Assembly: GCF_018131015.1 (NCBI RefSeq)
Contig: NZ_JAFCJJ010000008.1
Location: 1 to 64,000 of the forward strand
DNA: 64,000 nt
Source of the DNA: Bradyrhizobium diazoefficiens
GTDB lineage: Bacteria > Pseudomonadota > Alphaproteobacteria > Rhizobiales > Xanthobacteraceae
Reading direction: 5' to 3'
The notes under the pieces are model-generated. The model had not been told where the DNA came from, made no database searches, and saw only the letters and a list, made by a program, of their open reading frames with translations. Below, piece after piece: positions 1 to 64,000 of the stretch. A program made the position numbers and the translations under genes. Positions within the stretch are counted from its first letter, which is position 1; each line of letters opens with the position of its first letter.

Positions 1-2
1 CG

Positions 3-74
3 TTCAAAAACGGCCTCGAATACTTCTTCGCCGTCGCAGCAGGGTGGACCCTCAGAGATATGTGCATGCCCTAG
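3..74 (+). CDS. C-terminal end of an unidentified gene (partial)
   Basis: An open frame runs in from the left edge and ends at a TAG at 72-74. It encodes 23 residues with an aromatic, hydrophobic composition (FKNGLEYFFAVAAGWTLRDM, then CMP). It is too short to assign to a family. It could be the tail of a plus-strand gene convergent with the TctC-type gene, or chance. Confidence 0.35.
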   Translation, partial: FKNGLEYFFAVAAGWTLRDMCMP

Positions 75-111
75 GGCCTGCGCCGGGACGACGATGTGGA
101 GAAATCCGGGC

Positions 112-1083
112 TCAATCCACCTTGATGTTCGCCGCCTTGATGATCGGCCACCATTTCGCGATCTCGGCCTTCTGGCGGGCGCCGAGGGCTTCGGGGGTGA
201 GCTGATCCTTCGGCGTCATCTCGAGGCCCTGGCCTTCGAGCTGCTTCTTCACGACGGGATCGTTCAGCGCCTCGACCGCCGCCGCGTTGAGCTTCGCGAC
301 GATGTCCTTGGGCGTGCCCTTCGGCACCCACATGCCCGACCACAGCGTCATGTTGAAGCCTTTCAGCCCCGCCTCGTCCGTGGTCGGAATCTCCGGCGCC
401 GAGGCGAGACGCTTGTCGTCGGTGATGGCGTAGGCGCGGATGGTGCCGGCACGGACCTGGTTGATGGAGTTGGAGGTCTGGTCGACGATGATGTCGATCT
501 GGCCGGCGATGAGATCGTTCAGCGCGGGGGCGGTGCCGCGATAGGGCACGTATTGCAGCTTGACGCCGGAGACGCTCTCGAAATAGACGCCGGCGATGTG
601 ACTGCCGGAGCCTGCGCCGGCGGTGCCGGCGGTCGGCGGCGACGGCCGCGACTTCAGCCATTCGACGAGCTCCTTCAGCGAGGTCGCAGGAACGGCGTTC
701 TTGCTGACCACGATCATCGGGTTGCTGGGCAGCAGAACGACCGGCTCGAGATCGGCGACGAGATCGTATTTGAGCTTGTAGACGGCGCCATTGGCAACGT
801 GGGTGCCGAGATGGCCGAACGAGATGGTGTAGCCGTCCGGCGGCGATTGCACGGCGCGCCCGACGCCGATCGAACCGCCCGCGCCGGTGACGTTCTCGAT
901 CACCAGGGGCTGGCCGAGTGTCACCCGCATCCGCTCGGCGAGCACGCGCGCCATCGCATCCGACGGGCCGCCGGCCGCGAACGGCACGATGATGGTGATG
1001 GGACGTGTGGGATAGTCCTCGGCACGCACGGCGCCCGTTGCAACGAGAAGCCCGATCAGCCCGGCCCAGATGGCCTTCTTCAT
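112..1083 (-). CDS. Tripartite tricarboxylate transporter substrate-binding protein (TctC/Bug family)
   Basis: This 323-residue periplasmic binding protein would capture a small organic acid for a TctABC-type secondary transporter. The N-terminus is a Sec signal peptide: MKKAIW, a hydrophobic stretch, then an Ala-Arg-Ala cleavage region before EDYPTRPI. The mature part opens with the Bug-family pattern YPTRPITIIVPFAAGGPSD and later shows GYTISFGHLGTH and VPYRGTAPALNDL, which usually line the carboxylate pocket. Length is normal for the family. No TctA or TctB membrane gene is adjacent, so it is an orphan receptor, as is common in this large family. The ligand cannot be read from sequence. The neighbour upstream on the same strand is a threonine-synthase-like enzyme 89 bp away. 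Confidence 0.9.
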   Translation of the reverse strand: MKKAIWAGLIGLLVATGAVRAEDYPTRPITIIVPFAAGGPSDAMARVLAERMRVTLGQPLVIENVTGAGGSIGVGRAVQSPPDGYTISFGHLGTHVANGAVYKLKYDLVADLEPVVLLPSNPMIVVSKNAVPATSLKELVEWLKSRPSPPTAGTAGAGSGSHIAGVYFESVSGVKLQYVPYRGTAPALNDLIAGQIDIIVDQTSNSINQVRAGTIRAYAITDDKRLASAPEIPTTDEAGLKGFNMTLWSGMWVPKGTPKDIVAKLNAAAVEALNDPVVKKQLEGQGLEMTPKDQLTPEALGARQKAEIAKWWPIIKAANIKVD

Positions 1084-1172
1084 TGTTGTCTCCCCAGCAT
1101 TGGCATTGTTGTTTTTAGCCTCTCCCCGCGTACGGGAAGAGGCATCGTTCGTGAAGTGAGCGAAATGACGCG

Positions 1173-2414
<1,242 letters not shown>

Positions 2415-2452
2415 GAGGCGCCTTCTAGTTCTGTCCGCGACCTTCCTCGGCT

Positions 2453-2534
2453 GTCATTGCCGGGCTTGACCCGGCAATCCATCCTTTGAAGAACGCATTG
2501 CTTGATGGATGCGCGGGTCAAGCCCGCGCATGAC
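2453..2534. repeat. Inverted pair of Bradyrhizobium-type palindromic repeat units
   Basis: Two copies of one ~31-nt unit face each other. The left unit (2453-2483) contains the palindrome TTGCCGGGCTTGACCCGGCAA. The right unit (2504-2534) read in reverse has GCGCGGGCTTGACCCGCGC followed by the same ATCCATC. Each unit folds alone, and the two can pair together across a 20-nt spacer. The element fills the gap between lpd and the threonine-synthase-like gene, where it could terminate lpd-operon transcripts or stabilise RNA ends. Confidence 0.75.
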
Positions 2535-2549
2535 GGGTGGAGAGTGCTA

Positions 2550-3968
2550 CTAGATGTTCAACACCCTTCCATAGGCGTCCAGCACGGCTTCCTTCATCAT
2601 CTCCGACAGGGTCGGATGCGGGAAGACCGTGTGCATCAGCTCTTCTTCCGTCGTCTCCAGGTTCATGGCGACGACGTAGCCCTGGATCAGCTCGGTGACC
2701 TCCGCGCCGATCATGTGGGCGCCAAGGAGCTGGCCGGTCTTCTTGTCGAAGATCACCTTGACCAGGCCCTGGTCCTCGCCGAGCGCGATCGCCTTGCCGT
2801 TGCCGACGAAGGGGAAGCGGCCGACGCGGATCTCGCGGCCACCCTCTTTCGCCCTGGCTTCGGTGAGGCCGACCGAGGCGACTTGCGGATGGCAATAGGT
2901 GCAGCCCGGGATCATGTTCTTGTCCATGGCATGCGGATGCAGGCCCTTGATCGCCTCGATGCAGATCACGCCCTCATGCTCGGCCTTGTGGGCCAGCATC
3001 GGGGGACCGGCGACGTCGCCGATGGCGTAGATGCCGGGGACGCTGGTCTTGCCGTAGCCGTCGACCACGACGATCCCACGGTCGGTTTTGACCCCCAGCT
3101 TTTCCAGGCCGAGATTCTCGATGTTGCCGACGACGCCGACCGCCGAGATCACGCGCTCGAACTCCGTGGTGACGGGCTTCTTGCCGTCGTCGATGGTGGC
3201 AACGACGCTGTCGGCCTTCTTCTCGAGCTTGGTGACCCTGGTCGAGGACATGATCTTGATGCCCTGTTTCTCGAAGCGCTTTCGCGCCAGCCCCGCGATC
3301 TCGGCATCCTCGACGGGCAGGATCTGCGGCAGCACCTCGACCACGGTGACGTCGGAGCCCATGGTGTGGAAGAAGGACGCGAACTCGATGCCGATCGCGC
3401 CGGAGCCGACGACGAGCAGCGACTTCGGAATCCGCTCCGGCACCATCGCCTCGAAATAGGTCCAGACCAGCTTCTTGTCGGGCTCGAGCCCCGGCAGCAC
3501 GCGCGGCCGCGCGCCGGTTGCGACGATGATGTGCTTGGCCTGATAGGTTCCCTCGCCGAGCGCGCCCTTCGGGGCCTCGACATCGGACTTCTTCACCGTG
3601 ATCTTGCCGGGCGCGTCGATCGTGGCGGCGCCCCAGATCACGCTGACCTTGTTCTTCTTCATCAGGAAACCGACGCCGTCGTTCAGCCGCTTCGAGACGC
3701 CGCGCGAGCGCTGCACCACCGCCTTCGGATCGAACGAGACCTTCTCGGCCGACAGGCCGTAATCCTTGGCGTGCTGCATGTAGTGATAGATCTCGGCCGA
3801 GCGCAGCAGCGCTTTCGTCGGGATGCAACCCCAGTTCAGGCAGATGCCGCCGAGATAGGATTTTTCGATGATCGCGGTCTTGAATCCGAGCTGGGCGGCG
3901 CGGATCGCGGTGACATAACCGCCGGGACCGGAGCCGATGATGATGACGTCGAAGGATGTGTCGGCCAT
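2550..3968 (-). CDS. lpdA: Dihydrolipoyl dehydrogenase (E3 of pyruvate dehydrogenase)
   Basis: E3 reoxidises the lipoyl groups of the dehydrogenase complex and passes electrons through FAD to NAD+. The 472-residue protein has the N-terminal FAD fingerprint GSGPGGYVTAIRAAQLG, the redox disulfide in GGICLNWGCIPTK, the NAD-binding glycine loop GSGAIGIEFASFF, the second FAD motif IYAIGDV, and the C-terminal His-Glu pair in HPHPTLSE, all intact. A possible earlier ATG at 3980 would add MGAA, but GGGAG at 3974-3978, five bases before the ATG at 3968, favours MADTSFDV as the start. It is the last gene of the pdh operon, 17 bp after the small membrane protein gene. Confidence 0.96.
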   Translation of the reverse strand: MADTSFDVIIIGSGPGGYVTAIRAAQLGFKTAIIEKSYLGGICLNWGCIPTKALLRSAEIYHYMQHAKDYGLSAEKVSFDPKAVVQRSRGVSKRLNDGVGFLMKKNKVSVIWGAATIDAPGKITVKKSDVEAPKGALGEGTYQAKHIIVATGARPRVLPGLEPDKKLVWTYFEAMVPERIPKSLLVVGSGAIGIEFASFFHTMGSDVTVVEVLPQILPVEDAEIAGLARKRFEKQGIKIMSSTRVTKLEKKADSVVATIDDGKKPVTTEFERVISAVGVVGNIENLGLEKLGVKTDRGIVVVDGYGKTSVPGIYAIGDVAGPPMLAHKAEHEGVICIEAIKGLHPHAMDKNMIPGCTYCHPQVASVGLTEARAKEGGREIRVGRFPFVGNGKAIALGEDQGLVKVIFDKKTGQLLGAHMIGAEVTELIQGYVVAMNLETTEEELMHTVFPHPTLSEMMKEAVLDAYGRVLNI

Positions 3969-3973
3969 GGCGG

Positions 3974-3978
3974 CTCCC
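3974..3978 (-). promoter_or_regulatory. Ribosome binding site selecting the lpdA start
   Basis: GGGAG on the minus strand lies five bases before the ATG at 3968. The in-frame ATG at 3980 has no comparable purine tract ahead of it, so the shorter protein is preferred. Confidence 0.65.
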
Positions 3979-3985
3979 ATTCAAC

Positions 3986-4216
3986 TCAAACCGTGGCGCC
4001 GCGAGCGCGGCGTTTTGAAACGATCAACCTCGCCAGCCATTCGATGGCGCAGATCGAGATCAGGATCGCAAGGAGGATGAAGGCGATCGGCTGGGAAAGG
4101 CTGCGCATGAGCCCTTCGCCGTTGAAGAACGCGTCGTACAGCACGTCGGTGCCGATCGGGCTGACGAGGATGACGACCGACAGCAGCATCGAGATCCAGG
4201 GCCAGCGCGTTCGCAT
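3986..4216 (-). CDS. Small two-helix membrane protein in the pdh operon
   Basis: This 76-residue protein lies between pdhC and lpdA on the same strand. It has two hydrophobic segments, about residues 5-25 (WISMLLSVVILVSPIG) and 43-66 (PIAFILLAILISICAIEWLA), joined by a short polar loop, and a basic tail KRRARG. That fits a hairpin inner-membrane protein with a cytoplasmic C-terminus. I recognise no domain. Spacing of about 20 bp on both sides argues for cotranscription with the dehydrogenase genes. A role in anchoring or regulating the complex would be a guess. Confidence 0.7.
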   Translation of the reverse strand: MRTRWPWISMLLSVVILVSPIGTDVLYDAFFNGEGLMRSLSQPIAFILLAILISICAIEWLARLIVSKRRARGATV

Positions 4217-4236
4217 GCAAGTCCCTTCGCGACGCG

Positions 4237-5595
4237 TCAGACCATCATCATGACGGGGTTTTCGATCAGCTGCTTGAACGCGCCGATCAGCTCGGCGCCG
4301 AGCGCGCCGTCGATGGCGCGGTGATCGCAGGACAGCGTCACGCTCATGATGTGCGCAATTTCGATCTTGCCGCCGCGCACCACGGGGCGCTCCTCGCTGG
4401 TGCCGACCGCCAGGATGGTCGCATGCGGCGGGTTGATCACGGCGGCGAAATGGCTGATGCCGTACATGCCGAGATTGGACACCGCGGTGGTGCCGCCCTG
4501 GTATTCCTCGGGCTTGAGCTTGCGCGCACGGGCGCGGCTCGCAAAATCCTTCATCTCGTTGGAGATGGCCGACAGCGTCTTGGTCTCGGCTTTCCGGATG
4601 ATCGGCGTGATCAGGCCGCCGGGCATCGCTACCGCAACGCCGACGTCGGAATGGTGGTGCTTGACCATGCCGGATTCGGTCCAGCTCACATTGCAGTTCG
4701 GGATCTTCTGCAGCGCGACCGCCATCGCCTTGATGACGAAGTCGTTGACCGAGATCTTGTAGAGCGGCTTCTTCTCCTTGTCCTTCGGAGCTGCCGCATT
4801 GATCTCCTCGCGCGCGGCGAGCAGCTTTCCGATGTCGCAGTCGATGGTCAGGTAGAAGTGCGGGACGTTCTGGATCGAGGCGGTCAGGCGCTGTGCGATG
4901 GTGCGGCGCATGCCGTCATGCGGGACGATGTCGTAGGAGCCCGGCTCGAACAGCGACAGGATCTGCTTGTCCGACATGGTCGGCGCAATTGATGGCGCGC
5001 CGGACGGCGCCGCCGCAGGTGCCTTGAGGCCCTTGCCGGATTTTGCCTCCTCGACGTCGCGGGCGACCACACGGCCATGCGGGCCGGTGCCGGTGATCCG
5101 CGCAATCTCGATGCCGGCTTCCTTGGCGATGCGCCGTGCCAGCGGCGAGGAGAAGACACGGCCGCCCTGGCCGTTGCTTTGCGCTGCGGCTGCAGCCTGC
5201 GGCGCAGGCGCAGCAGGCTTCGGCGCTTCCGCGAGCTTCTCGGGCGCTTTTTCGGCAGCCTTTTCCGGAGCCTTTTCGGCGGGCCTTTCTGCACTCTTGG
5301 GCGGCGCGGCCGAGGCGCCGGATTTGGCGACGCCGGCAGCCTTCACGTCCTCGCCCTCGCCGGCAAGCACTGCGATCACATCATTGACCGGAACGTCCTG
5401 CGTGCCTTCAGGCACCAGGATTTTTGCGATCGTGCCCTCGTCGATCGCCTCGACCTCCATGGTCGCCTTGTCGGTCTCGATCTCGGCGATGACGTCGCCG
5501 GATTTGACCTTGTCGCCTTCCTTCTTCAGCCACTTGGCGAGGTTGCCCTTCTCCATCGTGGGCGAGAGAGCGGGCATCAGGATGTTGATGGGCAT
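4237..5595 (-). CDS. pdhC: Dihydrolipoamide acetyltransferase (E2 of pyruvate dehydrogenase)
   Basis: E2 forms the core of the complex and transfers acetyl groups from lipoyl to CoA. The 452 residues show one lipoyl domain at the N-terminus (lipoyl-lysine K43 in ETDKATMEV), an Ala/Pro/Lys-rich linker (about 80-140), a peripheral subunit-binding domain ([29 protein letters not shown]), a second flexible linker, and the catalytic domain ending in DHRAIDGALGAEL with catalytic H425. Length and architecture match alphaproteobacterial pyruvate dehydrogenase E2. The lipoyl region is nearly identical in sequence to that on the neighbouring pdhB. Confidence 0.95.
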   Translation of the reverse strand: MPINILMPALSPTMEKGNLAKWLKKEGDKVKSGDVIAEIETDKATMEVEAIDEGTIAKILVPEGTQDVPVNDVIAVLAGEGEDVKAAGVAKSGASAAPPKSAERPAEKAPEKAAEKAPEKLAEAPKPAAPAPQAAAAAQSNGQGGRVFSSPLARRIAKEAGIEIARITGTGPHGRVVARDVEEAKSGKGLKAPAAAPSGAPSIAPTMSDKQILSLFEPGSYDIVPHDGMRRTIAQRLTASIQNVPHFYLTIDCDIGKLLAAREEINAAAPKDKEKKPLYKISVNDFVIKAMAVALQKIPNCNVSWTESGMVKHHHSDVGVAVAMPGGLITPIIRKAETKTLSAISNEMKDFASRARARKLKPEEYQGGTTAVSNLGMYGISHFAAVINPPHATILAVGTSEERPVVRGGKIEIAHIMSVTLSCDHRAIDGALGAELIGAFKQLIENPVMMMV

Positions 5596-5642
5596 CGGTT
5601 CACTCGTTTCTCAAATCAGCTTGGCGAGGTGGCCGGCCACGG

Positions 5643-5945
5643 TCAGTGTCCCTTCCCGCGCGGCGTCGTGGTGCCGGTGTCGGTCGGACGCTCGATCTCG
5701 GCCTGGAACATCTCGAGGATCCGGTTCAGGGCGTCTTCCTCGGTGTATTCGCTCTCGCGCGCATAGGCGCGCGCGGCGTGGCGGGCGAGATCGACGAGCA
5801 GGAGGCCCCACATGTCGGGCTCCTCGAAGGCGCGCTGGAACGCCATCGACAGCCCGCCGTCCAGCACGAACACGCGCAGGATTTCGATCGCGTCCTCGCG
5901 GGCGATGACGTCGGGCGGCAGTGGCTGCTCCTTCGGACCCGCCAT
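5643..5945 (-). CDS. DUF5076 domain protein in the pdh operon
   Basis: This is a 100-residue soluble protein between pdhB and pdhC. It begins three bases after the pdhB stop, so translation is probably coupled. It contains a conserved-looking helical core (DAIEILRVFVLDGGLSMAFQ, then PDMWGLLLVDLARHAARAYA), recognised as DUF5076, a family of unknown function found beside pyruvate dehydrogenase genes in Hyphomicrobiales. There is no signal peptide or membrane segment. The position suggests a small cytosolic partner of the complex, but nothing in the sequence proves it. The last ~15 residues are polar and probably disordered. Confidence 0.8.
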   Translation of the reverse strand: MAGPKEQPLPPDVIAREDAIEILRVFVLDGGLSMAFQRAFEEPDMWGLLLVDLARHAARAYARESEYTEEDALNRILEMFQAEIERPTDTGTTTPRGKGH

Positions 5946-5948
5946 GGC

Positions 5949-7337
<1,389 letters not shown>

Positions 7338-7342
7338 ATCGA

Positions 7343-7348
7343 CTCCAA
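7343..7348 (-). promoter_or_regulatory. Ribosome binding site selecting the pdhB start
   Basis: TTGGAG on the minus strand ends five bases before the ATG at 7337. It excludes the longer frame that runs back into pdhA. Confidence 0.65.
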
Positions 7349-7365
7349 AGAAAGCTTGCGCGCGT

Positions 7366-8388
7366 TCAGCGGTAAACGTCGGTCCAGAGCTCGGCAGCAT
7401 CCGGCTCGGGATCATGCTGGGCGAAATCGGCGGACGCGTTGACGATGTCGCGCACCTCGGCGTCAATCGCCTTGAGGTCGGCCTCGCTCACCTTGGCCGC
7501 CAGCAGGCGCGTGCGCACCTGCTCGATCGGGTCCTGGTCGTGGCGGACCTTCTCGACCTCCTCGCGCGTGCGGTACTTGGCCGGATCGGACATCGAGTGG
7601 CCGCGATAGCGGTAGGTCTGCATCTCGAGGATGTAGGGGCCCTTGCCGGCACGGCACCAGGCCACCGCCTCCTCGCCCGCAGCCTTCACGGCGCGGACAT
7701 CCATGCCGTCGACCTGCTTGCCGGGAATGTTGAAGGACGCGCCGCGCTTGGAGAAATCCTGCTGGGCGGATGCGCGCGACACCGCGGTGCCCATGGCGTA
7801 GCGGTTGTTCTCGATGACGTAGACCACCGGCAGCTTCCAGAGCTCCGCCATGTTGAAGCTCTCATAGACCTGGCCCTGGTTGGCCGCGCCGTCGCCGAAA
7901 TAGGCGACGCTGACATTGTCGTTGCCGCGATAGTGGTTGGCGAAGGCGAGCCCGGTGCCGAGCGAGACCTGCGCGCCGACGATGCCGTGTCCGCCGTAGA
8001 AGTGCTTCTCCTTGCTGAACATGTGCATGGAGCCGCCCTTGCCCTTGGAATAGCCGCCACGGCGGCCGGTGAGCTCGGCCATGACGCCGTTGGCCTCCAT
8101 GCCGGTGGCGAGCATGTGGCCGTGATCGCGATAGCCGGTGATGACCTGATCGCCCTCCTTCAGGGCCATCTGCATGCCGACCACCACGGCTTCCTGGCCG
8201 ATATAGAGATGGCAAAAACCGCCGATCGCACCCATGCCGTAGAGCTGGCCGGCCTTTTCCTCGAACCGCCGGATCAGGAGCATGTCGCGCAGCGCCTTGA
8301 GTTCCTGCTCCCTGGTGAATTCCGGAGGCGAACTGCGGTTGGTCTTGTCCTGCGCAGCGCTTGCGGCGGCTTTCTTGGGTGCGGCCAT
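7366..8388 (-). CDS. pdhA: Pyruvate dehydrogenase E1 alpha subunit
   Basis: E1 alpha binds thiamine diphosphate and, with PdhB, catalyses the committed decarboxylation of pyruvate. The 340 residues carry the thiamine diphosphate signature GDGAANQG followed ~28 residues later by VIENN, the substrate-loop segment [17 protein letters not shown] with the conserved serine, and GGKGGS-like text ([11 protein letters not shown]). The first ~25 residues are Ala/Lys-rich and probably disordered. It is the first gene of the operon pdhA-pdhB-DUF5076-pdhC-small ORF-lpdA, and the promoter should lie in the 306-bp gap upstream. Confidence 0.96.
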
Positions 8389-8694
8389 GGGAATTCCGGA
8401 TCAGAGAAAACTTTCGACCTCTCTAACCCAGTTCAAACGCCCGCGAAAGCACTGCTGCGGCATGGCAGAAGTTTCGTTATGCCGCACTGCAACGTGATCG
8501 AAATATTGCGCAAGGTTTGGCGCCGATGGGGCAACATTAGCTCTGCGCGCTGACGGCACGGCGTGGCGTGCCAGATCGCCGACATGCCACCGTCATTCTG
8601 CGCGAACGGCGACAATCGCGCACAGGTCCGATCGAAGGAATCAGCGACAACGACGCTGCCTGCGCCAACGGCAAATCTTGCGCGACGTCGTGCG
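8389..8694. other. Gap upstream of pdhA; probable operon promoter region
   Basis: About 306 bp without a supported gene, between pdhA and the FtsB-like gene on the same strand. The first ~150 bp next to pdhA are less GC-rich and are where a pdh promoter is expected. I could not identify a confident -35/-10 pair, a hairpin with a T-tract, or a tRNA. Confidence 0.5.
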
Positions 8695-9012
8695 TCAGTT
8701 CGGCGCGGTCATCCGTACCACGTCGTGGGGATTGGCGTAGTCGAGCTGAAAGCGCGCCCGCTCATCCAGCATGTCGGGGTCGATCTTCGCCGAGCGCAAC
8801 AGCGACACGCGCTGCTCGCTCCTCGCACGCTCGCGCTTGAGCTGCGCGAGCTCGCTGGTCAGCGCGATGATTTCCTGGTCGAGTTCCTGGCGGGCGTTGA
8901 GCCCGTACTTGCCGGTATAGGCGTTGACGCCGAAATAGCCGACGATGGCGGCCGCCATCGCGTAGAGGGCAAGGCCGGTCAGGATCGATTTCAGGCGCGC
9001 GCGTGAGACCAT
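8695..9012 (-). CDS. FtsB/DivIC-family septum formation initiator
   Basis: This is a small bitopic cell-division protein of 105 residues. It has a short basic cytoplasmic start (MVSRARLKS), one transmembrane helix (about 9-30), and a periplasmic heptad-rich coiled coil (QELDQEIIALTSELAQLKRE and onward) ending in the family pattern of a conserved ER-ARFQLDYANPHDVV. FtsB/DivIC proteins form a complex with FtsL and FtsQ at the septum. The frame extends upstream as a GC-rich shadow; the MVSRARL start is chosen because the membrane helix follows at the normal distance. Location between pdhA and eno is usual in alphaproteobacteria. Confidence 0.88.
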   Translation of the reverse strand: MVSRARLKSILTGLALYAMAAAIVGYFGVNAYTGKYGLNARQELDQEIIALTSELAQLKRERARSEQRVSLLRSAKIDPDMLDERARFQLDYANPHDVVRMTAPN

Positions 9013-9121
9013 CCTGGCAAGATGGGACAGGTTGGTTAAGGGAGTGCTAATTCCCCTGCCCGGCCACTCCGCAGCGCCTCGAGGATGAGGGATTTCCGGA
9101 GCGGCCGCGGGATGTTCGGCC

Positions 9122-9673
9122 TCAGCCCTGGTTCTTCGCCACGTGCGCCGCGAAGGCGTCGAGGTACTGCTGCAGCACGGTCTTGAGCGAATCCTTGACC
9201 AGGTTGCCGGCGGCATCGAAGGCGTCGCCGACGCCGTTCAGATAGATCTCCGGCTGCTGCAGGATCGGTCCGGCAATCCCCGGCAGGATGTTCTGCAGGT
9301 GCTTTGCGGCGCTGACGCCGCCGAGCGGCCCCGGCGAGTTTGAGACGATGCCGACGGGCTTGCCGAGGAACGAGCTCTTGCCATAGGGGCGCGAGGCGAC
9401 GTCGATGGCGTTCTTCAGCACGCCCGGGATCGAGCGATTATATTCGGGCGTGACGAACAGGACGCCGTTCGACTTCTGCAGCTTCTCGCGGAAGGCGAGC
9501 CAGTCGGCCGGCGGGGCCGCCTCGAGGTCCTGGTTGAAGAACGAGATGCCGGCCGGCGTCATCACCTCGAGGGACAGATTAGTCGGCGCGAGCCTGGCAA
9601 GCGCATTGGCGATCTTGAGCGAAAAGCTCTCCTTGCGCAGGCTGCCGGCGATGGTGACGATGTGATGAGCCAT
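9122..9673 (-). CDS. NADPH-dependent FMN reductase
   Basis: A 183-residue flavodoxin-fold reductase of the ChrR/SsuE/azoreductase-like group. The FMN phosphate loop is GSLRKESFSLKIANAL near the N-terminus. The second flavin-binding segment is the highly typical TPEYNRSIPGVLKNAIDVAS, followed by GKPVGIVSNSPGPLGG. Such enzymes reduce flavins or quinones at the expense of NAD(P)H and are often linked to oxidative or metal stress. The frame continues upstream through the intergenic repeat, but the MAHHIVTIAGSLR start at 9673 matches the family length. It is monocistronic as far as can be seen. Confidence 0.92.
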   Translation of the reverse strand: MAHHIVTIAGSLRKESFSLKIANALARLAPTNLSLEVMTPAGISFFNQDLEAAPPADWLAFREKLQKSNGVLFVTPEYNRSIPGVLKNAIDVASRPYGKSSFLGKPVGIVSNSPGPLGGVSAAKHLQNILPGIAGPILQQPEIYLNGVGDAFDAAGNLVKDSLKTVLQQYLDAFAAHVAKNQG

Positions 9674-9791
9674 GAGGGTTCTCTTTCTCGGGAAATAATG
9701 ATGCGGACTTAATCCGGCTCGCGGAGAACATGCAAGTGCATGAACCGCTCCGTTTTGGAAACGCTGCGTTTGCGAAAACGATCCGTCGCCC

Positions 9792-9889
9792 AAAGCGCGA
9801 TGAGATTGGGATGGATCGTCATCGCGCTTTAGGTTGTTGTTTGGGCATGATCTTTTCGGAAAACCGCTACGCACTTTTCCTGATCATGC
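9792..9889. repeat. Two-hairpin intergenic repeat, copy 1
   Basis: A 12-bp perfect stem, AAAGCGCGATGA at 9792-9803 with TCATCGCGCTTT at 9819-9830, is followed by a second stem, GCATGATC at 9845-9852 with GATCATGC at 9882-9889. A closely related copy lies at 15669-15793. The element sits in the 277-bp gap between the FMN reductase start and the end of the metallo-beta-lactamase-fold gene. The pattern is a common dispersed element of Bradyrhizobium genomes. Confidence 0.85.
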
Positions 9890-9950
9890 CTTAAAACGAT
9901 CCAGGCCGCCCATGGGCGGCCTGGTCGTCCTCAGACATTCGTAGCCCTGG

Positions 9951-10949
9951 TCAGATCGTCGGATTCCAGGCCGACGGGACCAGGCGATATTTGGCGCCGT
10001 CCTTCTCGACGTGACCGACCGAGGGGAAGGTGAAGTGGAAGCCGACCACGGTCGCCTTCTCGGCCGCCGCCATGTCGTAGAACTTGTGGCGGGTCGCCTG
10101 CGCCGTCGTGGGGTCGATGTCGAAGGCGACGTGCCAGTCCGGATTGCGCAGAAACAGCTCCGGGATGTTGGTGACGTCGGACTGGATCAACACCTTCGCG
10201 TCGCCGGACGCGACCGCGAACGAGCTATGGCCGGGAGTGTGGCCGGGCGTCGCGATCGAGGTGATGCCGGGAGCGACCTCCTTGCCCCACTCGTATTTGG
10301 TGACCTTGGACTCGAGGCCGGCAAAGGTCTTCTTCACGTTGGCGAAGTAGTTCTTCATCATCGCGTTGGACTCGGCCTTGGCGGCATTGTCCTCGCTGGT
10401 CCAGAACTCCCAGTCCTTGCCCGGCACCATGATCTCGGCGTTCGGGAAGGCGAGCCCGCCGTCGGCCAGGCGAATGCCGTTGGTGTGGTCGGGGTGCAGG
10501 TGCGAGAGCAGCACGACGTCGATGCTCTTCGGGTCAACGCCGGCGGCGGCGAGATTTTGCAGGGTGCGGCCGACCGCGCCCTTGCTTGCCTCGAAATTCG
10601 CAATGCCGTTGCCGGCGTCGATCAGCACGAGCTTGGAGCCGGTGTTGATGAGCTGCGGATTGAACGGCACGGTCACCATGCCCTTCGGCATGTAGGCCGC
10701 GTCGGCCGCGGCAAGCGCCTCTTCCTTCGGCACGTTGACCACGAACTTGTCGGGCATCGGGAACGAGCGCGCGCCGTCGTTGATCGAGGTGCACTCGTAG
10801 GAGCCGACCTTGTAGCGATAGAAGCCCGGGGCCTGCGCCCCGCTTTGCGGCACTGCGGCATTGGCGGCGATCGGGCGGAGCCCGGTGACGGCGGCGGCGC
10901 TGACGGCTGCTGCGCCTGCGAGCAGGTGACGGCGATTGAGATCTGTCAT
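9951..10949 (-). CDS. Tat-exported metallo-beta-lactamase-fold hydrolase
   Basis: A 332-residue protein with a twin-arginine signal (NRRHLLAGAAAVSAAAVTGL, then AANA). The metal site is present: HLHPDH in the LLSHLHPDHTNGIRL segment, the histidine in GHTPGHSSF, the aspartate in IQSDVTN and a late GFHF. These bind two metal ions in hydrolases such as lactonases and lactamase-like enzymes. The N-terminal half contains an LIDAGNG strand typical of AHL-lactonase-like and alkyl-sulfatase-like relatives, but the substrate is unknown. AAGGGGAC seven bases before the ATG at 10949 supports this start over the one at 11030. Tat export suggests the metal site is loaded in the cytoplasm. Confidence 0.88.
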   Translation of the reverse strand: MTDLNRRHLLAGAAAVSAAAVTGLRPIAANAAVPQSGAQAPGFYRYKVGSYECTSINDGARSFPMPDKFVVNVPKEEALAAADAAYMPKGMVTVPFNPQLINTGSKLVLIDAGNGIANFEASKGAVGRTLQNLAAAGVDPKSIDVVLLSHLHPDHTNGIRLADGGLAFPNAEIMVPGKDWEFWTSEDNAAKAESNAMMKNYFANVKKTFAGLESKVTKYEWGKEVAPGITSIATPGHTPGHSSFAVASGDAKVLIQSDVTNIPELFLRNPDWHVAFDIDPTTAQATRHKFYDMAAAEKATVVGFHFTFPSVGHVEKDGAKYRLVPSAWNPTI

Positions 10950-11066
10950 GGCGTTGTCCCCTTCTGAGCCCCGCGGTTTGTCCGCGTTCGATGGCGGCGG
11001 GAATAATCTCCCGCTTGGCTCAGAAGGCAAGACCTCTTTTGGGCGGCCCGCCGCCGCACGTCACCA

Positions 11067-12200
11067 CTATTTATTTGGGTTGATGAGGAATTTTTCACCG
11101 GTGGCGCGTTTCGCGTAGACCGCGATGTTGGCCGGGTCGAGCGCCTCCTGGAGCGACACCACCTTGGTGTAGTGGCTGGCAAAGGTGGTCTTCAATTCGT
11201 CCACGACGCGCTGGCGCAGCCTGGCCCCGTCCGCCGGCCCGATCTGCATCAGGAACGGAAACAGCAGCCAGCCGCCGACGCCCCAGGCCATGCCGAAGCC
11301 GCGCGGCAGCTCGATCGGACGGATGTCGAGCGCGCCGTAGACATAGACCTGCTTGTACACGTTGGAGCCGTAGCGGCTGTATTCCTTCGCGGTCTTGTTG
11401 ATCGCGGCTTCCATGCAGTTGAGGATGTCGCCGGCAAGCTTGCCGCCGCCGATGGCGTCGAAGGCGATGGTGGCGCCGGTCTCGGCCAGCGCATTGGTGA
11501 GGTCGGCAAGGAAGCTCGGCGTCGTGGAATCGACGACGTATTTGGCGCCGATCTTGCGCAGGATGTCGGCCTGCTCCTTGCTGCGCACGATGTTGACCAG
11601 CGCAATGCCGTCCTTGATGCAGATCTTGTTCAGCATCTGCCCGAGATTGGAGGCGGCCGCGGTGTGCACCAGCGCCTTGTGGCCCTCGCGCCGCATGGTC
11701 TCGGTCATGCCGAGCGCAGTCAGCGGATTGACGAAGCAGGATGCGCCTTCCGCCGGCGTGGTGCCGTCCGGCAGCGGCAGGCACTCGCGCACCTTCAGGG
11801 TGCGGTACTGCGCATACATCGCACCGCCGATCATGGCGACGGTCTTGCCCATCAGCGCCTTTGCGGCGTCGGACGAGCCGGTCCTGATGACGATGCCCGC
11901 GCCCTCGTTGCCGACCGGCATGCTCTCGTCGAGCCGTCCGGCCATCGCCCGCATCGCGCCCTCCGGCACCTTCGCGGTGATGACGGGAGCATCCTTACCG
12001 CCCGAGGCCTTCGCCGTGCTCATGTCGGCCGCGCCGATCAGGAGCCCGAGGTCGGACGGATTGATCGGCGCCGCCTCGACGCGGACGACGACTTCGTCCG
12101 CCGCGGGTTCGGGGGTCGGCACGTCGAGCAGCGAGATTTCCAGCTCGCCGCTCTTCTTGATCAGCGAACGCAGTTGCAGTCCGGTCTTGCCGTCGCTCAT
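11067..12200 (-). CDS. Zinc-independent medium-chain dehydrogenase/reductase (quinone oxidoreductase-like)
   Basis: A 377-residue MDR-family protein. It has an N-terminal GroES-like catalytic domain (PTPEPAADEVVVRVEAAPIN, PVGNEGAGIV) and a Rossmann domain with VHTAAASNLGQMLNKI and KEQADILRKIGAKYVVDSTT. The cysteine and histidine ligands for catalytic or structural zinc are absent, which places it with NADPH-dependent quinone or enoyl reductases. The C-terminal part is longer than usual and hydrophobic (GMAWGVGGWLLFPFLMQIG). The frame runs upstream into eno, but MSDGKTGLQ at 12200 is 35 bp from the eno stop and starts the recognisable domain. The substrate is unknown. Confidence 0.85.
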   Translation of the reverse strand: MSDGKTGLQLRSLIKKSGELEISLLDVPTPEPAADEVVVRVEAAPINPSDLGLLIGAADMSTAKASGGKDAPVITAKVPEGAMRAMAGRLDESMPVGNEGAGIVIRTGSSDAAKALMGKTVAMIGGAMYAQYRTLKVRECLPLPDGTTPAEGASCFVNPLTALGMTETMRREGHKALVHTAAASNLGQMLNKICIKDGIALVNIVRSKEQADILRKIGAKYVVDSTTPSFLADLTNALAETGATIAFDAIGGGKLAGDILNCMEAAINKTAKEYSRYGSNVYKQVYVYGALDIRPIELPRGFGMAWGVGGWLLFPFLMQIGPADGARLRQRVVDELKTTFASHYTKVVSLQEALDPANIAVYAKRATGEKFLINPNK

Positions 12201-12235
12201 GTCGATCCTCCCGTATCCTTCGTTGAAGCGCCGGC

Positions 12236-14671
<2,436 letters not shown>

Positions 14672-14718
14672 AGGGAGCGCCATTTGCGTCCATCCCGCCG
14701 ACGGGGCAAAGCGCAAAA

Positions 14719-14739
14719 GGCCCGGCTTGGGACCGGGCC
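14719..14739 (+). terminator. GC-rich hairpin downstream of the beta-propeller gene
   Basis: GGCCCGG and CCGGGCC pair across a seven-base loop about 48 bp after the stop codon. There is no strong T-tract, so this is a weak or factor-assisted terminator. Confidence 0.5.
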
Positions 14740-15217
14740 CTCATTGCGCGCCATTCGCAGGCCAGGTTGAGGTGTGAGTTCAGAGGCCAAAGGAGCCACC
14801 GACCGCGAAACGCAGGCTTACGTTCGAGATGAGTAGCGTCATTTATTGACGCAATTGAGTCCTGGATCGGCCGCTCGCGAGGCTTTTCCGCACGCGGCGC
14901 GCGAATGTTGGTCGCCGCACGCCTACGCCGGGTAACTATCGCGATTTCGGAAGGTTGGAATAGCCGAAAGGGGTCGCCTTTCGGCGGCCCCTTACCGGTT
15001 GCAATTCTGTTTCGGGATAGGAAATTCCAGCCCCGGCGGACGTCATGTTAGAGGGCTCGAGAGGCCGGAGCGACCCCGATAAAATACTCAATACATTGCT
15101 GTCCTATTTTGTGGTCCCGAGTGGGGATTGGGACCGCCTCGATCCGGACGGTCGCGGCCGGTTGACGGCGGCGCCGTTTGCGTCCATCCCGGCAAGCCGA
15201 AACAGGATGCGACGACG
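14740..15217. other. Non-coding gap upstream of queF with several hairpins
   Basis: About 480 bp without a supported gene. It holds a small hairpin GCGTCA/TGACGC at 14836-14852. At 14964-14991 there are two overlapping stems that exclude each other: CCGAAAGG/CCTTTCGG, and GGGGTCGCC/GGCGGCCCC with one G-T pair. A 21-nt segment just before queF (15171-15191) repeats, with one mismatch, the segment at 14677-14697 after the propeller gene. A queF promoter should lie here, possibly in the A/T-richer part at 15075-15115. Confidence 0.5.
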
Positions 15218-15670
15218 ATGGCGAAGAAATCCCTCCAGCTCGGCCGTGCGGTCGAATGGCCGCACACGCCGGAAGAAGCCCAGCTCGACCGCGTGCCCAA
15301 TCCGCAAAAGGGCACCGACTATCTGGTGCGCTTCACCGTGCCGGAATTCACCTCGCTCTGCCCGGTGACGGGCCAGCCGGATTTCGCGCATCTGATGATC
15401 GACTACGCGCCGGGTGCGTGGCTCCTGGAGTCGAAGTCGTTGAAACTCTACATCGCGAGCTTCCGCAATCACGGCGCGTTCCACGAGGACTGCACCGTGA
15501 TGATCGGCAAGCGCATCGCAAGCGAGATCAAGCCGAAATGGCTGCGCATCGGCGGCTACTGGTATCCGCGCGGCGGCATCCCGATCGACGTGTTCTGGCA
15601 GACCGGACGGGTGCCGAAGGGCCTGTGGGTGCCCGAACAGGGCGTCGCGCCGTATCGCGGACGGGGCTAA
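15218..15670 (+). CDS. queF: NADPH-dependent 7-cyano-7-deazaguanine reductase
   Basis: QueF reduces the nitrile preQ0 to the amine preQ1 in queuosine biosynthesis for tRNA wobble position 34. The 150-residue protein is the short, single-domain type. It carries the catalytic cysteine C48 in [12 protein letters not shown], the conserved aspartate D55, and the QueF motif [16 protein letters not shown], with the HEDC substrate-binding segment after it. The start at MAKKSLQLG is preceded by AGGA; the frame is open 90 bp further up, but the added residues do not resemble the family. No other queuosine genes are in the window. The TAA stop overlaps the first bases of the repeat at 15669. Confidence 0.95.
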
Positions 15671-15793
15671 AGCGCGATGAGATTGGGATGAATCGTCATC
15701 GCGCTTTAGGTTGTTGTTTGCGCATAATCTCCGCGCAAACGCGTTCCGCGTTTGTCGCGAGGGAAAACCGCTCCGCACTTTTCCAGATCATGC
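15669..15793. repeat. Two-hairpin intergenic repeat, copy 2
   Basis: Same element as at 9792. AAAGCGCGATGA (15669-15680) pairs with TCATCGCGCTTT (15696-15707), followed by GCATAATC and GATCATGC at the far end (15722-15729, 15786-15793). This copy has an extra ~27-30 bp, including CGCGCAAACGCGTTCCGCG, inside the second module. It begins within the queF TAA and lies between the convergent queF and DyP genes, where it can serve as a bidirectional terminator. Confidence 0.85.
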
Positions 15794-15816
15794 TTTAAGG
15801 CGCGTCTTCGCGCGCC

Positions 15817-17433
15817 TCAGGCAACGGGCTCGGCGGTGAGCTGTTCGAGGCCCGTGATCGACGGCGAGAAGAAGTAGCCTCCACCCCTCGCAACGATGAA
15901 ATCCTGCATCTGCACCAGGCGGTGCGACTTCCCCTCCCCGTCGACGATCTCGATCGACGAAGCCGGCGCTCCCTCTTGCGGCCGGTGCCGGCCGAGAACG
16001 GCATCGCGGCCGCTTCCGACATGCGGCAGGTCGTCTCCATTGACCCAGTTCTGCATCAGGAACTCGAATTGCCGTTCGATCGACGCCTGGTAGGACACGA
16101 AGATGAGGCCGCGTTCCTTGCCGTCGTCGGCGGCGTGCCGGGGATCCGCGAACGCGGGACCGTAGGGAATCCCGCGCCTGACCAGCAGGTGGGTCAGCGT
16201 GTCGCCGGGCCCGCCGAGCTCGACCGCGTCGTCGCGGGGATTGACCTTGCGGATGTGGCCGGCGAACGGACAGATCGCTCCCTTCGGGTCGGCCTGCGAC
16301 AGCGGCAGATCAGGAAGCGGCGGCTGCGTCGCGACGAGCTGCGGCCTGGTTCCCGCAAGACGGAAGCGGAAATCGTTGGCGACACGATTGTCGGCCACGA
16401 ATTCCGGCCGGTCGGCATCGGGCGTCCGCGTGACCGGGGCGCCGGACCGCCACCGGCCGACCACGCGCGCGCCGACCCAGTCGATCGCGGCGTCGTCGGA
16501 GCGTCCCAGCACCTTGGCGGCACAGGATCGAATTTCGGCCCAGAATGCCGGCACGTCCTGCTGGAGCATGCGCAGCACCATGAATGAACCGTTCTTCGCC
16601 CAACCGACCTTCAAGGGGAAAGGCTGGTTCGGCTTGAGCGGATCCTGCCCGTTCTGTGTGGGCTGCCCGAGCAAAATCTGGCCCGGCCAAAGCAGGACCT
16701 GTCCCGGACGTCCGTAGCTTTTCGCGTCGGAAAGGGCCGGATCGATGATCCGCTCGACAATGAACTTGTCGGGCGAGCTCTTCGCCCGGCCCCGGATAGC
16801 GGGCTGGGAAACTCCGTCGCGAAAGCCGAAATGTTCGTGGCCGTTCAGCTCCCCGCCGAGCGTGTCTCCGACCAACTCGAACACCAGCTCCAACGCCGGC
16901 TTGCCGCCCGGTGTCTTGTGCGCGGCCATCCTGGCGTCGATGTCGCCGAGATAGGAGGCGATATCGGCCCGCTTGTCTCCGGCCACCGTCATGACCATGT
17001 CGATCGAGGGTGTCTTGAAGCCGCCGAACAGCCAGTTGGCGGGATGTCCCGGTTCGGCCTCGTCGAGCGGATCGCCCAGCAGGGGCGATCTGTCCGGCAA
17101 TCCTGCCTTGAATGCACCGTCGTCCACCGCATCGGCGATCGCGGCGGACGAAAGCTTGGCAAGGCCCGAATAGCTGAACGACAGATTCATCCAGGTCGCG
17201 CTCAGCCCCGAAGCTCCGGCGCGCTGTCTCTTGAGCGTCGCGCGGAGCCTGGCGTAAGCCTGGACGACGGCACTCGTGGACACGTCCGGCAACAGGTCTG
17301 CGATCGCGCTTCGCGCCGCCGCAGCGTCGACGATCGTAAAGCAACGGATCGTCTGATGGTCCTTGTTGAAGCCCGGATAGATGTTTCCCTGAATGTCGTC
17401 GAGATCGAGAATGGGCTCTTGCGTGGTGGTCAT
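15817..17433 (-). CDS. DyP-type heme peroxidase
   Basis: A 538-residue dye-decolorizing-type peroxidase. The distal GxxDG motif is GFRDG (203-207, catalytic D206), the proximal heme ligand is H393 in GHIRKVNPR, and a distal arginine lies in LLVRRGIPYG (about 419-420). DyPs use hydrogen peroxide to oxidise dyes, phenolics, lignin-like compounds or porphyrins. At this length it belongs with the large DyPs that carry insertions, not the ~300-residue EfeB or encapsulin-cargo types. No signal peptide is visible. The ATG is one base after the TGA of the upstream 735-residue gene, so the two are very likely translated together. No encapsulin gene is present. Confidence 0.93.
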   Translation of the reverse strand: MTTTQEPILDLDDIQGNIYPGFNKDHQTIRCFTIVDAAAARSAIADLLPDVSTSAVVQAYARLRATLKRQRAGASGLSATWMNLSFSYSGLAKLSSAAIADAVDDGAFKAGLPDRSPLLGDPLDEAEPGHPANWLFGGFKTPSIDMVMTVAGDKRADIASYLGDIDARMAAHKTPGGKPALELVFELVGDTLGGELNGHEHFGFRDGVSQPAIRGRAKSSPDKFIVERIIDPALSDAKSYGRPGQVLLWPGQILLGQPTQNGQDPLKPNQPFPLKVGWAKNGSFMVLRMLQQDVPAFWAEIRSCAAKVLGRSDDAAIDWVGARVVGRWRSGAPVTRTPDADRPEFVADNRVANDFRFRLAGTRPQLVATQPPLPDLPLSQADPKGAICPFAGHIRKVNPRDDAVELGGPGDTLTHLLVRRGIPYGPAFADPRHAADDGKERGLIFVSYQASIERQFEFLMQNWVNGDDLPHVGSGRDAVLGRHRPQEGAPASSIEIVDGEGKSHRLVQMQDFIVARGGGYFFSPSITGLEQLTAEPVA

Positions 17434-17434
17434 C

Positions 17435-19642
17435 TCACATCCGCCGCGTTGGCTTGTGGAAGTCAGTGAAGGCTGCCCCCGCCATCACCGCAGTCCGCGG
17501 CGGGTCACCGCAGTCAAACGCGGGATCGCTGATCGTCCCCTTGCCGTAAGCGACGCCGGTCAGCCCCATATCGATCACCTTGGCCACCTGGCCGCCCCAG
17601 CGGAGCGGAACGCCGCCGATCGACAGATCGCCGACGGTGAATTTCGACCCCTTCGGCGCCGCGAACACGCCGCGAAGGATGAATTCCTCCGATCCCCGCG
17701 CGACGGTGAACCAGTCCTGCGAGATCGGCTTCTTGTCCGGAGTGGTGAAGCCGACCAGCCGCGGCCGGCTCATGTACAGGCCGACGGGATCCTTGAGGGA
17801 GATGACATATCCGTCGCGGGCCAGCGCGTTGACAAGATCGCCGATATGCGGATCGCTGGCGCGCCCGCGATCACCGTAGTTTGCGCAGTCGATCAGATCC
17901 TGGGCCTCCGTCTTGAGTGATCCATCGGCGTTCTTCCGCAGAATGGTGGCGTCGCCGGCGATAACGATCTCGGCGAAGAGATTGTTGGAGGGCTGGATCA
18001 GATGCATCGCGCCGCGCGTCGTATTCCATACGTTCAGCGGGTTGTAGTTCTTGCCGGTGATGAGGTCGGGGAGCTTCACGTCGGGGCTGATGTGCTTCTG
18101 ATAGAGCGCAAGCAGGACCTTGGGCTCGTGCTCCGCGAGAAACCGCCAGTATTCGGGCCCCTCGCAGGTGAAGTCGACGCGGACGATCCTGCCGTCGTCG
18201 CCCCGCGTGACGAACCATTCCAGATATTCGTCCTGAGACTTCAAGCGGCCGAGGGATGTCCCCGAGATGACCTCGGCGCGGCGGAACTGCTCGTCGAGCG
18301 GCAGGCCGAGGTTCTCGAGCTTGCGCGGAAAGCCCGGCCATTTGATCGGCTGCTCGGCATGGTCGGGTGTGTTCGGGATGCCTCTCGTGGGATTGAAATA
18401 CTGGCTGGGAAGGCCCTTGAGATATTGCTGCGTCCGCTCGATCGCTTCATCGAAATCCTTGGACCGCTCGCTGCTCCACTTGGCAAACGAGTCCTTCTCC
18501 TTGAAATCCTTGAGATTGCCGGGCGGAGACAACACGATCCCGTTGCCGAAGGTCGGCGCCGTCGTTGCAGCCGTGGTCGGCCCCAGTGAAATGACCTCGG
18601 TCGCCGCGCCTGCGAGCGCCGCGGCCATCGCGAGGCCGGCGTGGGCGCCCGGAGCTTCCGGACCGTGGACGCGGTTGGACCACATCAGCTGGATCGGGAC
18701 TGTGTGCGGTTCAGCCGCGATCGTCACGCGCTTGAACACCCGTTCGAGGTCGGATCCGGCTTCACCGATCGGGAAGTCCCCGATCTCCTGGCCGCTGTTG
18801 GAATTCCATCCGATGAAGCGCAGATCACCGGTACGGATCGCGTCCTCGACGTCGGGATCGGTCCGCGCCTCGCAGAGCTCGTGGTAGAGCGTCGCGCAGA
18901 TGTTCTCCCAGGGCTCCCACCCCGAAATCGGAATTCCATTGTCGCCATCGGAGAACACCGCCGCGGCGTAGTAAACGGTAACGCCCCCGGTGGGACTCTG
19001 AATGTGGACGGAGCCGTGATAGCCGCCGAGACCGTTGCGCGAATCCTCCTCCTCCGCTTCCGGCGTACCCGGACGAGTGCGAGCAGCGCGAACGACGCGT
19101 TTGACGCGTTCGTTGCCGCCGCCGTCGCTGGACAGCACCGCGCGCGGAGGAAGCACGAAATTGATCAGCGTGGTCTTGAGGTCGAGCGCGGCGAGATTGC
19201 CCGACTTGAACAGGCGCTTGACCAGATTGTGGATGTCGCCCTTGTCGAAGGTGGCCTCGCCCGGAACGTCAAGAACGGCGGACGGCAAGGCCTTCGTCGT
19301 TATCGGCGCATTCCCGAAATATTGGGCGACGATGCCGTTCAGGCCGGGGTCCGACATCGCGGCGTCGATCGCAGCATCGAGCTTCTGGCGCGGGGCCGCG
19401 AGCGGAGCGCTGGCCCAGCCCTTGCCGAGATAGAACGTCTTGAAGCTCATATTCGGCATGGTGCGGCCGCCGCGAAACACCAGATCCTCCTTGGGAAAGG
19501 GCGGAAAGACCGCACCGCCTGCCCCTCCCTTCCCCTTCTTGGCCGCCGCCGCAGCAGCCGCGGCCGGCTGGCGCCGATCCTTGGCCTTGGGAGCTTTCAC
19601 GATGCTTTGGATGCGATGGGCGGGGGCGTATTGGTGTTGCAT
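17435..19642 (-). CDS. Large protein of unknown function with an HExxE metalloprotease-like site, DyP partner
   Basis: A 735-residue protein I cannot assign to a named family. Visible parts: an Ala/Lys-rich N-terminus (residues 17-45), an alpha/beta region, and a segment CATLYHELCEARTDPDVEDA with HExxE at 254-258, followed 27 residues later by GQEIGD (284-289). That combination resembles the metal site of putative proteases with an H-E-x-x-E-A-x-T-D-P motif. An Ala-rich linker (335-365) leads to a second region of ~350 residues of unknown fold, rich in Trp and Asn (NPLNVWNTTRGAMHLIQPS, GGVPLRWGGQVAK). There is no signal peptide or membrane helix. AGGAG five bases before the ATG supports the start. 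It is cotranscribed with the DyP gene. Confidence 0.85.
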   Translation of the reverse strand: MQHQYAPAHRIQSIVKAPKAKDRRQPAAAAAAAAKKGKGGAGGAVFPPFPKEDLVFRGGRTMPNMSFKTFYLGKGWASAPLAAPRQKLDAAIDAAMSDPGLNGIVAQYFGNAPITTKALPSAVLDVPGEATFDKGDIHNLVKRLFKSGNLAALDLKTTLINFVLPPRAVLSSDGGGNERVKRVVRAARTRPGTPEAEEEDSRNGLGGYHGSVHIQSPTGGVTVYYAAAVFSDGDNGIPISGWEPWENICATLYHELCEARTDPDVEDAIRTGDLRFIGWNSNSGQEIGDFPIGEAGSDLERVFKRVTIAAEPHTVPIQLMWSNRVHGPEAPGAHAGLAMAAALAGAATEVISLGPTTAATTAPTFGNGIVLSPPGNLKDFKEKDSFAKWSSERSKDFDEAIERTQQYLKGLPSQYFNPTRGIPNTPDHAEQPIKWPGFPRKLENLGLPLDEQFRRAEVISGTSLGRLKSQDEYLEWFVTRGDDGRIVRVDFTCEGPEYWRFLAEHEPKVLLALYQKHISPDVKLPDLITGKNYNPLNVWNTTRGAMHLIQPSNNLFAEIVIAGDATILRKNADGSLKTEAQDLIDCANYGDRGRASDPHIGDLVNALARDGYVISLKDPVGLYMSRPRLVGFTTPDKKPISQDWFTVARGSEEFILRGVFAAPKGSKFTVGDLSIGGVPLRWGGQVAKVIDMGLTGVAYGKGTISDPAFDCGDPPRTAVMAGAAFTDFHKPTRRM

Positions 19643-20104
19643 GATTGCTCCTCGTCAAAGAAACTCGGAAAAATTCAGCGCACGCAGGGCTGCTCGCAAG
19701 CTGGAGCACACAGGCTCCGCAACCGGCCTTCTGCGGCCGTTCGTATCGTGTGGTTGGTGAAGCGAGAAAAGCCGAGGCGAAATTGCCGGCTAGCGTTTCT
19801 TGCGCATCGTGGCCCACTCCAAAATGATCAGGTGGTCAATATCAGTCGGCACAGCGTCTCGGACGCACAGCCAGGAAAATAAAATGCTACAAATTGAAAA
19901 TGCAATGTCCAATTGTACAGGAGGGAGGTGCGGTGCGCAAGCTCTTGCTACACGCAGAGCGTGCCGCTTCGCATTTGGACGCAGCGCATTACACCGCAAC
20001 CGCGGCGTGCTGCGCTCCCGCATCGTGTTCATCACGCGCGGTATCGCGCGCGAAGAGGTGCTCGCGCTCTGGCAGGCAGGCCGCGCTGCCGCCTAGCGGT
20101 CCCG
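19643..20104. other. Gap upstream of the HExxE/DyP operon
   Basis: About 460 bp between the operon and the chemoreceptor gene. The half at 19780-19930 is clearly lower in GC than its surroundings (for example AAAATAAAATGCTACAAATT around 19877) and probably contains the operon promoter. Short plus-strand frames follow a GGAGGGAGG tract near 19920, but their products are Arg/Cys/Ala-rich and look non-coding. No hairpin terminator for either side was found. Confidence 0.5.
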
Positions 20105-22198
20105 TCAGGCGACCGCCCGCACCTTGCTGATGAACCCGTCCACCTCCGACGTCAGCGAGGTCGACTGGCTCGACAGATTGGCGGCGGCCTGCAGCACGCC
20201 GGAAGCGGCGCGGCCGGTTTCGTTGGCCGCCGACGACACGGTCGCGATGTTGCGGGTGACGGTCGAGGTCGCCTGCGCGGTGTTCTGCACGGTGCTGGCG
20301 ATCTCGGCGGTGGCCTTGTTCTGCTCCTCGATGGCGGCAGCGATGACGCGGTTGATGCTCGAGACTTCCTCGATGGTCCTGACGATGCCGTCGATGGCGG
20401 TCACCGCCTTCTGCGTCGCGCCCTGAATCTCGGTGATCTGGGTGCTGATCTCCTCCGTGGCCTTCGCCGTCTGCGACGCGAGGTTCTTCACCTCGCTTGC
20501 CACGACCGCAAATCCCCTGCCGGATTCGCCGGCGCGGGCCGCCTCGATGGTGGCGTTGAGCGCCAGCAGATTGGTCTGGCCGGCAATCGAGGTGATCAGG
20601 CCGATGACCTCGCCGATGCGATCGGCACCGTCGGCCAGCGCACGCATGGTGCCGTCGGTCTCCTTGACGGTGGCGACCGCCTGCTCGGTGGCGCGCGTTG
20701 CCTGCTCGACCTGGCGGTTGATCTCGCGGATGGAGGTGTTGAGCTCTTCGGCCGCGGCCGCGACGGTCTGCACGCCGTTGCCGACCTGATCGGCCAGGGT
20801 CGAGGCGGAGTCGGCCTGGGTCTGAGCCTCGGCAGCCGTGCCCGACATCGAGCGCGCCGTGGTCTCCAGCTCGCCCGAGGCGCTCGACAGCGTCTGCACC
20901 ATCTGGCCGATCCGGCTTTCGAACTGCCGCACGAGGCCGGACAATTCGGACGCACGCTTCTCCTTGTCGGCGCGCTCGGCGGCCTGGTCACCGGACAGGC
21001 GCTCGGCCTTGATCATGGCCTCCTTGAACACCTGGAGCGCGGCGGCCATGCGGCCGATCTCGTCCTTGCGGTCGAGGCCCGGCACCTCGCTTGCGAAATC
21101 CTGCGCGGCGAAGCGGGTCATGACGCCGGTGATCGCGGTCAGCGGCCTGGTCACGCGGTTGCGCATCAGCAGCACGCCGCCGATGGTCAGGGCCAGCGAG
21201 GCCGGCACCAGCAGACCGAACAGGATCAGGCTGATCCGCGAGCGCGACGCGCCGTCCTCGGCGCGCGAGATCATGTTGGCGAGCGCGGCTTGGGTGACCT
21301 TCACGAGATTGTCGGCGCCCGCAAGCTGACGGTCGCGATATTCGATCCCGACGACGCCTGGAGGCTCGCCGGCGAGCAGCCGGGTCGCAACGCTGTTGCG
21401 CTCGTCGTTCAGGGCGCCGGAGATTTCCGGCTGGGCATCGCGGATCGCCTGCAGCAGCTCGGGCGATGCGACGTTCGGGCCGAGATCCTTCACGACCAGC
21501 CAGGACTGCTGGATGCGGCCGCGCAGGTCGGCAAAGACGACGCCATCGGCGGCGGTCCAGCTCTTGTTGGCGAGGATCGTGGAGAACGTGACCAGAATGG
21601 TCTGGCCGGCATTGGCGCGGGCCTGCCAGGCGGCCTGCTTGGCGATCAGGAGGCGGTCGACCACGGGATCGAGCAGCGTCATCGCATCGTCCACATGGGC
21701 GGTGACCTCGCCGATCGCCTCCATATAGGCATCGCTGGTCTTGGCCCAGGCCGGCGTCAGGCTGGGCTCGCGCGCGGCCTTCTCCTGCTTCAGCGCCGTC
21801 ACCGAGCGCGGGCGCAGCTCTTCGAGCTGGGCCCAGATGCCGCGCAGCTTCTCGAGCTTCTCGGCAAGGCCCGGCGCCTCCACGGTCGAGAGGCTTTGCA
21901 GGGCCTGCGCGTAGTTCTTCCGCGCCGTCGCGCGCATGTCGTCGAGTTTCGTCATGATCGCCTCGGGAGCGGCCGGTGCACCGGCGAGATAGCTCAGCGT
22001 GTCGCCACGCTCGAGGCGGAAGATGACCAGTGCATTGGTGAGGTCGCGGCTCGCGACCGCCAGCGAAACGATGCGGTTGCTGTCGGAGTAGCGCGTGACC
22101 GCCAGCTTCAGCGCATAGGCGCAGATGACGACAAGGACGAGTCCGAGGGACCCGACCACCGCCCCGAGGACACGGGCGACCGAACGCTGGTTTTGCAT
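20105..22198 (-). CDS. Methyl-accepting chemotaxis protein
   Basis: A 697-residue transmembrane chemoreceptor. A first membrane helix (about residues 9-30, [20 protein letters not shown]) is followed by a long helical periplasmic sensor domain (about 31-320), a second membrane helix, a HAMP domain ([20 protein letters not shown]) and a cytoplasmic signalling domain. The signalling hairpin tip is clear ([20 protein letters not shown]). It would couple to CheA/CheW and control flagellar motion. The open frame extends to 22303, but [12 protein letters not shown] at 22198 places the first helix normally. The ligand is unknown. No che genes are nearby. The protein ends without a CheR-docking pentapeptide. 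Confidence 0.92.
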
Positions 22199-22338
22199 CG
22201 ACTGATCCAAGATGTTGCTGCCAATTCGCGGCTTGCGGGAATCTACGGATCGAAGAATGAGGTTTGATTTAAGATTTGCAGGAATCGGCCGCCATCTCTC
22301 CACGGAGAAATACGGGGTTTGGTAGCGCAGTACTTCCG

Positions 22339-23547
22339 TCAGGCCCGCGCGTCGGAGGGTGCCCGCTGCTTGAGCAGTTTGGCGCAGGCGAGGCCCAGCA
22401 CCACCATGATCGCAGCGCTCGCAAGCAGGGTCGGCACCTTGCCGCCATGCGCGAGGCCGAGCCCGTAGGCAAGTGGTCCGACCGTCTGTCCCATGAAAAA
22501 GAAGAACGAATGCAGCGACAGCGCGGTAGCGCGCGCCTCGACCGAGAGCTCGCTGGCAAAAACCTGGAGGCAGCCATGGGCCATGTAGAAGCCCCAGCCC
22601 ATCACGATGAGGTTGAGGGTCTGCATCTCCCAGCGCGGCCCGAACGCGACGGCGACGAGTTGCGAGGCGACCAGCGTCATGCCGGCGATCATCATGCCCC
22701 TGACGCCGAGCCGCGGCAGGAAGCGCGACACGGTCATGGTGTAGAACAGGCCGCCGACCGCAAAGCCCGCGATCACGATGCCGGCGATCGAGAGCGAGGT
22801 CTGGCCGAGGTCGAACAGGAACGAGGCGATATAGGGAAACAGGCCGAGCACGCAGCAGCCCTCGACGAACACCGCCGCATAGCAGACATAGGCGTTCGGA
22901 TTGGTGAAGATGGTGCGATAGCCGGCCTTCAGCGCCGACAGGCTCGTCTTCGGCGGATGCTTGACCCTGGCGCCGCGAAAGCCGGCCGCGACCGCGATCG
23001 AGGCTGCGATGACGAGCGCGCCGAGCACCGCCAGCACGCCGCGCCAGCCGAGGAAGTCGCCGATCAGGCCGGAGGCCGAGGCGCCCAGCAGATTGCCGGT
23101 CATCGCCCCCGCAAGCGTGCGGCTGATCGCGACCTGGCGTTTCTCCGGACCGACCAGGTCGCTGGTCAGGCTCAGCGCCACCGGAAACACGCCGCCGGAG
23201 CCGATGCCGGCGATGATGCGGGTCGCGAACAGCAGCGGGAACGAGGTCGAGAACGCGCCCAGGATGTTGGCAAGGCCGAGCAGCGCAAGGCAGCCGATCA
23301 TCAGCCGTGTCTTGCCGAACAGATCGGCGGCGGCGCCAATCACCGGCTGGATGATCGCGAAGGTGAAGGCGAACACCGCGGCAAAGCCGGCGGCGGTCGC
23401 GATGCTGACGCCGAAATCCTCGGCGACGTGCGGCAGCACCGGATCGAGCGCGCGCGCCGAGAGCGCCGCGGCGAAGCTTGCACCGGAGATGACGTAGAGC
23501 GCCGCCGGCAAGCCGTGATCGTGCGGCCGCGCCTCGCCTTGCTGCAT
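22339..23547 (-). CDS. Major facilitator superfamily transporter
   Basis: A 402-residue inner-membrane protein with about twelve hydrophobic segments. Residues from about 17 to 190 form the first six-helix bundle, with [12 protein letters not shown] between helices 2 and 3 as the MFS signature loop, and [20 protein letters not shown] further on. It resembles the drug/arabinose-efflux branch of the superfamily. The ATG shares its A with the TGA of kdsA (TGATG), so translation is coupled to kdsA. That makes export or import linked to envelope sugar metabolism conceivable, but the substrate cannot be inferred. Confidence 0.9.
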
Positions 23548-24425
23548 CAGCGCGGGTTCTTTGCGAGCGCGTCGAACGCCATCAGGTTGCGGATCAGCCC
23601 TTCGAACTCGCGCAGCGGCACCATGTTGGGCCCGTCGGACGGCGCGCGGTCCGGATCCGGATGGGTTTCGATGAAGACGCCGGCGACACCGACCGCCACC
23701 GCCGCGCGCGCGAGCACCGGCACGAATTCGCGCTCGCCTCCGGACGAGGTCCCCTTCCCGCCCGGCTGCTGCACCGAATGGGTGGCATCGAAGATCACGG
23801 GCGCACCGGTGGTGCGGGCCATGATCGGCAGCGCGCGCATGTCGGAGACCAATGTGTTGTAGCCGAAGGAGGCGCCGCGCTCGGTGACGAGCACGTTGGG
23901 ATTGCCCGCGCCCGTGATCTTGGCGACGACATTGGCCATGTCCCAGGGCGCCAGGAACTGGCCCTTCTTGACGTTGACGACCTTGCCGGTGGCGGCCGCA
24001 GCCAGCAGCAGATCGGTCTGCCGGCACAGGAAGGCCGGGATCTGCAGCACGTCCGCGGCCTGCGCCACCTCGGCGCATTGCGCGGCGTCGTGCACGTCGG
24101 TCAGCACGGGCAGGCCCAGCGCGGAACGGATCTCGGCGAAGATCGGCAGCGACTGCGTCAAGCCGAGGCCGCGCGCGGCCGAGGCGCTGGTGCGGTTGGC
24201 CTTGTCGAAGGAGGTCTTGTAGACGAGGCCGACCTTGAGGCGCGCGGCGATCTCCTTCAGCGCGGAAGCCACCTCCAGCGCATGCTGGCGGCTCTCGAGC
24301 TGGCAGGGTCCTGCAATGATCGAGATCGGCAACTCGTTGCCGAACCTGACCGTGCCAATGGTGACGACCGGCGCCGCTGACTGCGAAGAGCTCAAGGCCA
24401 AATACCCTCGTTTCGCCGCGACCAT
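23547..24425 (-). CDS. kdsA: 3-deoxy-8-phosphooctulonate synthase
   Basis: Condenses phosphoenolpyruvate with arabinose 5-phosphate to make KDO 8-phosphate for lipopolysaccharide. The frame gives 292 residues, with [14 protein letters not shown], the [17 protein letters not shown] loop, [16 protein letters not shown], and [12 protein letters not shown]. The cysteine in IAGPC is the metal ligand of the metal-dependent class; E. coli-type enzymes have asparagine there. The true start may be a few codons inside the frame, since [10 protein letters not shown] precedes the region that usually begins these proteins. It overlaps the MFS gene by one base and lies downstream of the NIPSNAP and pyrG genes. 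Confidence 0.95.
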
Positions 24426-24510
24426 AGCGGCGATGAGGGGCGGATCAACCCTATTCCGCCCGTGGCCGTTCGAATATCAGGGTTGCGCCGGGCAGCCGCG
24501 CCGGCGGGCG

Positions 24511-24837
24511 CTATTTCACCGAGGAGAAGGCGGTGGGCGTCAGGATCTGGCTGACGATGTTGGCGAGGATCTGGCCGTCGGCCTCGGACTTTGCCCGCGC
24601 ATCGATCCAGTCCGGATCGCTCTGGAACGCGGTCCACTTCTTCTCGCGCTCGGCAAGCGACTCCCAGGCCAGGAAATAGGTCAGCTCCTGGTTGGACTCG
24701 CCGATCAGGGTGGTGAAGAATCCGGCCTGCCGGATGCCGTGCTTCTCCCAAATCTTCAGCGTCGCCGTCTCGAACCGCTTCAGCAGCGCCGGCAGGCGGC
24801 CGGGCAAACAGCGATAGACGCGCATTTCGTAGATCAT
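24511..24837 (-). CDS. NIPSNAP-family protein
   Basis: A 108-residue alpha/beta-barrel ferredoxin-like protein. It has the characteristic start MIYEMRVYRCLPGRLPALLK and the core IGESNQELTYFLAWESLAER, with the W...F...DPDW pattern near the middle. NIPSNAP proteins form dimers; their bacterial functions are poorly known and range from monooxygenase-like to structural roles. AGGGAG ahead of the ATG is a good ribosome binding site. It lies between pyrG and kdsA on the same strand, with gaps of 82 and 85 bp. Confidence 0.9.
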   Translation of the reverse strand: MIYEMRVYRCLPGRLPALLKRFETATLKIWEKHGIRQAGFFTTLIGESNQELTYFLAWESLAEREKKWTAFQSDPDWIDARAKSEADGQILANIVSQILTPTAFSSVK

Positions 24838-24919
24838 CGGACTTCACTCCCTGCCTTGTTGTTCTTGCGGCAGGGAGTTGTCGCAACAAACGGTGCGATC
24901 GTCAAAGGGAGAGAACGCG

Positions 24920-26563
<1,644 letters not shown>

Positions 26564-26717
26564 CTAATCCCTCGAATTCGATTCGCCAAAGCGATTCGTA
26601 TTCCGCCCCAAAGATTTTGCGGGCCTGTGGGTGAGTCAAAACTGGGAGTTGTAACAGTGCCTTGATGGGGATTGTTGATGCAGGATGCCAGCCGGCGCCC
26701 TGCATGGCCCCCCTGCG

Positions 26718-27104
26718 TTATTGCGAGCGCGGTACCTGCGGGCCGGCAGGCGCCTGATTCTGCTGCTGCTCGTCGGCCTTCTTCAGCGAATCCAGGATGC
26801 CGCCCGACGTCGGGGGCGCGACCGGCGATCCACCGGCGGGCTGGGTCTGCGACGCCGGCTGGCTGATGATCGACGACGGCTTGCGGTCGTAGCCGGCATA
26901 CCAGGACAGGAACAGGCTGGTGATGAAGAAGCCGACCGCCAAGATCGCAGTCGTGCGGGTCAGGAGGTTCGCGGTGCCGCGGCTCGACATGAAGCCCGCG
27001 CCTCCTCCCATGCCGAGGCCGCCGCCTTCCGACTTCTGCAGCAGGACGGCGCCGATCATGACGGCAACGATCATGAGATGGATGACGATGACAACGGTCT
27101 GCAT
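26718..27104 (-). CDS. secG: Preprotein translocase subunit SecG
   Basis: A small subunit of the SecYEG protein-conducting channel in the inner membrane. The 128 residues show two transmembrane helices (about 2-22 and 52-72) separated by the conserved glycine-rich loop KSEGGGLGMGGGAGFMSSRG, which is the SecG signature. The C-terminal ~50 residues are Pro/Gln/Ser-rich and likely disordered, typical of alphaproteobacterial SecG. It sits between tpiA and pyrG, its usual neighbours. Confidence 0.94.
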   Translation of the reverse strand: MQTVVIVIHLMIVAVMIGAVLLQKSEGGGLGMGGGAGFMSSRGTANLLTRTTAILAVGFFITSLFLSWYAGYDRKPSSIISQPASQTQPAGGSPVAPPTSGGILDSLKKADEQQQNQAPAGPQVPRSQ

Positions 27105-27266
27105 AGTATCCTTCCGTCACAAGCCGACAGCGCCGGTACCGGCAGCCGATCGCGCTTCGCGGGTTTTCCTGAAGTTGCGCGGTGTTACACGATCGCAAGA
27201 GGCATTGCCACCCCCGATCAGTCCCGATCTGCGCCTTGCCCCTTCAGTCCGGGGGCAACCCCTTAC

Positions 27267-28022
27267 CTAGGGGCAGCCCTTGGCGATCGCAAGGAAATCG
27301 GCCGCCTTCAGGCTGGCGCCGCCGACCAGCGCGCCGTTGACGTTCGCGACCGCCATCAGCTCCGCGGCATTGGACGGCTTGACCGAGCCGCCATAGAGGA
27401 TGCGCATCCGGCCGCCCTCGGCCTTGAACCGCGAGGTCAGGAATTCGCGGATAAAGCCATGAATCTGCTCGACATCCTTGGCCGTGGGGGTCAAGCCGGT
27501 GCCGATCGCCCAAACCGGCTCGTAGGCTACGACCAGATTAGCGGCGGTGGAACCGGGCGGCAGCGAGCCGTCGAGCTGGCCGCGCAGGATATCGAGGGTC
27601 TGGCCTGCATCGCGCTGGCCTTGCGTCTCGCCGATGCAGACGATCGCGACCACCCCGGCCCGCCAGGCGGCTTCCGCCTTTTGCCGCACCAGGGCATCGC
27701 CCTCGCCATGATCGGCGCGACGCTCGGAATGGCCGACGATGATGGCGGAGGCGCCGGCATCGGCCAGCATCTCGGCGGCGATATCGCCGGTGTGGGCGCC
27801 GGAGGCCTTGGTGTGGCAATCCTGCGCGCCAACGGCGACCGGCTTGCCCCTCGCCTTGGCCGCGAAGGCCGCGATCAGGGTCGCCGGCGGGCAGACCAGG
27901 AGGTCGGCCTTGGCGGTCACCTCTGCCGCGCCGCTGAGCATGGCATCGAATTCGGCAGTCGAGGCCTTCAGGCCGTTCATTTTCCAGTTTCCGGCGATCA
28001 GCGGGCGGATGGCGTCGGTCAT
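27267..28022 (-). CDS. tpiA: Triosephosphate isomerase
   Basis: Interconverts dihydroxyacetone phosphate and glyceraldehyde 3-phosphate. The 251-residue TIM barrel keeps the catalytic lysine in GNWKMNG, the histidine in VGHSERR, the glutamate in [11 protein letters not shown] and the phosphate loop [12 protein letters not shown]. It is divergent from the PpiD-like gene; the 223 bp at 28023-28245 would hold both promoters. In the other direction secG follows after 162 bp. Confidence 0.96.
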
Positions 28023-28245
28023 GTCAAATTCCAGCGAAAATTGCGTTTGGGGATGCGCTAGCAGAGGTACCGCGGCAGTTCCAGAGACCGGGGGTCTTAA
28101 CCGCAGCTTCGGGGCACCAGGTGGACCGAGGTTGCGGGGCGAAAGCCGCCACTTTATGATGCCATATCAATTTGGTGACGCGCTTTTGCGGAATCTGCAT
28201 TAAAGACGCGCTCCCGTTCCCCTCCTGCCAAACAAGTTGGACCAA

Positions 28246-30147
28246 ATGCTTCGAGGAATGCGCAAGGCCTCATCAAACTGGCTCGGCAAGACCATTATGG
28301 CCATCGTGATGGGCGTGCTGATCATCAGTTTCGGCGTCTGGGGCATCGCCGACATCTTCCGCGGCTTCGGGCAATCCACGGTGGCCAAGATCGGCCGCAC
28401 CGAGATTTCGCTGAACGAGTTCCGTCAGATCTATACCGACCGCCTGCAGCAGATCGGCCGTCAGTTCGGCCGCCCGCTGACGCCCGACCAGGCGCGTGCC
28501 TTCGGCATCGACCGACAGGTGCTGCAGCAGACCATTGCCGAAGCCGCCCTCGACGAGGAGGCGCGCCGGATCGGGCTCGGCCAGTCCGACGACCAGATCC
28601 GCCAGGTCATCATGAACGACCCGAACTTCAAGGGCGTCGGCGGCAATTTCGATGCGAACCGCTTCCAGGCCATGATCCGCAATTTCGGCTACACCGAGCA
28701 GCGCTACGTCTCCGAGCAGCGCAAGGTGTCGCTGCGGCGGCAGATCACCGGCACGATCGGCGCCGGCCTCGAGCCGCCGAAGACGATGCTCGAGGTGATG
28801 ACGCGCTACCAGAACGAGCAGCGCGCGATCGAATTCGTCAAGCTCGATGCCGCGCAGGCAGGCCAGATCGACCCGCCCTCGCCCGAGGCGATCGCCGCCT
28901 ATTTCGAGGATCACAAGGCCCAGTTCCGCGCGCCCGAATACCGCAAGATCGCCTTTGTCGTGATCTCGCCGGAGGAGATCGGCAAATGGAGCGACGTGTC
29001 CGACGAGGACGCCAGGAAGGTCTTCGAGCAGCGCAAGGACCGGCTTGGCTCGCCTGAGAAGCGCCAGATCCACCAGATCGTGTTCCCCAACGCCGCCGAG
29101 GCCCAGGCCGCGCGCGAGCGCCTCGTCGGCGGGCTGTCGTTCGAGGACCTCGGCAAGGAACGCGGACTGACCGCCTCCGACGTCGATCTCGGGCTGGTGA
29201 CGAAGTCGTCGCTCGACCCGGCGATCGGAGACGCCGCCTTCTCGCTTCCGGTCGGTGAGATCAGCCAGCCGATCCAGGGCCGCCTCGGCACCGCGATCGT
29301 CAAGGTCGACACCATCCAGCCGGGGATCGAAGCCGAATACATGAGCGTTGCCGGCGAGATCAAACGCGAGATCGCCACCGAGCGCGCGCGCGTCAAGGTC
29401 GCCGAGCTTCGCGACAAGATGGAGGACGAGCGCGGCGGCGGCGCAAGCGTGGTCGACGCGTCGCAGAAGCTTGGCCTCGCGCCCGTCACCCTCGACGCGG
29501 TCGACCGCTCCGGCCGCGGCCCGGGCGGGCAGCCCCTCGCCAGCATCCCGCAGGGCCTCGACGTGGTGTCGCAGGCCTTCAACAGCGACGTCGGCGTCGA
29601 CAACGATCCGATCTCCTACCGCGGCGGCTATGTCTGGTACGATGTGCTCGCCATCACGCCGTCGCGTGACCGCAGCCTCGACGAGGTCCGCGACCAGGTC
29701 GAGCAGCGCTGGCGCCAGGACCAGGTCGCGACCAAGCTGAAGGCCAAGGCGACCGAGATGGTGCAGAAGCTCGAACAGGGCGGCAAGCTGACTGATGAGG
29801 CCAGCGCGGTCGGCGTCAAGGTCGAGACCGCGGCCGGCTTCAAGCGCGACGATTCGCCTGCCGGCGTGCCCGCTCCTGTCGTGCAAGCGGCCTTCCGCGC
29901 CGCCAAGGACGGCGCCGGCCAGACGCCGATCAGCAACGCCAGCAGCGACGTCGTCGTCTTCCGCGTCACCGAAATCGTCGATCCCCCGGTCGATGCCGCC
30001 TCGGAGGCCGTCAAGAAGCTGAAGGACAGCGTCGACCGCTCGTTGACCGAGGAGCAGATTGCCGCCTACGTCAACAAGCTTGAAACCGATATCGGGACCA
30101 CCATTAATCAGGCCGCCTTCGCGCAGGTGACGGGCGCGAACCAGTAA
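28246..30147 (+). CDS. PpiD-like membrane-anchored peptidyl-prolyl isomerase (SurA N-terminal family)
   Basis: A 633-residue periplasmic folding factor anchored by one N-terminal helix (KTIMAIVMGVLIISFGVWGI). A SurA-N-like chaperone domain follows (about 40-190), then a parvulin-type region (about 255-365, SPEKRQIHQIVFPNA to GRLGTAIVKVDTIQ), and a helical C-terminal chaperone part. In the parvulin region several residues usual for active isomerases are not obvious, so it may act mainly as a chaperone, as reported for E. coli PpiD. The frame opens at a TTG (28237), but the ATG at 28246 has GGA four bases ahead and is preferred. trpD begins 17 bp downstream. Confidence 0.88.
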   Translation: MLRGMRKASSNWLGKTIMAIVMGVLIISFGVWGIADIFRGFGQSTVAKIGRTEISLNEFRQIYTDRLQQIGRQFGRPLTPDQARAFGIDRQVLQQTIAEAALDEEARRIGLGQSDDQIRQVIMNDPNFKGVGGNFDANRFQAMIRNFGYTEQRYVSEQRKVSLRRQITGTIGAGLEPPKTMLEVMTRYQNEQRAIEFVKLDAAQAGQIDPPSPEAIAAYFEDHKAQFRAPEYRKIAFVVISPEEIGKWSDVSDEDARKVFEQRKDRLGSPEKRQIHQIVFPNAAEAQAARERLVGGLSFEDLGKERGLTASDVDLGLVTKSSLDPAIGDAAFSLPVGEISQPIQGRLGTAIVKVDTIQPGIEAEYMSVAGEIKREIATERARVKVAELRDKMEDERGGGASVVDASQKLGLAPVTLDAVDRSGRGPGGQPLASIPQGLDVVSQAFNSDVGVDNDPISYRGGYVWYDVLAITPSRDRSLDEVRDQVEQRWRQDQVATKLKAKATEMVQKLEQGGKLTDEASAVGVKVETAAGFKRDDSPAGVPAPVVQAAFRAAKDGAGQTPISNASSDVVVFRVTEIVDPPVDAASEAVKKLKDSVDRSLTEEQIAAYVNKLETDIGTTINQAAFAQVTGANQ

Positions 30148-30164
30148 TCAGTTGAAAGCACGCG

Positions 30165-31178
<1,014 letters not shown>

Positions 31179-31186
31179 GCCTTGCC

Positions 31187-32008
31187 ATGGCGGACATCCT
31201 GACCAAGATCGAGATCTACAAGCGCGAGGAGATCGCGGCGGCCAAGCGCGCGAAGCCGCTCTCGGTGGTCGAGGCCGAGGCCAGGGCGCAGGCCGCGCCC
31301 CGCGGTTTCGTGCGCGCGATCAGGGCCAAACACGCCGATGGCGACTACGCGCTGATCGCCGAGATCAAGAAGGCCTCTCCCTCCAAGGGGCTGATCCGCG
31401 CCGATTTCGATCCGCCGCTGCTCGCAAAAGCCTATGAGGCCGGCGGCGCCGCCTGCCTGTCGGTGCTGACGGATTCGCCCTCGTTCCAGGGCCATCTCGA
31501 CTTCATGGTGGCGGCGCACGCAGCGACCTCGCTTCCCGTGCTGCGCAAGGACTTCTTGTTCGACACCTACCAGGTGGCGGAAGCCCGCGCGCATGGCGCC
31601 GACTGTATCCTCATCATCATGGCCGCGCTCGAGGACGCCACCGCCAAAGACCTCGAGGACGCGGCGCTGGCGTACGGGATGGACGTGCTGATCGAGATCC
31701 ATGACCGCGCCGAACTCGATCGGGCGCTGAAACTGCGTTCGCCGATGATCGGCGTCAACAACCGCAACCTGCGCACCTTCGAGACCACGCTTGCGACCAG
31801 CGAGGCGCTGGCGCCGCTGATCCCCGGGGACCGCCTGATGGTCGGCGAGAGCGGCATCTTCACGCCCGCGGACCTCGCCCGGCTCGAGCGCGTCGGCATG
31901 TCGACCTTCCTGGTCGGCGAAAGCCTGATGCGGCAGGCCGACGTGACCGCAGCCACGCGCGCGCTGCTCGCGCGCGAGAATGCGGTCCGCGCCACGGGCA
32001 CGCGCTGA
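31187..32008 (+). CDS. trpC: Indole-3-glycerol phosphate synthase
   Basis: Closes the indole ring from carboxyphenylamino-deoxyribulose phosphate. The 273-residue TIM-barrel enzyme starts [16 protein letters not shown] and contains the signature [15 protein letters not shown], the catalytic lysine region [24 protein letters not shown] and the [11 protein letters not shown] phosphate loop. It is monofunctional, not fused to TrpF. The stop is separated from the moaC start by a single base (TGAcATG). Confidence 0.97.
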
Positions 32009-32009
32009 C

Positions 32010-32510
32010 ATGGCGCGCAAGCCGACGGGACAAGCGGGCCCTGCCCTCACCCATATCGGCGCCTCCGGCGAGGCGCGGATGGTGGACGTGTCCGACAAGC
32101 CCGCGACCGAGCGACTGGCCGTCGCCGAGGGACAGGTCGTCATGAGCGAGGCGACACTCGGTTTGGTCGTCTCGGGCAATGCCAAGAAGGGCGACGTGCT
32201 CGGCACCGCGCGCATCGCCGGCATCATGGCGGCCAAGCGTACCTCGGAGCTGATCCCGCTCTGTCATCCGCTCGCCCTGTCGAAGGTCACCCTCGACATC
32301 GAGCCCGACGCGAGCCTGCCGGGATGCCGCGTCCGCGCCAGCGTGAAGGTGACCGGCCCGACCGGCGTCGAGATGGAGGCGCTCACCGCGGTTTCGGTCG
32401 CCTGCCTCACCATCTACGACATGATCAAGGCGGTCGAGCGGGGCGTGCGCATCGAAGGCATCCATCTCGTCGAGAAGCTCGGCGGCAAGTCCGGCCATTA
32501 CCGCGCCTGA
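32010..32510 (+). CDS. moaC: Cyclic pyranopterin monophosphate synthase
   Basis: With MoaA it converts GTP to cyclic pyranopterin monophosphate, the first step of molybdenum cofactor synthesis. The 166 residues contain [15 protein letters not shown], the active-site [30 protein letters not shown] and the C-terminal KLGGKSGHY, all typical. Translation is coupled to trpC. In related genomes moeA usually follows soon; here about 12 kb intervenes. Confidence 0.96.
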
Positions 32511-32675
32511 GCCCAGGGGTTACTGCATACCTGCGCGCACGCGCGATTAACGTTGCATTAACCGCGCCGCCCAACTTCGTTCCCGCATCAACTTCGCCTC
32601 CACATCGTTTCCGTAAACCGACGGGTGTTCTCTGGATCAAGAACTGATCCCGGCGTGTGCACGGCAACGATCGAG

Positions 32676-35396
32676 ATGATGACGAGATACGGCAGCCGCC
32701 TTCTTGACCAGATCCTTGTGCGCAGCGGACCGATCCGCTGGCTGGTGGTGGGCGGAGTTTTCCTGATTGCGGCGATCGCCCTCGGCGCGGTGCTGATGGC
32801 GCAGAACTTCCGCGAGCGCGCGCTGCGCAACAGTGCGCGCGAGCTCGAAAACACCGTGCTGCTGCTCGCCCATCATTTCGACCAGCAATTGCAGGACTTC
32901 GCAGTCATCCAGAAGGATTTCGTCGGCCACGTCCGCGCGCAGGGAATCTCGAACGCCGAGGACTACCGCAAGCGCCTCTCCGGGCAGGACGTGCACCGCA
33001 TGCTGCGCTCGAAGATCGAGGCGCTGCCCTATATGGGCGGCGTCAACGTCATCGATGCCGACGGCAATCTGATCAATTCGTCGGCGGCATGGCCGGCGCC
33101 GAAGGTCAACGTGGCCGACCGGTCCTATTTCCGGACCTTCAGGTACGACCCCAAGGCGCCCGAGGTGCTGATCGAGCCGGTGTACAGCCGCATTTCCGGC
33201 GTCTGGACCATCGTGATCGTGCGCAAGATCACCGGGCCGAACGGCGAGTTCTTGGGCGTGGTCGGGCGCGGCATCGAACCCGCCAATTTCGAGAAATTCT
33301 TCGAGTCCGTGATGCTCGGTGAAGGCGCCTCGATCTCGATGCTGCATCGCGACGGCACGCTTCTCGCCCGCTACCCCCATTCGAACGATCTGATGGGCCG
33401 CAATTTCAGGAACGGCTCGTTCGACAAGCAACGCGTCTTCAACCTCGATCATTTCGGCGGCCGGTTCGTGAGCCCGGTCGACGGCGACGACCGGCTGATA
33501 GCGGCCCGCGCCCTGCCCCACTTCCCGATCCTGATGATGGCCACCACGACGCGCGCGGCGGCCCTTGCCGACTGGCGCGAGCAGATCAACATCCTGATCT
33601 CGGTCGCGGCATCTTCGGCCCTCGCCATTGCGGGCGTGCTGATCGCGATCGTGCGCAAGCTGCTGGAGCAGCACCGGCTCTCGCGGGAACGGCTGACGCT
33701 GGAGAAGCAGCGCCTCGATTACGCCGTCAACAACATGACGCAAGGCCTGCTGCTGTTCGACGCAGCGCAACGGCTCGTCGTGTGCAACCAGCGCTATGTC
33801 GAGATGTACGGGCTTTCGACCAAGGTCGTGAAGCCCGGGTCGAGCTTCCGCGACATCATCGCGCATCGCAAGGCGACCGGCTCCTTCACCGGCAACGTCG
33901 ATCAATATGTCGCGCGGGTGCTGCGCGACATCCATGTGCGCAATTCCATGGTGGTGGACACCGCCGACGGGCGCTCGATCCACATCCTCAACGAGCCGCT
34001 CGGAGACGGCGGCTGGGTGGCGACGCACGAGGACATCACCGAGCGGCGCCGCACCGAGGAGCGCATTACGCATCTCGCCCATTATGACGCCCTTACCGAC
34101 CTGCCCAACCGCGCCATGTTCCACGAGCACCTGCGGCAGGAGCTGGCCGCACTCATGGCCGGCGAGGAGCTCGCGGTGCACTATATCGACATCGACGAGT
34201 TCAAGGGCGTCAATGACGCGCTCGGGCACCTCGTCGGCGACGAGCTCTTGAAGTCGGTCGCCACCAGCCTGCGTTGCTGCGCCGGCCCGTCGGACTTCGT
34301 GGCGCGGCTCGGCGGCGACGAATTCGCCATCGTGCAGAGCGCGGTGACGTCGGTGGACCAGGTTAACGATCTCGTGGCGCGGGTGTTCGCGGCGATCCGC
34401 ACCCCCTTCGACTGCATGGGCCACCATCTCACCACCGACGCCAGCATCGGCATCGCGCTGGCGCCGCAACACGGCACCGCGCTCGACCAGATCCTCAAGA
34501 ACGCGGACATGGCGATGTATGCCGCCAAGGCCGCCGGCCGCCGCACCTATCGTTTCTTCGAGCCGGAGATGGACGCGAAGGTGCGCGAGCGCCGGCAGCT
34601 CGAAATCGATCTGCGCCACGCCATCGCCCATGGTGGTCTCGAGGTCTATTATCAGCCCTGTCTCAGCCTGAAGGACGACCGCATCACCGGCTGCGAGGCA
34701 CTGGTGCGCTGGCGTCATCCCGAGCGCGGCATGGTTTCGCCGGCCGAGTTCATCCCGATCGCGGAGGACACCGGGCTCATCAACGAGATCGGCGAATGGG
34801 TGCTGGCGACGGCCTGCCGCGACGCCGCCAGGTGGCCCGACGACATCCGTCTCGCCGTCAACGTCTCGCCGGTGCAGTTCAAGAGCGGCACGCTGGCGCT
34901 GAAGATCATGTCGGCGCTCGCCGCCTCCAACCTGCCGGCGAGCCGGCTCGAGCTCGAGATCACCGAGGCGGTGCTGATCCGCGACGACGACACCGCGCTT
35001 GCGATCCTGCACCGGCTCCGCGCCATCGGCGTGCGCATCGCGCTCGACGATTTCGGCACCGGCTACTCCTCGCTGAGCTATTTGCACCGCTTCCCGTTCG
35101 ACAAGATCAAGATCGACCGCTGCTTCGTCGATGACATCGCCGGCCCCGACGGCTCCGCCAGCATCGTGCAGGCCGTGGTCAATCTCGCCAGCGCCCGCCG
35201 CATGACCACGACGGCCGAGGGCGTCGAGACGGTGGAGCAGCAGCGCCTGCTGCGCTCGCTCGGCTGCTCGGAGATGCAAGGCTATCTGTTCAGCGCGGCC
35301 AAGCCGGCCGACAAGGTGCTGGAGCTGTTCGCGCTGCATCGCAGCCGGCTCGCCCAGCGCGGCGGCCAGGAAGGCCGCCGCCGCGAGGCAGGCTAG
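32676..35396 (+). CDS. Membrane-bound GGDEF/EAL cyclic-di-GMP protein with periplasmic dCache-like sensor
   Basis: A 906-residue signalling protein. It has an N-terminal membrane helix (about 23-45), a periplasmic sensor region (about 46-300) with the GGVNVIDADGNLINSS and DRSYFRTFRYDP features of dCache domains, a second membrane helix, a PAS domain (about 345-460), a GGDEF domain with an intact GGDEF at 546-550, and an EAL domain with EAL at 674-676 and EITE, DDFGTG, EGVET motifs. Both catalytic cores look complete, so it may make and degrade c-di-GMP. The product-inhibition site before GGDEF reads GPSD in place of RxxD. ATG 32676 or 32679 may start it. Confidence 0.93.
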   Translation: MMTRYGSRLLDQILVRSGPIRWLVVGGVFLIAAIALGAVLMAQNFRERALRNSARELENTVLLLAHHFDQQLQDFAVIQKDFVGHVRAQGISNAEDYRKRLSGQDVHRMLRSKIEALPYMGGVNVIDADGNLINSSAAWPAPKVNVADRSYFRTFRYDPKAPEVLIEPVYSRISGVWTIVIVRKITGPNGEFLGVVGRGIEPANFEKFFESVMLGEGASISMLHRDGTLLARYPHSNDLMGRNFRNGSFDKQRVFNLDHFGGRFVSPVDGDDRLIAARALPHFPILMMATTTRAAALADWREQINILISVAASSALAIAGVLIAIVRKLLEQHRLSRERLTLEKQRLDYAVNNMTQGLLLFDAAQRLVVCNQRYVEMYGLSTKVVKPGSSFRDIIAHRKATGSFTGNVDQYVARVLRDIHVRNSMVVDTADGRSIHILNEPLGDGGWVATHEDITERRRTEERITHLAHYDALTDLPNRAMFHEHLRQELAALMAGEELAVHYIDIDEFKGVNDALGHLVGDELLKSVATSLRCCAGPSDFVARLGGDEFAIVQSAVTSVDQVNDLVARVFAAIRTPFDCMGHHLTTDASIGIALAPQHGTALDQILKNADMAMYAAKAAGRRTYRFFEPEMDAKVRERRQLEIDLRHAIAHGGLEVYYQPCLSLKDDRITGCEALVRWRHPERGMVSPAEFIPIAEDTGLINEIGEWVLATACRDAARWPDDIRLAVNVSPVQFKSGTLALKIMSALAASNLPASRLELEITEAVLIRDDDTALAILHRLRAIGVRIALDDFGTGYSSLSYLHRFPFDKIKIDRCFVDDIAGPDGSASIVQAVVNLASARRMTTTAEGVETVEQQRLLRSLGCSEMQGYLFSAAKPADKVLELFALHRSRLAQRGGQEGRRREAG

Positions 35397-35464
35397 CTCG
35401 CCACAGCCGCCGCAAGGCGCCCTTGCAGCAATGAAGCGGGCTGAGGCGCGTCCCAAAACGAATT

Positions 35465-35494
35465 CGCCCGGGAGCGGTCATCCGCACCCGGGCG
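35465..35494. terminator. Hairpin between convergent GGDEF/EAL and ctpA genes
   Basis: CGCCCGGG (35465-35472) pairs with CCCGGGCG (35487-35494) around a 14-base loop. It lies between two convergent stop codons (35396 and 35517), so it could serve both strands. The T-tract is weak. Confidence 0.55.
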
Positions 35495-35516
35495 ATATCA
35501 GGAAATCGCAGTGGGT

Positions 35517-36854
35517 CTAGTTCGGCACCGTTGCCTTCGGCGCGGGCTTGGCGGCCACGGCATTCGCGGTCACGCCGTGCAGGAAGTCGTAGGCCGCGTG
35601 CAGCGCCTTGTCGTCCTTCTCTTCCGGCGGGACATAGGACTGCGAGCCGGTCTGCTCGGCGCCCTCGCTGTTCTGGAGATGCCCACGCATCTGCGACTCG
35701 GCCATGGTGTCGATCCGGCCCTTCAGCTCCGGCGGCACGTCCTGCAGGATCTCGATGTCCGGCGCGATGCCCTGGGCCTGGATCGAGCGGCCCGACGGCG
35801 TGTAGTAGCGCGCCGTGGTCAGCGCCAGCGCGCCGTTGCCGGCGCCGAGCGGGATGATGGTCTGCACCGAGCCCTTGCCGAACGAGCGCGTGCCGATCAG
35901 GGTCGCGCGCTTGTGGTCATGCAGGGCGCCGGACACGATCTCGGAGGCCGAGGCCGATCCGCCATTGATCAGCACGACCAGCGGCTTGCCCTTGGTGAGG
36001 TCGCCGCCATGGGCGGTGAAGCGCTGGGTCTCTTCGGGATTGCGGCCGCGGGTCGAGACGACCTCGCCGCGCTGCAGGAACGCGCTCGAGACCGACACGG
36101 CCTGGTCGAGCAGGCCGCCCGGATTGTTGCGCAGGTCCATCACGTAGCCAACCAGCTTCTCCTGCGGGACCTGCCTGGAGATCGCGGCGATCGCCTTCTT
36201 CAGGCCGTCGGTGGTCTGCTCGTTGAACGAGGTGACGCGGATATAGCCGATGTCGCCGTTCTCGACGTGGAAGCGCACCGGGCGCACATGGATGATCTCG
36301 CGGGTGATCGCGACATCGAGTGGGGCGTCCGCGCCCTTGCGCACGATGGTGAGCTTGGTCTTGGTGGAGACCGGGCCCTTCATCTTGTTGACGGCCTGTT
36401 CGAGCGTCATGCCCTGCACGGCCTCGCCGTCGATCTTGCTGATGAGGTCGCCGGACATGATGCCGGCCTTGGATGCCGGGGTATCGTCGATCGGCGAGAC
36501 GACCTTGACGAGGCCGTCTTCCATCGTGACTTCGATGCCGAGCCCGCCGAACTCGCCGGAGGTGGTCTCCTGCATCTCGGTCCAGGCCTTGTCGTTCATG
36601 TAGCGCGAATGCGGATCGAGCGAGGTCACCATGCCGGTGATCGCACCTTCGATCAGCTTGGCGTTGTCGGGCTTCTCGACATAGCTCGCCTTCACCCGCT
36701 CGAACACCTCGCCGAACAGGTTGAGCTGGGAATAGGCGCCGTTCGCGCCCGCCGCCGCCCGTGCCGCCCATAGCCCGCCCTGCGGACCGGATGCCAGGAG
36801 GGTCAGACACGCCCCGGTGAGCGCGCCCAGGGGGAACAACAGGGTTTTCCGCAT
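35517..36854 (-). CDS. C-terminal processing protease (S41 family, CtpA-like)
   Basis: A periplasmic serine protease with a PDZ domain that trims or degrades envelope proteins. The 445 residues start with a signal sequence (MRKTLLFPLGALTGACLTLL), then an N-terminal helical domain (SYVEKPDNAKLIEGAITGMV), a PDZ domain (GGLGIEVTMEDGLVKVVSPI) and the catalytic domain with the serine in INGGSASASEIVSGAL and the lysine in GTRSFGKGSVQ. An earlier in-frame ATG at 36905 would add 17 residues; neither has a strong ribosome binding site, and the choice rests on the signal peptide. In many alphaproteobacteria ctpA sits near cell-division or envelope genes. Confidence 0.93.
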   Translation of the reverse strand: MRKTLLFPLGALTGACLTLLASGPQGGLWAARAAAGANGAYSQLNLFGEVFERVKASYVEKPDNAKLIEGAITGMVTSLDPHSRYMNDKAWTEMQETTSGEFGGLGIEVTMEDGLVKVVSPIDDTPASKAGIMSGDLISKIDGEAVQGMTLEQAVNKMKGPVSTKTKLTIVRKGADAPLDVAITREIIHVRPVRFHVENGDIGYIRVTSFNEQTTDGLKKAIAAISRQVPQEKLVGYVMDLRNNPGGLLDQAVSVSSAFLQRGEVVSTRGRNPEETQRFTAHGGDLTKGKPLVVLINGGSASASEIVSGALHDHKRATLIGTRSFGKGSVQTIIPLGAGNGALALTTARYYTPSGRSIQAQGIAPDIEILQDVPPELKGRIDTMAESQMRGHLQNSEGAEQTGSQSYVPPEEKDDKALHAAYDFLHGVTANAVAAKPAPKATVPN

Positions 36855-37147
36855 GAAGTGTCTGGCCTTTTTCGCTTGGCGGTTCTCTTGGGGCTCGGAT
36901 TCCATGCAAATGGCGATCCAGCCCGGTTCTCACAATACCATTCAGGTTTCTTCAAGGCCGGGCCGCCGGTCTGGCGATCTTGCTCGCAAAAATCCCTTCG
37001 CCCCGGCCTAAACTTTTGGCAACGTTTCGGACCCATCTCGCCCAGAGCGGGAATCGGTTCGAGCCGCCACGCCTCGCAGCTATGCGATTTTAGGATGGTT
37101 TTGGAGGGCCGAACGGGATAGGCGATGACACAAGACTTCAAATTCTC

Positions 37148-37154
37148 GGGAGGA
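37148..37154 (+). promoter_or_regulatory. Ribosome binding site selecting the 2-hydroxy-acid dehydrogenase start
   Basis: GGGAGGA ends six bases before the ATG at 37161. The earlier ATG at 37125 lacks such a tract. Confidence 0.75.
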
Positions 37155-37160
37155 AAACAA

Positions 37161-38288
37161 ATGAACGAAGCGCCCCGGCCGCAGCGGAACGTCGAACTCG
37201 GCGCCAGCGACGAGCCGTTCCAGAACCTGCACGAATTCATCCGGAAGGCGCGGTCCAACCTCAACCAGAACGCCTGGGACTATATCGTCGGCGCAGCCGA
37301 AACCGAGACCACGATGCGCCGCAACCGCATGGCGCTGGACGAGATCGCGTTCCGGCCGCGGGTCCTGCGCGACATGCGCAAGGTCGAGGCAAGCGTCGAG
37401 CAATTCGGCCGCAAGATGCGCCTGCCGGTTGTGCTGGCGCCCGTCGGGGCGCTCGAGATCTTCGATCCACATGGTGCCGCCAGCGTCGCGCGGGGCGCCG
37501 GCGCCTTCGGCGCGGCCCACATGCTGAGCTCGGTGTCCGAGCCCGGCCTGGAAAAGACCGCCGAGGCCGCCCCCGATGCGCTGCGCCTGTTCCAGCTCTA
37601 TGTCCGCGGCGACGACGCCTTCGTGGCCGATGTGGTCAGCCGCTCGGAGAAGAACGGCTATGCCGGCTTCTGCCTGACGGTCGACACCGCCCATTACAGC
37701 CGTCGTGAGCGTGACATCGCCAAGCGCTACGTTCGCGAGAGTCGCTTGCGCGCCACCGGCGGCGATTTTCAGAAGGGACTGGAGTGGCGGACCGTCAAGA
37801 TGATCAAGGACAGGTTCAAGATCCCGCTGATTATCAAGGGCATTGCCACCGCCGAGGACGCCCGGATCGCGGTCGATCACGGCGTCGAATGGATCTACGT
37901 CTCCAACCATGGCGGCCGCCAGCTCGATCACGGCCGCGGCGCCATGCATGTGCTGCCCGAGATTGTCGATGCCGTGAAGGGCCGCGCCAGGATCATGGTG
38001 GATGGCGGCTTCTGCCGCGGCACCGACATCGTCAAGGCGATCGCGGCGGGCGCCGATCTCGTCGGCATCGGACGCCTGCAATGCTGGGCGCTGGCGGCGG
38101 CCGGTGAAGCGGGCGTGACACGGATGCTGGAGCTTCTGGAGGACGAGGTGCTGCGCTGCCTCGGTCTGCTGGGCGCCGCCTCGTTCGCGGAGGTGAACAA
38201 ATCCCACCTGCATCCGGCCACCGCCACCAACGCGCCGAGCGTGTTCAGCGCGTTTCCGCTGTTCGACATCGAGCCTTACCGATACTGA
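37161..38288 (+). CDS. FMN-dependent alpha-hydroxy-acid oxidising protein (LldD/glycolate oxidase family)
   Basis: A 375-residue TIM-barrel flavoenzyme that oxidises a 2-hydroxy acid such as lactate, glycolate or mandelate. It shows the FMN-binding LPVVLAPVGALEIFDPHGAA, LFQLYVRGD, the conserved LIIKGIATAEDA lysine, the catalytic histidine and arginine in SNHGGRQLDHG, and MVDGGFCRGTDIVKAIAAGA. The N-terminal YIVGAAETETTMRRNRMALD is typical. Members near this length include L-lactate and (S)-mandelate dehydrogenases; the substrate is not decided by sequence. A HAD hydrolase gene begins 29 bp downstream and may be in the same transcript. It is divergent from ctpA. Confidence 0.9.
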   Translation: MNEAPRPQRNVELGASDEPFQNLHEFIRKARSNLNQNAWDYIVGAAETETTMRRNRMALDEIAFRPRVLRDMRKVEASVEQFGRKMRLPVVLAPVGALEIFDPHGAASVARGAGAFGAAHMLSSVSEPGLEKTAEAAPDALRLFQLYVRGDDAFVADVVSRSEKNGYAGFCLTVDTAHYSRRERDIAKRYVRESRLRATGGDFQKGLEWRTVKMIKDRFKIPLIIKGIATAEDARIAVDHGVEWIYVSNHGGRQLDHGRGAMHVLPEIVDAVKGRARIMVDGGFCRGTDIVKAIAAGADLVGIGRLQCWALAAAGEAGVTRMLELLEDEVLRCLGLLGAASFAEVNKSHLHPATATNAPSVFSAFPLFDIEPYRY

Positions 38289-38317
38289 TCTTGCCGATAC
38301 CGACCTGAAAGGATCCA

Positions 38318-38941
38318 ATGACATCTCTCTCTCCCGGCAGCGCGGACGCGCTCCTGTTCGATCTCGGGCGCGTGGTGATCGACATCGATTTCTCCAAGGC
38401 GATCGCCTGCTGGGCGGGGCATGCCGGCTGCCAGCCCGAAGCCATCGTCGGGCGCTATGTGCGCGACGAGGCCTACCGGCTGCACGAGGTCGGCAAGATC
38501 AGCGACGAGGCCTATTTCGATTCGCTGCGCGCCTCGCTCGGGATCGGCATTTCGGATGCGCAGTTTCTGGAGGGGTGGAACGCGATCTTCGCCGGCGCGA
38601 TGCCCGACATCGCCGACCTGCTGCCGCGCGCCGCCCGGCACATGCCGCTCTACGCCTTCTCCAACACCAACCGGCCGCATGTGGACTATTTCTCGAAGGA
38701 ATATGCTCCCCTGCTCGGCCATTTCCGCGAGCTGTACCTGTCCTCCAGCATCGGCCTGCGCAAACCGGATGCGGAAGCGTTCGACCATGTTATCGCCGCG
38801 ATGGGCGTGCCGGCGAGCCGCATCGTATTCTTCGATGATCTCGCCGAGAACGTCGAAGGCGCGCGCGCGCGCGGCTTGACCGCGGTCCATGTCACCTCAC
38901 CACGCGATGTCGGCGAGGCCTTGAAGACCCTGGGCATCTGA
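38318..38941 (+). CDS. HAD-superfamily hydrolase (YihX-like, subfamily IA)
   Basis: A 207-residue phosphatase-like protein. Motif I is LLFDLGRVVID, motif II AFSNTN, motif III the lysine in GLRKPDAEAFDHVI and motif IV FFDDLAENVEGARARG. The second aspartate of the usual DxD is replaced by glycine (DLG), as in YihX-type relatives that hydrolyse sugar phosphates such as glucose-1-phosphate. It follows the hydroxy-acid dehydrogenase gene by 29 bp on the same strand. A phosphoglycolate phosphatase-like role with that oxidase would be tempting, but the motif I variation makes it uncertain. An imperfect hairpin lies 57 bp after the stop. Confidence 0.9.
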   Translation: MTSLSPGSADALLFDLGRVVIDIDFSKAIACWAGHAGCQPEAIVGRYVRDEAYRLHEVGKISDEAYFDSLRASLGIGISDAQFLEGWNAIFAGAMPDIADLLPRAARHMPLYAFSNTNRPHVDYFSKEYAPLLGHFRELYLSSSIGLRKPDAEAFDHVIAAMGVPASRIVFFDDLAENVEGARARGLTAVHVTSPRDVGEALKTLGI

Positions 38942-38997
38942 CGACGGCCCGAGAGGCGTTTTGCACCTGCTAAGGCCTGGGTTCCAGGGAACTATTT

Positions 38998-39030
38998 TGC
39001 GCAAAATGGGGAACCAAACCATTTTGTGCA
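38998..39030 (+). terminator. Twelve-bp hairpin after the HAD gene
   Basis: TGCGCAAAATGG (38998-39009) pairs with CCATTTTGTGCA (39019-39030), including one G-T pair, around a nine-base loop, followed by TTTTTG. Stem plus T-run is a good intrinsic terminator for the preceding operon. GTTCC/GGAAC palindromes flank it on either side (38981-38992 and 39043-39053). Confidence 0.6.
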
Positions 39031-39115
39031 TTTTTGTACAGAGTTCCGGGAACGGAATGCCGGTCTCCGGACTCATGAGTCCGTTGGGACCTCTACATCG
39101 GACGGACGTATCAAC

Positions 39116-39310
39116 GTGTTGGGCAAAACTTACCTCACCAGACAAGCCTCCCTGCTGCTGAAATTCGCCAGAACCACCTCGGACTCTGACCTTTCCGCCA
39201 AGCTGATCAGCAAGGCCGCCGACCTGAAGTCACAGGCCGACCCCATGCCGGACCGGGATCAGGGGCCGCAGGCGCCCGATGTCAGCCCGAACGGGTCGGC
39301 GGGGAGTTGA
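39116..39310 (+). CDS. Small conserved-looking protein of unknown function
   Basis: A GTG-initiated frame encodes 64 residues (VLGKTYLTRQASLLLKFART, then an amphipathic helix AKLISKAADLKSQ and a Pro/Asp/Gln tail). The TRQASLLLKFA...L..KAADL pattern resembles short proteins seen repeatedly in Bradyrhizobium genomes, of unknown function. The frame is open further upstream to 39026, but those residues look random. The start and the ribosome binding site (GGACG) are uncertain. It has no membrane segment or cysteine. Confidence 0.5.
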   Translation: MLGKTYLTRQASLLLKFARTTSDSDLSAKLISKAADLKSQADPMPDRDQGPQAPDVSPNGSAGS

Positions 39311-39319
39311 CCGATACCG

Positions 39320-39412
39320 ATGCTGGCCGGGGCGCTCGTCGTTCTCGTCCTCGCCATGGCCATCCTGGTGCCAGTTCTTCTCGTCGTCCGCATCATGCCG
39401 CCCCGGGCCTGA
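39320..39412 (+). CDS. Possible 30-residue membrane peptide
   Basis: A short ATG frame ten bases after the preceding small gene encodes MLAGALVVLVLAMAILVPVL and a basic end LVVRIMPPRA. It is almost wholly one transmembrane helix. GGGGAG lies 12 bases before the ATG, farther than ideal. The hydrophobic run and position suggest a real mini-protein, but the evidence is slight. Confidence 0.3.
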   Translation: MLAGALVVLVLAMAILVPVLLVVRIMPPRA

Positions 39413-39491
39413 GGCGGAGTCCGATGTCTTGATGCACGCGCCGGGACCCGCGCTGCGGGAGACGTTGGCCGCGACACCAGCGCGGTCAGCG

Positions 39492-39641
39492 CTATATCGA
39501 AGTGCTGATTGATCCGCAGGGCTTAAGGTGGTCTTTGACAGAGCGTCCGTCCAAGCACCCGTGATGTTTCTGGGCATAGGCAAGCAGACTGATCGTCATC
39601 AAACCGATCAGGACAAGTCCGGCAACGATATTTTTCATCAT
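39492..39641 (-). CDS. Small exported peptide with two cysteines
   Basis: A 49-codon frame on the minus strand starts at a double ATG (39641/39638) and ends at TAG. It encodes MMKNIVAGLVLIGLMTISLL, then AYAQ and a short mature region KHHGCLDGRSVKDHLKPC followed by GSISTSI. Lysine plus a hydrophobic stretch plus AYA-Q is a textbook signal peptidase I site, leaving about 25 residues with two cysteines that could form a disulfide. Such a match to the signal pattern is unlikely by chance. Upstream purines (AAAGGATCGCC, GGAAC) could bind ribosomes. Function is unknown. Confidence 0.6.
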   Translation of the reverse strand: MMKNIVAGLVLIGLMTISLLAYAQKHHGCLDGRSVKDHLKPCGSISTSI

Positions 39642-39746
39642 GGCTACGGTTCCAGGCGATCCTTTTGTAATGTTCGAGGCACTGCATTCGGACCGCGGAC
39701 TGATCGGCGAATGTGCACCAATCGCCGCCTGTGAGCTTGATACGAC

Positions 39747-40928
39747 CTAAAGCACGTGCCCCGCGCCCGGAACCTTTCGCAACGCTTCAGTCGTGACCCA
39801 GCTCAGGAAAACGGTCAGCACGAAAGCGATCAGGCCCTTTGCGATCGCCGGAATGTCGAAGTCGGTCATCCAATAGACCAACCAGAGCACGATTGGATAG
39901 TGCACCAAAAACATGCCGTAGGCGGCGGGCTGCATAGGGTCAAAGATACTCCAGCTCGATTGCTTGGCTCTCAGGAAGTAGGCCAGGATCGTAAACATGA
40001 TGGCTACGCTGAAGGACGCGAAGAACAGCCCGTAGATCGCTTCATACCAGTCGGGCAGCGGATTCGGATTTCCGAGTATTTCGCGCTTGACGTAAACCAT
40101 CATCCACATGAGGCAATAGGGAACGAGTGCCGGGATCGTCCAAGCCAAGCTGCGCTTTCCGAGTTGGCCATCGGAAGCCAGCAATCCGCGATCCAGGTAC
40201 TTGACGCCAATGCCTGCACCAAAAAAGAAGTAGGTCGCATACAGCAAAACGCGTCCGTGCTGGACCGAGAACGGTCCGAACTCGAACCAGCTGAATGTTC
40301 CGAAGTAAACTCGACCCGGGATGTAGAGCACCGCCGTGACGGCAAGCATGACTGCAAAGAACTGCTCCGGATGATCTCGGCCGTGCAGCGACAGGCGGTT
40401 GATCGGGTCGATAAGTGTGGGCGAGAGCTTGTGAAGGACGATCGCGACCACGTCGAATGCAAGCAACACCCAGAGAAACCAGATCGGGCCACTTGGCCAA
40501 GGTCCTACAGTGATGGTGTCCCACCAGAAGTCGGCGAATCTGACGTCAGGATGCCGACGCAATTCGATCGCGTAATAGGCCAATGGGATGATCGTGAAGG
40601 CACAGATTACAAAAGGCAAGCCGAGCCGGATCAGGCGATCGCGCAGATAGTCCAGCGAACCCTTCCGCGCGATCGCCGACCACACAAACAGACCCGACAA
40701 AAAGAAAAACATCGCCATGAAGAAGCTGTCAGTGGCGAGCACGATAATGTCAAAGCCGATCCATGACTTCGGGTCGGTATGACCGAAATAAGTGTATGGA
40801 ATGACCGCGTGGTGGAGCAGCACCACCAGCGTGAGAAACGTGCGAGCGCGGTCGAGCGCGGGGTTGCGTGCCTTTGGCTTTGCCAGAACGTCAACTGGCG
40901 CCACTGGCTGCGAGACTGACATCATCAT
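39747..40928 (-). CDS. Membrane acyltransferase (acyltransferase 3 / OpgC-like)
   Basis: A 393-residue inner-membrane protein with about ten hydrophobic helices. The N-terminus has the acyltransferase-3 pattern: NPALDRARTFLTLVVLLHHA (Arg and His-His near helix 1), FFLSGLFVW in helix 2, and RDRLIRLGLP. Such proteins move acetyl, succinyl or other groups onto sugars, lipids or periplasmic glucans. Three consecutive ATGs occur at 40928, 40925 and 40922; GAGG at 40932-40935 is best spaced for the second. It is divergent from an SGNH hydrolase gene and lies in a stretch of lower GC than the neighbours, hinting at later acquisition. Confidence 0.88.
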   Translation of the reverse strand: MMMSVSQPVAPVDVLAKPKARNPALDRARTFLTLVVLLHHAVIPYTYFGHTDPKSWIGFDIIVLATDSFFMAMFFFLSGLFVWSAIARKGSLDYLRDRLIRLGLPFVICAFTIIPLAYYAIELRRHPDVRFADFWWDTITVGPWPSGPIWFLWVLLAFDVVAIVLHKLSPTLIDPINRLSLHGRDHPEQFFAVMLAVTAVLYIPGRVYFGTFSWFEFGPFSVQHGRVLLYATYFFFGAGIGVKYLDRGLLASDGQLGKRSLAWTIPALVPYCLMWMMVYVKREILGNPNPLPDWYEAIYGLFFASFSVAIMFTILAYFLRAKQSSWSIFDPMQPAAYGMFLVHYPIVLWLVYWMTDFDIPAIAKGLIAFVLTVFLSWVTTEALRKVPGAGHVL

Positions 40929-41173
40929 GCACCTCGCCCGACCGGAGATCGGCATTGTGGCAAGTAACCCGCCGGTTGCCCGAGCAGGACACCCGCATGA
41001 AGGCGCGATCACCTTCGGATTGTAGTCAGTACACGCTCTAGAGTATATTCCCAGGGCGGCAGGAATATTGGCGCGATGCGTTTCGAAGGTAACCGGCTCC
41101 GCATGGTTGTAAGCGGTGGCATGCTCAATCTCGCAAAGATGCGCCTCGAACGAGCCCAGTGGAGAGCCCCTTG

Positions 41174-42385
41174 ATGCGGCGCCGGCATTTCATCACAGGT
41201 ACGGCTGCGCTGGCTGCCTATGCGCGATTGCCGAGGGCCAAGGCGCAAGCTTCAGGGCATGGCGATAGCCGCCTTCCCGAGGGATTCTATAACTTCACCG
41301 GCTCGAATCTATCGAATTGGGCAGCCGCATTGGCCGCGCAGCAGCGCGGATCGGCTGATGCGATCATTGGATGTCTCGGGGATTCAACGGTAGCTGGGCA
41401 CGGCGCAGCCGGAAACGATCTCGCGTCCAATGCCAAGGGCTTGTCCTGGCCTACGCAATTGGCAAAACTGATCCCGGGCGGGAGTTGGTCAAGTGTGTGG
41501 GGTGACAATAATGTCACGGCCGCCGGCGGCAATCTCTATGATTTTGATGTCCGGCTGAGTGGATCCGGCTGGACCATCGAAGCCATGGCCTCCGGAACAC
41601 TCTGTGGCGGACTGCTTCGCGAACATCCTGGCCGTCCGGACAAGAGCGCACTGTCCTTCGAACCAGCCGATCAATTCGACAGGATCGAAATCTGGCATGC
41701 CCAGTTGCCCGAATCTGGGCACTTCTTGGTCGACGTGGATGGCGGGCCGACACTTGCTGCGGTCAATTGTGCGGGCGCCGACGCATTGGTGAAAACGACG
41801 ACAAGTTGCGCACTCGGACTTCACAGGATCAATCTGCGAAGATCGCCCGATAGCGCGAAAGATGTCTATTTGACAGCCCTTCGAACCTACAATTCGGCGG
41901 TGAAGGAGATCTCCGTCTATAATCTCGGCGGCTCGATGTTGGCCAGCGCCGATTTCACCATCAATCGCCATCCTTGGAACATCTTGCCCGCTCTCGCCGC
42001 CATATCGCCTCACCTCGTGATCTTCGAAGCCGGCATTGTGAACGATTGGAATGGTGCCGCTCCGCTTGCGACCGTAGCCTCAAACATGACGGCCGTCATC
42101 GATGTGTTGAAGTCGGTGAACTGCGACGTGATCTTGATGAGCGGCGTTCCGTCCGAACCCCCGCCCTATGCGTCCAGTGAAGCGCAGGAAAGGTACGTGG
42201 CCAACATGAAGCAGCTCGCCTATGCCGCCAATGTGCCGCTTATCGACATTTGGGGGCTCTTTGGCGGAACGCGAAATCATGGAGCGATGTTCGACTCACT
42301 GCATCCCAACCATGTCGGCTGCGGACTGATCGCCGGTTATGCGAAGCTCGCCGTTCTGAACCCCGCTGCACGGAGCTCGGGCTAG
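41174..42385 (+). CDS. Tat-exported SGNH/GDSL-family hydrolase
   Basis: A 403-residue exported esterase-like protein. It has a twin-arginine start (MRRRHFITGTAALAAYARLP, then RAKAQA). The catalytic serine is S71 in IGCLGDSTVAGHG, and the C-terminal Asp/His pair is D374 and H377 in FDSLHPNHVG. Between block I and the later blocks (EAGIVNDWNG near residue 285) is a ~170-residue insert with beta-strand character (DRIEIWHAQLPESGHFLVDV), perhaps a carbohydrate-contacting beta-sandwich. SGNH proteins near acyltransferases commonly remove or transfer O-acyl groups on polysaccharides. ATG 41174 is preferred over GTG 41159 because the RR motif then lies at the N-terminus. Confidence 0.87.
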   Translation: MRRRHFITGTAALAAYARLPRAKAQASGHGDSRLPEGFYNFTGSNLSNWAAALAAQQRGSADAIIGCLGDSTVAGHGAAGNDLASNAKGLSWPTQLAKLIPGGSWSSVWGDNNVTAAGGNLYDFDVRLSGSGWTIEAMASGTLCGGLLREHPGRPDKSALSFEPADQFDRIEIWHAQLPESGHFLVDVDGGPTLAAVNCAGADALVKTTTSCALGLHRINLRRSPDSAKDVYLTALRTYNSAVKEISVYNLGGSMLASADFTINRHPWNILPALAAISPHLVIFEAGIVNDWNGAAPLATVASNMTAVIDVLKSVNCDVILMSGVPSEPPPYASSEAQERYVANMKQLAYAANVPLIDIWGLFGGTRNHGAMFDSLHPNHVGCGLIAGYAKLAVLNPAARSSG

Positions 42386-42661
42386 AGCAAGGCAAATGGC
42401 CGGCACGGATCGAGAGATAGAACCATGGCCACGAACTCCGCCAGCCGAGGCCGATCCTGATCGAAACCTGACCGTCCAACTCATCGTCCTCTGGCCCGCC
42501 GGATCCGTCGTTCGCGAACGCGGCCTGCCTATCTGTGCCTCGCGTTTGGCAGCTTTGCTGCAATGCCGATATGCAGGCTTGCCCGAAAGCGCGTAGCGCA
42601 TTGTAGAATAAGTCGCGGGACTGGAAAGGGCGTCACATGCAGGACGCGGGGAAGCAGGACC

Positions 42662-44329
42662 ATGTCTAAGCGCCGAGCATTGGCTCTGACGCGTATGCGG
42701 AACGCGCGGGGCTACACGACCTTTCTCGGTTGGCCGCTTGCGTTTCTCCTGATCTCGTTGGGCGCGATCGCCGCGGTATGGTGGTGGCTGGGCATACCGG
42801 TCAACCTGGTGCGCGCACCAATCGATCCGAATGACAAGATTCAATGCATATCGTACGCCCCCTTCCGCAGCCATCAGACGTCACTTTCGCAGGCGACGCA
42901 GGTGTCGCGCGAACAGATTGCGGAAGATCTTGCCGAGCTTGCAAAAATCTCCGACTGCATCCGTACCTATGCGACTGATCTTGGTCTCGATCAAATTCCC
43001 GAACTTGCGGCCAAGGTGGGGCTGAAGGTCATTCAGGGCATCTTCCTTGATAAGGACCGCAGGAAGAATTTGACGCAGATATCAACGGCGGTTCGGCTCG
43101 CCAGGGAATATCCCGAGACCATCATCGCGCTTGTGGTCGGTAACGAGACACTATTGCGCAAAGATATCACGGCTTCCGATCTCGCAGCCACGATCCGCTC
43201 GGTCAAAGCACAGGTCTCCGTCCCAGTCACCTATGCCGACGTTTGGGAGTTTTGGCTGAGCAATCGCGAACTTTACGACGCCGTCGATTTCGTCACGATT
43301 CATATCCTGCCATATTGGGAGAATGTTCCGATACCGGCGGAACGAGCTGCCGCTCACGTTGATACGATCCGTCGGCAGATCGCAGCAGCGTTTCCGGGCA
43401 AGGAAATTTTCATCGGAGAAATAGGCTGGCCCAGCGGGGGGCGGATGCGTGAATCGGCGCTGCCGTCGCGTGTCAATCAGGCCCGGGTGGTCTCGGAGAT
43501 CCTTGACCTCGCCAAACGCGAGCATTTTCGCGCCAACCTGTTCGAGGCCTATGACGAAGCGTGGAAGCGAGAGATCGAGGGTACCGTCGGAGGGTCCTGG
43601 GGCCTGTTCGATTCCGAACAGCGCAAGCTGAAATATCCGCCCGGCGTCCCTGTCTGCAATTTTCCGCTCTGGAAGCTGCAAATGTGCAGCGGATGGGCGC
43701 TTGCGGCTCTGGTTTTCGGCGCGGCGTGGCTGACCCTGCGCCGCGAGCCCAGGAGACCCTCCCTGGTCTCATGGCTTGCGGTCGGAATTTCAGCAGCCAC
43801 GGCCGGAATTCTGTTTGGAGTGGCCGCCCAGGAGGTTTTCTATCAAAGTAACGGAGCAGGAGGCTGGCTTCTGTGGGGCTTGCTTCTGGTGGCGACCACT
43901 GCTTCGCCGGTGTTTAGCGCGACTGCCCTGATGTCAGGGCGCACGTTACCCAGCTTTCTTGATGTGCTGGGTCCGAAGCACAACCGGACTGGATCGGTGC
44001 TGGTGATCATGCACGGACTGGCCTTGATCGTCGTTACTGTGATCGGTACGGCCACTGCGCTCGGCCTGGTATTCGATCCGCGCTTTATTGATTTTCCGTT
44101 CGCGGCTCTAACCATGGCGGCTGTGCCTTTTGCCGCCGTGACGCTGCTCAACCCTTCCCAAAAAGGGACCCGCCCTATGGCAGAGTCGCTGTTTGCCGGC
44201 GTCTTTTTCGGAGCAGCAGTTTATGTAGGGTTCAATGAAGGGCCGGCCAACTGGCAGTCGCTGTGGACTTGCGCCGCCTATACGGTGCTCGCGGTGACGC
44301 TATGGCGAGTGCGCGCCTGGCAATGGTGA
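42662..44329 (+). CDS. Membrane-anchored GH17 family beta-glucanase/transglucosylase-like protein
   Basis: A 555-residue protein with a membrane helix at 21-42, a GH17 catalytic domain (about 58-335) and about six C-terminal membrane helices (340-550). The GH17 acid/base is E162 in VVGNETLL and the nucleophile is E253 in FIGEIGWPSGG. GH17 enzymes act on beta-1,3-glucans, and bacterial membrane forms with similar layout take part in cyclic or branched beta-(1,3;1,6)-glucan synthesis, as in the Bradyrhizobium ndvB/ndvC system. It is not fused to a glycosyltransferase here. The frame opens earlier at 42563, but MSKRRALAL gives a normal membrane-protein start. Confidence 0.88.
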   Translation: MSKRRALALTRMRNARGYTTFLGWPLAFLLISLGAIAAVWWWLGIPVNLVRAPIDPNDKIQCISYAPFRSHQTSLSQATQVSREQIAEDLAELAKISDCIRTYATDLGLDQIPELAAKVGLKVIQGIFLDKDRRKNLTQISTAVRLAREYPETIIALVVGNETLLRKDITASDLAATIRSVKAQVSVPVTYADVWEFWLSNRELYDAVDFVTIHILPYWENVPIPAERAAAHVDTIRRQIAAAFPGKEIFIGEIGWPSGGRMRESALPSRVNQARVVSEILDLAKREHFRANLFEAYDEAWKREIEGTVGGSWGLFDSEQRKLKYPPGVPVCNFPLWKLQMCSGWALAALVFGAAWLTLRREPRRPSLVSWLAVGISAATAGILFGVAAQEVFYQSNGAGGWLLWGLLLVATTASPVFSATALMSGRTLPSFLDVLGPKHNRTGSVLVIMHGLALIVVTVIGTATALGLVFDPRFIDFPFAALTMAAVPFAAVTLLNPSQKGTRPMAESLFAGVFFGAAVYVGFNEGPANWQSLWTCAAYTVLAVTLWRVRAWQW

Positions 44330-44436
44330 AAACCCTCACCGATTCGATCTGTCGGACCAGAAGGATAGGCCCGGCCGGCGGCGGAAGAAGCGCGAGTTTC
44401 GCGTTGGCCTCCTCCCTTTTGCTTCAGCCCCTCCAC

Positions 44437-44455
44437 TCGGCTAGAACTTAGCCGA
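44437..44455 (+). terminator. Seven-bp hairpin after the GH17 gene
   Basis: TCGGCTA pairs with TAGCCGA around the loop GAACT, 34 bp before the moeA start. There is no T-tract, so it could also be a moeA 5-prime-UTR structure. Confidence 0.4.
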
Positions 44456-44476
44456 CCAAGACGCCTGATTTGTAGC

Positions 44477-44481
44477 GGGAG
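44477..44481 (+). promoter_or_regulatory. Ribosome binding site supporting the GTG start of moeA
   Basis: GGGAG lies seven bases before GTG 44489. The next ATG, at 44498, would be 16 bases away, so the GTG is favoured. Confidence 0.65.
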
Positions 44482-44488
44482 TTCGCCT

Positions 44489-45700
44489 GTGGCCCTCATG
44501 CCGGTTTCTGACGCGCTTGCCGCGGTGCTTGCTGGCGCCGAGCCGCTGCCCGAAGAGATGATTGCGCTCGAAGACGCCTTCCATCGCGTGCTCGCGCGCG
44601 ACGTCGCGGCGCGGCGCACGCAGCCGCCGCAGGCGATGTCGGCGATGGACGGATATGCCGTGCGCGCGGCCGACGCAGCCGCGATCAATGCCGCGCTCAC
44701 GCTCACCGGCGAGGTGGCGGCGGGCCGGCCGTTTGCGGGAACGGTCGGTGCAGGCGAGGCGGTGCGGATCTTCACCGGCGGCGTCGTTCCCGACGGCGCC
44801 GACGCCGTGGTGATCCAGGAGGACACGGTCGCTGACGGCAAGCGGATCACGATCAGGGAGGCCGCCATTGCCGGGCGGCACATCCGTCCCGCCGGCATCG
44901 ACTTCCGCGAGGGCGACGTGCTGCTGCGCAAGGGCGCCCGCCTCACCGAGCGCGACCTCGCGCTCGCCGCCGGCATGAACCATCCGCGCCTTGCCGTCTT
45001 TCGCCGCCCGAAGGTCGCCATCCTCGGCACCGGCGACGAGCTGGTGAAGCCGGGCACGACGCCCGGCCACGGCCAGATCGTCTACTCCAACGGCTACGCC
45101 CTGCACGCGCTCGCCCGCAGCGAAGGCGCCGACACCATCGACCTCGGCGTCGCCGCCGACACGCTCGCGGCGACCGTCGCAGGCATCCGCCGCGCGCGCG
45201 ACAGCGGTGCCGACATCCTGGTCACCACCGGCGGTGCCTCGGTGGGCGATCACGACCTGGTCCAGCAGGCGCTCAAGGCCGAGGGCACGGCGATGGCGTT
45301 CTGGAAAATCGCGATGCGGCCGGGCAAGCCGATGATGCACGGCCGGCTGGGGGCAATGCGCGTGATCGGCCTGCCCGGCAATCCCGTGTCCTCCTATGTC
45401 TGCGGCTTCCTGTTCATGGTGCCGCTGATTCGCGCGCTGTCGGGGCGGTCGGCTGTCCATCACCGCCGCGAGCGTGCCGTGCTGGGCCGCGATGTCGGCG
45501 CCAATGATGTGCGCGAGGACTATCTTCGCGCCCGCCTCGAGACGCGCGACGATGGCATGCCGATCGCCGTTCCCGTCGATCATCAGGATTCCTCGCTGCT
45601 TGCGAATCTCGCTGCGGCACAGGCACTTCTCGTGCGCGCTCCGCTTGCGCCGAAGGCGGAGGCCGGCTCGCCTTGCGAGGTGCTGCGATTGCCGGCCTGA
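44489..45700 (+). CDS. moeA: Molybdopterin molybdenumtransferase
   Basis: MoeA inserts molybdate into adenylylated molybdopterin to finish the molybdenum cofactor. The 403 residues (GTG start) contain QPPQAMSAMDGYAVRA, GGVVPDGADAVVIQEDT, the domain III signature TTGGASVGDHDLVQQAL and VIGLPGNPVSSYVCGFLF. All four domains of the family seem present at normal length. It lies upstream of lexA with a 173-bp gap that holds a LexA box, so the two are separately regulated. Confidence 0.96.
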   Translation: MALMPVSDALAAVLAGAEPLPEEMIALEDAFHRVLARDVAARRTQPPQAMSAMDGYAVRAADAAAINAALTLTGEVAAGRPFAGTVGAGEAVRIFTGGVVPDGADAVVIQEDTVADGKRITIREAAIAGRHIRPAGIDFREGDVLLRKGARLTERDLALAAGMNHPRLAVFRRPKVAILGTGDELVKPGTTPGHGQIVYSNGYALHALARSEGADTIDLGVAADTLAATVAGIRRARDSGADILVTTGGASVGDHDLVQQALKAEGTAMAFWKIAMRPGKPMMHGRLGAMRVIGLPGNPVSSYVCGFLFMVPLIRALSGRSAVHHRRERAVLGRDVGANDVREDYLRARLETRDDGMPIAVPVDHQDSSLLANLAAAQALLVRAPLAPKAEAGSPCEVLRLPA

Positions 45701-45759
45701 CGGCCCGGCCCGACCGGAGCCGCCCCTTGCTCCTGTTCACGGTAAATTAAGCAGTTGCG

Positions 45760-45774
45760 GAACACATATCGAAC
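45760..45774 (+). promoter_or_regulatory. LexA box (SOS operator) upstream of lexA
   Basis: GAACACATATCGAAC is GAAC-N7-GAAC, which on the other strand reads GTTC-N7-GTTC, the known alphaproteobacterial LexA target. It lies 99 bp ahead of the lexA ATG, suiting autoregulation. Confidence 0.85.
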
Positions 45775-45785
45775 ATATAGTGTCC

Positions 45786-45800
45786 GTTCATGATTTGTTT
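45786..45800 (+). promoter_or_regulatory. Degenerate second LexA box
   Basis: GTTCATGATTTGTTT matches GTTC-N7-GTTC except for the final base. It sits 11 bp after the first box and in opposite orientation. Confidence 0.4.
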
Positions 45801-45873
45801 CGAGCATGTAGCGATGCTTCGCTGACTCAACGTCTCGGAATCGAACGACATCAACCGGGGGATTTTGGTCGAG

Positions 45874-46575
45874 ATGCTAACGCGCAAACAATACGAGCTT
45901 CTGCGGTTCATCAGCGAGCGGCTGAAGGAAAGCGGCGTGCCGCCCTCCTTCGACGAGATGAAGGACGCGCTCGATTTGCGTTCGAAGTCGGGCATCCATC
46001 GCCTGATCACGGCGCTGGAGGAGCGCGGCTTCATTCGCCGCCTGCCCAATCGCGCCCGCGCCATCGAGGTGATCAAGCTGCCTGAGCTGCAGGCCGCCGC
46101 CGGCAACCGGCGCGGCTTCACGCCGAGCGTCATCGAAGGCAATCTCGGCAAGGTCCGCGCGACCTCCAGCCCGCCCGCGGACGAGGGCGAACGCCCCGTC
46201 GCCGTGCCGGTGATGGGCCGCATCGCGGCCGGTACCCCGATCGAGGCCTTGCAGACCCGCAGCCACACCATCAGCGTGCCGCCGGACATGCTCGGCTCGG
46301 GCGAGCACTATGCCCTCGAGGTCCGTGGCGATTCCATGGTGGATGCCGGCATCCTCGACGGCGACATGGCGCTGATCCAACGCAACGAGAGCGCCGACAC
46401 CGGCGACATCGTGGTGGCGCTGATCGACGACGAGGAAGCAACGCTGAAGCGCTTCCGCCGCCGTGGCGCCTCGATCGCGCTCGAGCCTGCCAACGCTGCC
46501 TATGAGGTGCGCATCCTGCCGCCGAACCGCGTAAAGATTCAGGGCAAGCTGATCGGGCTGTACCGCAAGTACTGA
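45874..46575 (+). CDS. lexA: SOS repressor LexA
   Basis: Represses DNA-damage genes and self-cleaves when RecA is activated. The 233 residues have an N-terminal winged HTH ([20 protein letters not shown] to [15 protein letters not shown]), a linker, and an S24 peptidase domain with the Ala119-Gly120 cleavage bond in GRIAAGTP, S154 in GDSMVDAG and K192 in EATLKRF, so autocleavage should work. The frame begins at a TTG (45865), but the ATG at 45874 gives the family-typical [11 protein letters not shown] LexA box precedes it and a GC hairpin with TTT follows. Confidence 0.97.
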
Positions 46576-46582
46576 GCCCGTT

Positions 46583-46610
46583 CGCGCGCCGCCGCCTGGC
46601 GGCCCGCGCG
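46583..46610 (+). terminator. Hairpin downstream of lexA
   Basis: CGCGCGCCGCC pairs with GGCGGCCCGCGCG, with a two-base bulge, around a four-base loop, followed by TTT. It lies eight bases after the lexA stop. Confidence 0.55.
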
Positions 46611-46764
46611 TTTGACGATTGGAGCGGGCGGATTGTCCGCTCCGGCTGGATGGTCTTTCTGGTATCGCACAGATTATCCGGCCCCCTCTCCGGCGCTACA
46701 TCCTCGGCACGCCGTGCGAAGCTGTCATCGCTTCGCGCCATCCCGAAAAGCCGAGGAGACCGTC

Positions 46765-46956
46765 ATGCGCAGAATCGTTTTGAGCCTGGTCACGATGGCG
46801 CTGATCGCAGCATCAGCGTCACCCGCCGCCGGCACGTCACAGCACCATGCTCGCAAGGCACGGCAGGCGACGAGCGAACCATTCCACAATACCGTCGCGC
46901 AGCCGTCGCAGCCGGCCTCGCCGAATTCGGGCTGGTCGGCGCCGGCCGGTCGATGA
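46765..46956 (+). CDS. Small exported protein of unknown function
   Basis: A 63-residue protein with a signal peptide (MRRIVLSLVTMALIAASASP, then AAG) and a polar mature region rich in His, Gln, Ser and Pro (SQHHARKARQATSEPFHNTV). The RBS is strong: GAGGAG six bases before the ATG, which argues for a real gene despite the size. There is no domain I can name. Similar short, low-complexity exported proteins are frequent in Bradyrhizobium and of unknown role. It stands alone between lexA and the next hypothetical gene. Confidence 0.7.
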   Translation: MRRIVLSLVTMALIAASASPAAGTSQHHARKARQATSEPFHNTVAQPSQPASPNSGWSAPAGR

Positions 46957-47147
46957 TGTGACACGCACGCCGAATGCACGGAAGCAGGCTTTGTTCCTGC
47001 GCATGCGAAAAAGATAATGTGATACCGCCTCGCGATCCAAGCCGCAGATTTGCCTACAACCAAGCAGACGCTCGCATGCTTCCACCCTTGGTAGAGGCCT
47101 GCGCCTCCGAGAGGCGCGGCTTGCTATCTCGATTGAGGAGCAATCCG

Positions 47148-47573
47148 ATGTGTGACTACAGCCTGCATGCGATCTCGACGCGTCCTGCAGAGGTCGGCGA
47201 GACGATCGTGACGACAACCTTCCGGGGCACTTCGACGCGCGGCTTCGCCTCCGAAGCCGACATGTCCGTCGCAGTCTGCCTGCTGCCTGGAACGGAGCTC
47301 GCCTTCGCCGACAACGTCCGCTACGACAATCGCTGGATCTGGACCCGCACCATCAACTCCCGCGTCGGCAAGTTCGGCAAGATCGATCCGCACATCCCCG
47401 ACCGCCACCACGACGCGATCGAATTCCCCGACGGCAAATACGTGCTGGTGACGCAACTCGTCGAAGGTCAGCGCGCAACCGTGCTGCAATTGCCGGTGAC
47501 CCAGCCGCTCGGCGAGCACAAGCCGCAGGTCGTCGCCGACCGACAGCCAACCACCCGTCTGCCGATCGGTTGA
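47148..47573 (+). CDS. Conserved hypothetical protein (MCDYSLHAI type)
   Basis: A 141-residue soluble protein without signal peptide or membrane helix. It begins MCDYSLHAISTRPAEVGETI, has several predicted beta-strands (IVTTTF, AVCLLPGTELAF) and a segment KIDPHIPDRHHDAIEFPDGK with clustered His and Asp that could bind metal. I recall proteins with this start as recurrent hypotheticals in Bradyrhizobium, with no function known to me. The ribosome binding site is strong (GAGGAG seven bases before the ATG). A perfect seven-bp hairpin (GCGCCTC/GAGGCGC, 47101-47117) lies in the likely 5-prime UTR. Confidence 0.75.
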   Translation: MCDYSLHAISTRPAEVGETIVTTTFRGTSTRGFASEADMSVAVCLLPGTELAFADNVRYDNRWIWTRTINSRVGKFGKIDPHIPDRHHDAIEFPDGKYVLVTQLVEGQRATVLQLPVTQPLGEHKPQVVADRQPTTRLPIG

Positions 47574-47774
47574 CGTCGCCGTCCCCGGCCGGCCGGTCGA
47601 GGCCGGACTTGAAATCACCTTCGCCGGCCGAGGCCGGCGAGGCCGATCGGTTTGCGCGCCCTCGCCGCATTGCTGCCGCCGCACGAAGTTTGCGCTGTCC
47701 TGCCTGAATTTTGAACGCCCGTTCCGCAAGCAAATGGCCGATGCTGTCATTGCTTGAGGCGGCGGACAGGCTCG

Positions 47775-48719
47775 ATGAAAACCTTCATTCGCGTCGTTGA
47801 ACTCTGGGTGCCGGACCGGACGCGCATGCGGCTGGAATTCGGCGGCGGGCTCTACAGCGAGGGGCTGTCCGCCTTCAAGGCTGCGAGCGAGGACCTGCGC
47901 TTCGGATATGACGAGGGACTGCCGGGCAAGGCCTGGGCCTGCGGCCATCCCGTCATCCTCACCAAGTTCGCCAACTCCTATTTCAAGCGGACCGAGCCGG
48001 CCATCGAGGCCGGCCTCACCTGCGGAGTTGCGGTGCCGGTGTTGGCCGGCGAATTCCTGCAAGCCGTCATGGTGCTGTTTTGCGGCGACGACGAACAACA
48101 TGTCGGCGCGATCGAGCTCTGGCACAACGATCCGGATGTCTCGCACGAGATGGGGCTCGTCGACGGCTATTACGGCACCGCCGAGATGTTCGAGTTCAAC
48201 TCGCGCCACACCCGGTTTCCGCGCGGCTTCGGCCTGCCCGGACGCACCTGGAAGGCCGGCCTGCCGCTGATCATCAAGGACCTGCACAACGCCAGGAGCT
48301 TCTTGCGCTGGGAGGATGCCGCCGAGGTCGGCATCAATCTCGGCCTCGGCGTTCCCTTCCGGAGCGGCAACGGGAAGACCTGGGTCCTGACCTTTCTCTC
48401 CGCACAGGCCACGCCGATTGCGCGGCGCTTCGAGATCTGGGTCCCGGACGCAGCCCGCTCGGCGCTGGTCTTTCGCGCCGGCGATTGCAGCGCGCTGACC
48501 GATCTCGCCGCGCTCTATGCGAGCCGAACCATTGCGCGCGGCCAAGGCAGCATCGGCGGGGCCTGGGCCACCGGAATGCCCGCGCTCAACGATGATCTGG
48601 CGCAGGACAACTCGATTGCGGCCACCGAGGCCCGTGCCGCCGGCCTCTCCCAGATGGTCGTCCTGCCGGCAATCGGCAGCGCCGGGCGGCTCGACGCGGT
48701 GCTGGCCTGGTATCTGTAG
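47775..48719 (+). CDS. Protein made of three tandem GAF-like repeats
   Basis: A 314-residue cytosolic protein without a visible output domain. It is a threefold repeat of about 105 residues. Repeat 1 (7-105) has ELWVPD at 9 and GLPGKAW at 48; repeat 2 (113-211) has ELWHND at 114 and GLPGRTW at 153; repeat 3 (219-314) has EIWVPD at 220 and GSIGGAW at 258. Each ends with A-x-x-G then a hydrophobic VxxP segment. GLPG-x-x-W followed by a P and a strand pair is the GAF-domain core, so it probably binds a small ligand or acts in protein contacts. It is convergent with comEC, with only four bases between the stops. Confidence 0.8.
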   Translation: MKTFIRVVELWVPDRTRMRLEFGGGLYSEGLSAFKAASEDLRFGYDEGLPGKAWACGHPVILTKFANSYFKRTEPAIEAGLTCGVAVPVLAGEFLQAVMVLFCGDDEQHVGAIELWHNDPDVSHEMGLVDGYYGTAEMFEFNSRHTRFPRGFGLPGRTWKAGLPLIIKDLHNARSFLRWEDAAEVGINLGLGVPFRSGNGKTWVLTFLSAQATPIARRFEIWVPDAARSALVFRAGDCSALTDLAALYASRTIARGQGSIGGAWATGMPALNDDLAQDNSIAATEARAAGLSQMVVLPAIGSAGRLDAVLAWYL

Positions 48720-48723
48720 CCGT

Positions 48724-51012
48724 TCAATCCTCGGCCTGCAGGTCGGCCTCCGACGGCGTCGCATCCGGCTTGCGCGGAGCGGTCGTCCGCGGCGCAAGGC
48801 TCGCATCGAGATCGCCTTCGCCAACGGTCGCCGGCGACCACGGCCGGTCGGTGACCCGCGCCTTCACCGCCTGAACCGCAAAGCCGTCGCCGCGCCGCGT
48901 CAGCGCCAGCGCGCCCTGCCGTGCCAGCCGCTCGCGGTCCACCACCATCGCCGCGCAATCGGGCGGCGCGGGCCGCGCCGTGACCACCAGCGCCGCGCGG
49001 CCGCAATCGTCGACCAATGCGTCGATCCGCAGCGCCAGCGCGACCAGGCGTCCGTCGGCAAGCGGCGTCACGCAGCCGGCCTCGTCGCATGACACCCCGC
49101 TACCCAGCGAGGCATCGCGGCCGCCGCGCGGATCGGCGTCGGCGGCGAGCCACTCCCTGAGTTGAAAGCTGTCCTTGCCCGCCCGTATCAGATGCAGTCT
49201 GGCGTCGCTGCCCCGCACCGCGACGCTCTCGCCGTCGCCGGCGATCAGGATATCGGGTTGCCGGACCGACAGGCCCCACACGATCGCGCCCGCCAGCAGC
49301 AGCGCGCCAGACCAGCGCAGCGGCGTGCGCAACAGGCCCATCACGACGATCCCAACGCTCGCCGCAGCCAGCGGCGCGGTGCCGAAGGCCGCGATGCGGC
49401 CGACCGCCCCCGGCAATGCAGCGACCCAGCGCGAAACCGCGACCATCCAGTCGATGCCGATCCCCATCACCCACCAGAACACAGCGTCGAGCCCGAAGGG
49501 CGCGGCGAGCAAACCGAGCAATCCCGCCGGCATCACCAGCGCCGAGACCACCGGCATCGCGCCGAGATTGGCCAGCACGCCATAGGGCGTGACGCGGTGG
49601 AAATGAAAGGCGGCGTAGGGCGTGGTCGCAAGCCCCGCGATCAGCGAGGCCAGGAACAGCATCGCGATCTCGCGGCCGCCCCACAGCGCGATGCGCGCGG
49701 TCGCCGAATGATCGGGGGATGCGAACAGGTTCGGCATGCCGATCTGCACCAGCGCCACGAGCCCCAGCGTTGCGGCGAACGACATCTGGAAACTCGGATG
49801 CACCAAGGATTCCGGCGCGACCGCCAGCACGATCATGGCGGCGACCGCCAGCGTGCGGAAGGTGATGGCGCGGCGGTCGACCATCACCGCGATCAGCACC
49901 ACCGCGGTCATGAAGAACGATCTTTGCGTTGCGACCTCCGCGCCGGAGAGCAGCAGATAGAACGCGGCCGCGACGAGGGCCGCAGCCGCCGACCATTTCT
50001 TGATGGCAAAGCCGGCCGCCAGCCCCGGGATAAGCGCAAGCAGCGCGCGAACCGCAAAGAACACGACGCCGGCCACGACCGCCATGTGATAGCCGGAGAT
50101 CGAGAGCACGTGGCCGAGGCCGGAGATGAACATGGCGTCGTTGACGGGCGTGGTGATCGCGTCGCGCCGGCCGGTCAGGAGCGCGGTTGCGATGGCGCGG
50201 TTGTCGCCTTCGAGCGTGGCACGGATGCGCGCGTCGATCGCATCGCGCAGGCCCTGCATGAACGCGGCATAGCGCAGCCGCAGGCCGCCGCCATCGGGCG
50301 GCGCCGCGGTCGTGATCGCACCCATCACGAATCCGGAAGCGCCGATGCCCTGAAAGAACATGTCGCGGGAAAAGTCGTAGCTGCCGGGGCGAACCGGCGA
50401 CAGCGGCGGCAGCAGCCGCGCCTTCAACTGCACGAAGCTGCCGACGTCGGGCGCGGTGCCCTTGCGCACCGACAGGCGCACGCGCTCCAGCCTGACGTCG
50501 CCGCGCGGCGCCTCCATCGCCGTGACGCGCAGCACAAAACGGTCGGTGCGCTCGCGGATGTCGCGGGTCTCGACGAATCCCGACAGCGTCACGGCATAGA
50601 GCGGCTTTGCCAGCACGGTGTGCGCGATGCGCGCCGTCTTCCAGGTCGCCGTGGCGAAACCGGCCGCGACCGCCGCGATCATGATCACCGCGGCGAACAG
50701 CCGGGTCCGCCGCAACAGGGCCGCGCCGAGCACCAGCGCAATGGCCGCGACGGCTGCGACCCACAGCACGGGTTCGTGGTCGGCGGCAAAGTAGAGCGCA
50801 ATCCCGCTGCCGAAGGCCACGGGTACCCACGGCAGCAGCCGCCCGGCACCGGCTTCGGCGCGTGCCCACTCGCGCAATGTCCCGACGATCGCGGGCCAGA
50901 GGCCAAAGCCTGTCGGCGCGAAGCCGCCGGCCGACGCGGTCCGGCCAGTCGGCCAGGTCCCGGCGATCGAAGTCCCGCCCTGCGGCGCGCGCTGCCGGCC
51001 CGGCTCCGCCAT
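48724..51012 (-). CDS. comEC: ComEC/Rec2-family DNA-uptake channel protein
   Basis: An inner-membrane protein of 762 residues of the ComEC/Rec2 family, which forms the channel for single-stranded DNA in transformable bacteria. An N-terminal pair of helices leads to the DUF4131 domain (about 60-235, IRERTDRFVLRVTAMEAPRG), then the Competence domain with many helices (about 280-560), including GLGHVLSISGYHMAVVAGVV, the family hallmark. The C-terminal ~150 residues (from IAGDGESVAVRGSDARLHLI) sit where a metallo-beta-lactamase domain usually lies, but no HxHxDH motif is visible. The start could be internal. Its conservation next to lexA and gltX is typical of the group. Confidence 0.92.
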   Translation of the reverse strand: MAEPGRQRAPQGGTSIAGTWPTGRTASAGGFAPTGFGLWPAIVGTLREWARAEAGAGRLLPWVPVAFGSGIALYFAADHEPVLWVAAVAAIALVLGAALLRRTRLFAAVIMIAAVAAGFATATWKTARIAHTVLAKPLYAVTLSGFVETRDIRERTDRFVLRVTAMEAPRGDVRLERVRLSVRKGTAPDVGSFVQLKARLLPPLSPVRPGSYDFSRDMFFQGIGASGFVMGAITTAAPPDGGGLRLRYAAFMQGLRDAIDARIRATLEGDNRAIATALLTGRRDAITTPVNDAMFISGLGHVLSISGYHMAVVAGVVFFAVRALLALIPGLAAGFAIKKWSAAAALVAAAFYLLLSGAEVATQRSFFMTAVVLIAVMVDRRAITFRTLAVAAMIVLAVAPESLVHPSFQMSFAATLGLVALVQIGMPNLFASPDHSATARIALWGGREIAMLFLASLIAGLATTPYAAFHFHRVTPYGVLANLGAMPVVSALVMPAGLLGLLAAPFGLDAVFWWVMGIGIDWMVAVSRWVAALPGAVGRIAAFGTAPLAAASVGIVVMGLLRTPLRWSGALLLAGAIVWGLSVRQPDILIAGDGESVAVRGSDARLHLIRAGKDSFQLREWLAADADPRGGRDASLGSGVSCDEAGCVTPLADGRLVALALRIDALVDDCGRAALVVTARPAPPDCAAMVVDRERLARQGALALTRRGDGFAVQAVKARVTDRPWSPATVGEGDLDASLAPRTTAPRKPDATPSEADLQAED

Positions 51013-51109
51013 TCCTTAGCAACCCTGCGATACGCAACGGGGGCAGAGGCTACCGGAACGTGCGACCGGACGAATAGCGGTACGGATCAGGAACGAGGCA
51101 GGATGGCCG

Positions 51110-51343
51110 CTACTTTTCTTCTTCCATCGTCACGGCGACATCGGCCTTGGCGGAGAGCCGAACCTTGTTGCCTTCGACGCCCGCGACGAGGCCCTTGTCG
51201 ATGAAGTGATGATGGCCCTTGTGGCTGCCCTCGCCGCTGTCCTTCCTGGTCAGCTTGATGCGGTTGCCCTCGACCTTGTCGACGGTTCCGACATGGACGC
51301 CGTCGGCGCCGATCACTTCCATATGTTCTGCGATATTTTGCAT
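51110..51343 (-). CDS. DUF2171 (PRC-like) small protein
   Basis: A 77-residue protein with the pattern MQNIAEHMEVIGADGVHVG, TVDKVEGNRIKLTRKDSG and HHHFIDKGLVAGVEGNKVRL, matching DUF2171, a beta-barrel family related to PRC barrels. These are often stress-linked small proteins in Hyphomicrobiales; function unknown. The frame extends 13 codons upstream, but AGGA six bases before the ATG at 51343 and homology both favour the shorter protein. There is no signal peptide. It follows a ~100-bp gap from comEC. Confidence 0.85.
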   Translation of the reverse strand: MQNIAEHMEVIGADGVHVGTVDKVEGNRIKLTRKDSGEGSHKGHHHFIDKGLVAGVEGNKVRLSAKADVAVTMEEEK

Positions 51344-51426
51344 GGTGGGATCCTTGGTTGGATCCACTTGAACGCGCAGCACGCGCGTTCGTTTCTACGG
51401 CCGGAGTGACGATCCCGTGCGCACAG

Positions 51427-51813
51427 TCAGATCAGCGGCGCCTTCGACGAGGCGTGGTGATTGACGATCTTCCACTCGCCGTCCTCGCGAATGAGAACCC
51501 AGCTCATCTTGACGACGAAATCGGGGCGCTCGCCGGCGAGGTCGAACGTGATGGTTGCGCCCATGTTGATGAGGTCAGGGCCGGCCTTCGCCGCGTTCAC
51601 CTCGGAGAAGGCAGCGCTCGGCTTGCGCCAGCGCGGCAGGCCGTTGAAATAGTCGGCGACGCCGTCCCTGCCTCGATAAAGTTTCGGGTTGGAGCCGAAG
51701 AAGAACGCGTTCTTCGCGTAGAGCGACGACAGCGCCGCCGCGTCGAGCGTCGCGAAGCCCGCGCACCATTTCGCGATGATGGTGGAAACGATGTCGCTGG
51801 CTTCGTTGCTCAT
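51427..51813 (-). CDS. SnoaL/DUF4440-like NTF2-fold protein
   Basis: A 128-residue NTF2-fold protein (ASDIVSTIIAKWCAGFATLD, ALSSLYAKNAFFFGSNPKLY, GRDGVADYFN, and WVLIREDGEWKIVNHHAS at the end), the layout of DUF4440/SgcJ proteins. The cone-shaped fold can hold small ligands or act as an enzyme; here the reaction is unknown. The HH pair near the C-terminus is typical. The ATG is one base after the glnS TGA (TGAcATG), so it is likely translated from the glnS transcript. Confidence 0.87.
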   Translation of the reverse strand: MSNEASDIVSTIIAKWCAGFATLDAAALSSLYAKNAFFFGSNPKLYRGRDGVADYFNGLPRWRKPSAAFSEVNAAKAGPDLINMGATITFDLAGERPDFVVKMSWVLIREDGEWKIVNHHASSKAPLI

Positions 51814-51814
51814 G

Positions 51815-53494
51815 TCACCCCTTCGCGACTTCCTTGGCGAACGTGTCCCGCAGCCCGATCGTGCGCGAAAACACCGGTCTGCCTGGCGTCGAGTCCCGGT
51901 CGCGCACGAAATAACCCTGCCGCTCGAACTGCATCGGCTCCATCGCGTTGCTCTCCGCGACCGACGCCTCGACCCGCGCGTCGCTGAGGATTTCGAGCGA
52001 GGCCGGATTGAGGTCGGCGGCGAAGTTCGAGGCATCCGGGTTCGGATTGGCAAAGAGCTGGTTGTAGATGCGGATTTCCGCAGGGACCGAGGTTGCGGCC
52101 GGCAGCCAGTGCATGGTCGCCTTGACCTTGCGGCCGTCGGGCGCGTTGCCGCCCCTGGTCGCGGGATCGTAGGTGCAGCGCAGCTCCACCACCTCGCCCT
52201 TGTCGTTCTTGATCACGCCGGTGCACTTGACGAAATAGGCGTAGCGCAGCCGGACCTCGTTGCCCGGCGACAGGCGGAAGAACTTCTTCGGAGGATTCTC
52301 CATAAAGTCGTCCTGCTCGATATAGAGCTCGCGGCCGAACGAGATCTTGCGCGTGCCGGCGGAGGGATCGTCGGGATGGTTGATCGCCTCGAGCTCCTCG
52401 ACCTGCCCTTCCGGATAGTTCTCGATGACGACCTTGAGCGGCTTCAGCACCGCCATGCGCCGCTGCGAGGTGCGGTTCAGCTCCTCGCGGATGCAGAATT
52501 CGAGCATGCCCACGTCGACGACGCTGTTGGCCTTCGCGACGCCGATGCGCTTGACGAATTCGCGAAGGGCCGCCGGCGGCACGCCGCGGCGGCGCATGCC
52601 CGCGACCGTCGGCATACGCGGATCGTCCCAGCCGGCGACATGACCATCGCGGACGAGCTGGGTCAGCACGCGCTTGGACAGCACCGTGTAGGTCAGGTTC
52701 AGCCGCGCGAATTCGTACTGGTGCGGCTTGGACGGCACCGGCAGCTTCTCGATGAACCAGTCATAGAGCGGCCGATGGTCCTCGAACTCCAGCGTGCAGA
52801 TCGAATGCGTGATGCCCTCGATCGCGTCCGACTGGCCATGCGCGTAGTCGTAGCTCGGGTAGATGCACCATTTGTCGCCGGTGCGCGGATGATGCGCATG
52901 CAGGATGCGGTACAGCACGGGATCGCGCAGGTTGATGTTGCCCGCGGCCATGTCGATCTTCGCCCGCAGCACGCGGGCACCGTTGGGGAATTCGCCGGCC
53001 TTCATGCGGCGGAACAGGTCGAGATTCTCCTCCACGCTGCGGTCGCGGAACGGCGAGTTCTTGCCCGGCTCGGTCAGCGAGCCGCGCGCGAGCCGGATCT
53101 CCTCCTGGGTCTGGTCGTCGACATAGGCGAGGCCGTCGCGGATCAGCTTCTCGGCCCATTCGTACAGGCGGTCGAAATAGTCCGAGGCATAGAACAGGTT
53201 CTTGCCCCAGTCGTAACCGAGCCAGTGCACGTCGGCCTGGATGGAATCGATATATTCCTGCTCTTCCTTGACCGGGTTGGTGTCGTCGAAGCGCAGATGG
53301 CAACGGCCCGGAAACTCCTGGGCGATGCCGAAATTGAGCGCGATCGACTTGGCATGGCCGATATGCAGGTAGCCGTTTGGCTCCGGCGGGAACCGGGTCA
53401 CGATCTCCTTGTACCTGTCCTGATCGAGATCGGCCTGGATGATGTCACGAATGAAATCGCGCCCAACCGCAGCTGCTACCGGTTCTGTCGTCAT
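51815..53494 (-). CDS. glnS: Glutaminyl-tRNA synthetase
   Basis: Charges tRNA-Gln directly. The 559 residues include the class I start [20 protein letters not shown] with the HIGH motif, [18 protein letters not shown], the GlnRS-typical [19 protein letters not shown], a KMSKS-type sequence [11 protein letters not shown], and the beta-barrel anticodon-binding domains (from [20 protein letters not shown]). Residues 22-60 match GlnRS rather than GluRS. The frame opens 24 codons earlier, but the ATG at 53494 matches the family. It is divergent from gltX (149-bp gap). Presence of GlnRS in an alphaproteobacterium that also has a GluRS is notable. Confidence 0.95.
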
Positions 53495-53643
53495 TTCCGA
53501 AAATCCTGCAGGGAAATCAGCGGTCCTTCTGCCAAATTCGCGTGGCCTCGCCAAGGCCTCAGGCATGGTCCCCGCGGACAGGGTTTAGTTATGTACCGTT
53601 CCTGCTATACACCATCGCCTCCAATGCATAGGTCCTGCCAAGA

Positions 53644-55068
53644 ATGCCCGATTCCGTCGTCACGCGCTTTGCCCCCTCGCCGACCGGCTTCCTCCACATC
53701 GGGGGCGGCCGCACGGCGTTGTTCAACTGGCTCTTTGCGAAAAAGCACGGCGGCAAGATGCTGCTCCGGATCGAGGATACCGACCGGGAGCGCTCCACCG
53801 AGGCGGCCATTGCCGCCATCCTGGACGGGCTGAAATGGCTCGAGCTCAACTGGGACGGCGAGGTCATCCACCAGTACGGACTCGCCGCCCGCCACCGCGA
53901 GGTCGCCGAGCAGCTGCTCGCCGAGGGCAAGGCCTATCGCTGCTATGCCACCGCCGAGGAACTTGCCGCCATGCGCGAGAAGGCGCGGGCCGAGGGCCGC
54001 ACCCGCCTCTATGACGGCATGTGGCGGGACCGCGACCCGGCGACCGCCCCAGCCGGCGTCAAGCCCGCGATCCGGCTGCGCGCACCGCTCACCGGCGAGA
54101 CCGTGGTCGAGGACCAGGTGCAGGGCCGCGTGGTCTGGCAGAACGAGAATCTCGACGACCTCGTCCTGCTGCGCGGCGACGGCACGCCGACCTACATGCT
54201 CGCGGTGGTTGTCGACGACCACGACATGGGTGTCACCCATGTGATCCGCGGCGACGACCATCTGATCAACACCGCCCGCCAGAAGCAGATCTACGACGCG
54301 ATGGGCTGGCCGCTGCCAAGCATGTCGCACATCCCGCTGATCCACGGCCCGGACGGCTCGAAGCTCTCCAAGCGCCACGGCGCGCTCGGAATCGAAGCCT
54401 ATCGCGCCATGGGCTATCTGCCGGCCGCGCTCCGCAACTACCTGCTGCGGCTCGGCTGGGGCCATGGCGACCAGGAGATCTTCTCGACCGAGGAGATGAT
54501 CGCGGCCTTCGACATCAAGGATGTCGGCCGGGCGGCCGCGCGCTTCGACTTTGCCAAGCTGGAAAACCTCAACGGCCACTACATCCGCCACAGCGACGAT
54601 CGATCGCTGGTGAAGATGTTCGAGGACGTGCTGGACTATGTTCCCGGCCGCGCAGAGCTTAAGGCCAAGTTAAACGACGGCACGCGCGCGCAGCTGCTGA
54701 AGGCCATGCCGAGCCTGAAGGAGCGCGCCAAGACGCTGATCGAGCTGATCGACGGCGCCGATTTCATCTTCGCCGACCGGCCGCTGCAGCTCGATCCCAA
54801 GGCGCAGGCGCTCCTGACCCCGGAAAGCCGCAAGCTGACCGGCCAGCTTCTGTCCGCGCTGGAGAAGGTCGAGACGTGGAATGCGGCCAATACGGAGGCC
54901 GCGCTGCGCAGCTTTGCCGAGGAAAATAGTCTCAAGCTTGGCGCGGTCGCCCAACCGCTCAGGGCGGCTCTGACCGGACGGACGACATCGCCTGGTATAT
55001 TCGAGGTTCTGGACGTGCTGGGACGGCAGGAAAGTTTGGGCCGGCTTAAGGATCAAACTACGACATAA
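53644..55068 (+). CDS. gltX: Glutamyl-tRNA synthetase
   Basis: Charges tRNA-Glu. The 474 residues have the class I signature [20 protein letters not shown], the acceptor-binding [40 protein letters not shown], the KMSKS-like [15 protein letters not shown], and the all-helical anticodon-binding domain typical of bacterial GltX. It has no zinc-finger cysteines, as in many alphaproteobacterial forms. It lies between the divergent glnS and gltA, the latter 145 bp downstream on the same strand. Confidence 0.96.
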
Positions 55069-55213
55069 GTCGCCCCGGGCCGCCCCCATCTTGCAGCGCA
55101 CACAGCAATAATATACCCATCTGGGCCGTACCTTCTGGAATATCCGGCCTGCCCCACCATGTCTTCGGGGCCTTCCGGGTCCGGCCCGTTTCACCATACA
55201 TCGGGGACCTCTG

Positions 55214-56518
55214 ATGGACGCAAAACCAAGCAACAAGACCGCGACGCTGACGGTCGGAAACAAGAATTACGATCTCCCGATTCTCAGCGGCAGCGTCGGG
55301 CCTGATGTCATCGATATCGGCAAGCTCTACGGCCAGTCCGGCCTGTTCACCTACGACCCCGGTTTCACCTCGACCGCGAGCTGCCAGTCCCGCATCACCT
55401 ATATCGACGGCGACGCAGGCGTGCTGGAATACCGCGGCTACCCGATCGAGCAACTCGCCGAGCACGGCGACTTCCTGGAGACCTGCTATCTGCTGCTCTA
55501 CGGGAGCCTGCCGACCGCCGCCCAGAAGAAGGATTTCGACCACCGCGTGATCCATCACACGATGGTGCACGAGCAGATGGCCCGTTTCTTCCAGGGCTTC
55601 CGGCGCGATGCCCATCCGATGGCCGTGATGGTGGCCTCCGTCGGCGCGCTCGCCGCGTTCTATCACGACTCTACCGACATCAACGATCCGAAGCAGCGCA
55701 TGATCGCCTCCATGCGCATGATCGCGAAGATCCCGACGCTGGCCGCGATGGCCTACAAATACACCGTCGGCCAGCCCTTCGTATATCCGAAGAACTCGCT
55801 CACCTTCGCCGAGAACTTCCTGAACATGTGCTTCGCGGTGCCGTGCGAGGACTACAAGATCAATCCGGTGCTCGCTGACGCGCTGGACAAGATCTTCATC
55901 CTGCATGCCGACCACGAGCAGAACGCCTCGACCTCGACGGTGCGCATCGCCGGCTCCTCCGGAGCCAACCCGTTCGCCTGCATTGCCGCCGGCATCGCCT
56001 GCCTGTGGGGCCCGGCGCATGGCGGCGCCAACGAGGCAGCGCTGGCGATGCTCGCCGAGATCGGCACCGTGGACAAGATCCCCGAGTTCATCGCCAAGGT
56101 GAAGGACAAGAACTCAGAAGTCCGCCTGATGGGCTTTGGCCACCGCGTCTACAAGAACTATGATCCGCGCGCCAAGATCATGCAGAAGATGTGTCACGCC
56201 GTGCTCAAGGAGACCGGCCATGGCGACGATCCGATGCTGAAGGTGGCGATGGAGCTTGAGAAGATCGCGCTCAGCGACCAGTACTTCATCGACCGCAAGC
56301 TCTACCCGAACGTCGACTTCTATTCGGGCATCACGCTGAAGGCGATGGGCTTCCCGGTCTCGATGTTCACCGTGCTGTTCGCGGTCGCCCGCACCGTCGG
56401 CTGGATCAGCCAGTGGAGCGAGATGATCGAGGATCCACAGCAGAAAATCGGCCGTCCGCGCCAGCTCTACACCGGCGTCACCCGCCGCGACTACGTCGCG
56501 ATCAAGGATCGCAAGTAA
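55214..56518 (+). CDS. gltA: Citrate synthase
   Basis: Condenses acetyl-CoA and oxaloacetate in the TCA cycle. The 434 residues contain the catalytic histidines in [15 protein letters not shown] and in [12 protein letters not shown] and the [18 protein letters not shown] segment with a conserved histidine and arginine. An N-terminal beta domain ([20 protein letters not shown]) marks the type II hexameric, NADH-sensitive group. A strong terminator follows. Housekeeping position after gltX is typical of Bradyrhizobium. Confidence 0.97.
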
Positions 56519-56542
56519 GTCGTCAGCCTTCACGGCTTTCGG

Positions 56543-56577
56543 AACGGCGCCATCGCAAGATGGCGCCGTTTTTGTTT
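56543..56577 (+). terminator. Intrinsic terminator of gltA
   Basis: AACGGCGCCATC pairs perfectly with GATGGCGCCGTT (12 bp) around the loop GCAA and is followed by TTTGTTT. The stem begins 24 bp after the gltA stop. Confidence 0.9.
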
Positions 56578-56587
56578 GTGCACCCTT

Positions 56588-56697
56588 GTAGGGTGGTTAG
56601 CCCTGCAGATGGCCGAGCGCATCTGCTCGGCGTAACCCACCAATTTCGTTCGCAAATGCGGATGCGCGGTGGATTACGCGTCGCTAATCCACCCTAC
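56588..56697. repeat. 110-bp element with terminal inverted repeats
   Basis: GTAGGGTGGTTAGC at the left end matches GCTAATCCACCCTAC at the right end, with one extra base. Internal text includes CGTAACCCACC and GGTGGATTACG, which can also pair. No coding potential. It resembles a MITE-like dispersed repeat of Bradyrhizobium and lies just after the gltA terminator. Confidence 0.7.
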
Positions 56698-56785
56698 GAA
56701 TCTCCCCGTCCTTGCTGCCGCGCACAACAACAAGTCGGCTCATCGCGCCGACAAGCGCTTGACAGTCGAAGCGCTCGGCGCGCAA

Positions 56786-56806
56786 ATTCTTACACTAAGT
56801 AAGAAT
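56786..56806 (+). promoter_or_regulatory. Candidate operator palindrome before the ROK regulator
   Basis: ATTCTTAC and GTAAGAAT form a perfect eight-bp inverted repeat around ACTAA, ending 17 bp before the preferred ATG of the ROK gene. It is more A/T-rich than the surroundings, as expected of a regulator site or promoter. Confidence 0.6.
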
Positions 56807-56822
56807 GACGACAGGGATGGAA

Positions 56823-57995
56823 ATGCCGGAGCAGCCGAGAAGTCGGCGGCAGACGCGCGCTGCCATTTTGACCCATCTGCTTCAGTCCGGCGGCTCGTTC
56901 CGGCCGCCGCTGGCGAAGGCCGTGCGCCTGTCGGAAGCGAGCCTGTCGCGCATCCTGTTCGACCTCAAGGCCGAAGGCCTGATCGAGGAAGTCAGGCGCC
57001 CCGCTCCTTACGTCGGCGGCCCGACCGGCCTCGTGTCGTTCGACAGCGCGATCGCGCTGGCGGCGCTCGAGCTGACCGGCCAGTGGCTCAGCGTCGGCGT
57101 CGGCGGCATGGCGGGCGAGATGCACTACACCGAGCGTGTTCCGCTGCCGAAGAGGCCGACCGTCGATGCCGTCAGCAAGGTGTTTCGGGAAGCTCTGATT
57201 TTGCTGCGCGACTGGACGCGCCGCCGCCGCATCGCGCTGGCGCAGATCGGCATCACCATTCCGGGCCTCGGCCGCTTGAGCGAGTTCGGCAACCCGATCA
57301 TTCCCTGCGACATCGAACGTATCGGCGACATGTTCGGCGAGCTGTTTGCGGACGTCCCGGTCGCCTTCACCAATTCGGTGGTGGCGCATGCCACCTTTCA
57401 TCGCTGCCGCACGGAAAACTATCCGTTCAGCGACGCGCATCTGTTCGTCTTCGTCGGCCAGGGCGTCGCCGGGGCGTGGATGGACGATCCGATCGAGGAC
57501 GATGCACTCCAGCCGGTCGAGCTCGGCCACATGGTGTTCGGCACCGACGGACCGCGTTGCCGCTGCGGCCATCGCGGCTGCGTCGAAGCCTATGCGTCGC
57601 TACCGGCCCTGGCTGAGCTGCTGCGCGTCACGGAGGCCGAACTGCTGCAGCTCGGCAGTGAATGGGCGACCGCGATCCCGCTCACCTCGCGCGTGCGCCA
57701 GGAGTTGCGACAACGGCTGTTCCGGCTCGGCCTCGCCATCGGCAACACGTTGAACGTCAAGCCACGCCGCGGCGTCGTCATCAGCGGCTGGCCATCCCTG
57801 CTCACTGACGACGATCGCAAGGCTGTCATCGAGGGGATCGATGCATGTCTGCTCGGCGGCAGGAAACTGGCACAGGTGTCAGTCGCCTTCGTGCCGCCCT
57901 CGAACGGCAACGATCCGCAGGCCGCACTCGCCTTCGCCGCCTTTTGTCTCGCCAGAAGCGGCGGCATGCCGGCCGCTTCGACCGAAGCCGCCTGA
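56823..57995 (+). CDS. ROK-family transcriptional regulator
   Basis: A 390-residue sugar-responsive repressor/kinase-family protein. The N-terminal winged HTH (RRQTRAAILTHLLQSGGSFR, then PPLAKAVRLSEASLSRILFDL) is fused to a ROK domain with GPRCRCGHRGCVEAYAS holding the CxCGxxGC-type zinc motif and a GHMVFG segment. In the sugar-phosphate pocket LVSFDSAIALAALEL replaces the kinase phosphate-1 loop, so it is probably a regulator, not an active kinase. ATG 56805 is also possible; ACAGGG six bases ahead favours 56823. It precedes an ABC-transporter operon by 45 bp and has a candidate operator upstream. Confidence 0.9.
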   Translation: MPEQPRSRRQTRAAILTHLLQSGGSFRPPLAKAVRLSEASLSRILFDLKAEGLIEEVRRPAPYVGGPTGLVSFDSAIALAALELTGQWLSVGVGGMAGEMHYTERVPLPKRPTVDAVSKVFREALILLRDWTRRRRIALAQIGITIPGLGRLSEFGNPIIPCDIERIGDMFGELFADVPVAFTNSVVAHATFHRCRTENYPFSDAHLFVFVGQGVAGAWMDDPIEDDALQPVELGHMVFGTDGPRCRCGHRGCVEAYASLPALAELLRVTEAELLQLGSEWATAIPLTSRVRQELRQRLFRLGLAIGNTLNVKPRRGVVISGWPSLLTDDDRKAVIEGIDACLLGGRKLAQVSVAFVPPSNGNDPQAALAFAAFCLARSGGMPAASTEAA

Positions 57996-58040
57996 CATGA
58001 ACTGAGCCGCGCAACCACTTCACACCAGGAGGAACTTGCC

Positions 58041-59327
58041 ATGCCGATCACAACAACAAGGCGTCGTCTGCTCGCTGGATCCGCTGCCGCGCTGGCGCTG
58101 CCGGCCTTTGCCCGCGCGCAAAGCGCGGTCAAGCCGCGCCTGACCGCGATCTCGCAATGGTCCGCGGGCAGCGACGGCGCGGCCATCACGGCGCTCGGCA
58201 AGAAGTTCGAGGAGAAGGGCGGCGTCTGGCAGCACTCGCCCGTCCCAGGCTTCACCACCGAGATGATGAACAAGCTGCGCGCCCAGATCATGGCCGGCGA
58301 TCCGCCGGCCTGTTCGCAGCTCAAGGGCCCCGAGATTGCGGCCTGGTCGAAGATCGCGCCGACCGTCGATCTCGACGCCCTCGTCGCCGCCGCCGGCTAT
58401 GAGAAGGTCGTAGCTCCGGACCTTGCGAAATTGCACAAGCCGGCCGGCAAGTGGATCGCGCTGCCGCTGCAGATCTACAGCACCAACATGCTGTTCCTCT
58501 CCAAGCGCGCGATGGACAAGGCCAAGGCCGACAAGATCCCCGTCACCTGGGCGGACTTCAACGACCTCGCCGAGAAGATGAAATCAGGCGGCGTCGCTTT
58601 TCCCGTCGCCAACGGCGGGACCCGCCCGGACGACGGGCAGAAATTCGAGGCTTCGCTCGCGGGCATCAGTCCCACCGCCTACCGCAAGGCCATCATGGAT
58701 CTCGACAAGAAGGCCTTGGAAGGTCCCGAGATCAAGGCGGCGTTCGCGCAGGTGCGCAAGATTGCCGACTGGATGGACCCCAATGTCGGCGCCCAGCACT
58801 TCTCGACCAATTTGAAACGCTTCGTCGAAGGCGAGATGGGCATGATGATCATGGGCGGGTGGGCCCAGGGCGTGTTGCGCAACGCCGGCTTCAAGTTCGA
58901 GGATTTTACGATCGCGCCCGGCCCGAGCGACAACGGCAAGCCGGTGTTCCTGCTGAACGCCGACGCCTTCATCTTCTGGCAGCGCAAGGAGGCGGACCTG
59001 CAGGCCGGTCAGACGCTGATGGCCCAGCTCGTCATGGATCCGGCGATCCAGACCATGTATTCGCAGATCACCGGATCGATCCCCGTGCGCACCGATGTCG
59101 ACCTGTCCGGAGAAGGCTGGTCAGCGGGTCAACGGCTGACCGCGGCAGCCCTGAAGGACGCCATCGCCAGCAATCAGGCGGTCCTCAGCGTCGCCCACAA
59201 CATGGCGCAGGAAAACGGCCTGACCGCAGCGTTGATCGACGTCATCACCGAGTTCGTGAAGAACAAGACGATCAAGCCCGAGCAGGCGGCCATCCGGCTC
59301 GCCGAGGCCGTCGAGAGCGCACGTTGA
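58041..59327 (+). CDS. ABC transporter substrate-binding protein (extracellular family 1, sugar-type)
   Basis: A 428-residue periplasmic binding protein. The N-terminus is a twin-arginine signal (TTRRRLLAGSAAALALPAFA, then RAQ). The mature protein shows the family 1 core: FTTEMMNKLRAQIMAGDPPA, WIALPLQIYSTNMLFLSKRA, and MGMMIMGGWAQGVLR. It resembles UgpB- and CUT1-type receptors of oligosaccharide or polyol uptake. Tat export of a sugar receptor is known but less common. The ribosome binding site is strong (AGGAGG). Its TGA overlaps the permease TTG start codon by two bases. Confidence 0.92.
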   Translation: MPITTTRRRLLAGSAAALALPAFARAQSAVKPRLTAISQWSAGSDGAAITALGKKFEEKGGVWQHSPVPGFTTEMMNKLRAQIMAGDPPACSQLKGPEIAAWSKIAPTVDLDALVAAAGYEKVVAPDLAKLHKPAGKWIALPLQIYSTNMLFLSKRAMDKAKADKIPVTWADFNDLAEKMKSGGVAFPVANGGTRPDDGQKFEASLAGISPTAYRKAIMDLDKKALEGPEIKAAFAQVRKIADWMDPNVGAQHFSTNLKRFVEGEMGMMIMGGWAQGVLRNAGFKFEDFTIAPGPSDNGKPVFLLNADAFIFWQRKEADLQAGQTLMAQLVMDPAIQTMYSQITGSIPVRTDVDLSGEGWSAGQRLTAAALKDAIASNQAVLSVAHNMAQENGLTAALIDVITEFVKNKTIKPEQAAIRLAEAVESAR

Positions 59328-60247
59328 CCAACGCCGTCGTGACAAACACGGGCCGGCCGGGGCCCCCTGAAATGGTGCGCCGGCTGCCCGAAGTTCTGGC
59401 GATCTGGGTGCCGCTGCTGTTGTCGGCGGCGCACCTCGTTTCGTTTTCGCTATGGACGATCTGGGTTTCGTTCACGCCATCCACCCTCATCCCGGTCGCG
59501 GGCTGGGTGGGCCTGCGCAACTACACGGCGGTCCTGGCAAGCCGGAACTGGCAGATCGCCTTCGACAATCTGCTGCTGTTCGGCAGCGCGTTCGTGCTGC
59601 TCAGCCTCGTAACCGGCCTCTTCCTCGCGATCCTGCTCGACCAGCGCATTCGCGGCGAGAACGTGCTGCGATCCATCTTCCTCTATCCCCTTGCGGTGTC
59701 GTTCGTGGTCACCGGCACGGTCTGGAGCTGGCTGCTCAATCCCGGCCTCGGGATTGAGAAGCTGGTCCACGACCTCGGCTGGACCAGCTTCAAGTTCGAT
59801 TGGCTGATCGACCGCGACATGGCGATCTGGACCATCGTCGTTGCCGCGATCTGGCAATCGTCCGGCTTTGCCATGGCGCTCTTCCTCGCGGGCCTGCGCT
59901 CCGTCGATTCCGATCTCATCAAGGCCGCGCAGATCGACGGCGCCGGACCGGTCCGGATGTACCGTCGCGTCATCCTGCCGACGCTCTGGCCGATCACCGT
60001 CACGGTCATCGTGATCCAGCTCCAGTTCGCGATTTCGACGTTCGACCTCGTCCGCGCGCTCACCAATGGCGGGCCGGGAATTGCGACCCAGCTGCCGGCC
60101 CTCGTCGTCTACGACCTGATGTTCCAGCGCAACCTGCTCGGCCGGGGAGCGGCGGCGGCAGTCCTCATGTTGCTGATCCTGCTTGCGGTGCTGCTGCCCT
60201 ACGCGGCGTGGCGCTATCTCCAGAGACGGCGGGCCGCCCATGCGTGA
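59324..60247 (+). CDS. ABC transporter permease (MalF/UgpA-like)
   Basis: A permease with six membrane helices that forms half of the CUT1 channel. The coupling EAA-type motif is DLIKAAQIDGAGPVRMYRRV followed by ILPTLWP. The start is uncertain: a TTG at 59324 overlaps the binding-protein stop (TTGA) and gives 307 residues, whereas an ATG at 59372 gives MVRRLPEVLAIWVPLLLSAA and 291 residues. The coding text is clear from MVRR onward. The frame is hidden inside a longer out-of-frame run through the preceding gene. Its stop overlaps the next permease by eight bases. Confidence 0.88.
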   Translation: MTNAVVTNTGRPGPPEMVRRLPEVLAIWVPLLLSAAHLVSFSLWTIWVSFTPSTLIPVAGWVGLRNYTAVLASRNWQIAFDNLLLFGSAFVLLSLVTGLFLAILLDQRIRGENVLRSIFLYPLAVSFVVTGTVWSWLLNPGLGIEKLVHDLGWTSFKFDWLIDRDMAIWTIVVAAIWQSSGFAMALFLAGLRSVDSDLIKAAQIDGAGPVRMYRRVILPTLWPITVTVIVIQLQFAISTFDLVRALTNGGPGIATQLPALVVYDLMFQRNLLGRGAAAAVLMLLILLAVLLPYAAWRYLQRRRAAHA

Positions 60248-61097
60248 TCGAACGTTCGCGCCGGGCCGGGCGCTCGTCTATCTCGTCGTGTCGCTGGTCG
60301 CGGCCGCCTGGCTCGTTCCGCTGATCGTCGTCGTGCTGAACTCGCTGCGCAGCAACGAGGAAATCGCGCAGACCTCGATGATCGGCTGGCCGCAGCACTG
60401 GGCCTTCGGCAACTACCTCGCCGCCTGGTCCGACTTCTGCGTGGCCCAGACCTGCGCCGGCATCCGGCCCTACATGCTGAACTCCGCGCTCGTCACCATC
60501 CCCGCGACGATCTTCTCCACGCTGCTTGGTGCGGTCGCCGGTTACGCGGTATCGCTCTGGCGTTTTCGCGGCGACAGCTGGATCTATGGCATCGTCACCC
60601 TCGGCATCTTCCTGCCGCAGCAGATGCGCCTCTTGCCCTGGACCATCGTGCTGCGCGATACCGGCCTGATGAACACGCTGACGGGCCTCGTCGTGATCCA
60701 CACCATCCAGGGGCTCTCGTTCACCACGCTGTTCTGCCGCAACTACTACGTTGCCGTCCCGCAGGAGCTGATCAGGGCCGCGCGCATCGATGGCGCGGGG
60801 TTCTTTCGCATCTTCTGGCGCATCATCCTGCCGCTCTCGCCACCGATCCTGGTCGTCACCGTGATCTGGCAATTCACGCATATCTGGAACGAATTCCTCT
60901 ATGGCGTAACGTTCACGACCGGTCAGCAGCAGCCGGTCACCGCCGCGCTGATCGCGCTCTCCGCCGCCGTCGCCGATATCCCGCAGCATGGCGTGCAAAG
61001 CGCCGCGGTCCTGATCGCGGCCCTGCCGACCTTGCTGGTCTATCTGCTTGGCGGCAAGTATTTCGTCCGCGGCCTGACCGCGGGAGCCGTGAAATGA
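60240..61097 (+). CDS. ABC transporter permease (MalG/UgpE-like)
   Basis: The second CUT1 permease, 285 residues with six membrane helices. The EAA motif is ELIRAARIDGAGFFRIFWRI followed by ILPLSPP, which contacts the ATPase. The first helix (RALVYLVVSLVAAAWLVPLI) follows the short start MRDRTFAPG. The eight-base overlap with the upstream permease indicates coupled translation. The ATPase gene begins ten bases after the stop. Confidence 0.92.
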   Translation: MRDRTFAPGRALVYLVVSLVAAAWLVPLIVVVLNSLRSNEEIAQTSMIGWPQHWAFGNYLAAWSDFCVAQTCAGIRPYMLNSALVTIPATIFSTLLGAVAGYAVSLWRFRGDSWIYGIVTLGIFLPQQMRLLPWTIVLRDTGLMNTLTGLVVIHTIQGLSFTTLFCRNYYVAVPQELIRAARIDGAGFFRIFWRIILPLSPPILVVTVIWQFTHIWNEFLYGVTFTTGQQQPVTAALIALSAAVADIPQHGVQSAAVLIAALPTLLVYLLGGKYFVRGLTAGAVK

Positions 61098-61107
61098 TGG
61101 AGACGTC

Positions 61108-62217
61108 ATGGCAGCCTTGAGCATTCGCTCCCTGTCGAAGCGCTACGCCAATCTGGAGGTGCTGAAAGGAATCGACCTCGACATCGAGAGCGGCGAATTC
61201 ACCGTGCTGGTCGGGCCGTCAGGCTGCGGCAAGTCCACCCTGCTCAACATCGTCGCCGGCCTTGACCGGCCGAGCGAGGGAACGATCGAGATCGGCGGCC
61301 GCGTCGTCAACGACGTGCCGCCCAAGGACCGCGACATCGCCATGGTGTTCCAGTCCTACGCGCTCTATCCATCGATGACGGTGCGCCAGAACATCACCTT
61401 CGGCATGGAATGCCGTCACGTGGCGAAGGCGGAGCAGGACAAGGCGCTGGCGAACGTCGCAAAGCTGCTCCAGATCGAGCCCCTGCTCGGCCGCAAGCCG
61501 TCGCAGTTGTCCGGCGGCCAGCGCCAGAGGGTGGCGATGGGCCGGGCGCTGGTGCGCGATCCCCTGCTCTTCCTGTTCGACGAGCCGCTCTCCAATCTCG
61601 ATGCGAAACTGCGCGTCGAGATGCGGATGGAGATCAAGCGGCTGCACCAGCGCATCAAGGCCACCATGATCTATGTCACCCACGACCAGATCGAGGCGAT
61701 GACGATGGCGACGCGCATCGCGGTGATGCACCGGGGCATGGTGCAGCAATTCGCCGATCCGGACACGGTGTACCGTTATCCGGCCAATCTGTTCGTCGCC
61801 CGCTTCATGGGCTCGCCGCCGATGAACACGATGCCGGCGCGGCTCGAGGCGGATGCCGCAGGGCTCGTCGCCGTGATCGGCGCCGGGCGGCCGGACGAGG
61901 TTCGTCTGCGCCTGCAGGGATATGAGGCGGCTGCGTCCTATGTCGGTCGCGAGGTGGTGCTCGGGATCAGGCCGGAATGCATCGCCGAGGGCGGCCGGGT
62001 CTTCTCGGGCGATGCACCAGTCATCGTCACCGCGCCGGTCGAGATGGTCGAGCCGACCGGGGCCGAGACCATCGTCCTGCTGCGGCTTGGCGGCGCGCCC
62101 GCGCAGGCGCGCGTCTCGCCGGACATCCGCCCGGCGCCGGGCACCGAGGCCGCCTTTGCGCTCGACACCCGCCGCATCTGCCTGTTCGACCCCGAGACGG
62201 AGCGACTGATCGCATGA
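61108..62217 (+). CDS. ABC transporter ATP-binding protein (UgpC/MalK type)
   Basis: Powers the CUT1 importer. The 369 residues have the Walker A GPSGCGKSTLLNIVAG, Q-loop VFQSYALYP, signature LSGGQRQRVAMGRAL, Walker B LLFLFDEPLSNLD and the H-loop VTHDQIEAM, followed by a C-terminal TOBE/regulatory domain (about 240-369). The TOBE domain is typical of MalK/UgpC ATPases that can be shared among transporters. GGAG five bases before the ATG is a good RBS. Its TGA overlaps the ATG of the dehydrogenase (ATGA). Confidence 0.95.
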   Translation: MAALSIRSLSKRYANLEVLKGIDLDIESGEFTVLVGPSGCGKSTLLNIVAGLDRPSEGTIEIGGRVVNDVPPKDRDIAMVFQSYALYPSMTVRQNITFGMECRHVAKAEQDKALANVAKLLQIEPLLGRKPSQLSGGQRQRVAMGRALVRDPLLFLFDEPLSNLDAKLRVEMRMEIKRLHQRIKATMIYVTHDQIEAMTMATRIAVMHRGMVQQFADPDTVYRYPANLFVARFMGSPPMNTMPARLEADAAGLVAVIGAGRPDEVRLRLQGYEAAASYVGREVVLGIRPECIAEGGRVFSGDAPVIVTAPVEMVEPTGAETIVLLRLGGAPAQARVSPDIRPAPGTEAAFALDTRRICLFDPETERLIA

Positions 62218-62981
62218 CACAGACGAGCTATGCCGGCCTCGCCGACCGCGTGGTGCTGATCACCGGGGGCGCCAGCGGCATCGGCGCCGCCTTCGTTCGG
62301 GCCTTCGCCGCCCAGGGCGCCCGCGTCGCTTTCCTCGACATCGACACGCAGGCGGGCGAGGCGCTGGTGCGGGAGGTGGCCGAAAGCTCTCGCACAGCGC
62401 CGCTGTTCGTGCCCTGCGATCTCCTCGACATCGACGCCCTGCGCGCCGCGATAACGGAGGTCCACGGCAAGCTCGGCGATGCCGCGGTCCTCGTCAACAA
62501 CGCCGCCAATGACCAGCGCCAGGTGCTGGCCGACGTCACGCCTGCCGAATTCGACTGGATGATCGGCGTCAACCTCAGGCACGTCTTCTTCGCGGCCCAG
62601 GCGATCGTGCCGCAGATGCAGGCGCGCGGCGGCGGCTCGATCATCAACATGTCGTCGATCGCGTGGATGCGCGGCGCCCCGGGGCTGCCGGCCTATGCGG
62701 CCGCAAAGGCCGCGATCGTCGGCTTCACCAATTCGCTGGCCCGCCTGGTCGGCCCCGACCGCATCCGCGTCAACGCCATCGCGCCGGGCATGGTGATCAC
62801 CGAGCGGCAGCGCCGCCTGTGGTATCCGGACGAGCAGGTCATCGCCGAGATGCGCACGCGCCAGTTCATTCCGGATGCGGTGACACCCGACGACATCGCC
62901 AACATGGCGCTGTACCTCGCCTCCGACGACAGCCAGCGCATCACGCGCCAGTGTTTTCAGGTGGATGCGGGCCTGGCCTAG
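62214..62981 (+). CDS. Short-chain dehydrogenase/reductase
   Basis: A 255-residue classical SDR. The cofactor loop is LITGGASGIGAAFVRAFAAQ, followed by an acidic residue after beta-2 (FLDIDTQAG) that favours NAD(H), NNAAN, the catalytic serine in INMSSIAWM and the YxxxK in PAYAAAKAAIVGF. It ends in the family pattern ITRQCFQVDAGLA. The four-base ATGA overlap with the ABC ATPase gene ties it to the transporter, so it likely oxidises the imported sugar or polyol (like sorbitol or rhamnose-type dehydrogenases). Confidence 0.94.
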   Translation: MTQTSYAGLADRVVLITGGASGIGAAFVRAFAAQGARVAFLDIDTQAGEALVREVAESSRTAPLFVPCDLLDIDALRAAITEVHGKLGDAAVLVNNAANDQRQVLADVTPAEFDWMIGVNLRHVFFAAQAIVPQMQARGGGSIINMSSIAWMRGAPGLPAYAAAKAAIVGFTNSLARLVGPDRIRVNAIAPGMVITERQRRLWYPDEQVIAEMRTRQFIPDAVTPDDIANMALYLASDDSQRITRQCFQVDAGLA

Positions 62982-63017
62982 GGCATTCTGAGACGACGTG
63001 GTGACTAACCGTGACCG

Positions 63018-63998
63018 TCAGGGATTGCGCCGCGAGAACGAGATGGCATAGGCGCCGTTGCGGACGTCGATCATCGGATCGTCGGACTGCTCGATCCCGT
63101 CGGTGAGCTGGCCCGGCAGGAACAGGAGCTTCTTCTGTGCGTCGTCACTGTTCGCCACGGCCTTGTCGATCGTCAGCACGCCAAGCTCGACCAGCTTGCG
63201 ATCATCAGGCCACGGCTTTGCTGGATCCTTGGTGGAGTCGCCGGCGGCAGCGAGTTGCGCCTTGAAGCGGAAGGTCACCGGCCCCTGCTTCAATCGCGCG
63301 GGCAGCTCCTCCATCAGGAAGTCCGGCGTCTTCTTCGCAGCCTCGGCCTTGTCCAGATGCACGACCTTCTCGGGGATCATCTGGTAACGGACGGCCTGTC
63401 GCTCGCCCGCCTTGTTGACGAACACGAACGCATTGATGCCGAAATAGGCCTCGCTGGCAAAACTGTCCGGCGTGGCGACCGTGGCAAAGGCAGCCGGAAT
63501 GGTGGGATGGCTCGCCACGAACTGCTCGAACTTCGTCGGCTTGGCCGCGTCCGGCGGGCTCTGCGCGATCGCGACGAACAGGTCGCGAAACTCCTCGCCG
63601 GTCGAGACGGGAAAGAATTTCAGCGAGTTGATCACGATGTCCGTGTCGCTGCCGTCGGGCAGGTGAAACTTCACCGCCATGCCATGCGGATTGGCATCGC
63701 CGGAGCCGTCGGGCAGGTTCGGCACGCCCGAGGCATCCGAGAACCGCACTGTCACCGGAACCTCAGCGCCGCCGAACAGCACCGCCTTGCTCAAGCCAGC
63801 GGCTTCCGACGAGGCCTTGAACTTCCCCTCGGCCACGACGCCCTTGGCGTGATTGGCGCGGAATCCGGCGTGGACACCGAACACCTTGTTCATCTGATTG
63901 ACAATCTGCTCCTCGACCGGCGCGTCCTGCGCGCGGGTGACGGCGGGCAACGCCAGGCCAAACACGACCAGCGCGGCAACGAGCTTGCGGTTCATCAT
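63018..63998 (-). CDS. Periplasmic catalase-related heme peroxidase
   Basis: A 326-residue exported member of the small catalase-related family (SrpA-like). A signal peptide (MMNRKLVAALVVFGLALPAV, then TRAQ) precedes the catalase-type core: the distal histidine in ANHAKGVVAEGKF, VRFSDASGVPNLPDGSGDAN, the distal asparagine region VINSLKFFPV and the proximal tyrosine and arginine near the C-terminus in VRNGAYAISFSRR. These proteins have one catalase domain without the C-terminal flavodoxin-like part and act as peroxidases. It may start slightly beyond the window edge, but the ATG pair at 63998/63995 gives a full signal peptide. Confidence 0.9.
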   Translation of the reverse strand: MMNRKLVAALVVFGLALPAVTRAQDAPVEEQIVNQMNKVFGVHAGFRANHAKGVVAEGKFKASSEAAGLSKAVLFGGAEVPVTVRFSDASGVPNLPDGSGDANPHGMAVKFHLPDGSDTDIVINSLKFFPVSTGEEFRDLFVAIAQSPPDAAKPTKFEQFVASHPTIPAAFATVATPDSFASEAYFGINAFVFVNKAGERQAVRYQMIPEKVVHLDKAEAAKKTPDFLMEELPARLKQGPVTFRFKAQLAAAGDSTKDPAKPWPDDRKLVELGVLTIDKAVANSDDAQKKLLFLPGQLTDGIEQSDDPMIDVRNGAYAISFSRRNP

Positions 63999-64000
63999 CA

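Follow-up and report, generated by a model that had tools for sequence, protein, structure and literature searches.

A partner-protein domain that accompanies one clade of DyP-type peroxidases, and the two-gene unit that carries it in Bradyrhizobium diazoefficiens

In the genome of B. diazoefficiens, a DyP-type heme peroxidase is encoded directly behind a 735-residue partner protein. The C-terminal half of this partner (the C domain) keeps company with one branch of DyPs in several phyla and with other companions elsewhere, a pattern that suggests a family of enzyme pairs not yet described. On the best reading, the constant member of this dedicated oxidative pair is the C domain. We tentatively favor, at somewhat less than even confidence, the view that the module is a horizontally acquired two-gene oxidative unit in which the C domain and its companion act as one enzyme.

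A two-gene unit with an apparently intact peroxidase

The window, the whole stretch of DNA analyzed here, comprises positions 1 to 64,000 of the forward strand of contig NZ_JAFCJJ010000008.1 (assembly GCF_018131015.1). Both genes lie on its reverse strand: the partner gene (17435 to 19642; 735 amino acids, ATG to TGA) precedes that of a D-type-like DyP (15817 to 17433; 538 amino acids, ATG to TGA), and both the open reading frame (ORF) calls and the sequence place a single base, 17434 on that strand, between the partner TGA and the DyP ATG. Translational coupling at this junction is likely, in line with the first-pass annotation, which took the two products to be made together. The close spacing recurs, with a possible DyP start no more than 8 nt from the partner stop in 16 of 18 partner-DyP pairs.

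The reverse-strand leader (19643 to 19911) carries a Shine-Dalgarno-like GAGGAG, found by eye at 19648 to 19653, five bases 5' of the partner ATG. A lower-GC upstream region with its own promoter had been proposed; the GC dip is present (55% at 19700 to 19999 versus 59 to 72% across the remaining profile steps), but the promoter gained no support, as a scan of 15600 to 20110 returned one weak promoter-like match (19911 to 19884) where 0.6 ± 0.9 would be expected from background. The ORFs flanking the module, named by eye, are queF-like and chemotaxis-receptor-like, and no H2O2-forming oxidase was recognized among them. The module is missing from the corresponding site in five relatives of the same genus; it may have been acquired horizontally.

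The peroxidase matches TIGR01413 at 135.5 bits (cutoff, 100.5), PF21105 at 67.5 (cutoff, 27.5), and PF20628 at 35.3 (cutoff, 20), and its best PDB match is 7anv (E value of 7e-68), an ancestral DyP named D-type by its depositors. D206 (within GFRDG), H393, and R419, which we take to be the GxxDG aspartate, the proximal histidine, and the distal arginine and whose positions agree with the 7anv alignment, are present in all 37 aligned DyP rows (36 distinct; 17 linked to a C domain and 20 unlinked). With these active-site residues in place, the enzyme looks intact. Neither a signal peptide nor a Tat signal was seen in it by eye.

The usual DyPs with a genomic partner are the encapsulin-associated and EfeB-type enzymes. 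The window's DyP resembles them in belonging to the DyP superfamily and in having a genomic partner, but, as had been noted from the sequence, it has neither of the usual associates: the EfeB deferrochelatase/peroxidase model (TIGR01412) reaches 31.9 bits where the cutoff is 428, and the adjacent ORFs (the partner and the queF-like and chemotaxis-receptor-like frames) include no encapsulin.

A partner protein built from two families

The partner had been treated as a single 735-residue protein. It is instead a fusion of two families, N and C, that are separate genes elsewhere. Pfam and NCBIfam searches with the whole protein gave no family up to an E value of 1, and no PDB sequence match was found for either of its families. 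The EXORDIUM/PHI-1 family, considered for its HExxE resemblance, was rejected on the same Pfam result.

The N domain (18608 to 19642, reverse strand; residues 1 to 345) contains E286-I-G-D and the HExxE motif, H-E-L-C-E at residues 254 to 258 (codons at 18869 to 18883, reverse strand, from sequence and alignment). All 11 rows of the N-domain alignment keep H254, E255, and E258 unchanged, so the motif is not a chance occurrence. Residues 62 to 326 are predicted to adopt a metzincin fold, in keeping with the earlier description of the region as metalloprotease-like. The best 50 rows of a VIA-align search with the predicted model had Z scores of 8.4 to 10.0 and rmsd values of 3.2 to 4.8 over 151 to 184 aligned residues, and all were metalloproteinase-type entries except one (6o38, titled a chaperone-substrate complex); the best Foldseek E value was 9.6e-4. 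Metzincin metallopeptidases carry the zinc signature HExxHxxGxxH/D. This signature is absent from the N domain, which reads HELCEARTDPD and has glutamate at the second ligand position in 11 of 11 rows; what it shares with metzincins is the predicted fold. CLCA1 is described as a metzincin-like protease that likewise has an HExxE motif (PMC12989442); this likeness is one of description. In the joint alignment used, eight N rows align at the HExxE, and the C-terminal ends of six stray onto the C domain.

The N domain is rare. It was found in 16 loci, and a DyP is also present only in the window and in locus L009, where the N piece is 97 positions long, lies about 6 kb from the C gene, and is accompanied by a second, unlinked DyP. 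The proposed pairing of a peroxidase with an HExxE protein thus stands for one half of the partner: the C half goes with the DyP, and the HExxE half does not.

The C domain (17438 to 18541, reverse strand; residues 368 to 735) is common to all three kinds of loci described below. A search with its profile found nothing, and fold searches with the entire partner, against PDB and viral structures, returned only the N domain, which filled the PDB matches, or nothing above background. W435, Y473, W476, Y498, Y514, and H547 are conserved wherever the alignment column is present, whereas C586 is found in 66 of 68 rows and C711 in 66 of 66. The invariant Asp, Glu, Tyr, Trp, and His residues and the near-invariant Cys look catalytic.

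Companions of the C domain and a linked DyP clade

We compared 68 loci with a C domain, counted after the removal of L068, which coincides with L105, and of L001, L063 to L067, L069, L081, L088, L094 to L100, L102, and L103, which were repeated, shorter, or partial fetches; near-copies remain among the 68 (e.g., L070/L115, L027/L077, and L040/L042). The C domain lies beside F550, an unnamed protein of about 550 amino acids, in 43 loci, beside a DyP in 18, and beside a CxxCH-type protein in 4, one of these judged by position only; the other 3 are at contig ends. Each of the 65 judgeable loci adjoins one of these companions, and two companion kinds within 1.5 kb were found in none of the 68. The partner-DyP pairing is recurrent and spans five phyla. 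The first-pass annotation had named homologs mostly lacking a DyP gene as grounds for refuting the idea, and on that test the same count goes against it: relatives of the C half mostly occur without a DyP, which is present in 18 of the 65. The linked DyPs nevertheless form one clade, as described below.

Gene order is characteristic of the companion. The DyP is always downstream of the C domain on the same strand (18 loci), F550 is upstream in 42 of 43 loci, and in two CxxCH-type loci a tyrosinase lies on the other side of the C domain. F550 and the C domain occupy one open frame in two loci, one of them annotated as a single coding sequence. No DyP-C fusion was found, and for this reason we infer, rather than observe, a physical complex of the C domain and its companion. 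Among plasmids, all 13 records matched by F550 show a C match no more than 160 bp away. The top-ranked 7 of 82 DyP-matched plasmid records all carry the C half beside the DyP; ranked by bit score, the unlinked DyP of Methylobacterium bullatum stands sixth, above two linked ones. In locus L013, an unlinked DyP lies some 5.7 kb from an F550-C pair. The DyP-C pair is also carried by a Bradyrhizobium barranii strain (L072).

Neither F550 nor the CxxCH protein belongs to a Pfam family. F550 was rejected as a divergent DyP, since the DyP profile fails an E value of 1e-5 on F550 genes and F550 has no PDB match (best VIA Z score of 3.4), and a relationship to a heme-binding FMP-type protein was likewise rejected (hhalign probability of 0.3%, profile versus one sequence). 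A search of the window's genome gave no F550 match, in a run with no working positive control.

In quick trees with SH-aLRT support only, all 17 linked DyPs of full length group in a single clade (SH-aLRT of 98), separate from the 20 unlinked rows (19 distinct). One gene appears twice in this tree, as L093 and L108, and the truncated DyP of L106 is counted among the 18 DyP loci and left out of the tree. Positions specific to the linked clade include F22, R228, P470, Q449, and T516. The second DyP of the window's genome falls among the unlinked enzymes, and that of M. bullatum lies just outside the linked clade. Distances between C domains and between their DyPs are correlated (Mantel r of 0.85, n = 17; 0.70, n = 15 with near-copies dropped; permutation P ≤ 1e-4); in the C tree, long-branch warnings were raised for L071, L072, L073, L074, and others. 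Because most linked loci were first found through the partner search, C-less DyPs of the linked clade could be undersampled; two DyP-first searches, of plasmids and of a sample of one class, found no C-less DyP inside it.

Possible functions of the pair

In the reading that we favor, a DyP with no visible signal peptide would be made together with its partner, and the C domain would bind its companion so that both act as one enzyme. The H2O2-fed peroxidase would supply one-electron oxidation, and the C domain would either receive this oxidation or direct it onto a specific substrate, with electrons or substrate handed from one protein to the other. In the window's genome, the rare metzincin-like domain is fused on and would form a third part of the unit. 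F550 and the CxxCH protein would be oxidants too, although F550 is not known to be one. The C domain may thus be a co-enzyme, but an oxidized client or an escort are other candidate roles.

A different role for the companions is conceivable but unlikely: the C domain may be an enzyme with a cofactor formed from its own residues (Tyr, Trp, or Cys), and the DyP, F550, or the tyrosinase/CxxCH set may be its dedicated maturase. Such maturation would suit a C domain that stays the same while its unrelated companions are exchanged and that has near-invariant Tyr, Trp, Cys, and His, and precedents exist. As excerpted, the literature has DtpA, a DyP, needed for GlxA maturation under low copper in Streptomyces (PMC4736821), LodB required for the LodA quinone (PMC4417212), and tyrosinase, multicopper oxidase, and ferritin-like genes within LodA-LodB/GoxA-type operons (PMC4417212). 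Near some C or N genes there are also genes for LodA (L070 and L077, near the C domain), galactose-oxidase-like proteins (L024 and L060, beside the N domain), amine oxidases, and an FAD monooxygenase or halogenase. As in the DtpA-GlxA system so far as those excerpts describe it, a DyP here appears to serve one partner. Yet this partner belongs to no Pfam family and has no kelch or galactose-oxidase domain, by which we rejected it as a copper radical oxidase of the GlxA kind, and no Tat signal was seen by eye in either protein, in contrast to DtpA. The LodA-LodB/GoxA-type quinoproteins, within the same excerpts, offer the likeness of an oxidase with a dedicated oxidative maturase gene, but the partner lacks any Pfam or NCBIfam match and the LodA-like genes of the window's genome sit on other contigs. 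A galactose-oxidase-like gene gave no match in that genome, in a search in which 14 controls were silent too. Maturation is further opposed by the loss of C586 from two DyP-linked C domains (L073 and L074) and by F550 and the CxxCH protein not being known maturases. Its more ambitious form, which we consider improbable, has the C domain as a new enzyme class with an own-side-chain cofactor, matured by the dedicated companion that each lineage recruited: a DyP in older branches, the tyrosinase/CxxCH set in another, and in the third F550, as a new kind of oxidant without a known fold.

We judge an escort or sorting role still less probable. The C domain would then act as an adaptor, bringing oxidative and hydrolytic enzymes together at one site or exporting them, as part of an arsenal against competitors or hosts. 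In the window it is fused to the metzincin-like domain, in L028 (one record with L069) and L080 to a phospholipase D-like domain, and the window's partner ends in a short Thr-Arg-Arg-Met tail. Arg is found in the last five residues of 51 of 58 C domains versus 23% of 43 F550 proteins and 14% of 37 DyPs; a six-frame ORF control, inflated by spurious ORFs, itself reaches 53% of 1657. Peptidases (S8, S53, M4, M20, and C25), lipase, and GH108 genes lie near several loci, but these neighbors come from a chosen part of the loci, with no background count, whereas the constant neighbor of the C domain is a DyP, F550, or CxxCH protein rather than a hydrolase, and the domain is conserved like an enzyme. 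Least probable is shared regulation alone, with two independent stress or detoxification enzymes co-opted into an operon without direct contact; the missing DyP-C fusion and the differing gene order would allow it, but restriction to one clade, correlated divergence, and near-zero spacing in five phyla exceed what regulation needs.

Together, these results partly support the first-pass interpretation, in which oxidative modification is a possible role of the module and a defense system has no direct support. A search of open-access papers, with subscription papers and preprints outside its scope, found no description of this DyP-C pairing. To our knowledge, the natural role of most bacterial DyPs is unknown, and a DyP clade with one codiverging partner offers a direct handle, in that the substrate or client should become apparent from that partner. 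The C domain is also a marker for F550 and the CxxCH protein, so a single biochemical answer could account for three gene families across several phyla.

A gene pair at a variable site

Two ORFs make up the module on the minus strand of the window: one of 735 codons (19642-17435) and, 1 base downstream, one of 538 codons (17433-15817). Curated family models and PDB sequences identify the 538-codon product as a DyP-type peroxidase (best PDB sequence match, 7anv; E = 7e-68), and all 37 aligned DyP rows (36 distinct) share its D206, H393, and R419. The 735-residue partner has no Pfam or NCBIfam family match up to an E value of 1 and no match to a PDB chain.

The ORFs flanking the module resemble, by eye, queF and a chemotaxis receptor gene. 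A queF match was found in 12 same-genus relatives, five of which were read at length around the site; the module is missing there in all five. The site downstream of queF (window 15678-20110) is variable among these relatives: chemotaxis gene and module are both absent in three, where sequence from beyond the window's chemotaxis gene starts within ~0.7 kb after queF, and in the remaining two, queF and the chemotaxis gene are separated by other genes. The simplest reading of the five is a gain of the module in the window's lineage. No tRNA genes were found within window positions 10000 to 26000.

Two families joined in the partner

A protein search of species genomes with the partner returned 61 loci. 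When the partner was split, its halves (N domain, residues 1 to 345; C domain, residues 368 to 735), fused in the window, proved to be separate genes elsewhere, and most loci hold one half only. A profile search placed N-domain genes in 16 loci, window included, five of which also hold a C-domain gene no more than 7 kb away: the window, L027 and L060 (one-strand order N, F550, C, where F550 is a family of ~550 residues; the N match of L060 is partial), L024 (N and C genes on opposite strands), and L009 (an N piece 97 positions long). In the class sample of 385 genomes, the N domain occurs in one, the window's own; in the phylum sample of 398, the C domain occurs in 3, and the whole partner is matched in 4 of 100 relatives, own genome included in both of these counts. 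Because both domains are rare, five such meetings are unlikely to have arisen by chance.

When the full-length partner was modeled with AlphaFold2 (mean pLDDT, 75; pTM, 0.50), one part of the model matched metzincins: the best Foldseek match, and the sole one under 0.001, is 9o54 (ADAM17; E = 9.6e-4), and VIA-align of residues 62 to 326 gives Z scores of 8.4 to 10.0 among the 50 matches listed. The motif reads HELCEARTDPD, with Glu replacing the second zinc His in 11/11 aligned rows. The model suggests that the N domain is a metzincin-like part whose peptidase activity is uncertain; CLCA1 is described as a self-cleaving HExxE protease that is somewhat metzincin-like (PMC12989442).

At least one neighbor of the N gene was put to family search in 10 of the 15 nonwindow loci, the rest being read from ORF lists. 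The redox neighbors identified are galactose-oxidase-like genes (L024 and L060), a multicopper oxidase (L027), and a heme-binding FMP-type protein (L055). The others are ordinary: L043 has an aminotransferase and a DUF1800 protein, L051 a fructose-bisphosphatase/guanylate kinase frame, L054 an ArsC-type protein, and L058 an amidohydrolase. In two Pseudonocardiales assemblies, a galactose-oxidase-like kelch protein directly adjoins the HExxE N domain (L024:3775-7043 and L060:476-3312).

The C domain and its exchangeable companions

The first-pass annotation stressed the HExxE part, an emphasis that was misplaced: the conserved element is the C domain with an exchangeable companion. Species genomes, plasmids, and relatives together gave 68 C loci. 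The neighboring gene encodes F550 in 43 of them, DyP in 18, and a CxxCH-type protein in 4; the other 3 lie at contig ends. No locus of the 68 has two companion kinds within 1.5 kb. F550 lies upstream of C in 42/43 loci and DyP downstream in 18/18.

For F550 (L006:7740-9401 and 42 other loci), the members tested match nothing in Pfam, NCBIfam, or the PDB, and the fairly confident model (pLDDT, 83) has a fold without a PDB match. Among the 25 plasmid records that hold C, F550 is present in 13, DyP in 7, and others in 5; F550 lies beside C, within 160 bp by match ends, in all 13. Of those five others, one Paracoccus record and that of S. sojae were read, and three Paracoccus records were taken as copies from size and identity. 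F550 and C form a single reading frame in L034 and L079 (annotated as one CDS in L079) and therefore probably act together physically there; by analogy, DyP and C would be expected to do likewise. A phospholipase D-like domain is fused to C, with F550 and a subtilase adjoining, at L028:9998-12487 and L080:6022-8502, and a trypsin-like peptidase with an effector-associated domain (EAD1) follows the F550-C genes of a planctomycete assembly (L010:14236-15780).

In three of the four CxxCH loci, the neighbor of C was read (L075:7292-8800, L105:7445-9094, and L104:4133-5773). These are related proteins of ~500 to 550 residues, without a Pfam family, that lie beside another C subfamily; they have a hydrophobic N-terminal segment and carry a single CxxCH close to the C terminus; a tyrosinase gene occupies the other side of C in L075 and L105. 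The fourth, L109, was typed without a match, from where it falls in the C tree and from the next ORF's size and position.

Wherever the column is present in the 68 aligned rows, D471, E472, Y473, W476, E494, Y498, Y514, N537, H547, N553, D597, P598, R649, and G650 are invariant; C711 is kept in 66/66 rows reaching it and C586 in 66/68 (Ala in L073, Asn in L074). Given this conservation, the C domain looks more like an enzyme than like a scaffold. Arg is among the last five residues, after a variable linker, in 51 of 58 proteins with C as the last domain (controls: F550, 23%; DyP, 14%; six-frame ORFs, 53%).

C-linked peroxidases and their history

The first-pass annotation had described a coupled gene pair outside the usual DyP associations. 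The pair is real, with 1 base between the window ORFs and a possible DyP start at most 8 nt after the C stop in 16 of 18 C-DyP pairs (the wide-spaced ones being L004, 262 nt, and L057, 239 nt), and its unusual association is borne out. The DyP of L106 is truncated. A quick maximum-likelihood tree of the other 17 linked DyPs, all full length and drawn from Pseudomonadota, Acidobacteriota, Actinomycetota, Cyanobacteriota, and Chloroflexota, together with 20 unlinked rows (19 distinct, the window genome's second DyP included), places the linked ones in a single clade (SH-aLRT, 98). In a DyP-first plasmid search, 82 records matched the window DyP, and the best 60 of the 82 were ranked by coverage times identity. 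The top seven all carry C; the eighth, from Methylobacterium bullatum, does not, ranks sixth by bit score, above two linked ones, and falls just outside the clade. None of the lower-ranked plasmid DyP records among the matches listed is one of the 25 C-holding records. Twelve of 385 class genomes have a DyP match, and C adjoins it (1.5-kb flanks) in the window's genome only.

Pairwise C and DyP distances correlate (r = 0.85, 17 pairs; permutation P at most 1e-4), also with one of each near-identical pair dropped (r = 0.70, 15 pairs; P at most 1e-4); common descent of the linked pair alone would give part of this correlation. Tentatively, and at somewhat short of even chances, we infer a mechanism in which DyP and the C domain make up a two-part oxidative enzyme. 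Cofactor maturation, in the manner described for DtpA-GlxA (PMC4736821) or LodB-LodA (PMC4417212), is a distinctly weaker candidate; an escort role for the C domain is improbable, and shared regulation as the pair's only tie slightly more so.

Some DyP-type loci have H2O2-forming oxidases nearby: flavin amine oxidase-type genes (L107), a SolA-type oxidase by annotation (L072), LodA (L070), and a LodA_C/ferritin-like protein (L071). None was recognized adjoining the window module; LodA-like genes and a tyrosinase lie on other contigs of its genome, one LodA-like gene close to the tyrosinase (G000:C15:62352-65816; L140 and L143) and a second on contig C2. Among other linked loci, a Sinorhizobium plasmid DyP extends into leucine-rich repeats (1174 residues; L073:6989-10513), and an Anaerolineae assembly has a YcaO/SagD-type gene, C, DyP, and then the start of a subtilase-like gene (L049:8518-13494). 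On two Mycetohabitans plasmids (L070 and L115), C-DyP is immediately preceded by a GH108 lysozyme-type gene and a small gene, a possible release cassette.

In the C tree, rooted at its midpoint and with several long branches, the F550-linked rows form one group (99) with one contig-end row inside, the CxxCH-linked rows form another (99), and the DyP-linked rows are scattered over the remaining branches. This pattern, without proving the order, fits DyP as the older companion of C, later exchanged.
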